DNA of 41,520 bases from a virus: positions 1 to 41,520 of the IMG/VR virus record IMGVR_UViG_3300042539_000316; one strand, given 5' to 3'. The position numbers were made by a program, and so were the translations under genes. The notes below the pieces were generated by a model. The model worked only from the letters and a program-made list of their open reading frames with translations, was not told the origin of the DNA and made no database searches. Below, in pieces: positions 1 to 41,520 of the stretch (position 1 is its first letter; each line of letters starts with the position of its first letter).

Positions 1-127
1 TGAGGCTTGTAAGCATCTGTCCATTCTCGAATTAGAGAGCGAATCGCTGCAGGTGTGGGGCTGCTCATGACGTAAACGTCCATGACATAGCGCTTTTGTG
101 TTCTGCGGTCGACTGCATAAGCTACTG
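1..127. repeat. Left copy of 127-bp end overlap
   Basis: These 127 bases are identical to 41394-41520. Both copies lie inside the terminase reading frame and joining them restores one uninterrupted gene. A 127-base overlap is the usual signature of a de Bruijn assembler with k=127 closing a circle, so it most likely reflects a circular or circularly permuted map and not a biological terminal repeat. Confidence 0.93.
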
Positions 128-1397
128 CTGCGGTATCACCAGACATGGCAGGGTCAATACCGATAACTCGATAGAAGTTCTGCGGTGAATCTGGATGACC
201 AGCAGCGCCTGCAACCAGCGCACCCGATTTTCTCATTCCGTTTACTGCGCCTCTGACGCACATCGGGTCGAAGATTGCATTCTCTGCTATATCGAGGTTC
301 TGGTAGACCAAAGACCATTTGGATGGACCAGCCTCATTACGGACCGCGGTTAGACGCGGTCCTGTCCATCGGTCAAAGTTTCCATTCTCGTCTGGGATAT
401 CATCCTCAACGAGAGGTTGCTCTGATTTAGCCCAAAGAGTTTTCCAATCCTTTGGGTCATCTGCGTATTCTAATACGGCAGGCATGGACAAGTATGACCA
501 CGGTACGATTCCGTCCGTGTAATGTTGTGGGTTTCGTAGTTCTTTATATAGGTCGACTGCTGAAACGCGAGTACCAACGACAAGAAGCTGCCCTCCACCT
601 GGTGGAAGACGGCTGGCAACTTCTTGGCGAATCCACTCCTGTTGCTTCGCCCACTCTGCTGAGTTGGATAACGTAACAACGTCGTCAAGTACGATTAAAT
701 CAGCACGTGCTCCGTAGACTTGACCGCCCATACCGATAGCTTCAATGGTTGGGTCTTTGGCATCTGACTCGCGGACATCCGCTCCCAGATAAACTTTATT
801 TGCCGACCACATGTCGGCGGTAGCTTTATACCCATCGGTAGGACCAAAGCCTGCTTGTAGGTCAGCGTAGCGAGGATGGGTCAGGCGTTGCTTGATAGCG
901 TAGAGAAACTTCTTTGCCTGCTCTTGGGTTTTAGAAATAACGATGACATTGATGTTGGGATTTTTAACTACGCGATAGGTAACGTAGTTAATCGTGATGG
1001 TCATGGTCTTGGCATGGTTTGGTGGAACATTTACCAAGAGGCGGGACAAACCCGCCGACCCTTTTTCGTAAGTCATCGCTGGGTGTATCCAGCGGGGTTC
1101 CTTACCTTCCAACATATCGACCACGTTAAGCATGTGGTCCCAGACTTTAGCTCCCAGGTATTTCTCAGAAAAGCTCGCGAAGTCGTTTAGACCAGAGCGA
1201 GCTTCATCAGCCAGGTCAGAGGTTCTTAACCGAGCATTATCTATATAAGCAGAGAAGCCTTCGGCTTCTCGGCGTTGAGTGTCATACCAAGAACGAGAAC
1301 GACCAATAACCTTTAATGCATCGGTAATAGTCCGCCCTTGGCGGACCTGGTCTATTAGTTCTTTCCTGGCTTCTTCGGGGGTTAAATTTCTTTCCAA
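1..1397 (-). CDS. terL: Terminase large subunit, N-terminal part (gene continues across the contig junction)
   Basis: This is the ATPase motor that packages DNA into the capsid through the portal. The gene starts here with TTG at 1397 and continues at 41393-40901, giving 629 residues; the frame agrees across the junction. The segment carries a P-loop-like motif PPNHAKT (125-131), Walker B LIVLDDV (234-240), a GTR coupling motif near 275 and the first nuclease acidics D415 and D421 in GIDPAMSGD. Residues 5-45 look like the helix-turn-helix of small terminase subunits. TTG is chosen because AGGAGA lies just upstream, a TAG precedes it in frame, and the nearby ATG (1404) leads to an immediate stop. 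It heads the late operon. Product assignment is confident. Confidence 0.93.
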   Translation of the reverse strand, partial: MERNLTPEEARKELIDQVRQGRTITDALKVIGRSRSWYDTQRREAEGFSAYIDNARLRTSDLADEARSGLNDFASFSEKYLGAKVWDHMLNVVDMLEGKEPRWIHPAMTYEKGSAGLSRLLVNVPPNHAKTMTITINYVTYRVVKNPNINVIVISKTQEQAKKFLYAIKQRLTHPRYADLQAGFGPTDGYKATADMWSANKVYLGADVRESDAKDPTIEAIGMGGQVYGARADLIVLDDVVTLSNSAEWAKQQEWIRQEVASRLPPGGGQLLVVGTRVSAVDLYKELRNPQHYTDGIVPWSYLSMPAVLEYADDPKDWKTLWAKSEQPLVEDDIPDENGNFDRWTGPRLTAVRNEAGPSKWSLVYQNLDIAENAIFDPMCVRGAVNGMRKSGALVAGAAGHPDSPQNFYRVIGIDPAMSGDTAAVAYAVDRRTQKRYVMDVYVMSSPTPAAIRSLIREWTDAYKP

Positions 1398-1410
1398 GTC
1401 ATCTCCTGTA

Positions 1411-1428
1411 CCTGTAGAGGTCTACAGG
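1411..1428. promoter_or_regulatory. Perfect inverted repeat just upstream of terL start
   Basis: CCTGTAGA and TCTACAGG are separated by GG, giving an 8-bp perfect stem or an 18-bp operator-like palindrome. It abuts the terL Shine-Dalgarno (about 1402-1409) on the upstream side. It could be an operator, a translational control hairpin or part of a packaging signal. The sequence does not decide between these. Confidence 0.5.
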
Positions 1429-1471
1429 GGGATAGACAAAGGTATCCCCACCAAAGCTTAAAGGTTTTATT

Positions 1472-1492
1472 AGGCAGGCAGAAAGCCTGCCT
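1472..1492. other. 8-bp perfect hairpin in the terL leader
   Basis: AGGCAGGC, loop AGAAA, GCCTGCCT. In the leftward transcript it is followed by AATAAAACC, not a U-run, so it is a poor intrinsic terminator. It is more likely a structured leader element or part of the packaging region. Confidence 0.45.
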
Positions 1493-1697
1493 TCTACGGC
1501 TTCGTGGAACTCAGCCGTTACACTTATATAGGGGGCTAGAGCTTCGGCGTGTTTCAAGAGGCAAATCAAACTTTTTTTCTTGGTATAACAAAAGTGCTGG
1601 TCAGAGCTGGTTTTCTGGTGAAAATATTTTGGTTGATAGTGGGGGGATAGGGGGGGGCGTGAGTTAAAAAGGGTGGGGTAGCCTAGGGCGCGAGCAC

Positions 1698-1728
1698 AAA
1701 AAAAGGGGCAGAGGTCGCCCCCTGCCCC
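1698..1728 (-). terminator. Intrinsic terminator after the 88-codon gene
   Basis: Read leftward, GGGGCAG and CTGCCCC form a GC-rich stem, with further pairing possible in the loop, followed by seven T. It lies about 70 bp beyond the stop of the 88-codon gene, so that gene should form its own short transcript separate from terL. Confidence 0.8.
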
Positions 1729-1747
1729 ACGAAAATCCACGCTCAAC

Positions 1748-1775
1748 TTGACAAAATGCACCATTGTATGCTAAT
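1748..1775 (+). promoter_or_regulatory. Candidate rightward sigma-70-type promoter
   Basis: A consensus TTGACA (1748-1753) is followed after 16 bp by GCTAAT (1770-1775). A transcript from here would run antisense through the 88-codon gene towards the early block. The -10 match is moderate. Confidence 0.45.
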
Positions 1776-1776
1776 G

Positions 1777-1788
1777 ACGCACGTGCGT
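1777..1788. promoter_or_regulatory. Perfect 12-bp palindrome at the candidate start site
   Basis: ACGCACGTGCGT is its own reverse complement. It sits directly after the -10 of the candidate rightward promoter and 11 bp beyond the stop of the leftward gene. The position fits an operator that blocks the rightward start. Confidence 0.45.
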
Positions 1789-1799
1789 GAGTCGACTAT

Positions 1800-2066
1800 C
1801 TACCTAACGCGCTTAGTGATAATCCGTCCACTGTTTACCACTATCGCGAGCACTGTCTGCCCGTATTCGTCCGCGACATCAAGCACGATACCGACTGAAC
1901 CATTCTTCAACTTAACCAAGTCCCCATGCCCAGCCATACGCGATGGCGTAAGTTCGAAATCAGGCACGTGGTCGAGGTGGGGAATTCCATACGCTTGCTT
2001 AACTGCTTGAATCTCATCTGACACGTTCACGAGTAGGTCGTGAGAGTCCCAAAAGGTTTCCTTCAT
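1800..2066 (-). CDS. Hypothetical protein, possible KOW/SH3-like domain
   Basis: Encodes 88 residues of unknown function. The second half contains GDLVKLKNGSVGIVLDV followed by further short strands, a pattern like the small SH3/KOW barrels found in some phage proteins; this is inference. It is a monocistronic leftward unit with a consensus promoter at 2107-2136, a Shine-Dalgarno GAGAGG and its own terminator. Its isolation in the control region would fit an early regulator, but it has no obvious helix-turn-helix. Confidence 0.72.
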   Translation of the reverse strand: MKETFWDSHDLLVNVSDEIQAVKQAYGIPHLDHVPDFELTPSRMAGHGDLVKLKNGSVGIVLDVADEYGQTVLAIVVNSGRIITKRVR

Positions 2067-2106
2067 AACTGCCTCTCTGTCGCTGAACCATTCAGCAACG
2101 AGGAGA

Positions 2107-2136
2107 ATTATCCCATGAACTGCCCCACATTGTCAA
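2107..2136 (-). promoter_or_regulatory. Strong leftward promoter for the 88-codon gene
   Basis: Read leftward, TTGACA (complement of 2131-2136) is followed after 18 bp by GATAAT (complement of 2107-2112). The expected start is near 2100, about 35 bp before the ATG. This is the best housekeeping-type promoter seen in the window. Confidence 0.75.
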
Positions 2137-2174
2137 ATTCAGCCCGATGGCTGAGCGTGATTACGGCGTGTCTT

Positions 2175-2256
2175 CACATGATTACACATGACATGACACA
2201 TGACATACGAAACACATGACATGACATACACGCGACATGTGTAATAGGCACATGAC
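2175..2256. repeat. Array of CATGA(C) repeats, iteron-like
   Basis: Seven CATGA copies start at 2177, 2187, 2192, 2199, 2215, 2220 and 2251; two larger blocks, ACACATGACATGACA, start at 2184 and 2212. A palindromic ACATGT lies at 2235-2240. Tightly spaced direct repeats between divergent units suggest either binding sites for a phage regulator or replication-origin iterons. No AT-rich unwinding stretch is obvious. Confidence 0.6.
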
Positions 2257-2257
2257 G

Positions 2258-2289
2258 GATGGGCTATACGTAGGTCGCAGATGGGCTAT
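2258..2289 (+). repeat. Direct repeat GATGGGCTAT, 22-bp period
   Basis: GATGGGCTAT occurs at 2258-2267 and 2280-2289, immediately after the CATGA array. The 22-bp spacing is about two helical turns, so both copies face the same side of DNA. This is consistent with a regulator site controlling the early block. Confidence 0.5.
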
Positions 2290-2325
2290 TGATAGCTCGC
2301 ACGTATGTATTTCTTTTCATTGAAT

Positions 2326-2344
2326 AGCAAATCAAAGATTTGCT
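2326..2344 (+). promoter_or_regulatory. Early-block hairpin, copy 1
   Basis: AGCAAATC, loop AAA, GATTTGCT forms an 8-bp perfect stem 50 bases upstream of the first early gene. It is one of three near-identical hairpins in the early block (others at 4430-4448 and 5811-5828). Confidence 0.55.
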
Positions 2345-2394
2345 TAGATAAGTGTCGCCGAAACGGAAACTCCGAGAGGCAGAAAGGAACCACC

Positions 2395-2640
2395 ATGAGA
2401 AAAGTAGCAACCGAAACCCTAAGCGGTGTCGTGAAAAACGGCACTGTTCACATCTCCAAGGCAGACGACAAGCGCGTCTTCGCCAAGGTTCGTATCACTA
2501 CCAACACTGCCAAATCTTCGAAGAAGATTGAGCAGATTCTATCAGCAATGGGGCAATACCCAAACTTTGACAAGGTTCTCGCAGCCGTGCTCAAGGTTGA
2601 ACCAAACGCATACCTAACACTGAAAGGAGGTTCACGCTAA
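2395..2640 (+). CDS. Hypothetical early protein
   Basis: Encodes 81 residues and is the first gene of the rightward block. The start at 2395 is chosen because AGAAAGGA lies just upstream; a longer frame from 2305 would translate through the leader hairpin. The product is lysine-rich (MRKVATETLSG at its start) with no recognised domain. Its stop overlaps the next ATG (TAATG), so the two are coupled. Confidence 0.78.
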   Translation: MRKVATETLSGVVKNGTVHISKADDKRVFAKVRITTNTAKSSKKIEQILSAMGQYPNFDKVLAAVLKVEPNAYLTLKGGSR

Positions 2641-2816
2641 TGAGCAATGACCTAATCCTATCCATCCTGTTCCTCTGTTATACAGGAATGTGCCTCGGAA
2701 TCGGGGCTCTCGCTGGCATGATGCGACGCGACACAGAATGGCGCAGGCATCTCTTGATAGCAGACCAAAGGTCTGCTGATATAGACAAACACTGGGAAAC
2801 CACAGTTCGTGAGTAG
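2640..2816 (+). CDS. Small predicted membrane protein
   Basis: Encodes 58 residues. Residues 4-28 are hydrophobic (LILSILFLCYTGMCLGIG), followed by a positively charged MMRRD and a charged tail, as in a single-span inner-membrane protein with the tail in the cytoplasm. A strong AGGAGG precedes the ATG, which overlaps the upstream stop. Function unknown; superinfection exclusion or membrane remodelling is possible but unsupported. Confidence 0.65.
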   Translation: MSNDLILSILFLCYTGMCLGIGALAGMMRRDTEWRRHLLIADQRSADIDKHWETTVRE

Positions 2817-2892
2817 CCCAGACCAAACCTCGATGGAGGCAGTCATCACATGCGGTGATTGCCTCCGTCCCGACTGTAAAGGATGTGAATAA
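2809..2892 (+). CDS. Possible 27-residue zinc-knuckle peptide
   Basis: A short frame with GTG start overlaps the upstream gene by 8 bases and ends in CGDCLRPDCKGCE, whose two Cys pairs could bind one zinc ion. An in-frame ATG at 2833 would give 19 residues. The ribosome site is weak. It fills a gap between coupled genes; its reality is uncertain. Confidence 0.35.
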   Translation: MSSPDQTSMEAVITCGDCLRPDCKGCE

Positions 2893-2896
2893 TCTA

Positions 2897-3052
2897 ATGG
2901 CAACCATACCTGAACTAATCGAGCAGTTATACGAAGATAACTATTCGCACTTCGATTTCATCGACAACATGAACGGCGGAGATTGCGATTGTGTTATTCA
3001 TCTAGTGATGAACACACTTCAACACCACAACAACAAGGAGGCAACAGCATGA
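2897..3052 (+). CDS. Hypothetical early protein
   Basis: Encodes 51 residues, acidic at the N-terminus (MATIPELIEQLYEDNY) with a central GGDCDC and a histidine pair near the end. AAAGGA lies 13 bases upstream. The stop overlaps the next start as ATGA. An in-frame ATG at 2855 exists but has no better ribosome site. No domain recognised. Confidence 0.62.
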   Translation: MATIPELIEQLYEDNYSHFDFIDNMNGGDCDCVIHLVMNTLQHHNNKEATA

Positions 3053-3291
3053 TAGTAGCAACAGCAATCAAACTCCTACAGGAGTTAGACCCTAACAGCG
3101 TAATCGCAGGCAACTGGTATACGCAAGAGGACTTGGAAAAGTATGGCGTAGATGGTATTGAAACGCTCCCCGAAAAGGTGTGGGCGCAAGCAGTTAACAT
3201 CTTCGAGAACTACGAGTTCCAAGATATGTATTACGCACTAGAGCAGGCAATAGATGAAGCACAAAACCAACTAGCAAAGGAGAAAAAGTAA
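3049..3291 (+). CDS. Hypothetical early protein
   Basis: Encodes 80 mostly helical, acidic residues. The start at 3049 has AAGGAGG upstream and overlaps the previous stop (ATGA); the stop overlaps the next ATG (TAATG). No recognised domain. Confidence 0.75.
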   Translation: MIVATAIKLLQELDPNSVIAGNWYTQEDLEKYGVDGIETLPEKVWAQAVNIFENYEFQDMYYALEQAIDEAQNQLAKEKK

Positions 3292-3692
3292 TGGGGCAAT
3301 ACCATCACCTTGTCAATTATGACAAGAAAGAAGCCGTCTATCCCTACGAACTAGGGCTAGGCGCAAAGCAAGTCGAACAACTAGGTGCTTTCGAAGGCAC
3401 TATGGCAGACGCTCTCTATCTGCTAGTAATGACTAGCCCTAACGCTGGAGGTGGCGACCTGCCATTGACTAGCGTGTCTGGGCGATGGGCTGGCGACCGA
3501 GTCATGGTTGTCGGTGATTACACCGAAGACAATGACGTTCCATCTATCCCAAATGCAAGCCAACTCTATGGCATGGAATGCACTGACATAACTGAGAAGG
3601 TAGCAGAAGCGCTACAAGTAGCGTTCAACCGCAAAGTTCGGGATTCATTCTGGCATCCCGATTACATCGACAAGGAGGAAACCAATGCCTAA
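3291..3692 (+). CDS. Hypothetical protein of the MGQY-type phage/bacterial family
   Basis: Encodes 133 residues. The opening MGQYHHLVNYDKKE followed by YPYELG resembles a family of short proteins of unknown function found in many phages and bacteria, which begin MGQY and contain a DKKE motif. Good coupling on both sides (TAATG at the start, 8-bp overlap at the end) and AAGGAGAA upstream support translation. The family has no established role. Confidence 0.78.
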   Translation: MGQYHHLVNYDKKEAVYPYELGLGAKQVEQLGAFEGTMADALYLLVMTSPNAGGGDLPLTSVSGRWAGDRVMVVGDYTEDNDVPSIPNASQLYGMECTDITEKVAEALQVAFNRKVRDSFWHPDYIDKEETNA

Positions 3693-3903
3693 GTATCTCG
3701 TATGGCAGAAGCGCGAGTTCATGTTCTACCAAGAGGTAGAAGCAGACTCGAAAGAGAAAGCAATAGATGTTGCCTTCGAAGAAGGCGACTGGGAGCAAGA
3801 CCAAAACTATGCCGAGCATGAATACACAGTCGAGCTCGTGCCTAGCGAACTACAACCAGAGGTTGACGACCTCATCAAATCAGAGGAGGAAAGCAATGGG
3901 TAA
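3685..3903 (+). CDS. Small DpnD/PcfM-like protein
   Basis: Encodes 72 residues. A strand-rich start (MPKYLVWQKREFMFYQEVEA) is followed by DSKEKAIDVA and a closing acidic strand. This strand-helix-strand layout, with an 'ADSKEEA' signature, resembles the short DpnD/PcfM-type family of plasmids and phages, whose role is unknown. The protein at 5865-6104 has the same layout and may be a paralogue. AAGGAGG precedes the start. Confidence 0.72.
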   Translation: MPKYLVWQKREFMFYQEVEADSKEKAIDVAFEEGDWEQDQNYAEHEYTVELVPSELQPEVDDLIKSEEESNG

Positions 3904-4153
3904 TAACTTATCGCAAGACCTAGCCGAGAATGTCATTGACATTCGGCAATCAATCGCAATCCAATTGCGAAGCAATCACTATCCCCCAGTTCCACTTACC
4001 ATGGTGGAACCATGTATCGAAGCCATCTATGCATGCAGTGATGAGGATTACTACAAGAAAATAAAACTCCCAGAGGGAGTGAAGTGGCGTGGCAAGTTGA
4101 CAGCCCCTGCGTGGGCAATAGTTCAGAGCCATCACTTGGAGGCATGGCTATGA
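3896..4153 (+). CDS. Hypothetical early protein
   Basis: Encodes 85 residues. The start at 3896 overlaps the previous gene by 8 bases and has AGAGGAGG upstream; a longer frame from 3767 would lie entirely within that gene. Near the C-terminus is an aromatic-rich KWRGKLTAPAWAI. No domain recognised. Confidence 0.72.
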   Translation: MGNNLSQDLAENVIDIRQSIAIQLRSNHYPPVPLTMVEPCIEAIYACSDEDYYKKIKLPEGVKWRGKLTAPAWAIVQSHHLEAWL

Positions 4154-4416
4154 CAGACGTGACTCTATACAACTGGATAACAGTTGATGGTGTTGAGTGG
4201 GGTGTTCACCTATGGGGTGAACTCGAAGAGTATGAAGATGGAACACGACAAGTCGTGGACATCGAAGCGCGATACATACTGCCTGATGGCACGGAGGTGT
4301 CGGCTGATGATGAACCAGACGGCATACCAGATGACGTAGAAAACCTAGCCAGTGGTCTGCTTGACGACCCTCGCACCAGCGACGACATGCTAGAGCACGG
4401 CGCGATTCATAGATAG
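4150..4416 (+). CDS. Hypothetical acidic early protein
   Basis: Encodes 88 strongly acidic residues with tryptophan-rich strands near the start (NWITVDGVEWGVHLWG). The start at 4150 is preferred over 4144 because GGAGG is 7 bases before it and only 1 base before 4144; it also overlaps the upstream stop (ATGA). Small acidic early phage proteins can mimic DNA or inhibit host enzymes, but nothing here shows that. Confidence 0.74.
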   Translation: MTDVTLYNWITVDGVEWGVHLWGELEEYEDGTRQVVDIEARYILPDGTEVSADDEPDGIPDDVENLASGLLDDPRTSDDMLEHGAIHR

Positions 4417-4429
4417 CGCGTGTTCTTTT

Positions 4430-4448
4430 AGCACATCAAAGATGTGCT
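4430..4448 (+). promoter_or_regulatory. Early-block hairpin, copy 2
   Basis: AGCACATC, loop AAA, GATGTGCT, lying 32 bases before the next ATG. It is followed by TTATGAAT and an AACCAACC-GAAAGGAG leader. There is no U-tract, so it is unlikely to be a terminator. Confidence 0.55.
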
Positions 4449-4480
4449 TATGAATAGCCAACCAACCGAAAGGAGAAGCG

Positions 4481-4627
4481 ATGTATGAAGACAAGACAGT
4501 AGAAGAGTTGTATGCATTGGCTAACGATGCAGAAGACTTGGCTCATGGTTTGTTCGCTAAAGCCGTGAGCCTTCGGGCTGAAGCCAAACGCAAGCAACAG
4601 GCACTGATAGACGAAGGGAAATCATGA
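4481..4627 (+). CDS. Hypothetical early protein
   Basis: Encodes 48 residues predicted to form one or two helices, with alanines and alternating charge (ELYALANDAEDLAHG). GAAAGGAGAA lies upstream. The gene overlaps the Gp88-like gene by ATGA. It could be a partner of that protein; function unknown. Confidence 0.68.
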   Translation: MYEDKTVEELYALANDAEDLAHGLFAKAVSLRAEAKRKQQALIDEGKS

Positions 4628-5331
4628 CGAAACTCAAGCGGTCTAATGACCGCAAGGTAACCAACCTAGCAACACCGAATGGTAAGCGGTCAGCAATTGC
4701 TAACACGTTCGGTCTGCCAAGTGGCAAGCAATACTCATGCCCTTATGCAACTAGTATCTGCGAGAAGATTTGCTACGCAGGTAAGTTAGAGAAGATGTAT
4801 ACCTCAGTTCGTGAAGTCTTACTTCACAACTGGAATGCACTTCGCAACGCTAACAAGTATGACATGTGGGCAATGCTCGACACCATGCTTATCGAATTCA
4901 AAACTGAATGCGATACCAAAGGTATCGAGAAACTATTCCGTATCCACTGGGACGGCGACTTCTTCAACGCCGATTACACATGGGCATGGAAGATAGCAAT
5001 AGAAAATAATCCAGACATCCAGTTCTGGGTGTATACACGCAACCCTGACGCAGCTCGTGCGTTACGTAACATTCCCAACCTCTCGCTGTATTACTCTGCA
5101 GATGCAGAGAACTGGGAGTTCGCACCGCAAGGTGTGAAGGTTGCATACTTAGGCAACACCTTTGGTGATGCCAAGCAAGCCATGCTAGCAATGACAGGCA
5201 AGCCTGCTGCTGCATGTCCCGAACAACTCAAGCGCATCCCACTCATCTCCGAAAAGGGTGGAGCCTGTGCGGTATGCCGTCTATGTATAGATGGTAAGTC
5301 CGACATTCGATTCAGTATCTCAAAGAGATAG
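4624..5331 (+). CDS. Gp88-family protein, cysteine-rich
   Basis: Encodes 235 residues resembling the 'gene product 88' family of actinobacteriophages. Near the N-terminus is CPYATSICEKICYAGK (C39, C46, C50) and near the C-terminus a second cluster GGACAVCRLCIDGK, together suited to bind an iron-sulfur cluster or zinc. The central part has aromatic motifs (IHWDGDFFNADYTWAW, FWVYTRNPD) recalling TIM-barrel radical-enzyme folds. The biochemical role is unknown to me. Start couples to the upstream gene (ATGA). Confidence 0.82.
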   Translation: MTKLKRSNDRKVTNLATPNGKRSAIANTFGLPSGKQYSCPYATSICEKICYAGKLEKMYTSVREVLLHNWNALRNANKYDMWAMLDTMLIEFKTECDTKGIEKLFRIHWDGDFFNADYTWAWKIAIENNPDIQFWVYTRNPDAARALRNIPNLSLYYSADAENWEFAPQGVKVAYLGNTFGDAKQAMLAMTGKPAAACPEQLKRIPLISEKGGACAVCRLCIDGKSDIRFSISKR

Positions 5332-5339
5332 GAGTAAGT

Positions 5340-5651
5340 ATGGAAGCATCATTCTTAATAACGCAAGTAGAAACCACGCTGTCTAATTACACAAACCAAT
5401 ACCACCGCCCAGGTATGCAAGACCTTGCTATCTGGCAGGCACTCGACAGTTACTACTCACGACCAGATGACTGGGACATAGTGCTCACATCTACACGTGA
5501 AGAAGCCTTCGACCGCATGGTCAAGGACAACTGGTATGTAGATATGGGCAACCACTTCTTCGGTATCGATTACGAAACCACCGATGAACTAGTCCGCGAA
5601 TACCTCATCGATAACAAACTTGCTACTCGCACAGATGGTGATGAGGCATGA
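5340..5651 (+). CDS. Hypothetical early protein
   Basis: Encodes 103 residues, acidic, with regularly placed aromatics (YYSRPDDWD, NWYVDMGNHFFGIDY). AGGAGT is upstream. The stop overlaps the next ATG (ATGA). No domain recognised. Confidence 0.73.
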   Translation: MEASFLITQVETTLSNYTNQYHRPGMQDLAIWQALDSYYSRPDDWDIVLTSTREEAFDRMVKDNWYVDMGNHFFGIDYETTDELVREYLIDNKLATRTDGDEA

Positions 5652-5878
5652 GCGAACTAGTCACATCCAAATACACATTCGTCTGTGACCCAGATGAATG
5701 TGATGCTATGTTCGAAGTAACTACATCAGATGGGTTCGGATTCCCTTCAGGAATTACGAAACTCAAATGTCCATGTGGACGTGACACAACGTTCGTGTCC
5801 GCATCAATTAGCACATCTTTAGATGTGCAAAGATATAACCAACCCGACCAAAGGAGGCAAGACAATGGCACACTATGA
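5648..5878 (+). CDS. Hypothetical protein with possible zinc ribbon
   Basis: Encodes 76 residues. CDPDEC near residue 13 and CPCG near residue 41 form two Cys pairs, consistent with a small zinc ribbon. The last twenty or so residues are polar and are encoded by the third early hairpin and the ribosome site of the next gene, so they may be under RNA rather than protein constraint. Overlaps the next gene by 14 bases. Confidence 0.7.
   Translation: MSELVTSKYTFVCDPDECDAMFEVTTSDGFGFPSGITKLKCPCGRDTTFVSASISTSLDVQRYNQPDQRRQDNGTL
5811..5828 (+). promoter_or_regulatory. Early-block hairpin, copy 3
   Basis: GCACATC, loop TTTA, GATGTGC (or 8 bp with a TT loop), 36 bases before the next start. It has the same stem as copy 2 but lies inside the 3' end of a coding region. 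It is followed by AACCAACC and AAAGGAGG, as for copy 2. Confidence 0.55.
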
Positions 5879-6104
5879 TGTAACAGTTATAGTCGAGTTC
5901 AGTGGAGAAGTTCACGCTGACTCAAGAGAAGAAGCAGAGGAATACGCTTACTCAAATTGGAGCGCAGACAGTGGCGCTCAGATTCAGTATTACGGCGTAG
6001 TCAGCACGAAAGCAAAAGAAACCAACGAGGTAACCGAAGAGGTAGACAACTGCCCATCTGATGGTTGCCCAGATATCGAAGAAGAAGAGGAGGACGTAGC
6101 ATGA
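5865..6104 (+). CDS. Small DpnD/PcfM-like protein with acidic tail
   Basis: Encodes 79 residues. The first fifty follow the strand-helix-strand layout seen at 3685-3903, with 'HADSREEAEEYA' aligning with 'EADSKEKAIDVA' there. The tail adds a Cys pair (NCPSDGCPD) and a run of glutamates. The start at 5865 has GGAGG upstream; a frame from 5823 lacks one. Function unknown. Confidence 0.73.
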   Translation: MAHYDVTVIVEFSGEVHADSREEAEEYAYSNWSADSGAQIQYYGVVSTKAKETNEVTEEVDNCPSDGCPDIEEEEEDVA

Positions 6105-6346
6105 CAGACACAATCGTATCCGTCCCGAAAGTAGGTGATGTCTGCGCCAATGGCGCAACCATCATCGATATCAAGCCGACATTCGGCGAAGGCTGGATTG
6201 TCCTATGCCTGTTCGCCCAGTCTAAGCACCACCCATACGTAACATGGTGGGCTTACTGGACGGACTCAGGCAAGCTAGCCACAAGCATGGGTCATTATCA
6301 TGACCAACTCTCACAGGCGATTGTTGACTTCGCTGGTCGCTCGTGA
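6101..6346 (+). CDS. Hypothetical early protein
   Basis: Encodes 81 residues, strand-rich, with a tryptophan- and tyrosine-rich centre (YVTWWAYWTD). Start at 6101 has GGAGG upstream and ATGA overlap with the preceding stop. No domain recognised. Confidence 0.73.
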   Translation: MTDTIVSVPKVGDVCANGATIIDIKPTFGEGWIVLCLFAQSKHHPYVTWWAYWTDSGKLATSMGHYHDQLSQAIVDFAGRS

Positions 6347-6391
6347 GATAATACTCTCCCAACCAACCAACCAACTAACGAAAGGAAATAC

Positions 6392-7360
6392 ATGACAACA
6401 ACACGCAGAATGTCAGCAAATATCGCTGGCTCCGCAGTAACCGCTACATCCGCACAGGATGCAGCACAACAGGCTGGTCTGGACTGGCACGTATCACTGG
6501 CTGAACTAGAAGCACTAGCAGTCAGTGACAATGGAGTCAGTAGACTCAAGGTTCCAGACAGGTTCGCTACTATCCGTACCAACAAGGATGGTGAGCAGGC
6601 AGCGCTCGGCACTGTCGGCACACGATACAAGGTGTTCCAGAATGGAGAGATGTTCTCCGCACTGGATGCACTAGTTGATTCAGGTGAAGCACGATACGCC
6701 AACGCAGGTGAACTGCGTGGCGGTGCTCAAGTCTGGATGCTCTTGGAGTTACCAAGAGAGGTCAAGATTGCTAGCGACCCACATGCTGCATACCTACTAG
6801 CTCGAACATCACACGATGGTTCATGCTCACTAGGTGTAACGCCAGTAGTCAACCGACTCTTCTGCTCCAACCAAATCAGTGGCATCTTCCGTAAGGATTG
6901 CAAGTATTCCTTGCAACATACGACCAATGCCAGACTGCAGGTAGAGCAGATGCGTACGATGCTCAGCGTAATCTACACAGGTATCGAGTCATACGAAACC
7001 ATCGCTGACAAGTTACTCAATGACCCAGTCAATGACTATCAAGTAGAAGGAATGTTCCGCAGAATGTGGACGCTACCATCTACTATCGAGAAGACACCAT
7101 ACAACAAACTCAGCACTGGCGAAAGACGTACCTACAATCGTGTTACAGATGCAAGGAACACAGCGTTCAACATCTACAAACACAGCAGCACACAGGAGAA
7201 CATCCGAGGAACTGCGTTCGGTGCGTTCCAAGCAATCGTTGAGTACCTAGACTGGAACTCACACAAGTCCGAGGCTACCCGTGCAGAACGAGTAATCTCA
7301 GGCAAGTACGACAAGCTCAAGAGCAAGGCTCTTGATGTAGTCCAACTAATAGGGAGGTAA
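6392..7360 (+). CDS. DUF932 phage/plasmid-like protein
   Basis: Encodes 322 residues resembling the DUF932 (TIGR03299) family, large early proteins common in phages and plasmids. Typical features are the central GTRYKVFQNGEMF, GAQVWMLLELP and VTPVVNRLFCSNQ stretches and a helical C-terminal third. The role is not established; links to replication or anti-restriction have been suggested only by context. GAAAGGA lies upstream after an unusual CCAACC repeat. It is the largest gene of the block. Confidence 0.85.
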   Translation: MTTTRRMSANIAGSAVTATSAQDAAQQAGLDWHVSLAELEALAVSDNGVSRLKVPDRFATIRTNKDGEQAALGTVGTRYKVFQNGEMFSALDALVDSGEARYANAGELRGGAQVWMLLELPREVKIASDPHAAYLLARTSHDGSCSLGVTPVVNRLFCSNQISGIFRKDCKYSLQHTTNARLQVEQMRTMLSVIYTGIESYETIADKLLNDPVNDYQVEGMFRRMWTLPSTIEKTPYNKLSTGERRTYNRVTDARNTAFNIYKHSSTQENIRGTAFGAFQAIVEYLDWNSHKSEATRAERVISGKYDKLKSKALDVVQLIGR

Positions 7361-7361
7361 C

Positions 7362-7601
7362 ATGACAAACCCACTACAGAAATACTTAGACGAGTTAGGC
7401 AAGCCGTATGTCCAACCGCCACTCACCCCAAGGGTGGCGCAGTACATACTCAAGGCGCTTGATTACCTACATATACACTCAATCGACAAGAAGACACCTG
7501 CTCTTATAGAGCAGCCACTTCATGACGATACCGAAGCACTGATTACAGATGTAATCTTGTATGCCCCAGAGGAGGATGAAGATGGGGAAACTAAGGAATA
7601 A
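7362..7601 (+). CDS. Hypothetical early protein
   Basis: Encodes 79 residues, acidic at the C-terminus, directly after the DUF932 gene with a strong GGGAGG. The association may be functional, but no domain is recognised. Confidence 0.74.
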   Translation: MTNPLQKYLDELGKPYVQPPLTPRVAQYILKALDYLHIHSIDKKTPALIEQPLHDDTEALITDVILYAPEEDEDGETKE

Positions 7602-7809
7602 GAACACGCTTGATACCAAGACTGCCACGCTTAAGGTTCTTCCCAAGGCAGGGTGGTCTTGGTATTGTGCATACCATGACACTGCTGGCTCAGGCGATGA
7701 CATGGACGAAGTCCAGTTCATGGCAGGAGCACACATCCACTATCATCAGATAGATGGAGATGTCTGCGAACTTAACTATCGCGAACACAATGAAAGGAAG
7801 GAAGCATGA
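7582..7809 (+). CDS. Hypothetical early protein
   Basis: Encodes 75 residues containing a Trp-rich segment (AGWSWYCAYHD) and several histidines. Of three in-frame ATGs, 7582 is chosen because AGAGGAGG is 6 bases before it. Overlaps the upstream gene by 20 bases and the next by ATGA. Confidence 0.7.
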   Translation: MGKLRNKNTLDTKTATLKVLPKAGWSWYCAYHDTAGSGDDMDEVQFMAGAHIHYHQIDGDVCELNYREHNERKEA

Positions 7810-7940
7810 CCATACACTTAGCAAGCGTCATTCTTATCTGCGCTTATTGCAACGCAGAGATTGAACGACGGACTGAAAGTGAAGCACGTGAGGGACTGGC
7901 TGAACACCAGACCTATGTGCAATGTATGAAAGGGTATTGA
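7806..7940 (+). CDS. Small zinc-finger-like protein
   Basis: Encodes 44 residues. CAYC near residue 12, then a helix and H34 and C40, give a plausible CxxC...HxC zinc site. Coupled to both neighbours by ATGA and TGATG overlaps, with GAAAGGAAG upstream. Function unknown. Confidence 0.6.
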   Translation: MTIHLASVILICAYCNAEIERRTESEAREGLAEHQTYVQCMKGY

Positions 7941-8257
7941 TGTCACGACCACGCCCGACTGAAATCAAGTTGGTTGCCAACTTGCTTGACCCTGACAACA
8001 CTAACTCCGAAAGTGCTACGGAACTAGCGGAGGAAATCATCGAGGCTCTGGATGTATCCAGAGGTAAGCGTGATTCTTACGTGCTCGTAGCACAGCTAGC
8101 GAAGTGGGCTCCAGTCCAAGCGTGGGGTGAGTTCAATACTAAACTCCAAGCACAGAAGTTCGCATCACACCTTGCCTCCCCTGATGGGGGAGGTAAGGCA
8201 GTGGTCTGTCGCTTAGAACTACCAGAAAAATTTTTGGAAAGGATTGGAGGTAAGTAA
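7940..8257 (+). CDS. Hypothetical early protein
   Basis: Encodes 105 residues. The start at 7940 has AAAGGG upstream and overlaps the previous stop; a frame from 7922 is possible. The coding sequence at 8170-8198 forms a long GC-rich hairpin encoding the SPDGGGK loop. No domain recognised. Confidence 0.72.
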   Translation: MSRPRPTEIKLVANLLDPDNTNSESATELAEEIIEALDVSRGKRDSYVLVAQLAKWAPVQAWGEFNTKLQAQKFASHLASPDGGGKAVVCRLELPEKFLERIGGK

Positions 8258-8403
8258 TGCTTATGACATTGTTAGCGCTAGTCCTTGGCGTAGCCATCGG
8301 CTACCATCGAGGCAAGCGTGACGGTGAAGCTGACATGTATCAGCTATGCACTAACGCAGATGAAGTAAGACGTAAGTTCTTCTCAGAACTTTCTCGAAAG
8401 TAA
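8257..8403 (+). CDS. Small predicted membrane protein
   Basis: Encodes 48 residues. Residues 1-16 are hydrophobic (MLMTLLALVLGVAIGY), followed by a basic HRGKRDGE and a charged helix. This fits a single-span protein anchored by its N-terminus. TAATG coupling and GGAGG support it. It is the last gene before the early terminator. Confidence 0.66.
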   Translation: MLMTLLALVLGVAIGYHRGKRDGEADMYQLCTNADEVRRKFFSELSRK

Positions 8404-8412
8404 ACAACTAAA

Positions 8413-8441
8413 GGCGGAGGGTTTATCCCTCCGCCTTTTTT
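8413..8441. terminator. Bidirectional terminator between convergent blocks
   Basis: GGCGGAGGG, loop TTTAT, CCCTCCGCC, then seven T on the plus strand. This is an excellent intrinsic terminator for the early block. Read leftward, the same stem is followed by TTTAGTTGTTT, so it can also stop the replication block. The last codons of the leftward gene lie in the stem and its stop codon is in the loop. Confidence 0.92.
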
Positions 8442-9217
8442 TCATTACGCGCCTGCGCTTGCATACTGTTTAGCATCGTAGCCCAATACAATTTATAGAA
8501 CTCTTCATCGAATGCAAATCTCTTCATGTGCTTTACTGTTGCACCAGTATGTGCATGAAGTGGAATGCCAGCCTCTCTCATCTTCATAAAGAACTGGATG
8601 TCCTCACCAATAAACGTATCCTTATCAGAGTTAGCATCATCCATCGACTCAATAAAGAATGAGATGTCACCATGAAACTCCCGCATCTTGTCAGCCACTG
8701 ACCTATGCATCAGAAGGAATCCAAACCCAGCGTAATCAACCTTCAACAACTGGTTGAATGGCAGAGGGTGGACGTATGACATTAGATACTTGTCATCCTC
8801 GTGTGCCATGAATACTGCAGGGTATGGCTGCATGATTGAACTCTCCATCTGCTTGGAGATAAAGTAAGTTCCGCTAACAACAGGTCGCTCAACCTTATGA
8901 GCAGACTTCCATACCAACTGTAAAGCTTCGTTCGTAAGAACGATATCGCTATCAACCCAGAGTAACCAATCAAAGTTAGTCTTCTTATGCCAGGTATCGA
9001 ATGCAGTCTGGCGTTGTCTTCCTATCTGATTACCTTGCACACGTTGTGCGCTAGTAATAGGTAGCCCTGCAGTTAGCAACGTGTAGACAACACCTTCCAT
9101 AAACTTGCCATCGACTGTTCCGTTGTCGCACCAGCAAACCATTATCTGGTCATTCGATGGGCTATTAACAGCCTTCACTTGTTCCACTCGCTTGGAGGGA
9201 TTGCCTGACTTGCCCAT
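8423..9217 (-). CDS. Glycosyltransferase, GT-A fold
   Basis: Encodes 264 residues. WVDSDIVL (D89, D91) is the metal-binding DxD of nucleotide-sugar transferases, preceded by a GRQRQTAFD segment and followed by GEDIQFFMKMREAG, the acidic acceptor-side motif seen in family 2-type enzymes. Phage enzymes of this kind glycosylate modified DNA bases or virion or host surface components; the substrate cannot be told here. It is last in the leftward block. Stop lies in the terminator loop. Confidence 0.85.
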   Translation of the reverse strand: MGKSGNPSKRVEQVKAVNSPSNDQIMVCWCDNGTVDGKFMEGVVYTLLTAGLPITSAQRVQGNQIGRQRQTAFDTWHKKTNFDWLLWVDSDIVLTNEALQLVWKSAHKVERPVVSGTYFISKQMESSIMQPYPAVFMAHEDDKYLMSYVHPLPFNQLLKVDYAGFGFLLMHRSVADKMREFHGDISFFIESMDDANSDKDTFIGEDIQFFMKMREAGIPLHAHTGATVKHMKRFAFDEEFYKLYWATMLNSMQAQARNEKKAEG

Positions 9218-9378
9218 TACTTTTTCTTTTTTCTTGCAACCGCAGCGTTGTCAATAAGGTTTGGGTATGGACGACCTGCTGCCTTGGCGCGAGCTCTTGC
9301 TGCTGCCTTCTGTTCAGGTGTAAGTGGAGTTGACTTCTTCTTAGGGTTAGTTGTTTTCCAAAAAGGTTTTTTCTTCAT
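9217..9378 (-). CDS. Small basic protein
   Basis: Encodes 53 residues, about one third lysine or arginine, with lysine clusters at both ends and an alanine-rich helix ending in AAGRPYPN in the middle. Overlaps both neighbours by three or fewer bases, showing tight coupling. Composition suggests nucleic-acid binding. Similar small basic proteins occur in actinophages; no function is established. Confidence 0.68.
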   Translation of the reverse strand: MKKKPFWKTTNPKKKSTPLTPEQKAAARARAKAAGRPYPNLIDNAAVARKKKK

Positions 9379-10016
9379 CAGTATGGTGTAGCTCCTCCGA
9401 GATACTCAGTTATATCTCTTAGTCCTTTGTTTATTATTTGTTCTACTCTTTGTGGGGATATGTCCCACTCCTTGGCTATCTCCGCAAGAGATAGGTCAGA
9501 GGAATATTTAGAATTAAGAATGCTATGTGTTCTCAAATCTAACTTCTTCATAGCTCTGTCTACATCAGAAAGCATAGCCAACAAATTGTTACCTTCACTT
9601 GCTTGCTTCTTAGCCCTGCCTCCATGTATGTCTGGGTCCATCACTTGGTTAGTTAGTTGTGCATCTTCGGAACCAAGAACTTTAATCAGGGTTTCAATCA
9701 TAACCAAACGATAGAAGTATTCATCGCCTAGTTCATACCCAAGCGCACGAGCTTTCTCCTTGCGAGCGTATCGCTCGCCTGCTCTACGCATGAAGGTGGA
9801 GAAAGCTTTGTATCCCATCTTCCGTTCGACTTCATTATCTCGTAAGAGATACTCAGATACTTTATCTTTTCTTTTCCAGGCATATTCATTCATTGCTTGT
9901 TTGATATCTTCAAACTCAGCAAACCTGTGATACTTCTTTGATAAGCCCCAAGCAATCGAGCTTGTTATCTCGTTAACGATTTCCCAAATCTTATCTTCAC
10001 GTGCGATGTCAACCAT
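9378..10016 (-). CDS. Sigma-factor-like protein with region 4 HTH
   Basis: Encodes 212 residues. The C-terminus (about 174-201, SLAEIAKEWDISPQRVEQII) is a classic region 4 helix-turn-helix that recognises -35 elements. The N-terminal half is helical and charged, with no clear region 2, so it may be a divergent sigma factor or a regulator that borrowed region 4. It could direct polymerase to late promoters, which would explain why few consensus promoters are seen. Neighbours are endonuclease VII and the small basic protein. Confidence 0.75.
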   Translation of the reverse strand: MVDIAREDKIWEIVNEITSSIAWGLSKKYHRFAEFEDIKQAMNEYAWKRKDKVSEYLLRDNEVERKMGYKAFSTFMRRAGERYARKEKARALGYELGDEYFYRLVMIETLIKVLGSEDAQLTNQVMDPDIHGGRAKKQASEGNNLLAMLSDVDRAMKKLDLRTHSILNSKYSSDLSLAEIAKEWDISPQRVEQIINKGLRDITEYLGGATPY

Positions 10017-10299
10017 GCGACTTCACCAAATATTCTACAGACTTAAGAAGTAAGTCTGGGTTATCTTCCATAAGACCTAGCGCACGGTTGTGATTAGAAC
10101 AGAGTAAGCCACGCACCTTGCCAGTCTTGTGGTCGTGGTCTATATCAAGAGCTCTCTTATCTTCGGGTAATTTTCCACAGATATAACAGCCACCTTTTTG
10201 AGAAGCAAGCATCTGTTCGTATTCTTCCACGCTAATTCCGTACATACGGATGCGAGAGATACGTTGCTCTTCGTAAGTTTTATTTCTGTTTCTCGGCAT
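10009..10299 (-). CDS. Recombination endonuclease VII family
   Basis: Encodes 96 residues. C38-x2-C41 and C67-x2-H70 form the zinc site, and DIDHDHKTGKVRGLLC (about 52-67) is the catalytic HNH-type core of T4 endonuclease VII, which resolves branched DNA before packaging. Length is short compared with T4 (157) but usual for actinophage members. An alternative GTG at 10317 adds six residues; ATG at 10299 is preferred, though its ribosome site is weak. Confidence 0.86.
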   Translation of the reverse strand: MPRNRNKTYEEQRISRIRMYGISVEEYEQMLASQKGGCYICGKLPEDKRALDIDHDHKTGKVRGLLCSNHNRALGLMEDNPDLLLKSVEYLVKSHG

Positions 10300-10609
10300 A
10301 TTTAGCCCACACTCCACGCTGTACCATTAGTGCGATGATTGCATAGTTCGCCAAGTCAACGAATGAATCTTCTAAGGATTCATTATTCGGTGTAACCTTT
10401 TTATATATCAGGTTCTTCAACCGCTCTAACTTGTCGGACATACGTACCATCAGCCCATTGGTTGCGCCACCTGGCGCATGCCAGATGTTGTATGGACCAT
10501 AGTCGATTTGTTTCTTAACCAGAATTGCTAATAGCTCATCATAAATTTTTTGTGCATCCTCTTCAAACTGGAGGATAGTTGTTTCTTCTGACACGGAGCC
10601 CCTATTCAT
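10280..10609 (-). CDS. DUF1599 / nucleotide modification associated domain 1 protein
   Basis: Encodes up to 109 residues. KKQIDYGPYN, VRMSDKLERLKNL and SLEDSFVDLANYAI match the family known as Nmad1/DUF1599, found near phage nucleotide-modification genes and proposed to act in nucleotide metabolism. The ATG at 10609 has no ribosome site; GTG at 10594 has AGGGG upstream and may be the true start (104 residues). Overlaps endonuclease VII by 20 bases. Confidence 0.8.
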   Translation of the reverse strand: MNRGSVSEETTILQFEEDAQKIYDELLAILVKKQIDYGPYNIWHAPGGATNGLMVRMSDKLERLKNLIYKKVTPNNESLEDSFVDLANYAIIALMVQRGVWAKYAEKQK

Positions 10610-11249
10610 CTAATGCGCTAATTAATTTAGTTAACGCTTGAGCTCCTTGGTCTGCAATTATACTATTGATATCGCTACCAGGCGGTAGCGACACGCGGAT
10701 AGCTTGAGGTATTGCATCTTGTAATCTACGGGCTAGTTCCTGCCCTGGGTTGGTTCCATCTTCCTTAACATCGTTATCAGTAGCTATAACAACGCGACCA
10801 ATCCCGTCAAAACAACGGCTAAAATAAGGCTTCCAAGCATTAACACCAGCCACAGCGACAGCAGGATGCCCAGCAAGAGTAGAACTAATCGCATCAATCT
10901 CTCCCTCTACTATTAGAACTTCGTGTACAGCATGAAGGATAGCATTGACATTGTATAGATGGTGCTTCTGACCAGTAGGTATCATGTACTTAGGGTCACC
11001 GTCGTCTACCCTACGAAACTTAAACCCGACCACACCAGCCTCGGTTATGTATGGGATGGAGAGGTGATGCCTGAGTCTGTCCTCATGACCAGGGGCTGGG
11101 TCAATAACATAACCAAGCATAAACTTCTCAGCTCCGTCTAAAATCCCACGCTTAACTAGGTATGCCTCAGCAGGAGAACCAATTAAATTTTTATGATAGC
11201 TCTGGGCAGCCTTAGTCCAAAGGTCTATAAGTTTCTGATTAGGTTTCAC
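10602..11249 (-). CDS. DNA primase, TOPRIM catalytic part (split gene)
   Basis: Encodes 215 residues. VEGEIDAISS (E115, E117) and ATDND (D158, D160) are the metal-binding motifs of the TOPRIM domain of DnaG-like primases, which make RNA primers. The preceding part matches the primase N-terminal subdomain (LSIPYITEAGVVGFKFRR). There is no zinc finger; that is encoded by a separate gene at 11776-12105, with a peptidase gene between. GTG start with AGGAGAAG upstream, overlapping the previous stop (GTGA). Confidence 0.87.
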   Translation of the reverse strand: MKPNQKLIDLWTKAAQSYHKNLIGSPAEAYLVKRGILDGAEKFMLGYVIDPAPGHEDRLRHHLSIPYITEAGVVGFKFRRVDDGDPKYMIPTGQKHHLYNVNAILHAVHEVLIVEGEIDAISSTLAGHPAVAVAGVNAWKPYFSRCFDGIGRVVIATDNDVKEDGTNPGQELARRLQDAIPQAIRVSLPPGSDINSIIADQGAQALTKLISALDE

Positions 11250-11779
11250 TTCTTCTCCTGTCTATGTACCGAGAAAGGAGGTGCAGTATACACATCATTC
11301 TTAGCTGCAATCTGCATTGCTTTCTTCCAGTTAGCACCAGAAGCGACAGCACCTATGGCATAGGCAGACCCAGAGCCCAAGCCATAGATGCCATCATCGC
11401 GTAGGAAGACTGAGTACGTATCATCTATCTCGTAGATGGTTCCGTTCACAGCCATTAAAAAAAGAAACTCGTATTCGTCTGCCTTCTCATCATGAACGAA
11501 TCCGTTATCACGTAAACATTCACGCATGCTTGGTATGACAGTTGTAATCATGAAGTGGTAAACATCTTTGACGTTGGCTGGTATAGCAGGTGGCTTCCAT
11601 ATATGTTGGACGATGTCGCATGGCTGAGTAGTACCAGCACCAGCGATAAGGAACTTGCCACGTTTAGTAATCTTAGTTGTAATCGGATGTGAGTATGGTC
11701 TACCTTTTTCAGTAGTGGTTCTACTATCCACTGCAATGATGCAGCCATCATGTTCTTGTATACCAAGGATAGTTGTCAA
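11246..11779 (-). CDS. Proteasome beta / HslV-like Ntn peptidase
   Basis: Encodes 177 residues with the Ntn-hydrolase layout of proteasome beta and HslV proteases. The chain begins M-TTILGIQ; loss of Met exposes T2 as the nucleophile. D18 in AVDSR and K36 in TTKIT match the partner Asp and Lys of the family, and GLGSGSAYAIGA (133-144) is the conserved Ser-containing loop. So the active site looks intact without a propeptide. TTG start with GAGAG upstream. It sits between the two halves of the primase. No ATPase partner is seen; it might work alone, with host Mpa/ARC, or as an Anbu-like particle. Confidence 0.82.
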   Translation of the reverse strand: MTTILGIQEHDGCIIAVDSRTTTEKGRPYSHPITTKITKRGKFLIAGAGTTQPCDIVQHIWKPPAIPANVKDVYHFMITTVIPSMRECLRDNGFVHDEKADEYEFLFLMAVNGTIYEIDDTYSVFLRDDGIYGLGSGSAYAIGAVASGANWKKAMQIAAKNDVYTAPPFSVHRQEKK

Positions 11780-12105
11780 CGTAATGCTCTCAATCTAGGT
11801 GGAGTCCAACGACTGCTGGACTTACGTCCACGCTTCGGAGCTTGGCTCTTCGACTCCTTACCTATGTTCTTCTCTGCCCATTTACGAGCATCTGAGTATG
11901 TCAGGTTCTCACGAGCCATGACAATCTGTATGCCAGCGCCACGTCCGTTACACGCATAACATACCCAGACACCCTTGTCAGAGTTAACCGAGGCAGACTT
12001 ATGTGAGTCGTCATGTACAGGACAATGGATTGATTTGTCCCCACCTAACGGTAGGTCTAATCCATAGTGACGAAACACTGCCTCAAGGAACTCTGTCTGA
12101 TTCAT
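11776..12105 (-). CDS. DNA primase zinc-finger (CHC2) part
   Basis: Encodes 109 residues. CPVH (C28, H31) and CYAC (C49, C52), within HCPVHDDSHKSASVN and WVCYACNGRG, are the CHC2-type zinc finger that lets DnaG primases recognise template DNA. After this comes a helical arm and a basic tail (KRGRKSSSRW). A normal primase joins this to TOPRIM in one chain; here it is separate. Overlaps the peptidase gene by 4 bases. Confidence 0.85.
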   Translation of the reverse strand: MNQTEFLEAVFRHYGLDLPLGGDKSIHCPVHDDSHKSASVNSDKGVWVCYACNGRGAGIQIVMARENLTYSDARKWAEKNIGKESKSQAPKRGRKSSSRWTPPRLRALR

Positions 12106-12108
12106 TGC

Positions 12109-12489
12109 CTAATACCAGTTCCTTTCCTGGTGGAACCTGTACGCATCGCACCAAGTTTCATATCGATGTAGCACATACTTGTGTGCTTCTTCTGTCTGTT
12201 TGAGTAATGACCAATTGGGTTTTCCCCATAGTAACTGCCATACTCCACGTGCTCCACTCGATTTGTTGAGCGAGTCTACGTTGTATCGGCTCTCCTTGTA
12301 CGCAATCTTCAGCGCACACTGAACCTCTTTCGTATCGGTTGTGACCTGCAGTAACGTCAGCTTCACACGTTCCCTCTTGTCGGTGACTACCGACAATTGT
12401 TTCTCGTATGTTATTAGTGGCGTTAGCGCCGAACTCGGTGATACTAATTGTATCAAGGAGAACAGCAAGGTCGTTATTGCTAACCGCAT
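12109..12489 (-). CDS. Secreted lysozyme-like / transglycosylase-like protein
   Basis: Encodes 126 residues. Residues 1-21 form a signal peptide ending SSA. YKESRYNVDSLNKSSGARGVWQL (about 64-86) matches lytic transglycosylase motifs, with E66 as the likely catalytic acid. The domain is shorter than usual (about 70 residues after the motif start), so it may be a minimal enzyme. AGAGGT is 4 bases before the ATG. It lies in the replication block, away from the lysis genes at 18.5-19.5 kb, so it could act early or in virion entry. Confidence 0.75.
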   Translation of the reverse strand: MRLAITTLLFSLIQLVSPSSALTPLITYEKQLSVVTDKRERVKLTLLQVTTDTKEVQCALKIAYKESRYNVDSLNKSSGARGVWQLLWGKPNWSLLKQTEEAHKYVLHRYETWCDAYRFHQERNWY

Positions 12490-12527
12490 AGTTACCTCTT
12501 TTCATTTTATGGAGCTCTGTCACAGCT

Positions 12528-12881
12528 TCACTGATGTCCATTGTAACCTGCCTGTTTAAGCAGATTCACCCAGAGTTCCGCAGGCATTACTGCATACGAC
12601 TCTGAGATATTAGATGTGCCACGCTTTTTAATTAGCACAACTCCTGTTTCTGCATCCGCATGTGTCATCTCATCTTGTAGTTCTCTGAGATAGCCAGGGA
12701 TATCTATTCGTTTTTCATTCTTACATTCTATTACAACACCATCAATGCCGTCTATATCACCGACATCATCATGCCGACCCGCACCATAAGCTCGCTCAGC
12801 ACATGGATAGCCCATGCTGACAAGCCACTTGACTACATCACGTTCGTATTGTGAGCCTTTGCGTTTGGATGGCGTTGACAT
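12528..12881 (-). CDS. Holliday-junction-resolvase-like PD-(D/E)XK nuclease
   Basis: Encodes 117 residues. The motifs E13, D39-x2-D42 (DVGDIDG) and IECK (E52, K54) form a PD-(D/E)XK active site as in archaeal-type Holliday junction resolvases and related small nucleases. It probably resolves recombination or replication intermediates together with the endonuclease VII protein. Stop overlaps the start of a possible out-of-frame gene. Role is inferred from fold. Confidence 0.78.
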   Translation of the reverse strand: MSTPSKRKGSQYERDVVKWLVSMGYPCAERAYGAGRHDDVGDIDGIDGVVIECKNEKRIDIPGYLRELQDEMTHADAETGVVLIKKRGTSNISESYAVMPAELWVNLLKQAGYNGHQ

Positions 12882-13019
12882 TTACCACTCAATGCTAAAC
12901 CAAAAGATAGCTAAGTCTATATTCAAACTAAACCTATCTATACTTATTCCAACTCCAAACCTAGTAACACTATAGCCTGCACTAAATGAACCTAATTGTA
13001 TTGACCAAAATTTTTTCAT
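12882..13019 (-). CDS. Small hypothetical protein
   Basis: Encodes 45 residues of aromatic, strand-like composition (MKKFWSIQLGSF at the start, AIFWFSIEW at the end). It overlaps the WhiB gene stop as ATGA and fills the interval to the nuclease gene. No ribosome site beyond coupling is clear. Function unknown. Confidence 0.6.
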   Translation of the reverse strand: MKKFWSIQLGSFSAGYSVTRFGVGISIDRFSLNIDLAIFWFSIEW

Positions 13020-13282
13020 ACGTAGTCCTTTGTTAGTATCTCTTCGAGTATTATATTTCTTTTCCTGCGGATTAATTTTCTTTCCACTGGGGTCTTACCT
13101 CCCCACATTCCATGACTCTCGTGGCGTACCGCCCATTCAAGACATTCAATCTTAACCACGCACCCTTCACATATCTTACGAGCAAAGCTATATATGTCGA
13201 CCCCGCTTCCCTTATCTTCTGGGAAAAAAAATTCGACACCTATTTCTCTACATAACCCCTTGGTTAAGTCTGGTAATTGCAT
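13016..13282 (-). CDS. whiB: WhiB-family transcription regulator
   Basis: Encodes 88 residues. C11, C38, C41 and C47 (ICEGCVVKIEC) are the four ligands of the [4Fe-4S] cluster, followed by the family signature GMWGG (58-62) and a basic tail (KLIRRKR) that binds DNA. WhiB proteins act with the primary sigma factor and are restricted to Actinobacteria and their phages; phage members can repress host whiB genes. This is the strongest host clue. ATG at 13282 has GAGGA upstream. Confidence 0.92.
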   Translation of the reverse strand: MQLPDLTKGLCREIGVEFFFPEDKGSGVDIYSFARKICEGCVVKIECLEWAVRHESHGMWGGKTPVERKLIRRKRNIILEEILTKDYV

Positions 13283-13778
13283 TGAGTAATTCCTCAATCT
13301 TATTCAAATCGTTGGCATCCATTACCAACCGAGTGCCATAACCATAATCATATAGACTATGTTTGGCAAGGAATTCTTCTCGTGTTATCCATCCTTTTAT
13401 ATCGAAATAACTTTCGACATGAGGCAATTGTTTATCACCAAAGAACTGGACGAGAACCGCGATGTCAGATACAAATAGTTCTGACGAATTAAATATCAGT
13501 GTGGCTAAGGAAGAAGTCTTAACCTGTATAGTTTTTCCCAATACAGTAAAGAGGTCGTGTCCGTTATCCCCAGATGGCGAAATCGTTTCGTCCAGTGGAC
13601 ACCCAAGTATGCGAGCACATGCCACTTCACCCAAGCGCCCCATAAGATTAACCGAATACGACGAATTATTCTTATCAAACTTTTTATCCACCACCTGAAA
13701 TTGTTTTTTATTTTCTCTTACCCTGTGGATAAACCGCAAGGCATCCATCGTTTCATCTTCAGTTAGATGAACAATCAT
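13248..13778 (-). CDS. PD-(D/E)XK-like nuclease
   Basis: Encodes 176 residues. GRLGEVACARILG provides a glutamate, and GHDLFTVLGKTIQVKTSS gives the D...QVK pair of a PD-(D/E)XK active site with Q in place of the usual second acidic residue. The family includes phage and restriction-type nucleases. ATG at 13778 overlaps the upstream stop (ATGA); GTG at 13784 is possible. Overlaps whiB by about 35 bases. Confidence 0.72.
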   Translation of the reverse strand: MIVHLTEDETMDALRFIHRVRENKKQFQVVDKKFDKNNSSYSVNLMGRLGEVACARILGCPLDETISPSGDNGHDLFTVLGKTIQVKTSSLATLIFNSSELFVSDIAVLVQFFGDKQLPHVESYFDIKGWITREEFLAKHSLYDYGYGTRLVMDANDLNKIEELLNAITRLNQGVM

Positions 13779-14608
13779 TTCCACTGACCTAACGTTCGTG
13801 CTCTAAACAGTTCAGCGGATGAGTTGTAGAGAATCATCTTGCTAGCTTCAGCTGCAAGCGTGAGATACTCTTCAGCGTTAGGGTCTGCTTTGCCATGGCG
13901 GTTCTTTACTACTGCAATCCGATAGGCATTAGCAGTGCTATCCAGCGCCACAGATAAGACCAGTTCTGGTAGGGCAGCAACCTTGCCCATCAGAGCCTTA
14001 CGTGGCGCTGGGTAGTTTGGCTTAGACATCTTCTCGTTCTCCGACACGTGGTGAAGAACGATGAAGGCAGTTTCATATTCACGAGCCATGTAATGAAAGG
14101 CGGACATAGCGTCGCGTAACGCTGTCCATTCATTGTCGCTGGCTGCAGCGACATTCATAAGGTTATCTACATAGACTGCCGTAGGTGCAGAACCGTGCAG
14201 TTCAATCCAAGCTTCGACTTCTTCCTCGATATCTTGTAACGAGGGAGCTGGGTCGAATGCAAATCGAACATGTCCCGCACCTTCGGCTAAGGCATCCTCT
14301 AATAGAACGCTTGCCTCGGTATCCATTATTCTCTCAACGTCAGATACTTCTCTGTTCATAATGATTGCACCTGCACGAGTTGCTATTGTTCTTGAATCAG
14401 AGTCGGCTGAGATATATAAAGCTGGAACCTTAGAGGCTATTGCATACCACAATGCAAGTAGGGTCTTACCGCCACCAGGCTGTCCTGCTATTAGATGCAG
14501 TTGTGCCTGTCGAAAGGATACTTGATTGGCAGTAAGAAGAGGGAGCACCTCTGGTAATTGCTTACCAGCAGGTGACTCCACACCAACTACTTGCAGTAGT
14601 GAACGCAT
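13775..14608 (-). CDS. DnaB/RecA-fold ATPase, probable replicative helicase
   Basis: Encodes 277 residues. Walker A AGQPGGGKT (41-49) and Walker B VYVDN (D148) lie in a RecA-like core with LHHVSENEK and a C-terminal VVKNRHGKADP strand-loop as in DnaB C-terminal domains. The DnaB N-terminal domain is missing, as in other short phage helicases. With the primase parts it would form the replication machinery. Confidence 0.84.
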   Translation of the reverse strand: MRSLLQVVGVESPAGKQLPEVLPLLTANQVSFRQAQLHLIAGQPGGGKTLLALWYAIASKVPALYISADSDSRTIATRAGAIIMNREVSDVERIMDTEASVLLEDALAEGAGHVRFAFDPAPSLQDIEEEVEAWIELHGSAPTAVYVDNLMNVAAASDNEWTALRDAMSAFHYMAREYETAFIVLHHVSENEKMSKPNYPAPRKALMGKVAALPELVLSVALDSTANAYRIAVVKNRHGKADPNAEEYLTLAAEASKMILYNSSAELFRARTLGQWK

Positions 14609-14610
14609 TG

Positions 14611-15054
14611 TTAGCTTTTAGCCCAGATAGTTTCTGCTTCAGTAGCACCTGGCTGGAACGGCTTCGGTCCCTTGGCTGGGTCAAACCAACCAACGTAAGC
14701 CTTACCTGCCTTTGATATGCCCTTCTTCTTAGCATATTTGCCACGACCATCTGGTAGGTCTGGAGCATCTGGATGTCCATATGTCCACTCGTTGCCGTAT
14801 TTATCTTTTACGACTTCGATTGATTGTGGTGCAGATGTTGGATTTAATCCAGCATCTTGCAGTGCAGTGATTGCTTTGTCCATACTGGATTGACCAGTGC
14901 GACTTAGCAACTGCATTTGCAAGTCACTCGCTGTTGCGATTGCTTGCGATGCGTGTTGGAGATTGGCAATAAACTCAGCGACAGAGTTACCTCGGACGGT
15001 AAACAAATCCTGTCCATTGAGCTTGCCAGTATATGAGAACGTAGATTCAGTCAT
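14611..15054 (-). CDS. Hypothetical replication-block protein
   Basis: Encodes 147 residues. The N-terminus (FSYTGKLNGQDLFTVRG) is strand-rich; the C-terminus is basic with a GKAYVGWFDP motif and the sequence ends in an acidic helix. It lies between the helicase and Cas4-like nuclease genes, a usual place for a single-strand-binding or recombination partner, but no OB-fold signature is clear. AAGGAAAG lies upstream. Confidence 0.7.
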   Translation of the reverse strand: MTESTFSYTGKLNGQDLFTVRGNSVAEFIANLQHASQAIATASDLQMQLLSRTGQSSMDKAITALQDAGLNPTSAPQSIEVVKDKYGNEWTYGHPDAPDLPDGRGKYAKKKGISKAGKAYVGWFDPAKGPKPFQPGATEAETIWAKS

Positions 15055-15720
15055 CTACTTTCCTTTCTTTCCCCTTGTAGGTATTTGTAGAGGGAAATCT
15101 TTTGAGCCCATGGCTGGGCATTTCTCTTGGAATGAACACATCTTACAGTTTTCTCCAACCGATGGTGGGAACCACCCTTGTAAAACCGAATGATTCATTG
15201 AGCTAAATACGTAATCAAAATAATCCATACTCAAATGTGATAGGTCGAATAGGTCATCAAGCTTGCCTTGCCTAGTCATAAAGAAGGCTCCCCACTTGGG
15301 GCGAATCCCAAACATACGCTCGATACCACTGGCATACAAACCAGCCTGAATCATACCGAACGGTGTCCTAGCACCTGTCTTGAAATCTACGATAACCAAG
15401 TCTTCCCCTACTTGATATATCACATCAATGACGAAGCGTACAGGTGTGCCTCCGAAAAACACACTTGCATCCCATTCAATGCCAGGACGACCGTCAGGCA
15501 GCGTAGCAATTTGCCAACCAGATTGTGCATACCAAGACTGGTATGACTCAACCTGCTTGAGTCCATCGCTTTGCCAGAACGCTAGGTCTTCCCCGTCTGG
15601 ACGAGCTATGGTCTTGCGACCGCTAGTCTTCCATTCTCCACTGGGAATCCCCGATTGTTCTTCGGCAACTCTAACAGATTCATTAAATATCTCAAGCCAC
15701 TTCTCAGTTAAACTCATCAT
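15055..15720 (-). CDS. Cas4/RecB-like nuclease, C-terminal catalytic part (split gene)
   Basis: Encodes 221 residues. E82, D99 (FVIDV), D112 and K114 (VDFKTG) and Q126 form the RecB/Cas4-type nuclease site; C192, C195 and C201 are three of the four Cys of the usual [4Fe-4S] cluster. The fourth Cys and the GxxxH motif are in a different gene at 15900-16094. Exonucleases of this kind make single-stranded ends for recombination. Start may be 15717, which has better spacing from AAGGA. Confidence 0.84.
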   Translation of the reverse strand: MMSLTEKWLEIFNESVRVAEEQSGIPSGEWKTSGRKTIARPDGEDLAFWQSDGLKQVESYQSWYAQSGWQIATLPDGRPGIEWDASVFFGGTPVRFVIDVIYQVGEDLVIVDFKTGARTPFGMIQAGLYASGIERMFGIRPKWGAFFMTRQGKLDDLFDLSHLSMDYFDYVFSSMNHSVLQGWFPPSVGENCKMCSFQEKCPAMGSKDFPLQIPTRGKKGK

Positions 15721-15934
15721 TATCCTTCGGAGTATAGTCGGGGTTATCCACAGGTGTGGGTGTTGTCATTGGGGAACCACACATAGCGCAGAAAGAATCA
15801 GTAAACCACATGACCAATTCATAGTCAGAGAATACTGCTCGAACAATTTGTATGTTGGAGCCACAGTTAATACATTCATTACTGGGGATACCTCGCTGGT
15901 CAATTAAGTTTTTGTTGTTCTCTATAGAGCTCAC
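15704..15934 (-). CDS. Zinc-ribbon protein between two nuclease halves
   Basis: Encodes 76 residues. CINC and CAMC are spaced by about 27 residues, a typical zinc ribbon, followed by an acidic, proline-rich tail (PVDNPDYTPKDNDEF). The GTG start lies inside the end of the upstream gene with no good ribosome site, so translation probably depends on coupling. The stop overlaps the start of the catalytic half. It may bridge the two halves. Confidence 0.65.
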   Translation of the reverse strand: MSSIENNKNLIDQRGIPSNECINCGSNIQIVRAVFSDYELVMWFTDSFCAMCGSPMTTPTPVDNPDYTPKDNDEFN

Positions 15935-16094
15935 GGTTTAACCACTCCAGCATTGAGTGGACTGCTGAGCCAGCAGCAAGGTACACTGCAGGTTTCTCAG
16001 GGACCATCGCAACTTTGCTTAGGTAGTATTTCTGAGGACAGGATTGCCAAGTAGATAGCTGACTATAAGACCTATGTGGAGGAAGTTTATCCAT
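15900..16094 (-). CDS. Cas4/RecB-like nuclease, N-terminal part (split gene)
   Basis: Encodes 64 residues. SYSQLSTWQSCPQKYYL (9-25) supplies the first Fe-S cysteine (C19), and AGSAVHSMLEW (41-51) gives the GxxxH motif, the standard N-terminal signatures of Cas4/RecB-like nucleases. The chain ends soon after. ATG at 16094 is preferred, since a longer frame would read through promoter-like DNA. It is the first gene of the leftward replication block. Confidence 0.82.
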   Translation of the reverse strand: MDKLPPHRSYSQLSTWQSCPQKYYLSKVAMVPEKPAVYLAAGSAVHSMLEWLNRELYREQQKLN

Positions 16095-16125
16095 ACCAGG
16101 TATAATAATATATATCACCGACTTT
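16095..16125 (-). promoter_or_regulatory. Candidate promoter, possibly leaderless, for the replication block
   Basis: Read leftward, an AT-rich run GATATATATTATTATACC lies directly before the ATG. A -10 such as TATTAT or TTATAC would place the start of transcription at or within a few bases of the start codon. Leaderless transcripts are common in Actinobacteria, and no Shine-Dalgarno is seen. No good -35 is visible. Confidence 0.5.
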
Positions 16126-16167
16126 CTTAGGTAGCGACACGCATTGTTTTTAACCAATGATGTGATA

Positions 16168-16188
16168 GGGTTGGGGGTGGTGGGAGGG
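16168..16188 (+). other. G-quadruplex-forming sequence
   Basis: GGG-TT-GGGGG-TGGT-GGG-A-GGG fits the four-tract G-quadruplex pattern with short loops. It lies between the start of the replication block and the rightward 45-codon gene. Formation was not tested. Confidence 0.5.
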
Positions 16189-16191
16189 AAA

Positions 16192-16210
16192 GGCTCGCTC
16201 AAGGCGAGCC
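16192..16210. other. 7-bp hairpin upstream of a short gene
   Basis: GGCTCGC, loop TCAAG, GCGAGCC. It ends 11 bases before the ATG at 16222 and has no T-run. It may limit access to that start or belong to the divergent regulatory region. Confidence 0.4.
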
Positions 16211-16221
16211 GTGAAAAGAAT

Positions 16222-16359
16222 ATGGATAAAGAAATAGAAAAGTTTATTCAGAAGATTGAAGATGCAAAGATTCCAGTTAAGGATGAGTGGTCTGAAGGTC
16301 TTAATATGGGATTGGATTGGGCAATAAGAATACTTAGGAAAGATAAATCTGCTTATTAA
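16222..16359 (+). CDS. Isolated short hypothetical protein
   Basis: Encodes 45 residues, helical and charged (MDKEIEKFIQKIEDAK at the start). It is the only rightward gene outside the early block and lies between the two leftward blocks, before a terminator. The ribosome site (GAAAAGA) is weak. Codon choice is AT-rich compared with neighbours. It may be a small regulator or a recent insertion. Confidence 0.5.
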   Translation: MDKEIEKFIQKIEDAKIPVKDEWSEGLNMGLDWAIRILRKDKSAY

Positions 16360-16370
16360 AACAAAAAGAA

Positions 16371-16393
16371 GGGGGAACCATTGTGGTTCCCCC
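16371..16393. terminator. Terminator at the end of the late block
   Basis: GGGGGAACCA, loop TTG, TGGTTCCCCC is a 10-bp perfect stem. Read leftward it is followed by TTCTTTTTGTTTT, a good termination signal for the late transcript; rightward the tail is TATCTCTTT, which could also end the 45-codon gene. Confidence 0.85.
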
Positions 16394-16408
16394 TATCTCT
16401 TTGGCTCC

Positions 16409-16627
16409 CTACCATTCAGGTGGAGCTACTGCGAGCGCATCTAGCGTGGCTAAATTGATGCACCCGACTGCTGGGATGGAAAGCTTATGTTGCAATCCCT
16501 TAAGCACTTCAGCAAGGGAAGCATCTAGCACATCATCTCCAGCGATATTAAGCGCCACCCTAACTGCTTCTACTAAGGGGTGGCGTTCTCCTGGTGATAC
16601 CAGGGATATTAGTTTGTTTTGTTCCAC
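16409..16627 (-). CDS. Small protein with possible peptidoglycan-binding motif
   Basis: Encodes 72 residues, the last late gene. The segment LKGLQHKLSIPAVGCINLATLDAL resembles the helical peptidoglycan-binding repeat that carries an L..LQ...L and G...T...L pattern. This would fit a virion or lysis accessory, but the match is weak. GTG start overlaps the upstream stop (TAGTG). Confidence 0.62.
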   Translation of the reverse strand: MEQNKLISLVSPGERHPLVEAVRVALNIAGDDVLDASLAEVLKGLQHKLSIPAVGCINLATLDALAVAPPEW

Positions 16628-18540
16628 TATTGAATTGGAACTTCTGTATCAATAGTCTGTAATTGAACCGTAACTATTCCACCGAATCCTGCTGCGAATG
16701 AGGGTGGAGAAGTTTGCTCAAATTGGATAGCACGGATTGTACAGACTCGTTCTTCTCCCGAAGAAAAGTCTTGGAATAGTACCGCGCCTCCATTTTGTTC
16801 AATGCGTTCCAGATAGTTAATGCGTTCCCATGGCGCGGATACTCTTGTAACTCCATTGGAATCGCGCTCCTCTTCATAACATAGTAATGGGATGGTAAGT
16901 GTACGAGAACGAAGTGGTGCTGGTAAAGCACGACACTGCCATTCTTCTACAGTCGGACCAACTGTTGCACTGCTTGTGCTACGAGTTAAGGTCAATGTAA
17001 TTTCAAAGTGGTCTGCTGGCTGTAAGCTTGCAGATAATTGGAAGTCGGTTGAACCACCTAGTGGGATAGATTCAATTCCTGAAGAAGTACCATCTTGGTC
17101 AGAAACAGAGAAACCAACAGTTCCTCCATTGCCATCTGTTCTTATTGCAAGAGATACTGGTTGTTTATCTTCAGCAGTACCCCAACGAATCCAGCCAGAG
17201 CTGATGGTTCCAGATGTACAAAGTTCAGTCGCATGCTCAACCCATACGCCAGATGCACCAACCATAAACTTACGTGCGGTAATCCCAATAAAGCAAACGC
17301 CTATTACATCAGAGGAATCGGTAGCTAAGTCGGCAGCATAGGCATATCCGTTATCTATCGGTTGACCTAAGTCAACACGCCACAATCCTTTAACTGTATT
17401 GATGGCATAGTTACGAGTTGCGTATATATATCTATTATTAAATGCAATGTCCCTGACATCGCCAACAACATTGAGTGGTCCATAAGTAAAACTTAATCCG
17501 TCAGTGCTTTGTTCTCCAACACGGAGTCCAGCAGTAGTAGCCATAACTACGTACTCGTTTAGGTATGTACGAATCTGGTGCAGGGTTTCACCACGAGGTA
17601 GCTCAGCAATAACAATTGGGTCTTTGATTGCAGCAAGTGGTGATGTTTCATCGATAGCAAATGACAAGACACGGCTGATAGCGCCAAGTGTATAGCCAAC
17701 TATGATGGCACTGTTTAGTTCACCAACTGATTCCCATACCAAGTTAGAATCTTTGAATGTGTATCGCTCTTCTGTATTACCTATAGTTGTTGGGGTAGAA
17801 GATGGAAACCTAGATAGTTCATAGACTACGCATTGCGTAGTATCTTCTTTGACTCCGATAACAATACGGTCTTTAACAAAGCCAATAGCCTGGACAGTAA
17901 ATGTAGTAACGCCGTTTGGTTTAGACCAAAGCTTGGTTACAGCTAGTGAAGTGCTTACTGAATAGATACCATCACTAGCACCAACAATAGCGCTATTACC
18001 ATCTGATGATATAACTTGAGCTGTTACTGAAGTTGCAAGAGATGTTGATGTACTGGCATTAGTAGAACCATTGTAATAAAAAACATTACCGCTTTGAATA
18101 TAAAATGCGCCATTGTTTGTTGTGGCAGGCTTAGCGGTTATAGCAGTAGTTGATACATGTGTGGTTCTAGGTAGAAGCTTTAGTTCGCCAAGGTTCCATA
18201 CATCTATATTGTTTGATTCATAGAATCTATATTGGTCGGATGAGTCAGCGTCGTAGTAACGTTCACCAGCACCATGATGCCAGGATGTAGCAGACCTAAT
18301 CCACCAGTTAGATAAAGAGTTCTCACCAGCGGATGTACCTTGGTCGATACGCTCTTTCTGATAAGTCGTAGTGATACGACTTATACGGTTCTGGTCAGAT
18401 GCACCAGATAACCATGGCGTGTTACCAATTGCATAGCTTGCTGCAAAATCCTCTCGCTTGTATTTAACAAGCGCTGTTGGGATTGCTTGGCTAAGAATAA
18501 TCGGTAGGTCGCCAACAAGGTCCTTGTTGCTAGTTGCCAC
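16627..18540 (-). CDS. Large tail protein, possible beta-propeller
   Basis: Encodes 637 residues, almost entirely strand-like, with repeated hydrophobic strands and tight turns (for example ITRISG-, AIVGASDGIYS and IRTYLNEYVVMATTAG segments) suggesting beta-propeller or similar repeats through about residue 430, then a C-terminal domain with a YEERDSNG motif. Its size and place after the endolysin suggest a tail hub, knob or spike. GTG start with AGAGGT upstream. Function inferred from position. Confidence 0.72.
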   Translation of the reverse strand: MATSNKDLVGDLPIILSQAIPTALVKYKREDFAASYAIGNTPWLSGASDQNRISRITTTYQKERIDQGTSAGENSLSNWWIRSATSWHHGAGERYYDADSSDQYRFYESNNIDVWNLGELKLLPRTTHVSTTAITAKPATTNNGAFYIQSGNVFYYNGSTNASTSTSLATSVTAQVISSDGNSAIVGASDGIYSVSTSLAVTKLWSKPNGVTTFTVQAIGFVKDRIVIGVKEDTTQCVVYELSRFPSSTPTTIGNTEERYTFKDSNLVWESVGELNSAIIVGYTLGAISRVLSFAIDETSPLAAIKDPIVIAELPRGETLHQIRTYLNEYVVMATTAGLRVGEQSTDGLSFTYGPLNVVGDVRDIAFNNRYIYATRNYAINTVKGLWRVDLGQPIDNGYAYAADLATDSSDVIGVCFIGITARKFMVGASGVWVEHATELCTSGTISSGWIRWGTAEDKQPVSLAIRTDGNGGTVGFSVSDQDGTSSGIESIPLGGSTDFQLSASLQPADHFEITLTLTRSTSSATVGPTVEEWQCRALPAPLRSRTLTIPLLCYEEERDSNGVTRVSAPWERINYLERIEQNGGAVLFQDFSSGEERVCTIRAIQFEQTSPPSFAAGFGGIVTVQLQTIDTEVPIQ

Positions 18541-18549
18541 GATTTACCT

Positions 18550-19065
18550 CTACTTCTTATTAGTTGGACATTCTGGACAGCAGCAGTGATGATGTGGTTT
18601 AATTACAATTGCTGGTTTTTTTGATGGTAGTACGGCAACAGCAGCTTTAATACGATTGGTTAACTTAGGTTCGTTTAACCACCAGAACCAAGGGCTGGTG
18701 TCATTACCTTGACCATCATTGATAGAAATATGCAGGTGCTTGGTATGCGGGTTTGAACCAGTATATTTTCTGTTGCCTTGCTTAGCATATTGCTTAGACC
18801 AAATCTTCTTATCGAAGATTAGATACTTAACTCGTGCATCTTCTTTTAGTTTCTCAAAGATAACAGCACAGTCAATACCATTAGCTGGGTCATGAGTAAG
18901 GTCTACTGCTAGCCCAGTATTGTGGTCCGAAGTCGGACTCGCCTTGAGATGAGCAGCACTGGGCAGAAGCCCATCGCTTGCCTTCTTGCGTTTCGGTGCT
19001 AACGCCGTCGCTTGACGGAGAACAGCAACGGCAGCAGGTGTGGCTTTCTTGGTTACAGGTTTCAT
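18550..19065 (-). CDS. Endolysin, M15/VanY-type peptidase
   Basis: Encodes 171 residues. SDHNTGLAVDLTHD provides H48 and D55, and NPHTKHLHIS provides H112, the zinc ligands of D-Ala-D-Ala peptidase-like endolysins that cut peptidoglycan cross-links. The C-terminus is unusual: HHHCCCPECP (about 158-167), which could bind metal or a cell-wall partner. There is no signal peptide, so export depends on the holin-like genes just upstream. Confidence 0.84.
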   Translation of the reverse strand: MKPVTKKATPAAVAVLRQATALAPKRKKASDGLLPSAAHLKASPTSDHNTGLAVDLTHDPANGIDCAVIFEKLKEDARVKYLIFDKKIWSKQYAKQGNRKYTGSNPHTKHLHISINDGQGNDTSPWFWWLNEPKLTNRIKAAVAVLPSKKPAIVIKPHHHCCCPECPTNKK

Positions 19066-19070
19066 TCATT

Positions 19071-19265
19071 TCACTTTCCTGCTATTAGGGTAAATAGTTC
19101 GTCGACTCTGCGTTCTAATCTATCCAATGAGTCACGCATACTTGTACCAGAATTCGGCTTAAGTTCAGTAAGGTAGTGCTTGACCAACCAACGAACTGAG
19201 CCAGCAAAGCTGGCGACTATTGTGGTAACCGCTACTGCGATACCAGCCCATTCGTTGGTGCTCAT
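19071..19265 (-). CDS. Holin-like single-span membrane protein
   Basis: Encodes 64 residues. One membrane segment (WAGIAVAVTTIVASFAGSVRWLV, in two parts of the first 28 residues) is followed by a charged coiled-coil-like tail (DSLDRLERRVDELFTL). Such a second small membrane protein commonly sits between holin and endolysin in actinophages and may be a holin, antiholin or spanin-like helper. TAATG coupling to the upstream gene. Confidence 0.72.
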   Translation of the reverse strand: MSTNEWAGIAVAVTTIVASFAGSVRWLVKHYLTELKPNSGTSMRDSLDRLERRVDELFTLIAGK

Positions 19266-19474
19266 TACTCTGTTTTACCGAACGCTGAATCTGATGTATC
19301 TAAAGCACGGAGCAAGACGGGCAGCACTGCCACCACTCCTGCCGTGAAGATAGCCTTGGCTCCCGCTGCGTCAAGAGTGAAGATATCCCCACCAGTAGCA
19401 GTAAAGGCAGCAAGGCAAGCACCAATAAAATGACGCACGTAGCTTTTAATAGCCGATACGGTTTTTTCATTCAT
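19265..19474 (-). CDS. Holin, r1t-like
   Basis: Encodes 69 residues with two membrane segments (about 16-27 and 40-57, FIGACLAAFTAT and AIFTAGVVAVLPVLL) separated by GDIFTLD, and a short charged C-terminus ending SDSAFGKTE. The pattern matches r1t-type holins that permeabilise the membrane at lysis. AAGGAGAA is upstream. It is directly coupled to the second membrane protein and the endolysin. Confidence 0.8.
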   Translation of the reverse strand: MNEKTVSAIKSYVRHFIGACLAAFTATGGDIFTLDAAGAKAIFTAGVVAVLPVLLRALDTSDSAFGKTE

Positions 19475-19484
19475 TTGTTTCTCC

Positions 19485-19829
19485 TTAGTTTTCTGTTGGT
19501 AGTTCTAGTTCATCCCAAGATAGTGTTTCTTCATTCCAACTCCAAAATCCTTCTTCGGGTTTAGGAGTGGGAGGTTGCCAGTCGTGGTTAGCATCAAGGC
19601 TCCACGATGGATATGGTTGCGGTGCAACAAATACATCTGCTATAGGGTCATAAGTATAACCTACGCCTGCATACTGTTTGCGAAAGTTGTTATTGTATGA
19701 AGTCTGTACCCAAGTGCCACCTAAGCCTAAATCATTGGCTAAGAAATCTGCGCCTCTGTGTTCTAAATTGTTGTGAACAACCAAAACTTCGGCGACTAAA
19801 TTATTTTCTATTCTTGCAAAGTGTGCCAT
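19485..19829 (-). CDS. Virion-associated protein of an aquatic-phage family
   Basis: Encodes 114 residues. The start MAHFARIENNLVAEVLVV, followed by TWVQTSYNN, RKQYAGVGYTYD and PYPSWSLD, is like short proteins often found near tail genes of cyanophages and other aquatic phages. Role unknown, likely tail-associated. ATG at 19829 overlaps the upstream stop (TAATG). Confidence 0.76.
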   Translation of the reverse strand: MAHFARIENNLVAEVLVVHNNLEHRGADFLANDLGLGGTWVQTSYNNNFRKQYAGVGYTYDPIADVFVAPQPYPSWSLDANHDWQPPTPKPEEGFWSWNEETLSWDELELPTEN

Positions 19830-20773
19830 TAGATTGTTATGCTCCCGCTTCCTGTCCACTTATAATAACTATAACCGCCAGTTTCTACTCTTGTTGGTGA
19901 ACCAGTTGTTGAAGTTGCAGTAAAACTACCTTTAACTCTAAGGATAACTAATCCAGAACCGCCTGAGTTTCCAGAACTGTTATTCTGTGTTCCACCACCT
20001 CCACCACCGCCTGTGTTAGCAGTACCTGCGCTTCCAGCACCTTGAGAACCTTTACCAGTTCCTCCACCACCAGAACCGCCTGGGGCTCCTCCAGTGCTTC
20101 TTCCAGAGGTATCGCCTCCGCCACCGCCACCACCTGCAATAAATCTAGTTCCGCTTACATCTACACCACTTGTTGTGGCAGTAAGAAAAGTAGAAGAAAA
20201 CTCGCTGCTGCCAGTTCCACCAGTTCCACCATTTGTTCCGCCAGTTAACGAAGTTCCATCAAGTCCATCAGCAGTTGCGCCTCCACCACCACCGCCACCA
20301 AAGCCAAGGTTTCCTCCATCAAATCCTTCTCTTGGAGAAAAACCACCTTCATTACCTGCTGCTCCATCAAAAAATCCATTAATATAAGAACCACCACCGC
20401 CAGAACCGCCAGTACCAGGAGCAGAAGGGTCTGTTGGTACATTGCCTGCTCCCCTTCCGCCACCAGTAGATGTTATGGTACTAATACCAGTTCCACTAAC
20501 TGATGAGTTTGTTCCTTTGGTAGTTCCACCACCACCACCACCAATAGTAATCGTGTATGTAGCGCCTGATGTTAATGTTTGAACTGAAACAACTCTGTAA
20601 CCTCCAGCACCGCCACCACCACCGCCACCGCCGTTGTTTCCACCGCCTCCACCACCACCTGCAACTACCATAAAAAAGTTATTAAGTTCAAAAGCGGGAT
20701 TATTTGCTAGCATACTCCCATAATTAGTTCTGCCTTTTATACTACTGGCAGATAATTTATATACAGGTGTCAC
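19829..20773 (-). CDS. Glycine-rich tail fibre / adhesin
   Basis: Encodes 314 residues. From about residue 40 to 280 the chain is dominated by glycine runs (GGGGGGG repeatedly) interspersed with short strands, as in polyglycine-rich receptor-binding tips of phage fibres. The ends are ordinary (start MTPVYKLSASSIKGR). It probably contacts the host surface. DNA here is strongly CCA/CCG-repetitive, which favours slippage and length change. Confidence 0.78.
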   Translation of the reverse strand: MTPVYKLSASSIKGRTNYGSMLANNPAFELNNFFMVVAGGGGGGGNNGGGGGGGGAGGYRVVSVQTLTSGATYTITIGGGGGGTTKGTNSSVSGTGISTITSTGGGRGAGNVPTDPSAPGTGGSGGGGSYINGFFDGAAGNEGGFSPREGFDGGNLGFGGGGGGGATADGLDGTSLTGGTNGGTGGTGSSEFSSTFLTATTSGVDVSGTRFIAGGGGGGGDTSGRSTGGAPGGSGGGGTGKGSQGAGSAGTANTGGGGGGGTQNNSSGNSGGSGLVILRVKGSFTATSTTGSPTRVETGGYSYYKWTGSGSITI

Positions 20774-21087
20774 TAGGAAATCTCCACTCCAGAGATGTGA
20801 AAGTTAACAGCAGTAGTAGAAGCACTACCTGCAATAGTAGCAGCAGGGCTTGTTGGTGGAATAACCTGTTTCATATCAATTACTGTGGTATCAAAGGCAC
20901 CAACAGATACTGATGATGCAGCAGTTACTCCAGCAATGGTTAATGTAAAGTTAGCCGTGCTAGCAGTAGTATTAGTCACCAACATATTGGTGATTACTGT
21001 AGTAACTGTTGTACTTGGTTGTGTGTATAGGGTTGTGCTTGTTGTTGCTGCTGCTGTTCTAGCCAGCGTTTTAGATGTTACAGCCAT
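20773..21087 (-). CDS. Virion-associated Thr/Ala-rich protein
   Basis: Encodes 104 residues rich in threonine, alanine and serine, strand-like, with a C-terminal VNFHISGVEIS. It lies between fibre genes and probably belongs to the fibre or its attachment. AAAGG is upstream; the stop meets the next start. Confidence 0.7.
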   Translation of the reverse strand: MAVTSKTLARTAAATTSTTLYTQPSTTVTTVITNMLVTNTTASTANFTLTIAGVTAASSVSVGAFDTTVIDMKQVIPPTSPAATIAGSASTTAVNFHISGVEIS

Positions 21088-21106
21088 TAGTTACTGTACC
21101 TTTCTG

Positions 21107-21331
21107 TTAGTTAGAATTATGAGATTGAACTACTTGTCTTGCTATTTCAACTTTATCTTCAGGAACTTCAAATCCAAATCTTAACTTGTCACCTTCAATA
21201 AAGAATCTCGTATCATCAATTATTCTTCCCCTTGAGTTTGTGACTAGTCCCGTCACAGTTATTCCTGCTGCAGTTAATTCATCTGCCAATTTGTGTCCAT
21301 TAAATGTTTGTGGCTTATTAAATATCATCAT
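21107..21331 (-). CDS. Hypothetical protein in fibre cluster
   Basis: Encodes 74 residues with a compact mixed fold (DELTAAGITVTGLV, FIEGDKLRFGFEVPED). Start may be the second Met (21328), which is better spaced from GGAG. Function unknown; location suggests fibre assembly or chaperone. Confidence 0.68.
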   Translation of the reverse strand: MMIFNKPQTFNGHKLADELTAAGITVTGLVTNSRGRIIDDTRFFIEGDKLRFGFEVPEDKVEIARQVVQSHNSN

Positions 21332-21336
21332 TTCTC

Positions 21337-22044
21337 CTATGCGCTTCCTACGAATATAACTTCAAATCTTGCATCAGGTGCGTAGTGATACGCACCTTGG
21401 TTCGTTTCTGTATAAGCATAAACTTGCAAGTAGTCATTGACTGCAAGGTTGCGTGTGACTTGAACATCTGATGCGGTTCTGCCACCGTTATCAGACCTTA
21501 AAAAGAATCTGCGAGCAATTTCTGTACCATTTAAGTATACGCGGATTCCACAAGTTGCAACGGCGTTATCATCATCCCATTGAATTGCAGCATTAATCAA
21601 GTAATAACCTGCTTTTCCTGATGGAATAGTTATTCGGTCCGTATTAGAAGAAGTGCTGTGATAGCCACCAACATCAAATAATTCTTGGTTCCAAGTAATA
21701 AGAGTGCTACCACCTGCACCGATTTCAAAGTTTCCTGGGTCCGTTCCATAAAGCGAACATCCTGAAAAGGAAGAACCACCAGCAGCAGGCGCAGCCCACT
21801 TCAACCCAGTGCTTTCCGCAGAGTCAACCGTAAGAAGGTAGCCTGCAGTAGATGCTACTGTCAGCTTAGAGAAAGTATCTGCACCTGTTCCAACTACTAA
21901 ATCACCTTTGGCATCTATAGCAGTAGCCATAGAGTTAGTAACTGTTACCGTGCCTGATGTACCACCACCTGTGATACCAGTACCTGCGGTAATCCCGTTT
22001 ATATCTGCTGCGAAATTATCCGCAAGCGTTCTTGCTTTTGTCAT
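21337..22044 (-). CDS. Tail fibre with C1q/TNF-like jelly-roll tip
   Basis: Encodes 235 residues. The N-terminal part has an AGTGITGGGTSG turn region and the DAKGDLVVGTGADTF-type motif common in fibres. From about residue 100 the strand pattern (TITWNQELFDVGGYHS, GKAGYYLINAAIQWD, FEVIFVGSA) resembles the C1q-like jelly-roll found at receptor-binding tips. It probably binds host surface. It shares its DAKGD motif region with the preceding fibre gene. Confidence 0.78.
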   Translation of the reverse strand: MTKARTLADNFAADINGITAGTGITGGGTSGTVTVTNSMATAIDAKGDLVVGTGADTFSKLTVASTAGYLLTVDSAESTGLKWAAPAAGGSSFSGCSLYGTDPGNFEIGAGGSTLITWNQELFDVGGYHSTSSNTDRITIPSGKAGYYLINAAIQWDDDNAVATCGIRVYLNGTEIARRFFLRSDNGGRTASDVQVTRNLAVNDYLQVYAYTETNQGAYHYAPDARFEVIFVGSA

Positions 22045-23975
22045 TAGTATGCTCCCATTATAGACATTATTTCAACAGAAGTTAAATCTGGTTCTGGTAC
22101 TGCAGCCCAGACTAATCCTGTTGCGGTGCTTGAGTCAGCCTTGAGATAATATCCGTTAGTGCCAACTGTTAATTTGCCAGGGGTATCTGCCGAAGTTGCC
22201 ACCAATAAATCACCTTTAGCATCAAAGAGTGAGTTAGGAATTGCAGTAGCAACATCAAATGCTGTAAAGGTAATAATCTCCAGCACATCGTTGGCTGCTA
22301 GAGCAGGGCTTAAAGATGCAATGCTTGTGCCGTTAGTTGCTGTGTAGTCTTGAGCACGAACTAGCAATACACCATTTAGGTATACTTGCTCCTTGCCTAC
22401 TAGGTAGGAAAGGGTATTGCCATTGTCGTCTACACCTGACTCAGATGTTTCTCCGCCTGCTGCGGTAAACCTAAAGCGGAAGATTGATGCTGTAGATGAG
22501 ATACCACCCCAAGCAGTACCGCTCCAGACATACATCTGGTTATCAACTGTGTTCCAGTAAAGAGCACCAGTAAGAAGTGCGTTACCATCATTATCTAAAG
22601 TAGGTGGAGTTGACTTAGCACCAAGGTATCTATCATCAAAGGAATCATAAGAAGCAGCAGCGCTGGTTGCTGATGTTGCTGCGCTGTTAGCGCTAGTCAA
22701 AGCAGATGATGCTGAAGTGCTAGCACTAGAGGCTGATGTGGCTGCTGATGTTGCTGATGTAGCAGCAGCAGATGCTGAGTTAGATGCTGTCGTAGCATAA
22801 GCAGCAATAGATGCTACAGAAGCAGCAGCAGTAATAGCATCAGCGCTAGCAGAGTTAGCAGAAGTCAGAGCGCTAGATGCGCTAGTTGCTGCAGATGAAG
22901 CACTTGTCGCTGCAGCAGTAGCACTAGCAGCAGCGCTTGTAGCGCTGGTTGCAGCAGCAGTTGCGCTTGCTGCAGCAGATGTTGCAGAGGTTGCAGCAGC
23001 GGTCTGCGATGTTAATGCAGATGCAGCGCTTGTAGCAGCAGCGGTTTGTGATACCAACGCACTTGCTGCGGATGTGGCAGCTGCTGTTTGTGATGTTAAT
23101 GCTGAAGCTGCAGAGGTAGCAGCGCTTGTTGCACTAGTAGCTGCTGAAGTTTGAGATGTTAAAGCACTTGCTGCTGAAGTCGCTGCTGCAGTTTGTGAAG
23201 TTAGAGCAGAAGCTGCAGAGGTTGCTGCAGCAGTGGCTGAGTTTGCAGCTGATGTAGCAGATGTTTGAATAGTAGCCACTGAGTTAGCAGCGGATGTTGC
23301 TGAAGTTAGAGCGGACGCTGCAGAGGTTGCTGCTGCTGTAGCACTAGATGCTGCTGCCGTTGCCGAGCTTGCTGCAGCGGTTACTTGAGCGTCAGCAAAG
23401 TCTTTACGAACAGCATCGCTAGATGATGTTGGTGTAGCAAGATTAGTAATCTTAAATCCACCAGCAGATAAATCAGAACCTAAAGTTGCGGTGGAGTATG
23501 TGCCACCAGTAATTGTTGCGGTAGATGTAAACGTACCGCTGATTGTTGCACCAGCAATAGTTGGTGTGTTAACTGTTGGTGATGTAAGAGTTTTAGAAGC
23601 CAGGGTCTGTGCTCCACCTGTGCCAACAATATCTCCAGTTACTCCATGTGCAGAAGTTGCTGCTTCATGTGAACGAAAATCAGAAAAGTCCAATGCAGAA
23701 ACACCGTGTTCTACAATTGCGCCAATTGAGTGTGCCTTGGAGCTTGTGCCATCAACGCCACGAGTTACCGTATATGCAGTACCAACGAGGGCGGTTACCG
23801 TTACGATTTCTTCGTTAGCGGTATCCTTTTCAAGAATAAGTGTGAATGGATACTGCGATGGTAAACCAGAAGCAGCAGCCAGCGACAAGCTTGTGCTTGT
23901 CGTGCTAGCGTCAATAGCGCTAGACAGTGTTGTCTTAGCAGCGGTTGAGCTATAATAACGTGCAATTGTTGGCAT
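22044..23975 (-). CDS. Long Ala/Ser/Thr-repeat tail fibre
   Basis: Encodes 643 residues. An N-terminal domain of about 190 residues (tail attachment, with a GTAYTVTRGVDGT motif) is followed by about 230 residues of imperfect repeats on ATSAASAL(T/S)SQTAA, forming a long shaft probably of triple-stranded coiled coil, then a C-terminal globular part with YLNGVLLV and the DAKGDLLVATSADTPGK motif. GAGGTAATAC precedes the start. The repeats predict unstable length. Confidence 0.82.
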   Translation of the reverse strand: MPTIARYYSSTAAKTTLSSAIDASTTSTSLSLAAASGLPSQYPFTLILEKDTANEEIVTVTALVGTAYTVTRGVDGTSSKAHSIGAIVEHGVSALDFSDFRSHEAATSAHGVTGDIVGTGGAQTLASKTLTSPTVNTPTIAGATISGTFTSTATITGGTYSTATLGSDLSAGGFKITNLATPTSSSDAVRKDFADAQVTAAASSATAAASSATAAATSAASALTSATSAANSVATIQTSATSAANSATAAATSAASALTSQTAAATSAASALTSQTSAATSATSAATSAASALTSQTAAATSAASALVSQTAAATSAASALTSQTAAATSATSAAASATAAATSATSAAASATAAATSASSAATSASSALTSANSASADAITAAASVASIAAYATTASNSASAAATSATSAATSASSASTSASSALTSANSAATSATSAAASYDSFDDRYLGAKSTPPTLDNDGNALLTGALYWNTVDNQMYVWSGTAWGGISSTASIFRFRFTAAGGETSESGVDDNGNTLSYLVGKEQVYLNGVLLVRAQDYTATNGTSIASLSPALAANDVLEIITFTAFDVATAIPNSLFDAKGDLLVATSADTPGKLTVGTNGYYLKADSSTATGLVWAAVPEPDLTSVEIMSIMGAY

Positions 23976-23978
23976 GTA

Positions 23979-24878
23979 TTACCTCGTATACTGTATTGTG
24001 TTTAGGAAGTTGGCTTGTTGCTTAGCGATTTCTTCTGCCAAACGAACGGTGTAAAGCTGGAACAAATACTTTGCAGCATTGGTAGAAGCACCAGCTTGGA
24101 CTGGTTGGTCTAGGGCATCTGCAGATACTGTAGTTGCTGTAACCTTTCCAGGGTCTACTGTTGTAAGTAGGCGATACATAGCACCGAAGCGAACGACATC
24201 TTCGCAAGATGCTGGAAGACCACTAACAGTTAACTCTTGGTTATCTGTAATAACTGTTGGGAACTTTGTATATTGAACATTGACTGTACGACCAGGCATT
24301 GGTGATTCTTTTAGAATCAAAGCTTGCTTGATTGTTGAAGTAGTGGTGTCATAATAATTTTTATCGACTCGATAGTTTTTAATAATCTGCCATACGCCTG
24401 TTGAGTCTGGGACATCCCATGAGATACCAACAACATCTTCTAACGCATCTGGCAGTAGGTATGAATAATCAGCGCCATTAAAAGTAAATGTATGGTATGT
24501 AATAACTGGGAAGTTCATTGCTTTAATAGTTTCGTTAATCGCTCGCTTAACTTGATTGCGAGGAAAGATTGGGTTGTTGCGTACAACCGAACCAGTTACA
24601 TGGCTTGTTGCTGTAGTACCACGCCAGCCACGACCAATAATATTGCCAGTAGTTCCAAGAACTTGGATAGTACCGCTGGTTGGAATAATCTTCTTTAAGT
24701 AAATTAGTTCATCATCTATCTCAACGATGCCCTTGCTCAGCGCAGTAGCATCATCAACCAACATGGTTGCGTCGCCAGCAGTTGTGGCGCTGGTAATAAC
24801 CGTAACGGATTCTTGATTCTTGACGTAAGAATTAACTTCGCCAAGGGTCTGTTCGGTCAGCTGGTTTAGTGTTGCCAT
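23979..24878 (-). CDS. Tail connector / adaptor-like protein
   Basis: Encodes 299 residues. The N-terminal part (VEIDDELIYLKK, GRGWRGTTATSH) is a strand-rich domain seen in some connector and fibre-base proteins. Then a helical segment and a C-terminal helix rich in Gln/Ala. Its position between head genes and fibres, in a phage with few tail genes, suggests a gp11-like tail connector. The assignment is from context. Confidence 0.66.
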   Translation of the reverse strand: MATLNQLTEQTLGEVNSYVKNQESVTVITSATTAGDATMLVDDATALSKGIVEIDDELIYLKKIIPTSGTIQVLGTTGNIIGRGWRGTTATSHVTGSVVRNNPIFPRNQVKRAINETIKAMNFPVITYHTFTFNGADYSYLLPDALEDVVGISWDVPDSTGVWQIIKNYRVDKNYYDTTTSTIKQALILKESPMPGRTVNVQYTKFPTVITDNQELTVSGLPASCEDVVRFGAMYRLLTTVDPGKVTATTVSADALDQPVQAGASTNAAKYLFQLYTVRLAEEIAKQQANFLNTIQYTR

Positions 24879-25129
24879 TATGCTTGCGCTGCCCTTCCAA
24901 TAAGGTCAGATGCTCTGACCGCTTTTTGAATGTCTTTCATTTTTGTCGTAGCAGGCTGGATGCCTTGTTTGCGAGCATCACGATAAGCGCTTAGTTCCTT
25001 ATCGGTATTTTTAATATCAGCTAACACGGTTAAATTAGCAATACTAAGATTAGCTGCACGGAGGCAGTCACCCCAAGACTCATGGTCTTGAGTTGGGCAT
25101 CCAGTCCTACACTTCGACAATATACTCAC
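24878..25129 (-). CDS. Small structural-block protein
   Basis: Encodes 83 residues. The start has CRTGC and a further Cys in WGDCLRAA, then helices. GTG start with AGGA 4 bases upstream, inside the preceding gene's 3' end. Function unknown; a possible minor head or completion protein. Confidence 0.66.
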   Translation of the reverse strand: MSILSKCRTGCPTQDHESWGDCLRAANLSIANLTVLADIKNTDKELSAYRDARKQGIQPATTKMKDIQKAVRASDLIGRAAQA

Positions 25130-25361
25130 CGTATCCTGCAGCGGTTAACTCCGCTGCCTCTGCGTCTGTAATGGGGTTTTCGTATCCACCACGAAGAACT
25201 CTGTCATAAGTAGCAAGACTGCTGTCTTGCGGGGAAACTATGGTTGACCAAGTTCCGTTACTTTTGACAACTGTTTTTCCCCAGCCATACGAAACAAACC
25301 ATAGGTCATATTGACGACCAAGCTTAATTGTCATTGTTGGACCGCGGAAAATTTTTGCCAT
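25107..25361 (-). CDS. Small structural-block protein
   Basis: Encodes 84 residues, strand-rich in the first half (YDLWFVSYGWGKTVV). Overlaps the next gene by 23 bases. Function unknown, perhaps a head-completion or connector subunit. Confidence 0.68.
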   Translation of the reverse strand: MAKIFRGPTMTIKLGRQYDLWFVSYGWGKTVVKSNGTWSTIVSPQDSSLATYDRVLRGGYENPITDAEAAELTAAGYGEYIVEV

Positions 25362-25364
25362 TAG

Positions 25365-25658
25365 TTATTTATACATCTGTCTTCCGCCACCACCACGTGG
25401 CTTCTTTGGCTGTGCCAAACTTGGCTTAGCAATACGAGCATCAGCGCCCTGACCTTTAGCTGCAGTAGCACGACGTGTTCCATACATACGCTTGATTGCT
25501 TCTTGATACTCAGCATTGGTAGATGTCTGAGCTTTCTTAAGTGAAGCTGTCATTCCTCTTGCTTTGATTTTATCAATTGTTGATTGACTTACTTTAAGTT
25601 TTGGTGTTGCTTTTTTCTTTATACGAACACCAATTGGTTTCTTTCCGATTCCTGGCAT
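25365..25658 (-). CDS. Small basic structural-block protein
   Basis: Encodes 97 residues, very basic, with KKKATPKLKVSQ near the start and a Gly-rich GGGGRQMYK end. ATG at 25658 chosen with AAGGAAAA upstream; GTG at 25667 is possible. It is one of four adjacent basic proteins after the capsid, probably nucleic-acid or capsid associated. Confidence 0.66.
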   Translation of the reverse strand: MPGIGKKPIGVRIKKKATPKLKVSQSTIDKIKARGMTASLKKAQTSTNAEYQEAIKRMYGTRRATAAKGQGADARIAKPSLAQPKKPRGGGGRQMYK

Positions 25659-25660
25659 GT

Positions 25661-25945
25661 TTACCACTTTTCCTTATCCGCCCAATATGCAGCGCTTAGT
25701 TTTCCTTTTGCTATATTTTTTGCATGACGAGCTTTGAAACTTTTGCGTTTTTTAGCCATAGTAGTTGACTCACCAGGTTTTGGTGCGCCAGCAGTTTTAG
25801 CTCCTTGCTCGCCAAATCTAATTGTTTTGACAGTTGACCCAACTTTTGCCACGACGACATGAGATTTCTTTGGGTGAGTAGGGGTAGCTTTTGGTCTATT
25901 AAAACCAGATACTCCAGCTCTTTTAATTCTTGGGTCTGTTGTCAT
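25661..25945 (-). CDS. Small basic protein of a phage virion-associated family
   Basis: Encodes 94 residues. HVVVAKVGSTVKTIRFG followed by KRKSFKARHAKNIAKG and AAYWADKEKW resembles a family of small basic phage proteins of unknown role near head genes. Frame from a TTG at 25963 is possible; ATG at 25945 has GGAGAG at a long spacing. Confidence 0.7.
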   Translation of the reverse strand: MTTDPRIKRAGVSGFNRPKATPTHPKKSHVVVAKVGSTVKTIRFGEQGAKTAGAPKPGESTTMAKKRKSFKARHAKNIAKGKLSAAYWADKEKW

Positions 25946-26075
25946 TTTTTTTATACTCTCCAACTTTTCCTAATACCGACTGGATTCGCCCATCTTTACG
26001 AAGACGGACGACTCGTCCGTCTTTTATTTGTATCGGATTGAAGCCATGATGTGGCTTGTACTTACCAGACGACAT
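25923..26075 (-). CDS. Small basic protein
   Basis: Encodes 50 residues, basic (MSSGKYKPHHGFNPIQIK start), with a GRVVRLRKDGRI strand pair. TAATG coupling to the upstream gene. Overlaps the next start. Function unknown. Confidence 0.62.
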   Translation of the reverse strand: MSSGKYKPHHGFNPIQIKDGRVVRLRKDGRIQSVLGKVGEYKKNDNRPKN

Positions 26076-26197
26076 TACTTTTTCTTTAGCTTAGGCTTCT
26101 TTACTGCCATTTTCTTGCCAGTCTTCTTGGCTTCCATCTTAGCCATTGCCATACCTTTTGCAGTATATGGAAATTTTTTCTTTCCTACCTTCGGCAT
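26075..26197 (-). CDS. Very small lysine-rich protein
   Basis: Encodes 40 residues, about 40 percent lysine, ending KKPKLKKK. TAATG coupling on both sides. Composition suggests DNA contact inside the capsid. Confidence 0.6.
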   Translation of the reverse strand: MPKVGKKKFPYTAKGMAMAKMEAKKTGKKMAVKKPKLKKK

Positions 26198-26397
26198 TAC
26201 TCTTCTCCCTTTTCACTAAACTCTGGTTCTTCTAATTCCCAATCAGGTAAATGGCGAACCATTAGTTCCCACGCTTCACCTTCGGTAAATCCTGCCTGTG
26301 CAAACGAGTTGTATAGCTCATGTGCTTGTACTGCGTATTGCTGGAGTGGCGTAAAGAAATCAATTGGTAATTCTTCAGCCTTCTTTTTCTTAGCCAT
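26197..26397 (-). CDS. Small structural-block protein
   Basis: Encodes 66 residues: a lysine-rich start (AKKKKAEE), a helical middle with YAVQAHELYNSFAQAGFTEGEAWELM and an acidic tail. AAGGAGAT precedes the start. It is the first gene after the capsid and may be a minor head protein. Confidence 0.68.
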   Translation of the reverse strand: MAKKKKAEELPIDFFTPLQQYAVQAHELYNSFAQAGFTEGEAWELMVRHLPDWELEEPEFSEKGEE

Positions 26398-26412
26398 TTA
26401 TCTCCTTATGTG

Positions 26413-26438
26413 GAGAGGGGTGGTTGCCCACCCCTCTC
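26413..26438. other. 11-bp perfect hairpin after the capsid gene
   Basis: GAGAGGGGTGG, loop TTGC, CCACCCCTCTC. Read leftward the next bases are CACATAAGG with no U-run, so it is not a standard terminator; it may slow or partly stop polymerase, or protect the 3' end of the capsid transcript so capsid mRNA is abundant. Confidence 0.65.
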
Positions 26439-26448
26439 ACTAAGTAAA

Positions 26449-27426
26449 CTACGCTGTTGCGATGCTTGACTTGGTCTGGATGACGTAACGTGCTTCCTTG
26501 CGGAAGATGTTCCATCCGAGTAGACCCTTCCAACCCGCTGGGCGGAAGCGCATCAACTTATCTGTCACAGGACCGATAACTGTCTTTGGCTCGTAAGAAA
26601 CAGCCTCAAGAAGAGCCTGCTTTCCGAGAAGAACAGTTGCGTATACCTTTGAAGTGCCAGAGCCAGATACTGACTCACAGCGTGGAGATTCGATATAACG
26701 AACTTGGTCGAAGATACCGATTTCACCATTCCAAAGGTTGGCAACGCCAGCCTCTGTATAGGTGTGAGGCAACTGCCATACAGCAGAACCAGAGCTCTGA
26801 GCTTCGGAACGAAGGTCATAAGATACATCTGGGTGAATTAGTGCTGTGTAGAGTCCGCCATCACGTGGCTGTACGTTTGCGCCACGAAGCTTGGCAACAC
26901 CTTTACGTGCAAGAGCAGCGGTTAGGTATGCAGCTGTGGTGCTTGAAGATACGTTCTCACCGTTGATGGTTGATTCATCAGCGGATGATGTTCCTGTATA
27001 ACGCATTGTTGCGAGAGAGGTGAGCTTGGTCCAAACTAGGGAGTCAAGCGAGTCACGCATGTTGAATGACAACATGTCTGCAACAGCTGGGTCGATTGCT
27101 GAGATTGACTCAAGAGCCAAGCGCTCAGTTGTGATTACAGCATTGCCGTATTCATCAACTGTAACATTCACCTTATTGGTGTTGTTAAGTGTTACTGCGT
27201 CTGGGTCTTGTGTCTGAGTTAGTGCAGTAGTTGCACGTGATAGGTCCTGATAGACCTGGAAGACGACGGTGTTACCTGGGTTTGTTACATCGACTGGGCG
27301 CTTGTCCGCAAACTTACGGAACATTGGCTCAGAACGAAGGTTAAACTCAATGTACTTGTCATACGCCGTCTGAATCAAGTTCGACAATGTGCTTGTCGTA
27401 GTTGACGTTGCGGGTGTAGTAGGCAT
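26449..27426 (-). CDS. Major capsid protein, N4-gp56 family
   Basis: Encodes 325 residues. LIQTAYDKYIEFNLRSEP, FADKRPVDVTNPGNTVVFQVYQDL, a central ALIHPDVSYDLRS and a C-terminal FRPAGWKGLLGWNIF match the N4-gp56-type capsid family (HK97 fold). AGAAGGAAAT lies upstream. Scaffold precedes it and small basic proteins follow, the usual order for a head cluster. Confidence 0.88.
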   Translation of the reverse strand: MPTTPATSTTTSTLSNLIQTAYDKYIEFNLRSEPMFRKFADKRPVDVTNPGNTVVFQVYQDLSRATTALTQTQDPDAVTLNNTNKVNVTVDEYGNAVITTERLALESISAIDPAVADMLSFNMRDSLDSLVWTKLTSLATMRYTGTSSADESTINGENVSSSTTAAYLTAALARKGVAKLRGANVQPRDGGLYTALIHPDVSYDLRSEAQSSGSAVWQLPHTYTEAGVANLWNGEIGIFDQVRYIESPRCESVSGSGTSKVYATVLLGKQALLEAVSYEPKTVIGPVTDKLMRFRPAGWKGLLGWNIFRKEARYVIQTKSSIATA

Positions 27427-27460
27427 GATTTCCTTCTATTAGGGTTGACTTATGGACTTG

Positions 27461-27910
27461 TCAGTTTCTAAGTAAGTTACCTAGCTCCTCTGGTGAAGTT
27501 GCATTTGCAATTCGAGAAGCAAGGTCTTGACCCACGAATGGGTCAATACTGTCATTATCGAAATCTGACATTTGCTCATATGCTTGAGCATCAGGAGATT
27601 CCTCTCCTTCTTCAACGGCTTCGATTCCAAAAGCTTCGCCGTATTCATTTAACCATTCAGCAACTGCATCCTCGTCGGCTTCAATGTCCGATGGAATAAA
27701 TGCTGCGATTCTTGGATTGAGTCCGAAACTTTCTAAGATTTCACCAACTGAAGCTTCATGACTATATTCAGTAATCTCCGCTAGGATTTCATCACGTTCT
27801 TTAACTTGCTTAGAAAGTGCGTCAATCTGTTTGCGAAGTTTCTTGACTAAGTCAGTACCGCTACCTAGGTCTTCATCTTCGAAGTCGTACTCGTTATATT
27901 CTTCTGCCAT
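27461..27910 (-). CDS. Scaffolding-like protein
   Basis: Encodes 149 residues: strongly acidic, with a coiled-coil segment (LVKKLRKQIDALSKQVKERDEIL, in part) near residues 20-43 and a C-terminal helix (PEELGNLLRN). Acidity, helices and position before the capsid are typical of scaffolding proteins. AGGGAGAAAAAC is upstream. Confidence 0.8.
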   Translation of the reverse strand: MAEEYNEYDFEDEDLGSGTDLVKKLRKQIDALSKQVKERDEILAEITEYSHEASVGEILESFGLNPRIAAFIPSDIEADEDAVAEWLNEYGEAFGIEAVEEGEESPDAQAYEQMSDFDNDSIDPFVGQDLASRIANATSPEELGNLLRN

Positions 27911-27933
27911 TGTTTTTCTCCCTATTAGTAGTT

Positions 27934-27950
27934 AAACCCTCATCGGGTTT
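27934..27950. terminator. Weak hairpin before the scaffold gene
   Basis: AAACCC, loop TCATC, GGGTTT lies in the 140-bp gap (27911-28050). Leftward the tail is AACTACTAAT, so termination would be weak. A wider inverted repeat GTGATG...CATCAC (27993-27998 and 28016-28021) precedes it. The gap may hold a capsid-specific promoter, but no consensus is clear. Confidence 0.35.
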
Positions 27951-28050
27951 TGCACCACACGTACTTATCACAAGGGGTAGTGATTCGTAGACGTGATGAC
28001 TTCCAGGCTTATACACATCACCAGGGCTGGACGGTCTGGGATGGAATCTA

Positions 28051-29826
28051 TTAAACGTCAGGTGTCTTTAGACGAGAACCCAACGATGTTTTATCAATAG
28101 CGCCTCGTTGCTGGAACTTAGCGCGTTCTTTAGAGGCAAGCTTCTTAGTTTTAATACCAACTTCAGCACCACCTGTAAGACCAAGTGCTTCACGAGCAAG
28201 GTCTTCTGTTCCAGCTTTCTCGCCATAAAGACCAAGTAGTCTTTGATAATCTTGTTGGTCACGTGATGCGCCTTGGAATGCTCGCTCTGCCAAATCTTGT
28301 TTGCCAGCTTTAGTAATCTCTTCGGCAAACTGCTCAGTAATACCGCCTTGCATTCCAGCGCGAAGCGCTGTGCCACCAACTTCAGCTTTAGTATACATCT
28401 CTCTAGCTTGCGAAGTTGTGTAACGGAATCTGGAGTTAATCGCTTCAAATGCTTTTTCTGAATCAAGCAGGTAAGCAACCATATCCATCTCGCTTAAACC
28501 ATAATAATCTTTGAGCGCTTGTTTAATATTATTGTCTGCATTTTGTAATGCTGACTTTGCAATATTTACACGTTCTGTAATTTCAGAAACGCTTGTTCCA
28601 AGCTCTGCTATAAACTTAGTAAAATCTTCTTGCTGGTCGTAGAACCCAGGAGGTAACCCAGCCTCAGACATAATCTCACGGTAAGCAGCCTCGGTCTTAA
28701 CGTATTCTGCAGGTGTTAATAGGCGGTCACCAGGGTTACCTTTGCCATCAGCCATACGCTTACGTATAACTTCATTAGCAGCAAACCTTGTTTTATATGC
28801 ATCGCTGTTATAGATAGAGTTAAGAATCTGTGCATCGGTAGGTGCTATGTTATCTGCATATACCTGGTCTACTGATTTAACTAGTGAATCAAGAAATGAT
28901 TGACCAAGACCAGTATTCTCAAACATCTTCATTACAGCATCACGGGCTGAGTAATCTTTATATTCATCAATTACTTGCTCTGAGCCATCAGAGAAGAGCG
29001 ATACAACTTGTACGGTTCCGCCTTTTTGACGGCGAGTAATTTGACCAGTCATGGTTGGCTTAGACTTAAGGGTATTAAACTCTCCTTGAAGTGCAGTAAG
29101 TTGTTTATTTAACGAATCAATTACACTTTGAAGTTTAGAATCACTAGTAGAACCACCAGTAGAACCACCAGTAGAGCCACCAGTAGAGCCACCAGTAGAG
29201 CCACCAGTAGAGCCAGGAGTTCCAAAGAAAACTTTTGCCCAAGTTCTATTTCGCTCTTGCCAAACCCAGCGGTTACCTGGTCCTGGGTCTTCGGTTGGTT
29301 TGTCCTCAAATGCTGCATCTCGGTCTGCACGGTCAGCGTTTTGCTTGGTAATTAAGTCGTATAAAGCAGTACCTTTTTTTGCGGTAATACCACTGCGCCA
29401 ATGAGTTACAGTATCCGATTCACCTGTATCAACTCGGTCAGAGCTACCTGTAGCACCTTTGATTACATCTTTACCGCTTGCTGCAGCAGCATCTGCTACA
29501 GCCTTATTAGCTTCTACTTGAGCAGGGCTTAGTCCTGTTACTGGGTCGCGTCTGTAATATGCATCATCATCTGGAGTTACTGCACCTTTAGGTACTTTGG
29601 AATTACTTAATGATGGTGATTCGAGAGATTCAAGATTCTGTACTGATGCACCACCACGATATACCAAATCTGGGGTTACGCTAGCACCACCGCGATACAC
29701 CAAGTCTGGAGTTACAGCAGGCTTATCAGGCGTAGCGCCAGCATTAGCCTGTGCAGATTGAGTAATCTCTTGATTGATTGACTCTAAATCGTAACCGCCA
29801 TCTAAAAGCAATTCAGTTAAGCGCAT
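28051..29826 (-). CDS. Large structural protein with tandem repeats
   Basis: Encodes 591 residues. A 12-residue unit VTPDLVYRGGAS occurs twice near residue 40-62; a flexible linker of GGST repeats (DNA repeats 29146-29217) lies near 205-228; then coiled-coil-like and helical regions to the C-terminus, which is basic. It is one of four large genes between portal and scaffold and probably an internal or ejected virion protein. Confidence 0.72.
   Translation of the reverse strand: MRLTELLLDGGYDLESINQEITQSAQANAGATPDKPAVTPDLVYRGGASVTPDLVYRGGASVQNLESLESPSLSNSKVPKGAVTPDDDAYYRRDPVTGLSPAQVEANKAVADAAAASGKDVIKGATGSSDRVDTGESDTVTHWRSGITAKKGTALYDLITKQNADRADRDAAFEDKPTEDPGPGNRWVWQERNRTWAKVFFGTPGSTGGSTGGSTGGSTGGSTGGSTSDSKLQSVIDSLNKQLTALQGEFNTLKSKPTMTGQITRRQKGGTVQVVSLFSDGSEQVIDEYKDYSARDAVMKMFENTGLGQSFLDSLVKSVDQVYADNIAPTDAQILNSIYNSDAYKTRFAANEVIRKRMADGKGNPGDRLLTPAEYVKTEAAYREIMSEAGLPPGFYDQQEDFTKFIAELGTSVSEITERVNIAKSALQNADNNIKQALKDYYGLSEMDMVAYLLDSEKAFEAINSRFRYTTSQAREMYTKAEVGGTALRAGMQGGITEQFAEEITKAGKQDLAERAFQGASRDQQDYQRLLGLYGEKAGTEDLAREALGLTGGAEVGIKTKKLASKERAKFQQRGAIDKTSLGSRLKTPDV
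29146..29217. repeat. Six 12-bp tandem repeats in a structural gene
   Basis: AGTAGAGCCACC-type units repeat six times in register, the first two with AA for AG at one site and the last ending CCAGG. They encode a Gly-Gly-Ser-Thr linker. Copy number may vary between isolates. Confidence 0.8.
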
Positions 29827-29829
29827 GTA

Positions 29830-31167
29830 TTATCCTAAGAATCCGAAGTCTTGCAGAATCTTCTGCCCGATATTTGTATACTCTTCTTTTGCACGGCTGG
29901 TGTATTGCCACTTAGGGCTTTTACGTGCCATGGTTTTAGCTTGATAAAGATTCATCGGTGCGATGTTTCCTTTTTCATCTTGCTGATTTAGAATCCTGTA
30001 TAGGAAGTCATCATTCAAATCTAATGATTTAGGGTCTTCTTCCCATTCATTTGCTAATGCAGTAACCCATGGGTCGGCTGCTTCGCGTAGGCTTAGACCA
30101 CGATTAAGCTGGTCTGTAAGACCAGGATACATGGACTTAGCACGGGCTTCTAATTCGTTGTCTACATCTTCTGGGTTAACAGTCCCAGCAATAAGACCAC
30201 GGGTATTAGATTCAAGCCATCTACTAAATCCAGCATTAGATGTTGTGGCTGGATACCCATAATCATCTGCCACTTTATATAAAGATTCAGCAATCGCTTC
30301 TACTTTACCACCAAGGTCGTAGACAATCTTGCCATTAGGTAAAATTCTTTTCTTGCTGAAGTCAATTGAATCAGCCATTAACTTATTAAAGTAATCTTGG
30401 TTATAGTTAACTACATTACCCTTAACATTAGCTGACTTCATCATTGCTTGCTCTGCAAGCTTTATGGCTGTTTCAGCATCAAGGGTTATACCCATTTGGT
30501 AATACTTCTTGACAATTGCTTCAGCGTTTGCTTTTAAGTCTGCTTGATATGTAGCTGGGTTAGAGTCTTTGAAGAACTGATATTTACGCCAGTCGTCTGT
30601 ATTATTCCTAAACCAGTCTGTTTCTTTCAAGATAGCCATAGCTAAGTCTGGGTCTGTAACTACTCCACCAATTTTTGTTTTGCCATCTTCGCTCATACCC
30701 ATGATTCGGTTAAGTGCTTTAACCAAAGATGCATCCTGCTTAAGAATAGAAGCTGCAATACTAAAACGAGCAGCAAGTTGCTCCATAGAAAATGTATCTT
30801 GAGTTAGGTTGGTATTGATGTTTCCACCAGCGACTACGGTATCTGCACCTAAATTAGAACCAGGAATCTTTGTAGTATCGGCAGCTGCTTTAACAGCATC
30901 AGCAACACTATTTCCTCCATCATCTACAAGCGGTCCACCCATACCAGGAGCGCGACGGGCAGTGTCAACAGATAGCTGCTTATTAGCAGTAGATTCTTTT
31001 GTTTCGTTAACCGCATCTGGAATAACAATCTTCTGACCAGCGCGAATTAAATTCGGGTCTGTAATACCAGGGTTTGCCTGTAATAATTTCTTTACTGTAG
31101 TGCCATAAGCTTTAGCAATACCAGTAAGTGTGTCGCCTTTTTTTACTGAATGTGTCTTACGTGCCAT
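29830..31167 (-). CDS. Structural protein with N-terminal LysM domain
   Basis: Encodes 445 residues. HSVKKGDTLTGIAKAYGTTVKKLLQANPG and GQKIVIP (about 6-50) form a LysM domain, which binds peptidoglycan; the rest is helical with no enzyme motif seen. Likely an internal or ejected virion protein that touches the cell wall during entry. TAATG coupling upstream. Confidence 0.76.
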   Translation of the reverse strand: MARKTHSVKKGDTLTGIAKAYGTTVKKLLQANPGITDPNLIRAGQKIVIPDAVNETKESTANKQLSVDTARRAPGMGGPLVDDGGNSVADAVKAAADTTKIPGSNLGADTVVAGGNINTNLTQDTFSMEQLAARFSIAASILKQDASLVKALNRIMGMSEDGKTKIGGVVTDPDLAMAILKETDWFRNNTDDWRKYQFFKDSNPATYQADLKANAEAIVKKYYQMGITLDAETAIKLAEQAMMKSANVKGNVVNYNQDYFNKLMADSIDFSKKRILPNGKIVYDLGGKVEAIAESLYKVADDYGYPATTSNAGFSRWLESNTRGLIAGTVNPEDVDNELEARAKSMYPGLTDQLNRGLSLREAADPWVTALANEWEEDPKSLDLNDDFLYRILNQQDEKGNIAPMNLYQAKTMARKSPKWQYTSRAKEEYTNIGQKILQDFGFLG

Positions 31168-31946
31168 TACTCCACCACCAATCCAATGCGATTAGGGTCT
31201 GATAAAGCTTGGTCAACTAACTTAAGGAAGTTCTTGACCGCAAAATTCTCTGCATAATCTGGATTAGACCTTGCGTATTCGACAGCAAAACGTGTTGGGT
31301 CAAACCCAGTTTTGCTTACACCACCAGTTTTAGATGTAGATATGACCCCGCCCGTGCCTGGTGCGGTAGTCGTTGTCGATGTATAGACAGAAGGTTCTTT
31401 CTTGGCAGCCTGATTAACAGCCTTTTGGTAGGCAAGTATCTCATTAGCCCCAGCTTCACGACCTAGTTCCGACTTAAATCCAGCGGTAATATCAGAAGCA
31501 GCAGATGATGTGCTGTATTCAGTAACAGTTGTCTGCTCAGCTTTAGTAGTTCCATACTTTTTTCCAGAGCCAGCGGTTGCATAATCTGATGGGTCAAGAG
31601 CTGCAAGAAAACCAGATGGTCTTCCGTTTGAGCCAGACCCTGGGGTCTGGGTCCAATCAACTGCATCTCTCCAAACAGAATTCCATTTAGATTTTGGAAT
31701 ACCAAGTGCGGTTAAGTTCTTTACAAAATCATCGTAATACCCGCGAGCTGGTGTTCCCTTTGGGGCTTTAGCAGCAACTAATCTAAACCAACCATAAGCT
31801 TCTGTTGCTGCAACTCCACCTTGTATTCCAGGAAGCTGGATAGCTGGAGTACGTGGATTAAAGCCAGTAGGATTAAATCCAGAGGTAGATGACGGCTTCT
31901 CTAAGTAATCAGGTACTCCGTTATTGTTTTCGTCTTTAACTGCCAT
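31167..31946 (-). CDS. Structural protein with calcium-binding-like motif
   Basis: Encodes 259 residues. The start MAVKDENNNGVPDYLEKP contains DENNNGVPDYLE, which matches the calcium-binding loop of thrombospondin-type repeats. Then a GxN-rich segment, an Ala/Gly/Thr-rich linker and helical ends. ATG at 31946 overlaps the large gene's stop (TAATG) with GAGGA upstream. Function unknown; likely an internal virion component. Confidence 0.72.
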   Translation of the reverse strand: MAVKDENNNGVPDYLEKPSSTSGFNPTGFNPRTPAIQLPGIQGGVAATEAYGWFRLVAAKAPKGTPARGYYDDFVKNLTALGIPKSKWNSVWRDAVDWTQTPGSGSNGRPSGFLAALDPSDYATAGSGKKYGTTKAEQTTVTEYSTSSAASDITAGFKSELGREAGANEILAYQKAVNQAAKKEPSVYTSTTTTAPGTGGVISTSKTGGVSKTGFDPTRFAVEYARSNPDYAENFAVKNFLKLVDQALSDPNRIGLVVE

Positions 31947-34900
31947 TAGTTCCTCACCGCAAGTTCTTCGCTTAGTTCGGGCATGTTGTTTAACCATCTA
32001 TATGCAAATGCTGCAAATTCATCTGATGCAGTTTGCAAGTAATCATAATGAAATTGTGCAAACTCGGTCTTAAGACGAGTCTTGCGGTCATCAGTGTTAG
32101 CTGTTTCAGTATAAATTTCTTTGAATTTCTTAGCTTGTTCTAACCAGAAAGTAATCTCTTCCCACTTGTTTCCGCTTTTGTAAGCATGAGAACGCCAGTT
32201 AGTATCTTCAGCAATTTTCTCAACCGTAGGGATAAGACCACGCCAGTAGTCTTCACGGTTATCGTTGTAAGCCTGTACCCATCCTGGGAAGTCATCGGCA
32301 ATATCATCGACGATACGATTAAATTGTTCTTTGATACCGCTACGTTCGTACATTACTTCTTGAGTTGAACGAATCCCGTATTGATACATCAGCGCATCGC
32401 GCCATTCCATAGCCTTCTGGTATTCAGCCCAACCACGGCGAGCTTCTACTTCATCCTTGACATCTCGAACCGATTTCTTGCTGGTAATCGCAACATCAAC
32501 TTCGCCTGGAAACTTTAATCTTTTATAGATTGCAGCAACTTCTGTAGAATACTCAGAGTTTGTAGTAAGGTCACTGTCATACCCTGATGAGAGCATTCCA
32601 GCATACTTAGTTCCATATCGACCAACCGACTCAAGCAATCCACCTTGTTCACCGAACTGACGGATAATCTTTATGTCGTTACGTGTCGCTGCAAACCCTG
32701 CATTGTTACGTTGGTTGGAACCAATTAACGCTAGAGCATCTATTCCCCATTGGTCTATCATGACCTTCTGAGCCATCTCGTAGTCGCCTTTGAATTCTTC
32801 TACCAAGTCTGCATAATATGAAGTGGCAGCGCGAGTAACTGGGTCAAACGATGTAGCTATTGGTCCACCAAATTGAACTGCAGAACGAATCAGCATCATT
32901 ACGCCAGCAGACTTAGCTGCTTGCTGTGGTGTTGGCGGATTGCCAACACGACCGTTTCTATCCCATTCAGAATAAGCAACTTTGTATTGAGCAAGGATTT
33001 CATCTACTGCTCGGTTGGAACCTTCTCCACCCATCAGTAACCTTATAGCGTCTACAAAAGATTTTTGATACCCTGGGAATATTGTTTGTAATGTTGTATC
33101 TACAAGACCAGAACCTTGTGACGGGTATCCGCCGTATAGAACGCTGTTTTCAAACACGTCATCGCCAAGCGTATTACGCATTGCCTGAGCAATGTCTTCG
33201 CCGTACATCTTAAATAGGCGATTATCAAATCCATTTTTAATTAACTCAGATATGCCAACAGAACCAAACCAAGATACGGATGGGTCTGCAATCATGAATT
33301 CCATTTGTTTTGGATTCCATCGAACACCGCCACCACGTTCATCTGTGTATGGCTTAAGAGCTGACTTTGCCCAGTTTGGTAACTTGTCGCCAAAAGGTAA
33401 TGGATACTTAACGCTTACTGCAGTACCAGGCGGAACATCTTTCATACTTTTATACGTGTTACCGTCTTGGTCTTCGTATGCTTCAAAATTATCAAAGGCA
33501 GTAGCAATACTGTTATACCAGTAAGCATTCATTGGGTTACGAGCCATCAAGCGAATTGCCACATACTGACTGTTAAAGAAAGCTAGAGGGAAGCTCATTG
33601 CATAACGTGCCAAGTACATACCGTTAGTTAGTCGCCTTGACGAATAAAGAGTTCTCTCTACGCGAGCAAGTGCATTACGATATGCAATCTGACGCAATTC
33701 ATTATTTACTACTGCATCAGATGGTTTAATTCCTGCACGTTCTGCTGCATTGATAAGGGTCTTAAGTTCATCGCGAGCATATGACAAGAACAGTGGGTTA
33801 CGAGCCATTCTATTTTCAGAATAAGCTAATACTTTCCAAGCTGTATCTATACCGCCAGATACTTTAGCAAATCCTCGCTCAGCGTTATTTAAGTCACTAA
33901 GGCTTACATTCGGTCCATCAATGGATTCTAGTAAGTCTGTCCTACCGATAAGCGCAGCTTCTACCTCTTTAGGGCTAACGTTGCGGTTTAATATAAGTTG
34001 ACGTAGTTCAGGGCTTGGATACATTCTCATTAGCTTGTCTTGAGTTTCATCAATCCAAGCGTTAAAATCATCTCTTGTCATTGGTCTGCCATAACGAGAT
34101 TCCATACGGCGACGGTATTCTTTACCAGCTGGACTATACAACCAAGCCATGACATCTGACTTATTATCACCACGGAGCATCATGCCTACTGGCATGTCTA
34201 GCTCGTTGCGAATCTGGCGGTTAGCTATATGTGATAACGCATTCCAATATGGTTTGCCTTCACTACGGCTAATCTTTACAAATCTAGTTCCGTCGTATTT
34301 AACACGACGACCAATTTCAGATTGCATTGATGCTGCATAAAAATTCTGAGCAGTATCTATTTCATCCATGTAAGCGCCAACGCCACGGATGTTTGGGTCA
34401 GCCAATCCTGCAATAGTATATTTATTACCGCTAGCGCTGGTAATTATTTCTGATTCTCTACCCAGTGTCTTGATATCTTTAAGGTCGCCACGACCAAAAG
34501 CGATTGGTAAAAGTTCAGCGCGTTCTGTTTCAATTAACTTTGAGTACCCATTTACCATATCAGCAGACCTAGAAAGAGCATCGTCTGCGTTTGAAAACGC
34601 AGCTGCTGCTCTATAATAATCATCTTGAGCTGCTTGGTATGCAGCATGAACATCTGGGTCATTGGACTTACCAGCACGTGCTGCAAGCCTATCTCGTTTA
34701 GCTGTAGCTGTAGCTAGTAGGCTCTCAGCATCGTCAAATAATTGTTGAGCGTTTTCCCATTCAACAATTTTTGGTTCAACTTCATTACGATACTTTTGTA
34801 TTCGAGTAAGTTTTTCTTTTTCTACTCTACGGGCTTTAGCTTGTGGGCTTCCAGGAATAAATCTTTTTAATCTTTCAGCTCTTAAAGATGAGTTGTAAAG

Positions 34901-36889
34901 AGCATTACTTACTCCAGGAATTGCATTACGTATAATCTCAGTTGATTCTAAAGCCATGCTTGCACGGCTCATTGGGTCAATCATAGAGTTTTTCGGAATA
35001 TAAGCAAGGCGAATAAGATTTAGATTACTAAAAGCCATGTTAAGTAAATCAAGAAATTCGCCTATACGCATTCCTCCACGAGCAATTGTTGCTCGTGTTA
35101 CATCTTTGCGTGACACTACTCCAGATTGATTGCCACGTAAATGAAAAATTATATCTTGTTCAAGTTTTGCAAAATCAAGCATTGGTAATGTTTGAGCTTC
35201 ATTAGATGGTGATATAAAGTTCTGAACGTTTAAGTTGCCATCTTCTGGAACATATCCATTTTTAGCTGCATAAGATTTAAGGGTCTGACGTTTATCAGAT
35301 ACGCCAGCATGCCAGCCTTTCATTTGAGCAATAGCACTTTCCATTGACCGTACATCTTGTAAATCTACAACTCCGTAACGCTTTGCCATAAGCTCTAATA
35401 TCTCTTGTTCTATTTCAGTAAGAACAATCGCACGAGTTGTATCGTCTTGAGCTTTAAGAAGCTTGCTTGCTGCACGGCGCTTGAAAAGCGCTCCTTCGGT
35501 TCCTTTAAGGAACATGACACGGTTTAGGTCAGATACTAAATCGCCAGCAGCTTCAAACTTACGAGGGTTAGAAATGTTAATGTGACCTTGAGGTCTACCA
35601 GAACCAGTCCATGCTATTACGCGGATAACGCGGTCGTATGCATCAGACTGATACACTTTGACTTTCCAAGCATTATTACCTTCAGCGCCAAAAAGTTTTA
35701 AGTCGCCATACTTAGCTTGATTAGTAATCTTTTTACGAGCCAAGCCTAGGGATTCAAGTGCTGCATACTTACCTGGTTGGTAAGTTTCAACTACGCCTTT
35801 TTTTGTCTTGTCTAAGAAGTCATCAAGTGCGTTTGCAAAATCTCTATCAGTTGACTTTTTAGCATCAATGATTCTTTGATACCGTTCAGTTAACTTAGGT
35901 GTAAGTTCGTCAAGACCTACTTCGCTAAAGTCAGAAAGTGGTTTAGTAAGAGTTATACCGTAGTTATCTAAATGGTCAGCTTTAAGTGGGTTACTTTCAA
36001 AAAATCGTAAAAATGCTGCAGTGTCGCCACGTTCTGCTAACAAATAATCAGATACATCTTTATGGTTATTAAGACGAGAAACTATAGCAGCTGTTCGATA
36101 TGGGTTAGATGTTTCACTAACAAGCGGGTTGGCTGTAAGTTTGCTTACATCTGTTTCGTTTACTAAATCATCTACAAGTACAGTAAGACCACTACGTGTA
36201 CGTTGCTCTATTGGTAAAACTTGGTCTGCAACAATGTTATCAAGCTGTGTCCTAAAGGTATTCATATCTTCAGGAGTTACAAGTTTTTTAGAACCAACGA
36301 CTTTCTTAGCTCCTGCACGAGTGGCAGTTCCTACGCCTTTAGTTCCAAGTAACGCTAAACCAATATCGGTAGCACCTGAAGCGAATATACCAATCCATTC
36401 ATCACGAAATGCTTTATCGCGTTTCTTGTCATTAAAGATATCAAAATCTTTATCGAACATGGTTGGGTTAGTAACAGACCCAAGTACTGGAGAAGCTACT
36501 TTGCCTACTGCTCCAGCTAAAGCTTGACCCATAGAAATCTTTTCGGATTGCTTTTTAGCAAAACGAAAGTTTTCAATTATGTTACTACCTCTGCCTGCGA
36601 TTGCAGCTTGTGGTGTTAACAATGCAGTAGATACGCCTTGGGTAAGCGGTTGAACTACACGCTCCCCAAACCCTTCCATGAATCTCATAGCTGGGTTAAC
36701 AAACCAGCCAGTTAATCTATTTTTCTTACCAGCTTCAATAGCGCCAGCTACTTTAGGAATAATTGCTTGTTCAATTTTTCCGACTTTAGTACTGTCGGTT
36801 TGTTGTTTCTTAAATTTATCTATTTTAGAAAGCGGACCTTGAGGCGTGTTTTCTTCATAGTACTTATCAAATGGGTCTACTTGACTCAT
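31946..36889 (-). CDS. 1647-residue virion protein, possible internal/ejection protein
   Basis: This is the largest gene in the window. The start MSQVDPFDKYYEE is followed by an Ala/Gly-rich region near 100-190, long helical regions (about 680-790 with QLFDDAESLLATATAKRDRL), and a mixed region with AMSFPLAFFNSQYVAIRLMA at about 1100. No lysozyme, polymerase or peptidase motif is visible. Size and position between portal and capsid suggest an ejected internal virion protein or a tape-measure analogue. AGGAGG precedes the start. Confidence 0.7.
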   Translation of the reverse strand: MSQVDPFDKYYEENTPQGPLSKIDKFKKQQTDSTKVGKIEQAIIPKVAGAIEAGKKNRLTGWFVNPAMRFMEGFGERVVQPLTQGVSTALLTPQAAIAGRGSNIIENFRFAKKQSEKISMGQALAGAVGKVASPVLGSVTNPTMFDKDFDIFNDKKRDKAFRDEWIGIFASGATDIGLALLGTKGVGTATRAGAKKVVGSKKLVTPEDMNTFRTQLDNIVADQVLPIEQRTRSGLTVLVDDLVNETDVSKLTANPLVSETSNPYRTAAIVSRLNNHKDVSDYLLAERGDTAAFLRFFESNPLKADHLDNYGITLTKPLSDFSEVGLDELTPKLTERYQRIIDAKKSTDRDFANALDDFLDKTKKGVVETYQPGKYAALESLGLARKKITNQAKYGDLKLFGAEGNNAWKVKVYQSDAYDRVIRVIAWTGSGRPQGHINISNPRKFEAAGDLVSDLNRVMFLKGTEGALFKRRAASKLLKAQDDTTRAIVLTEIEQEILELMAKRYGVVDLQDVRSMESAIAQMKGWHAGVSDKRQTLKSYAAKNGYVPEDGNLNVQNFISPSNEAQTLPMLDFAKLEQDIIFHLRGNQSGVVSRKDVTRATIARGGMRIGEFLDLLNMAFSNLNLIRLAYIPKNSMIDPMSRASMALESTEIIRNAIPGVSNALYNSSLRAERLKRFIPGSPQAKARRVEKEKLTRIQKYRNEVEPKIVEWENAQQLFDDAESLLATATAKRDRLAARAGKSNDPDVHAAYQAAQDDYYRAAAAFSNADDALSRSADMVNGYSKLIETERAELLPIAFGRGDLKDIKTLGRESEIITSASGNKYTIAGLADPNIRGVGAYMDEIDTAQNFYAASMQSEIGRRVKYDGTRFVKISRSEGKPYWNALSHIANRQIRNELDMPVGMMLRGDNKSDVMAWLYSPAGKEYRRRMESRYGRPMTRDDFNAWIDETQDKLMRMYPSPELRQLILNRNVSPKEVEAALIGRTDLLESIDGPNVSLSDLNNAERGFAKVSGGIDTAWKVLAYSENRMARNPLFLSYARDELKTLINAAERAGIKPSDAVVNNELRQIAYRNALARVERTLYSSRRLTNGMYLARYAMSFPLAFFNSQYVAIRLMARNPMNAYWYNSIATAFDNFEAYEDQDGNTYKSMKDVPPGTAVSVKYPLPFGDKLPNWAKSALKPYTDERGGGVRWNPKQMEFMIADPSVSWFGSVGISELIKNGFDNRLFKMYGEDIAQAMRNTLGDDVFENSVLYGGYPSQGSGLVDTTLQTIFPGYQKSFVDAIRLLMGGEGSNRAVDEILAQYKVAYSEWDRNGRVGNPPTPQQAAKSAGVMMLIRSAVQFGGPIATSFDPVTRAATSYYADLVEEFKGDYEMAQKVMIDQWGIDALALIGSNQRNNAGFAATRNDIKIIRQFGEQGGLLESVGRYGTKYAGMLSSGYDSDLTTNSEYSTEVAAIYKRLKFPGEVDVAITSKKSVRDVKDEVEARRGWAEYQKAMEWRDALMYQYGIRSTQEVMYERSGIKEQFNRIVDDIADDFPGWVQAYNDNREDYWRGLIPTVEKIAEDTNWRSHAYKSGNKWEEITFWLEQAKKFKEIYTETANTDDRKTRLKTEFAQFHYDYLQTASDEFAAFAYRWLNNMPELSEELAVRN

Positions 36890-37043
36890 CTGGGGTAGCC
36901 TCCTCTTTATCCGTCAATTCCTCTAACATTGCATATCGGTCATCGTCGGAGTCGAAAGGGAAACGTGCTAAATCCCATGCCAACGGAGCCATGTCAAAAC
37001 CAAGATACTCAAGATTCTCCTCGAATTTCTTTAGTATCTTCAT
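36867..37043 (-). CDS. Small acidic protein before the giant gene
   Basis: Encodes 58 residues, acidic, with MAPLAWDLARFPFDSDDD. The start overlaps the upstream stop (ATGA) and its 3' end overlaps the giant gene by 23 bases in another frame. Too short to be a scaffold; possibly a chaperone or assembly factor for its giant neighbour. Confidence 0.62.
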   Translation of the reverse strand: MKILKKFEENLEYLGFDMAPLAWDLARFPFDSDDDRYAMLEELTDKEEATPDESSRPI

Positions 37044-37462
37044 TCTTGCTGACTCCGTAGGTATTTCACAAAAGCTTTCATTGTTCCTGAAGAATCTGGC
37101 GAATCGGCAAACTGCATCATCAATGGCAAGTATTTGCCGATTTTCGCCAAATCTTCTAATTGAGTATCGACTGGTGACTTAAGTCCGAGTACTTCTCGAC
37201 CTGGTCCTGGACCAGCATCGACACCTGCAGTAACAGGTTCTCCTGGTCTTTGAGTTGGAGCAGATAATGGAATGACGCTAGACATAAGATTATCCATACC
37301 ACCACGACCAGGAGCACGGTTAGACCGTGCCATTGGTGCGCCTTGTTGCTGTTCGGCAAATTCTTTCTGTTCGCCGTAAGCAGCATTAGGTAATCTCTTG
37401 ATACCTTGGCGGTCAGTTCGTTTTGCGAATGGACCAGGACCCGAAGGTTGCATCATTGACAT
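37040..37462 (-). CDS. Hypothetical structural-block protein
   Basis: Encodes 140 residues: a Pro/Gly/Gln-rich disordered N-terminal half (SGPGPFAKRTDRQG; GRGGMDNLMS) and a helical C-terminus (LEDLAKIGKYLPLMMQFAD). AGGT upstream. Unknown; perhaps a minor portal- or head-associated protein. Confidence 0.68.
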   Translation of the reverse strand: MSMMQPSGPGPFAKRTDRQGIKRLPNAAYGEQKEFAEQQQGAPMARSNRAPGRGGMDNLMSSVIPLSAPTQRPGEPVTAGVDAGPGPGREVLGLKSPVDTQLEDLAKIGKYLPLMMQFADSPDSSGTMKAFVKYLRSQQE

Positions 37463-37470
37463 TTATTTAC

Positions 37471-38970
37471 CTACTTCTTTTTAGGAATCTTTACTGTTGT
37501 TCCTGACCAAATCATGTTGCCCTGCTTGTACTTAGCGTTCTTAGCAAACTTTTTGTTTGCAGCTCTAATTTCAGCAAGTGAAACTCCACTAGCTTTAGCA
37601 ATACCTGAAAGAGTATCGCCTTTCTTTACAACATATACGTTGCCAGGTGTTACTTTGGTTGTTGAACCACCAGCACCAGATGTGGTTTTTGAACCACCAG
37701 CGCTAGATTGAACTTTACCTGTTGACATTGCATAGTTACCTAATGGTCCAGTCTTTGTGGAACCTTTAGCTGAGCCTTTAGCTTTCTTTTGTTTGTTAAT
37801 CAACTTATTAAGTTCATCCATACGTTCGCGACGTGTTTGACCAACAGCACCAAAGGTTGCCAAGTTGGCAAGATTTGATAAGTTTCCGCCAGTTTGTTTT
37901 CTAAGTTGATTTAGGCGACCACCTGCTGTTGCGGTTGGAGATTTCTTTCCTTGAAGTTTTGCTAATTTTGTTTCTAAACGGTCAATTTCTTTTATATCTT
38001 TAAAAGTAGAACCCTTAGCAAGCGATACAAGTTCAGCGCCTGCTGCAGTTGCTGCAGCGCCAATTGCAAACTTCTTACCAAACCTAGCTAATCCTGCACC
38101 TCTGATGGGTTTCTTGCCTGTTGCAGCAGCAGGCTTTGGCTTTGAACCTGTAGTAGCTACGGTTCCTTTTGCACGTGTTGCCACGGATGTTCCTGGTTTT
38201 GGAGTTGCTGTAGTTGTTTTAGCTACAGTGGTTCCTGATTTCTTCTGTACAAATTTAGCTTTCTTAGCACCTTTGCTAGCTTTCTCAGGCTGTACATCAG
38301 TAATGCTATATACAGGAGTAGCTTTACCTTTTGGTGTTTGCGCTTTTGAAAGTTCTGACATTTTCTTATCAGCAGCTCCAGATGCAACATCATATTTTTT
38401 ACCTTGAATTAAAACTTCGCCTTTAGAACCTGCTTTACTAGCAGACCAATTCTTGCGTTCTGCTGGTGTCATCTTTGCCCATTTAGCTTTATTAGCAGCA
38501 GACTTCTCGGCGCGGGTTTGCTTCTTAGGTTTTACCTTTGCAACATCTTCTCTAATTTGTTCTGCTAAACCAGGCTTTGGCTTTGCTGTTGTTCCAGCAG
38601 TTCCTCCAACAACAGCCTTCTTGACTGGTGTTTTCTTTTTAGTTAAAGACTTTTTCTTGGTTGGCTTCTTGCCATCTCCATCTTCGGTTCCTTCACGGAA
38701 CTTACGCATAGCTTCTGCACGTTCACGGGCAATACGTTCTTTAGCTGTTTCGGTAGGTCGAGAATAAACTTTATTACCTTTATCATCGGTAATATAGCCT
38801 CTCTTAGCTTCATCCTTAATTTCTCTAAGAATTTTAGCGTCGTCAGCAGAATACTTGACCGTAGGGTCTTTTACTTTGGCTTTTACTTTGCCAGGAAACG
38901 CTGCTTTGGCAGCGGGTTTTGCTGCTGCTCTAGCTTGGCGAAATTTCCTGGGATACTTTTTTTTCGCCAT
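37471..38970 (-). CDS. Lysine-rich structural protein with C-terminal LysM domain
   Basis: Encodes 499 residues. The first 300 residues are Lys/Ala/Thr/Pro-rich and resemble histone-H1-type tails (KKKSLTKKKTPVKKA near 105). A hydrophobic Ala-rich segment (FAIGAAATAAGAELVSLA) follows, then a charged helix, and a LysM domain (YVVKKGDTLSGIAKASGVSL) at the C-terminus. It could bind DNA inside the head and peptidoglycan on entry. AAGGA is upstream. Confidence 0.75.
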   Translation of the reverse strand: MAKKKYPRKFRQARAAAKPAAKAAFPGKVKAKVKDPTVKYSADDAKILREIKDEAKRGYITDDKGNKVYSRPTETAKERIARERAEAMRKFREGTEDGDGKKPTKKKSLTKKKTPVKKAVVGGTAGTTAKPKPGLAEQIREDVAKVKPKKQTRAEKSAANKAKWAKMTPAERKNWSASKAGSKGEVLIQGKKYDVASGAADKKMSELSKAQTPKGKATPVYSITDVQPEKASKGAKKAKFVQKKSGTTVAKTTTATPKPGTSVATRAKGTVATTGSKPKPAAATGKKPIRGAGLARFGKKFAIGAAATAAGAELVSLAKGSTFKDIKEIDRLETKLAKLQGKKSPTATAGGRLNQLRKQTGGNLSNLANLATFGAVGQTRRERMDELNKLINKQKKAKGSAKGSTKTGPLGNYAMSTGKVQSSAGGSKTTSGAGGSTTKVTPGNVYVVKKGDTLSGIAKASGVSLAEIRAANKKFAKNAKYKQGNMIWSGTTVKIPKKK

Positions 38971-38978
38971 GGTTATCC

Positions 38979-39128
38979 TTACTTAAGCTTTGTGTTGTTG
39001 CCCTTGATACCTTTAGGTGTTGGGGCTTTAGCGACCTGTCCTAGTCCTACTCCCTTGCCACCATTCTTCTTGCCTTGGTGTCCTGGGTGAACTGGAGCTT
39101 TAGCTGCTTTTCCTTGTCTTCCGAACAT
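38979..39128 (-). CDS. Small basic Gly/Lys-rich protein
   Basis: Encodes 49 residues, about one quarter lysine and one quarter glycine, mostly disordered (GKKNGGKGVGLGQVAKAPT in part). A good AAGGAGAA is upstream; lies between portal and the LysM gene. Probably a nucleic-acid-binding or minor virion component. Confidence 0.66.
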   Translation of the reverse strand: MFGRQGKAAKAPVHPGHQGKKNGGKGVGLGQVAKAPTPKGIKGNNTKLK

Positions 39129-39140
39129 TGTTTCTCCTTA

Positions 39141-40904
39141 TTATGCTGGTATTTGGCGAGTGACTCTCGCTGCTAGATTTGGATTTCCTCCACCAGTAAG
39201 ACCTGCTAGCAGTTCTTGCATTGCTGGTCTGCCTTGCTGCATTGGTGGCATCTCGCCATCCATACCCATAGGCTCTTCTGGTTGCCCCATCTCTGGAGCT
39301 TCAGGTGTTTGTGGTGCTGGTTTTGGCTTAAACGCTTTAGCAACTGCATCTTCTAGCGGTGTGCCTCTTTTACGTTCATCAATAACGGTTGCCATTTTTT
39401 CAACAACTGACATTGGGTCTTGTCCTTGCGTTACCATCATTGGTATTGCTTGAGCAAGTTGTGAGATGGATGCTTTTAATGAATCACGCATTTCTTCAAT
39501 GTCGATTGCTCGCTCTTCTTCTCCAGCATTGAGCGAAATCGGTAAGTTGCGACGTAGCATCCCGCGAGAGATTAGCTTGTCGCCTCGTGCTTGTAGACCC
39601 CATACCAATGCACGGTTAGGGTCAAGACCTGCCATCAAACCGTATTCAACTGTTACTCCATAGTTTCCGTTGATGTCGTTTGATGGTTTGTATTTTAATC
39701 TGTATGGAACGCCATTGGCTGTTGCAGATACTTCACGAGTAACATCAGTAAAGTATGTTTCATCTGTAGCGAATGCAATGGATATTGCTTCGCCAATTGC
39801 TTCACCAAGGATTGACTGAACAACTTTAATCTGTGAGTCAAATCCAGCCATAAGTGCTTTAACACCTTGACCAGTAACGATAGAACCTTCTGCTTGACCA
39901 ACACGTGATTGTGGGAAGCGGGTTGCTAATCTCATTTCATCTGCTAAAACATTGTTTTCAGCAAATGCAAATTGCGGTACGTCTAGGTTTACACGACGTA
40001 TTTTCTCAGGACTGTTCGAACGAATGACCGAATCAGGACCAATGGAAAGCTGAGTAACATCATTGGGAAGAGCAAGAGGAGCTTCAACAGACTTTTGAAC
40101 AGCCTCCATAGTGAGCAACGCAAGTCGGGCTTTCGCTGCGTACACTGGCAGAACATCGTCGAATGCACCTCTTGTTTCGCCATCAAGCGAAGGACGCTGA
40201 GCAATCGCAATCGGGACTCTACCGATTTTGTTTGGTGTTTCGGCAAGTACAAGACCTCCGCGTTCTGGAATAAACATTACAGTGCGTTTCTTATCAGTCC
40301 ATCTAACTACTTCGATAAGTTGGTTTGAATCTGCACGATTACCAAATGCACTGCTAATTAAAATCTTATCTGCTACTTCTGGAAACTTAGCTGCTAAGTC
40401 ACCAGCTTTGCGATAGTAAGCACGACAATAAACAGATACTTCTCCGAATCTATCTACGTCATAATATGCACCCATGGAATTCTCGACATGGATGTGTGGT
40501 CTTTTTTCTTTGAAGTTAGGTTCTACTCTAAGTATGCAGAATCCGTAAGTTCCTAACTGGTCTGCGCCACGCAGAAGCTCTATACCAAGTTTGGATGCTG
40601 CTACATAGTAGTTAGCAATCTTAGTTCTTTTATCAGATTTGGTACGCTGGTTATCATCAAGAGATGAATCTCCAGCAGCTGTTATGGTAGGTAGTACACC
40701 TGCCTGTTCAGAAACATCACGAGCAACAACATCAATGAGGTTGGCAATGATAGGCTTGGACCAGTTTCCTTCAGGAAACAATCCTCTAAATACTTGGTCG
40801 GCATTTCCAGAACGGACCAATGCAACCTCGCGCATGCGTTTATCGCGCTCGGAATTACGAGTCTTTATTTGCTCGTATGCTTGTACAAGTTCTCTCATTA
40901 TCAC
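39141..40904 (-). CDS. Portal protein
   Basis: Encodes 587 residues. It directly follows terL. The sequence includes FPEGNWSKPIIANLIDVVARD near residue 45, a GTYGFCILRVEP strand, and a long C-terminal helical region followed by a Pro/Met/Gln-rich tail. These fit the phage portal ring through which DNA is pumped. GTG at 40904 overlaps the terminase stop; ATG at 40898 is equally possible. Confidence 0.85.
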   Translation of the reverse strand: MIMRELVQAYEQIKTRNSERDKRMREVALVRSGNADQVFRGLFPEGNWSKPIIANLIDVVARDVSEQAGVLPTITAAGDSSLDDNQRTKSDKRTKIANYYVAASKLGIELLRGADQLGTYGFCILRVEPNFKEKRPHIHVENSMGAYYDVDRFGEVSVYCRAYYRKAGDLAAKFPEVADKILISSAFGNRADSNQLIEVVRWTDKKRTVMFIPERGGLVLAETPNKIGRVPIAIAQRPSLDGETRGAFDDVLPVYAAKARLALLTMEAVQKSVEAPLALPNDVTQLSIGPDSVIRSNSPEKIRRVNLDVPQFAFAENNVLADEMRLATRFPQSRVGQAEGSIVTGQGVKALMAGFDSQIKVVQSILGEAIGEAISIAFATDETYFTDVTREVSATANGVPYRLKYKPSNDINGNYGVTVEYGLMAGLDPNRALVWGLQARGDKLISRGMLRRNLPISLNAGEEERAIDIEEMRDSLKASISQLAQAIPMMVTQGQDPMSVVEKMATVIDERKRGTPLEDAVAKAFKPKPAPQTPEAPEMGQPEEPMGMDGEMPPMQQGRPAMQELLAGLTGGGNPNLAARVTRQIPA

Positions 40905-41520
40905 AATCTCGCTATTCGCTGGGAGGCAGCTAAATCATCTAAGTTAATTATGTATCTGTCCTCTATTGCTTTTTGTGGGGTAAATTCATTCTTTAAGAAA
41001 TTTGGTATACCTGAAGATGTTAACAAAACATCACGGGCTACAATCTCACAGAACCAGAGCGCCATTACAGCGTCCATCTTAAGTTTCTTACCTTGAACCC
41101 CTGGTTGCCAAACAACCAATTGCTCTATTAGTTTCTTTACATGTTCGTTTCGTGAAGAGTCTGGTAACTCAATCATATTATCGGCAGCATGCTTTAAGTT
41201 GTTATTGTTGCCATCACGTTTAGTAACGGTTCCGAATAACGGAGCCAGAGAAGCTACACCAAACTCTGGGTCTTGTTTATTATTACCTGTGTAGTGTGGG
41301 CGGTATGCAATACCGCGAGTTGCGAGGAAGTTTCTAATTTCCTCGTCTTGGGTTAGGAAAAGCTGAAATGCGTTGGATTCAACGATGACAGTATGAGGCT
41401 TGTAAGCATCTGTCCATTCTCGAATTAGAGAGCGAATCGCTGCAGGTGTGGGGCTGCTCATGACGTAAACGTCCATGACATAGCGCTTTTGTGTTCTGCG
41501 GTCGACTGCATAAGCTACTG
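40901..41520 (-). CDS. terL: Terminase large subunit, C-terminal nuclease part
   Basis: This is the remainder of the terminase gene begun at 1397; positions 41394-41520 duplicate 1-127. It holds the rest of the RNase H-like nuclease domain. Counting from the TTG start, the metal-binding acidics are E471 in VIVESNAF and D573 in KMDAVMALW, which join D415 from the first segment. The gene stops at 40901-40903 and overlaps the portal start by a few bases (GTGA), so the two are translationally coupled. It appears truncated only because the circular map was opened inside it. No frameshift or missing catalytic residue was seen. Confidence 0.92.
   Translation of the reverse strand, partial: VAYAVDRRTQKRYVMDVYVMSSPTPAAIRSLIREWTDAYKPHTVIVESNAFQLFLTQDEEIRNFLATRGIAYRPHYTGNNKQDPEFGVASLAPLFGTVTKRDGNNNNLKHAADNMIELPDSSRNEHVKKLIEQLVVWQPGVQGKKLKMDAVMALWFCEIVARDVLLTSSGIPNFLKNEFTPQKAIEDRYIINLDDLAASQRIARL
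41394..41520. repeat. Right copy of 127-bp end overlap
   Basis: Exact copy of positions 1-127. Removing it leaves a unique circle of 41,393 bp. Confidence 0.93.

Follow-up and report, generated by a model that had tools for sequence, protein, structure and literature searches.

Proteasome homologues encoded by phages have already been catalogued, and PPH and AAH were named with phage members, AAH being found in no Actinobacteria-specific phages (Fuchs 2021, PMC8665760); beyond that work, a search of the literature for a phage HslV or proteasome that had been tested gave nothing, and no report of function was found. BPH is thought to act without an unfoldase, a property that has been linked to its long acidic pore loop (Fuchs 2021, PMC8665760). 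The family of the gene described here is itself known, both as PHROG 1040, in which the annotations "protease", "HslV" and "Ntn hydrolase" occur in Microbacterium, Arthrobacter, Vibrio and other phages, and among the group I proteasome homologues (Fuchs 2021). In a Rhodococcus host that possesses a proteasome, the transcripts for the alpha subunit, the beta subunit and the ATPase increase during infection by phage WC1 (PMC10986025).

The stretch of DNA analyzed (the window) is the whole of virus record IMGVR_UViG_3300042539_000316, 41,520 bases in length. The gene for the large terminase is divided between its two ends (3–1397 and 40901–41518), which probably means a near-complete map that is circular or circularly permuted. 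On the minus strand, at 11246–11779, an ORF with a TTG start encodes a putative HslV/BPH-like peptidase of the proteasome family, 177 aa long. Its neighbors on the same strand are, upstream, the gene for a primase zinc-finger protein (11776–12105; PHROG 360, E 7.8e-24) and, downstream, that for a primase TOPRIM protein (10602–11249; PHROG 47, E 1.1e-32; PHROG 849, E 1.9e-32); the peptidase start and the zinc-finger stop have four nucleotides in common (TTGA), as do the peptidase stop and the TOPRIM start (GTGA). The minus strand also carries the genes for the portal protein (39141–40904; PHROG 104, E 3.5e-35), for a WhiB-like regulator, a marker of an actinobacterial host (13016–13297; PF02467, E 9.2e-14), and for a Lys-rich LysM protein of 499 aa (37471–38970; PF01476, E 1.4e-9), which, judged by position relative to the cultured phage LanE43-AprF5 (hereafter F5), occupies the place after the portal in this genome.

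Some further features of the window can be mentioned. Two ORFs at 12109–12489 and 12158–12541 overlap on one strand in different frames; the former weakly matches SLT lysozyme and has its counterpart in F5, so the latter is probably not a gene. Close to the primase, 10280–10609 encodes a DUF1599 "nucleotide modification associated domain 1" protein with 59% identity in F5, and a block on the plus strand contains genes of the GP88 and DUF932 families (4624–5331 and 6392–7360), whose function is unassigned.

The gene, its active site and its predicted fold

The ORF at 11246–11779 is a genuine gene and evolves under purifying selection, with omega values of 0.05–0.29 for pairs within the peptidase family and of 0.05–0.16 for pairs that include the protein of this record; the observation of a peptidase in the original prediction, which was silent on the strand, is confirmed. 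The match to the PHROG 1040 "peptidase HslV family" (E 2.5e-26) covers residues 1–176, that to Pfam PF00227 (16.5 bits, under the cut-off of 22.4) is suggestive when taken alone, and a family profile of 22 relatives finds BPH as its best match in the PDB (1.4e-10), and HslV as well. The viral loci compared number 163, namely 160 from two scans of viral contigs and three isolates. In every one of them the protein opens with M-T-T, the start codon being ATG in 142, GTG in 13 and TTG in 8; the TTG of this record is backed by an ATG at the same codon in close homologues. This constant opening, together with a further in-frame start upstream in only six loci, indicates a peptidase made without a propeptide, as had been claimed. 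When whole bacterial genomes were scanned for close relatives of the peptidase, none was found, neither in prophages nor on chromosomes.

Among 112 distinct phage proteins, T2, T3, D18, K36, G41 and G49, the last being the oxyanion residue, are invariant, residue 136 is S or T, and the second S of the GSGS loop (138) is unconserved. The alignment thus bears out the triad T2/D18/K36 that had been proposed by eye, while in the GSGS loop proposed with it the first serine is kept as S or T and the second is not kept. With respect to the strands of the model, D18 and K36 stand where proteasomes have them, and the alignment with BPH makes T2, D18, K36 and G49 the equivalents of the N-terminal Thr, D17, K33 and G47 of proteasome-like Ntn hydrolases; the geometry of T2, D18 and K36 is taken from this alignment and these strand positions, and not from distances in the model. 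Motifs strongly conserved within the phage family itself are W61-x-P63-P64 and Q174.

The AlphaFold2 model (pLDDT 91.3, pTM 0.87) has its lowest-confidence segment at residues 21–40 (pLDDT 72–81), which form part of the active-site region. The order of strands and helices is that of the proteasome family, with the helix pairs H1/H2 and H3/H4 present, H1 at 51–60, H2 at 73–91 and a strand at 170–175 as the final element. A Foldseek search of the PDB gave 960 matches at E < 0.001, the first 50 of which are all proteasome, HslV or BPH structures; HslV and BPH rank best, BPH reaching the top TM-score (0.77–0.78) and HslV 0.68. In BFVD, 43 models of viral proteins pass the same limit of E < 0.001. 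The Ntn-hydrolase layout of the original prediction is therefore recovered in the model, the structure comparison placing it closest to BPH and HslV, with no H5 of the Anbu type. The loop that leads from H2 to the next strand (92–104) is long and acidic across the family, with a median of 15 aa and a net charge of −4; the same loop has 19 aa and −6 in BPH, and 9 aa and +1 in E. coli HslV.

On this modeled fold the peptidase is classed as an HslV/BPH-like group I proteasome homologue, and several narrower assignments were considered and set aside. Membership of HslV itself is contradicted by scores far below the cut-offs (NF003964, 19.4 vs 137 bits; TIGR03692, 18.1 vs 157.75) and by the lack of an HslU partner, the phage having no AAA_2 match and the acI genomes discussed below no HslU over cut-off; the proteasome equivalog models likewise matched far under cut-off. 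The actinobacterial PrcB would require a better match to PF00227 than 16.5 vs 22.4 bits, a propeptide, and an alpha subunit, which is present neither in the phage nor in the acI genomes discussed below. Helices H1 and H2 are both found in this protein of 177 aa, whereas PPH (Fuchs 2021) has about 140 residues and no H2; the model also lacks the long C-terminal H5 with which Anbu makes its coiled-coil contacts, as well as the two-helix S3/S4 insertion of connectase, residues 1–50 being free of helices.

Similar proteins of about 180 aa, which we take to be AAH, are encoded on plasmids of Rhizobium and Streptomyces, and in a tree of 52 proteins the lineage of this record lies near their clade, but outside it. 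One related proteasome-like protein is encoded on plasmid B of Sinorhizobium americanum (L219, 4001–4546) within a nitrogen-fixation gene cluster, in the order rpoN, nifQ, peptidase, iron-sulfur accessory protein, nifS and homocitrate synthase.

The likely host and the movement of the gene

The presence of the WhiB gene and of some 30 proteins in common with the cultured "Ca. Planktophila" phage F5 (PMC10202952) places this virus, on sequence grounds, among the actinophages of freshwater Nanopelagicales (acI), which are thus the likely host group; for this particular virus the host is deduced from these genes. An 18-base pattern of acI 16S rRNA, for which the papers searched gave no confirmation, led to 15 acI/Nanopelagicales genomes, among them the complete genomes of P. 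lacus, P. versatilis and IMCC strains, once unrelated chance matches had been left out. In these 15 genomes there is no match at all to PF00227, and neither ARC/Mpa nor HslU over cut-off; the matches to the HslU and ARC models that fall under threshold belong to frames whose length suggests ClpX-like and FtsH-like proteins. The same PF00227 search matched in 28 of 60 Actinomycetota, and so does detect actinobacterial proteasomes. Two of the three roles originally proposed, the hijacking of the host Mpa/ARC and the replacement of a host subunit, are therefore unlikely for this host group, in which there would be no proteasome, HslV, HslU or ARC to take over.

Within the phages, the gene turned up in 13 related contigs, including every one checked of at least 33 kb, and was missing from a fourteenth, a 29-kb piece; it is thus a core gene of this lineage of freshwater actinophages. 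Its position, in contrast, is not fixed. In 86 of the 163 loci, including the isolates LanE43-AprE7 (hereafter E7) and F5, its immediate upstream neighbor is the portal gene. Another 54 loci, close to this record, have it behind the zinc-finger gene and, where the contig extends that far, ahead of TOPRIM; in others it comes after TOPRIM or the helicase. These counts vary with the choice of seeds, of which there were two. Loci elsewhere in the family have it near genes of nucleotide metabolism and replication (ThyX, RNR, thymidylate synthase, DNA ligase). On well-supported branches of the tree of 52 proteins, the gene must have changed place twice or more, and the location between the primase genes is a trait of one lineage. 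That the peptidase is tied to the function of the primase can be rejected, because F5 has the zinc-finger frame directly against that of TOPRIM, with the peptidase away from both, after the portal. The original suggestion that its place in the primase would cause it to be made together with the replication proteins may hold, then, for this lineage only, and not for E7, F5 and the 84 other loci with the gene after the portal.

Alleles seem to have been exchanged as well. In loci L076 and L080, which belong to the post-portal group, the portals are 88% identical to that of E7, yet the adjoining peptidases are only 39–42% identical to that of E7, and 51–53% identical to that of this record. Such similar portals beside such divergent peptidases suggest that one allele was replaced by another at the same place. 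In other words, the gene is kept while its location and its allele change. As a separate observation, one contig of 82,688 bases (G084, of locus L294), twice the usual length, contains two copies of the peptidase 42 kb apart, and is perhaps the assembly of a tandem dimer or of two related phages joined together.

Possible roles of the peptidase

The reading that we favor, with somewhat better than even confidence, is that of a catalytically competent, stand-alone threonine peptidase of the BPH/HslV type, with no dedicated unfoldase, which would supply a proteolysis that the host lacks. Methionine aminopeptidases remove Met ahead of Thr, and the host enzyme would take off Met1 in this way and expose the nucleophile Thr2, which would act together with D18 and K36. 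The subunits would then assemble into a ring, most likely the double ring known from BPH, the entry to which would be restricted by the acidic pore loop (92–104), and during infection the complex would cut small, unfolded or partly unfolded polypeptides independently of the ATPases of the host. This would be a proteolytic capacity new to a streamlined acI/Nanopelagicales cell, from which the phage could benefit either through the removal of host or defense proteins or through the release of amino acids.

The argument for this reading lies in the modeled fold with BPH and HslV as its nearest solved relatives, the invariant catalytic residues and M-T-T opening, the low omega, the long acidic loop like that of BPH, the lack of PF00227 members, HslU and ARC in the acI genomes, the regular presence of the gene in related contigs, and the lack of an unfoldase gene. 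No AAA+ unfoldase was recognized in the record, in E7 or in F5, where the lone AAA match in each is a helicase (DnaB-like in this record, from its position and its PHROG match), and the record holds no other member of PF00227, alpha subunit included, so that the absence of both partners noted in the original prediction is upheld. Of its three roles, assembly alone would fit best, although with BPH, and not Anbu, as the nearest solved relative. Against the stand-alone peptidase counts the fact that peptidases of the 20S type are usually weak on folded proteins when they stand alone; so do the lower confidence of the model at residues 21–40 and a host deduced from WhiB and shared genes. Moreover, chromosomal relatives are likewise without a partner ATPase, and so the lack of one in the phage is compatible with the use of ClpX, ClpC or FtsH-like proteins of the host.

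Such a partnership, in which the peptidase would redirect a host ATPase (ClpX, ClpC or an FtsH-like one, ARC elsewhere) as HslV works with HslU, is nevertheless judged unlikely. The fold is HslV-like, and ATPases resembling ClpX and FtsH are retained in the acI genomes, if sub-threshold matches are named by frame length; however, neither HslU nor ARC passes the cut-off in the 15 genomes, the acidic pore loop resembles that of BPH and not that of HslV, and no docking of ClpX or FtsH on rings of the HslV type is known. The position after the portal raises instead the question of a virion protease, one which would trim scaffold or internal proteins during morphogenesis, or be packaged and ejected with the DNA. 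This position is held in more than half of the loci (86/163), across peptidases down to about 40% identity with that of E7, and in both isolates E7 and F5, and no other head-maturation protease was recognized among the scanned structural proteins of this record. All the same we consider it a rather unlikely role, given that in this genome the gene is in the replication block and that the MCP, its sequence read by eye, has no obvious long N-terminal delta domain. An essential head-maturation protease in particular, considered on account of the post-portal position, loses weight with two phages: Streptomyces phage Immanuel3 has a homologous MCP (43%), portal (40%) and scaffold (28%), with further virion proteins also in common with this record, and no peptidase; and in Microbacterium phage WaterT the peptidase lies in the midst of small genes, while the portal is followed by the gene for another protein, a capsid maturation protease.

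It appears very unlikely that the active site serves site-specific processing or the ligation of peptides, in the manner of the monomeric connectase, which belongs to the same family and conserves the catalytic triad (PMC8665760). The motifs W61-x-P63-P64 and Q174, specific to the phage proteins and without an assigned role, would leave room for such an activity; but the helical insertion between S3 and S4 is missing, the helices H1–H4 that make the ring and double-ring contacts are present in the model, and the sequence profile is nearest to BPH. Finally, an inactive or dominant-negative remnant is extremely improbable: no evidence favoring it was found, and the catalytic residues are all invariant, the frame is intact and omega is well below 1.

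A broader proposal, which we regard as doubtful, would join several of these elements: a self-sufficient ring of the proteasome type in phages of hosts with neither proteasome nor HslUV, maintained as a core gene, moved between the vicinity of the portal and the replication block, with its alleles swapped, maybe packaged and ejected, and early-acting in either place. The form adjacent to the portal, if packaged and ejected, would then act at the start of infection, as in the other arrangement. The question of function can be tested, since cultured relatives (E7 and F5) and their host exist and the background of this type in acI is nil by sequence, and since a related phage of Streptomyces has the same virion module and manages without the peptidase. 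Were the enzyme active alone, a virus would be seen to introduce proteasome-type proteolysis into cells devoid of it.

Comparison with known systems

What is new here is the core status of the gene in a lineage of freshwater actinophages, the absence of a host counterpart, and a moving position accompanied by allele exchange. With PHROG 1040 the protein has in common the sequence family, the N-terminal Thr and the fold, the match being significant over most of its length; it differs in that the lineage of this record forms a branch of its own (support 98/99), marked by particular W-x-P-P and C-terminal Q motifs. The peptidases of the "Ca. Planktophila" phages E7 and F5 (OX376640, OX376641) are 37% identical over the full length, but their gene is found directly after the portal, and here between the primase genes. 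AAH (Fuchs 2021) shares the group I type and the lack of a propeptide. HslV shares the fold, the residues Thr1/Asp17/Lys33 and a loop like IGSGG; it differs in its pore loop, which is longer and acidic in the phage peptidase, and in its partner HslU, which was searched for and is absent from the phage and from the likely host group. BPH (5OVS, 5OVU) comes closest, with the acidic pore loop, the lack of an unfoldase and the best TM-score among solved structures (0.77) in common, although the identity is about 20% and BPH is a chromosomal protein of bacteria.
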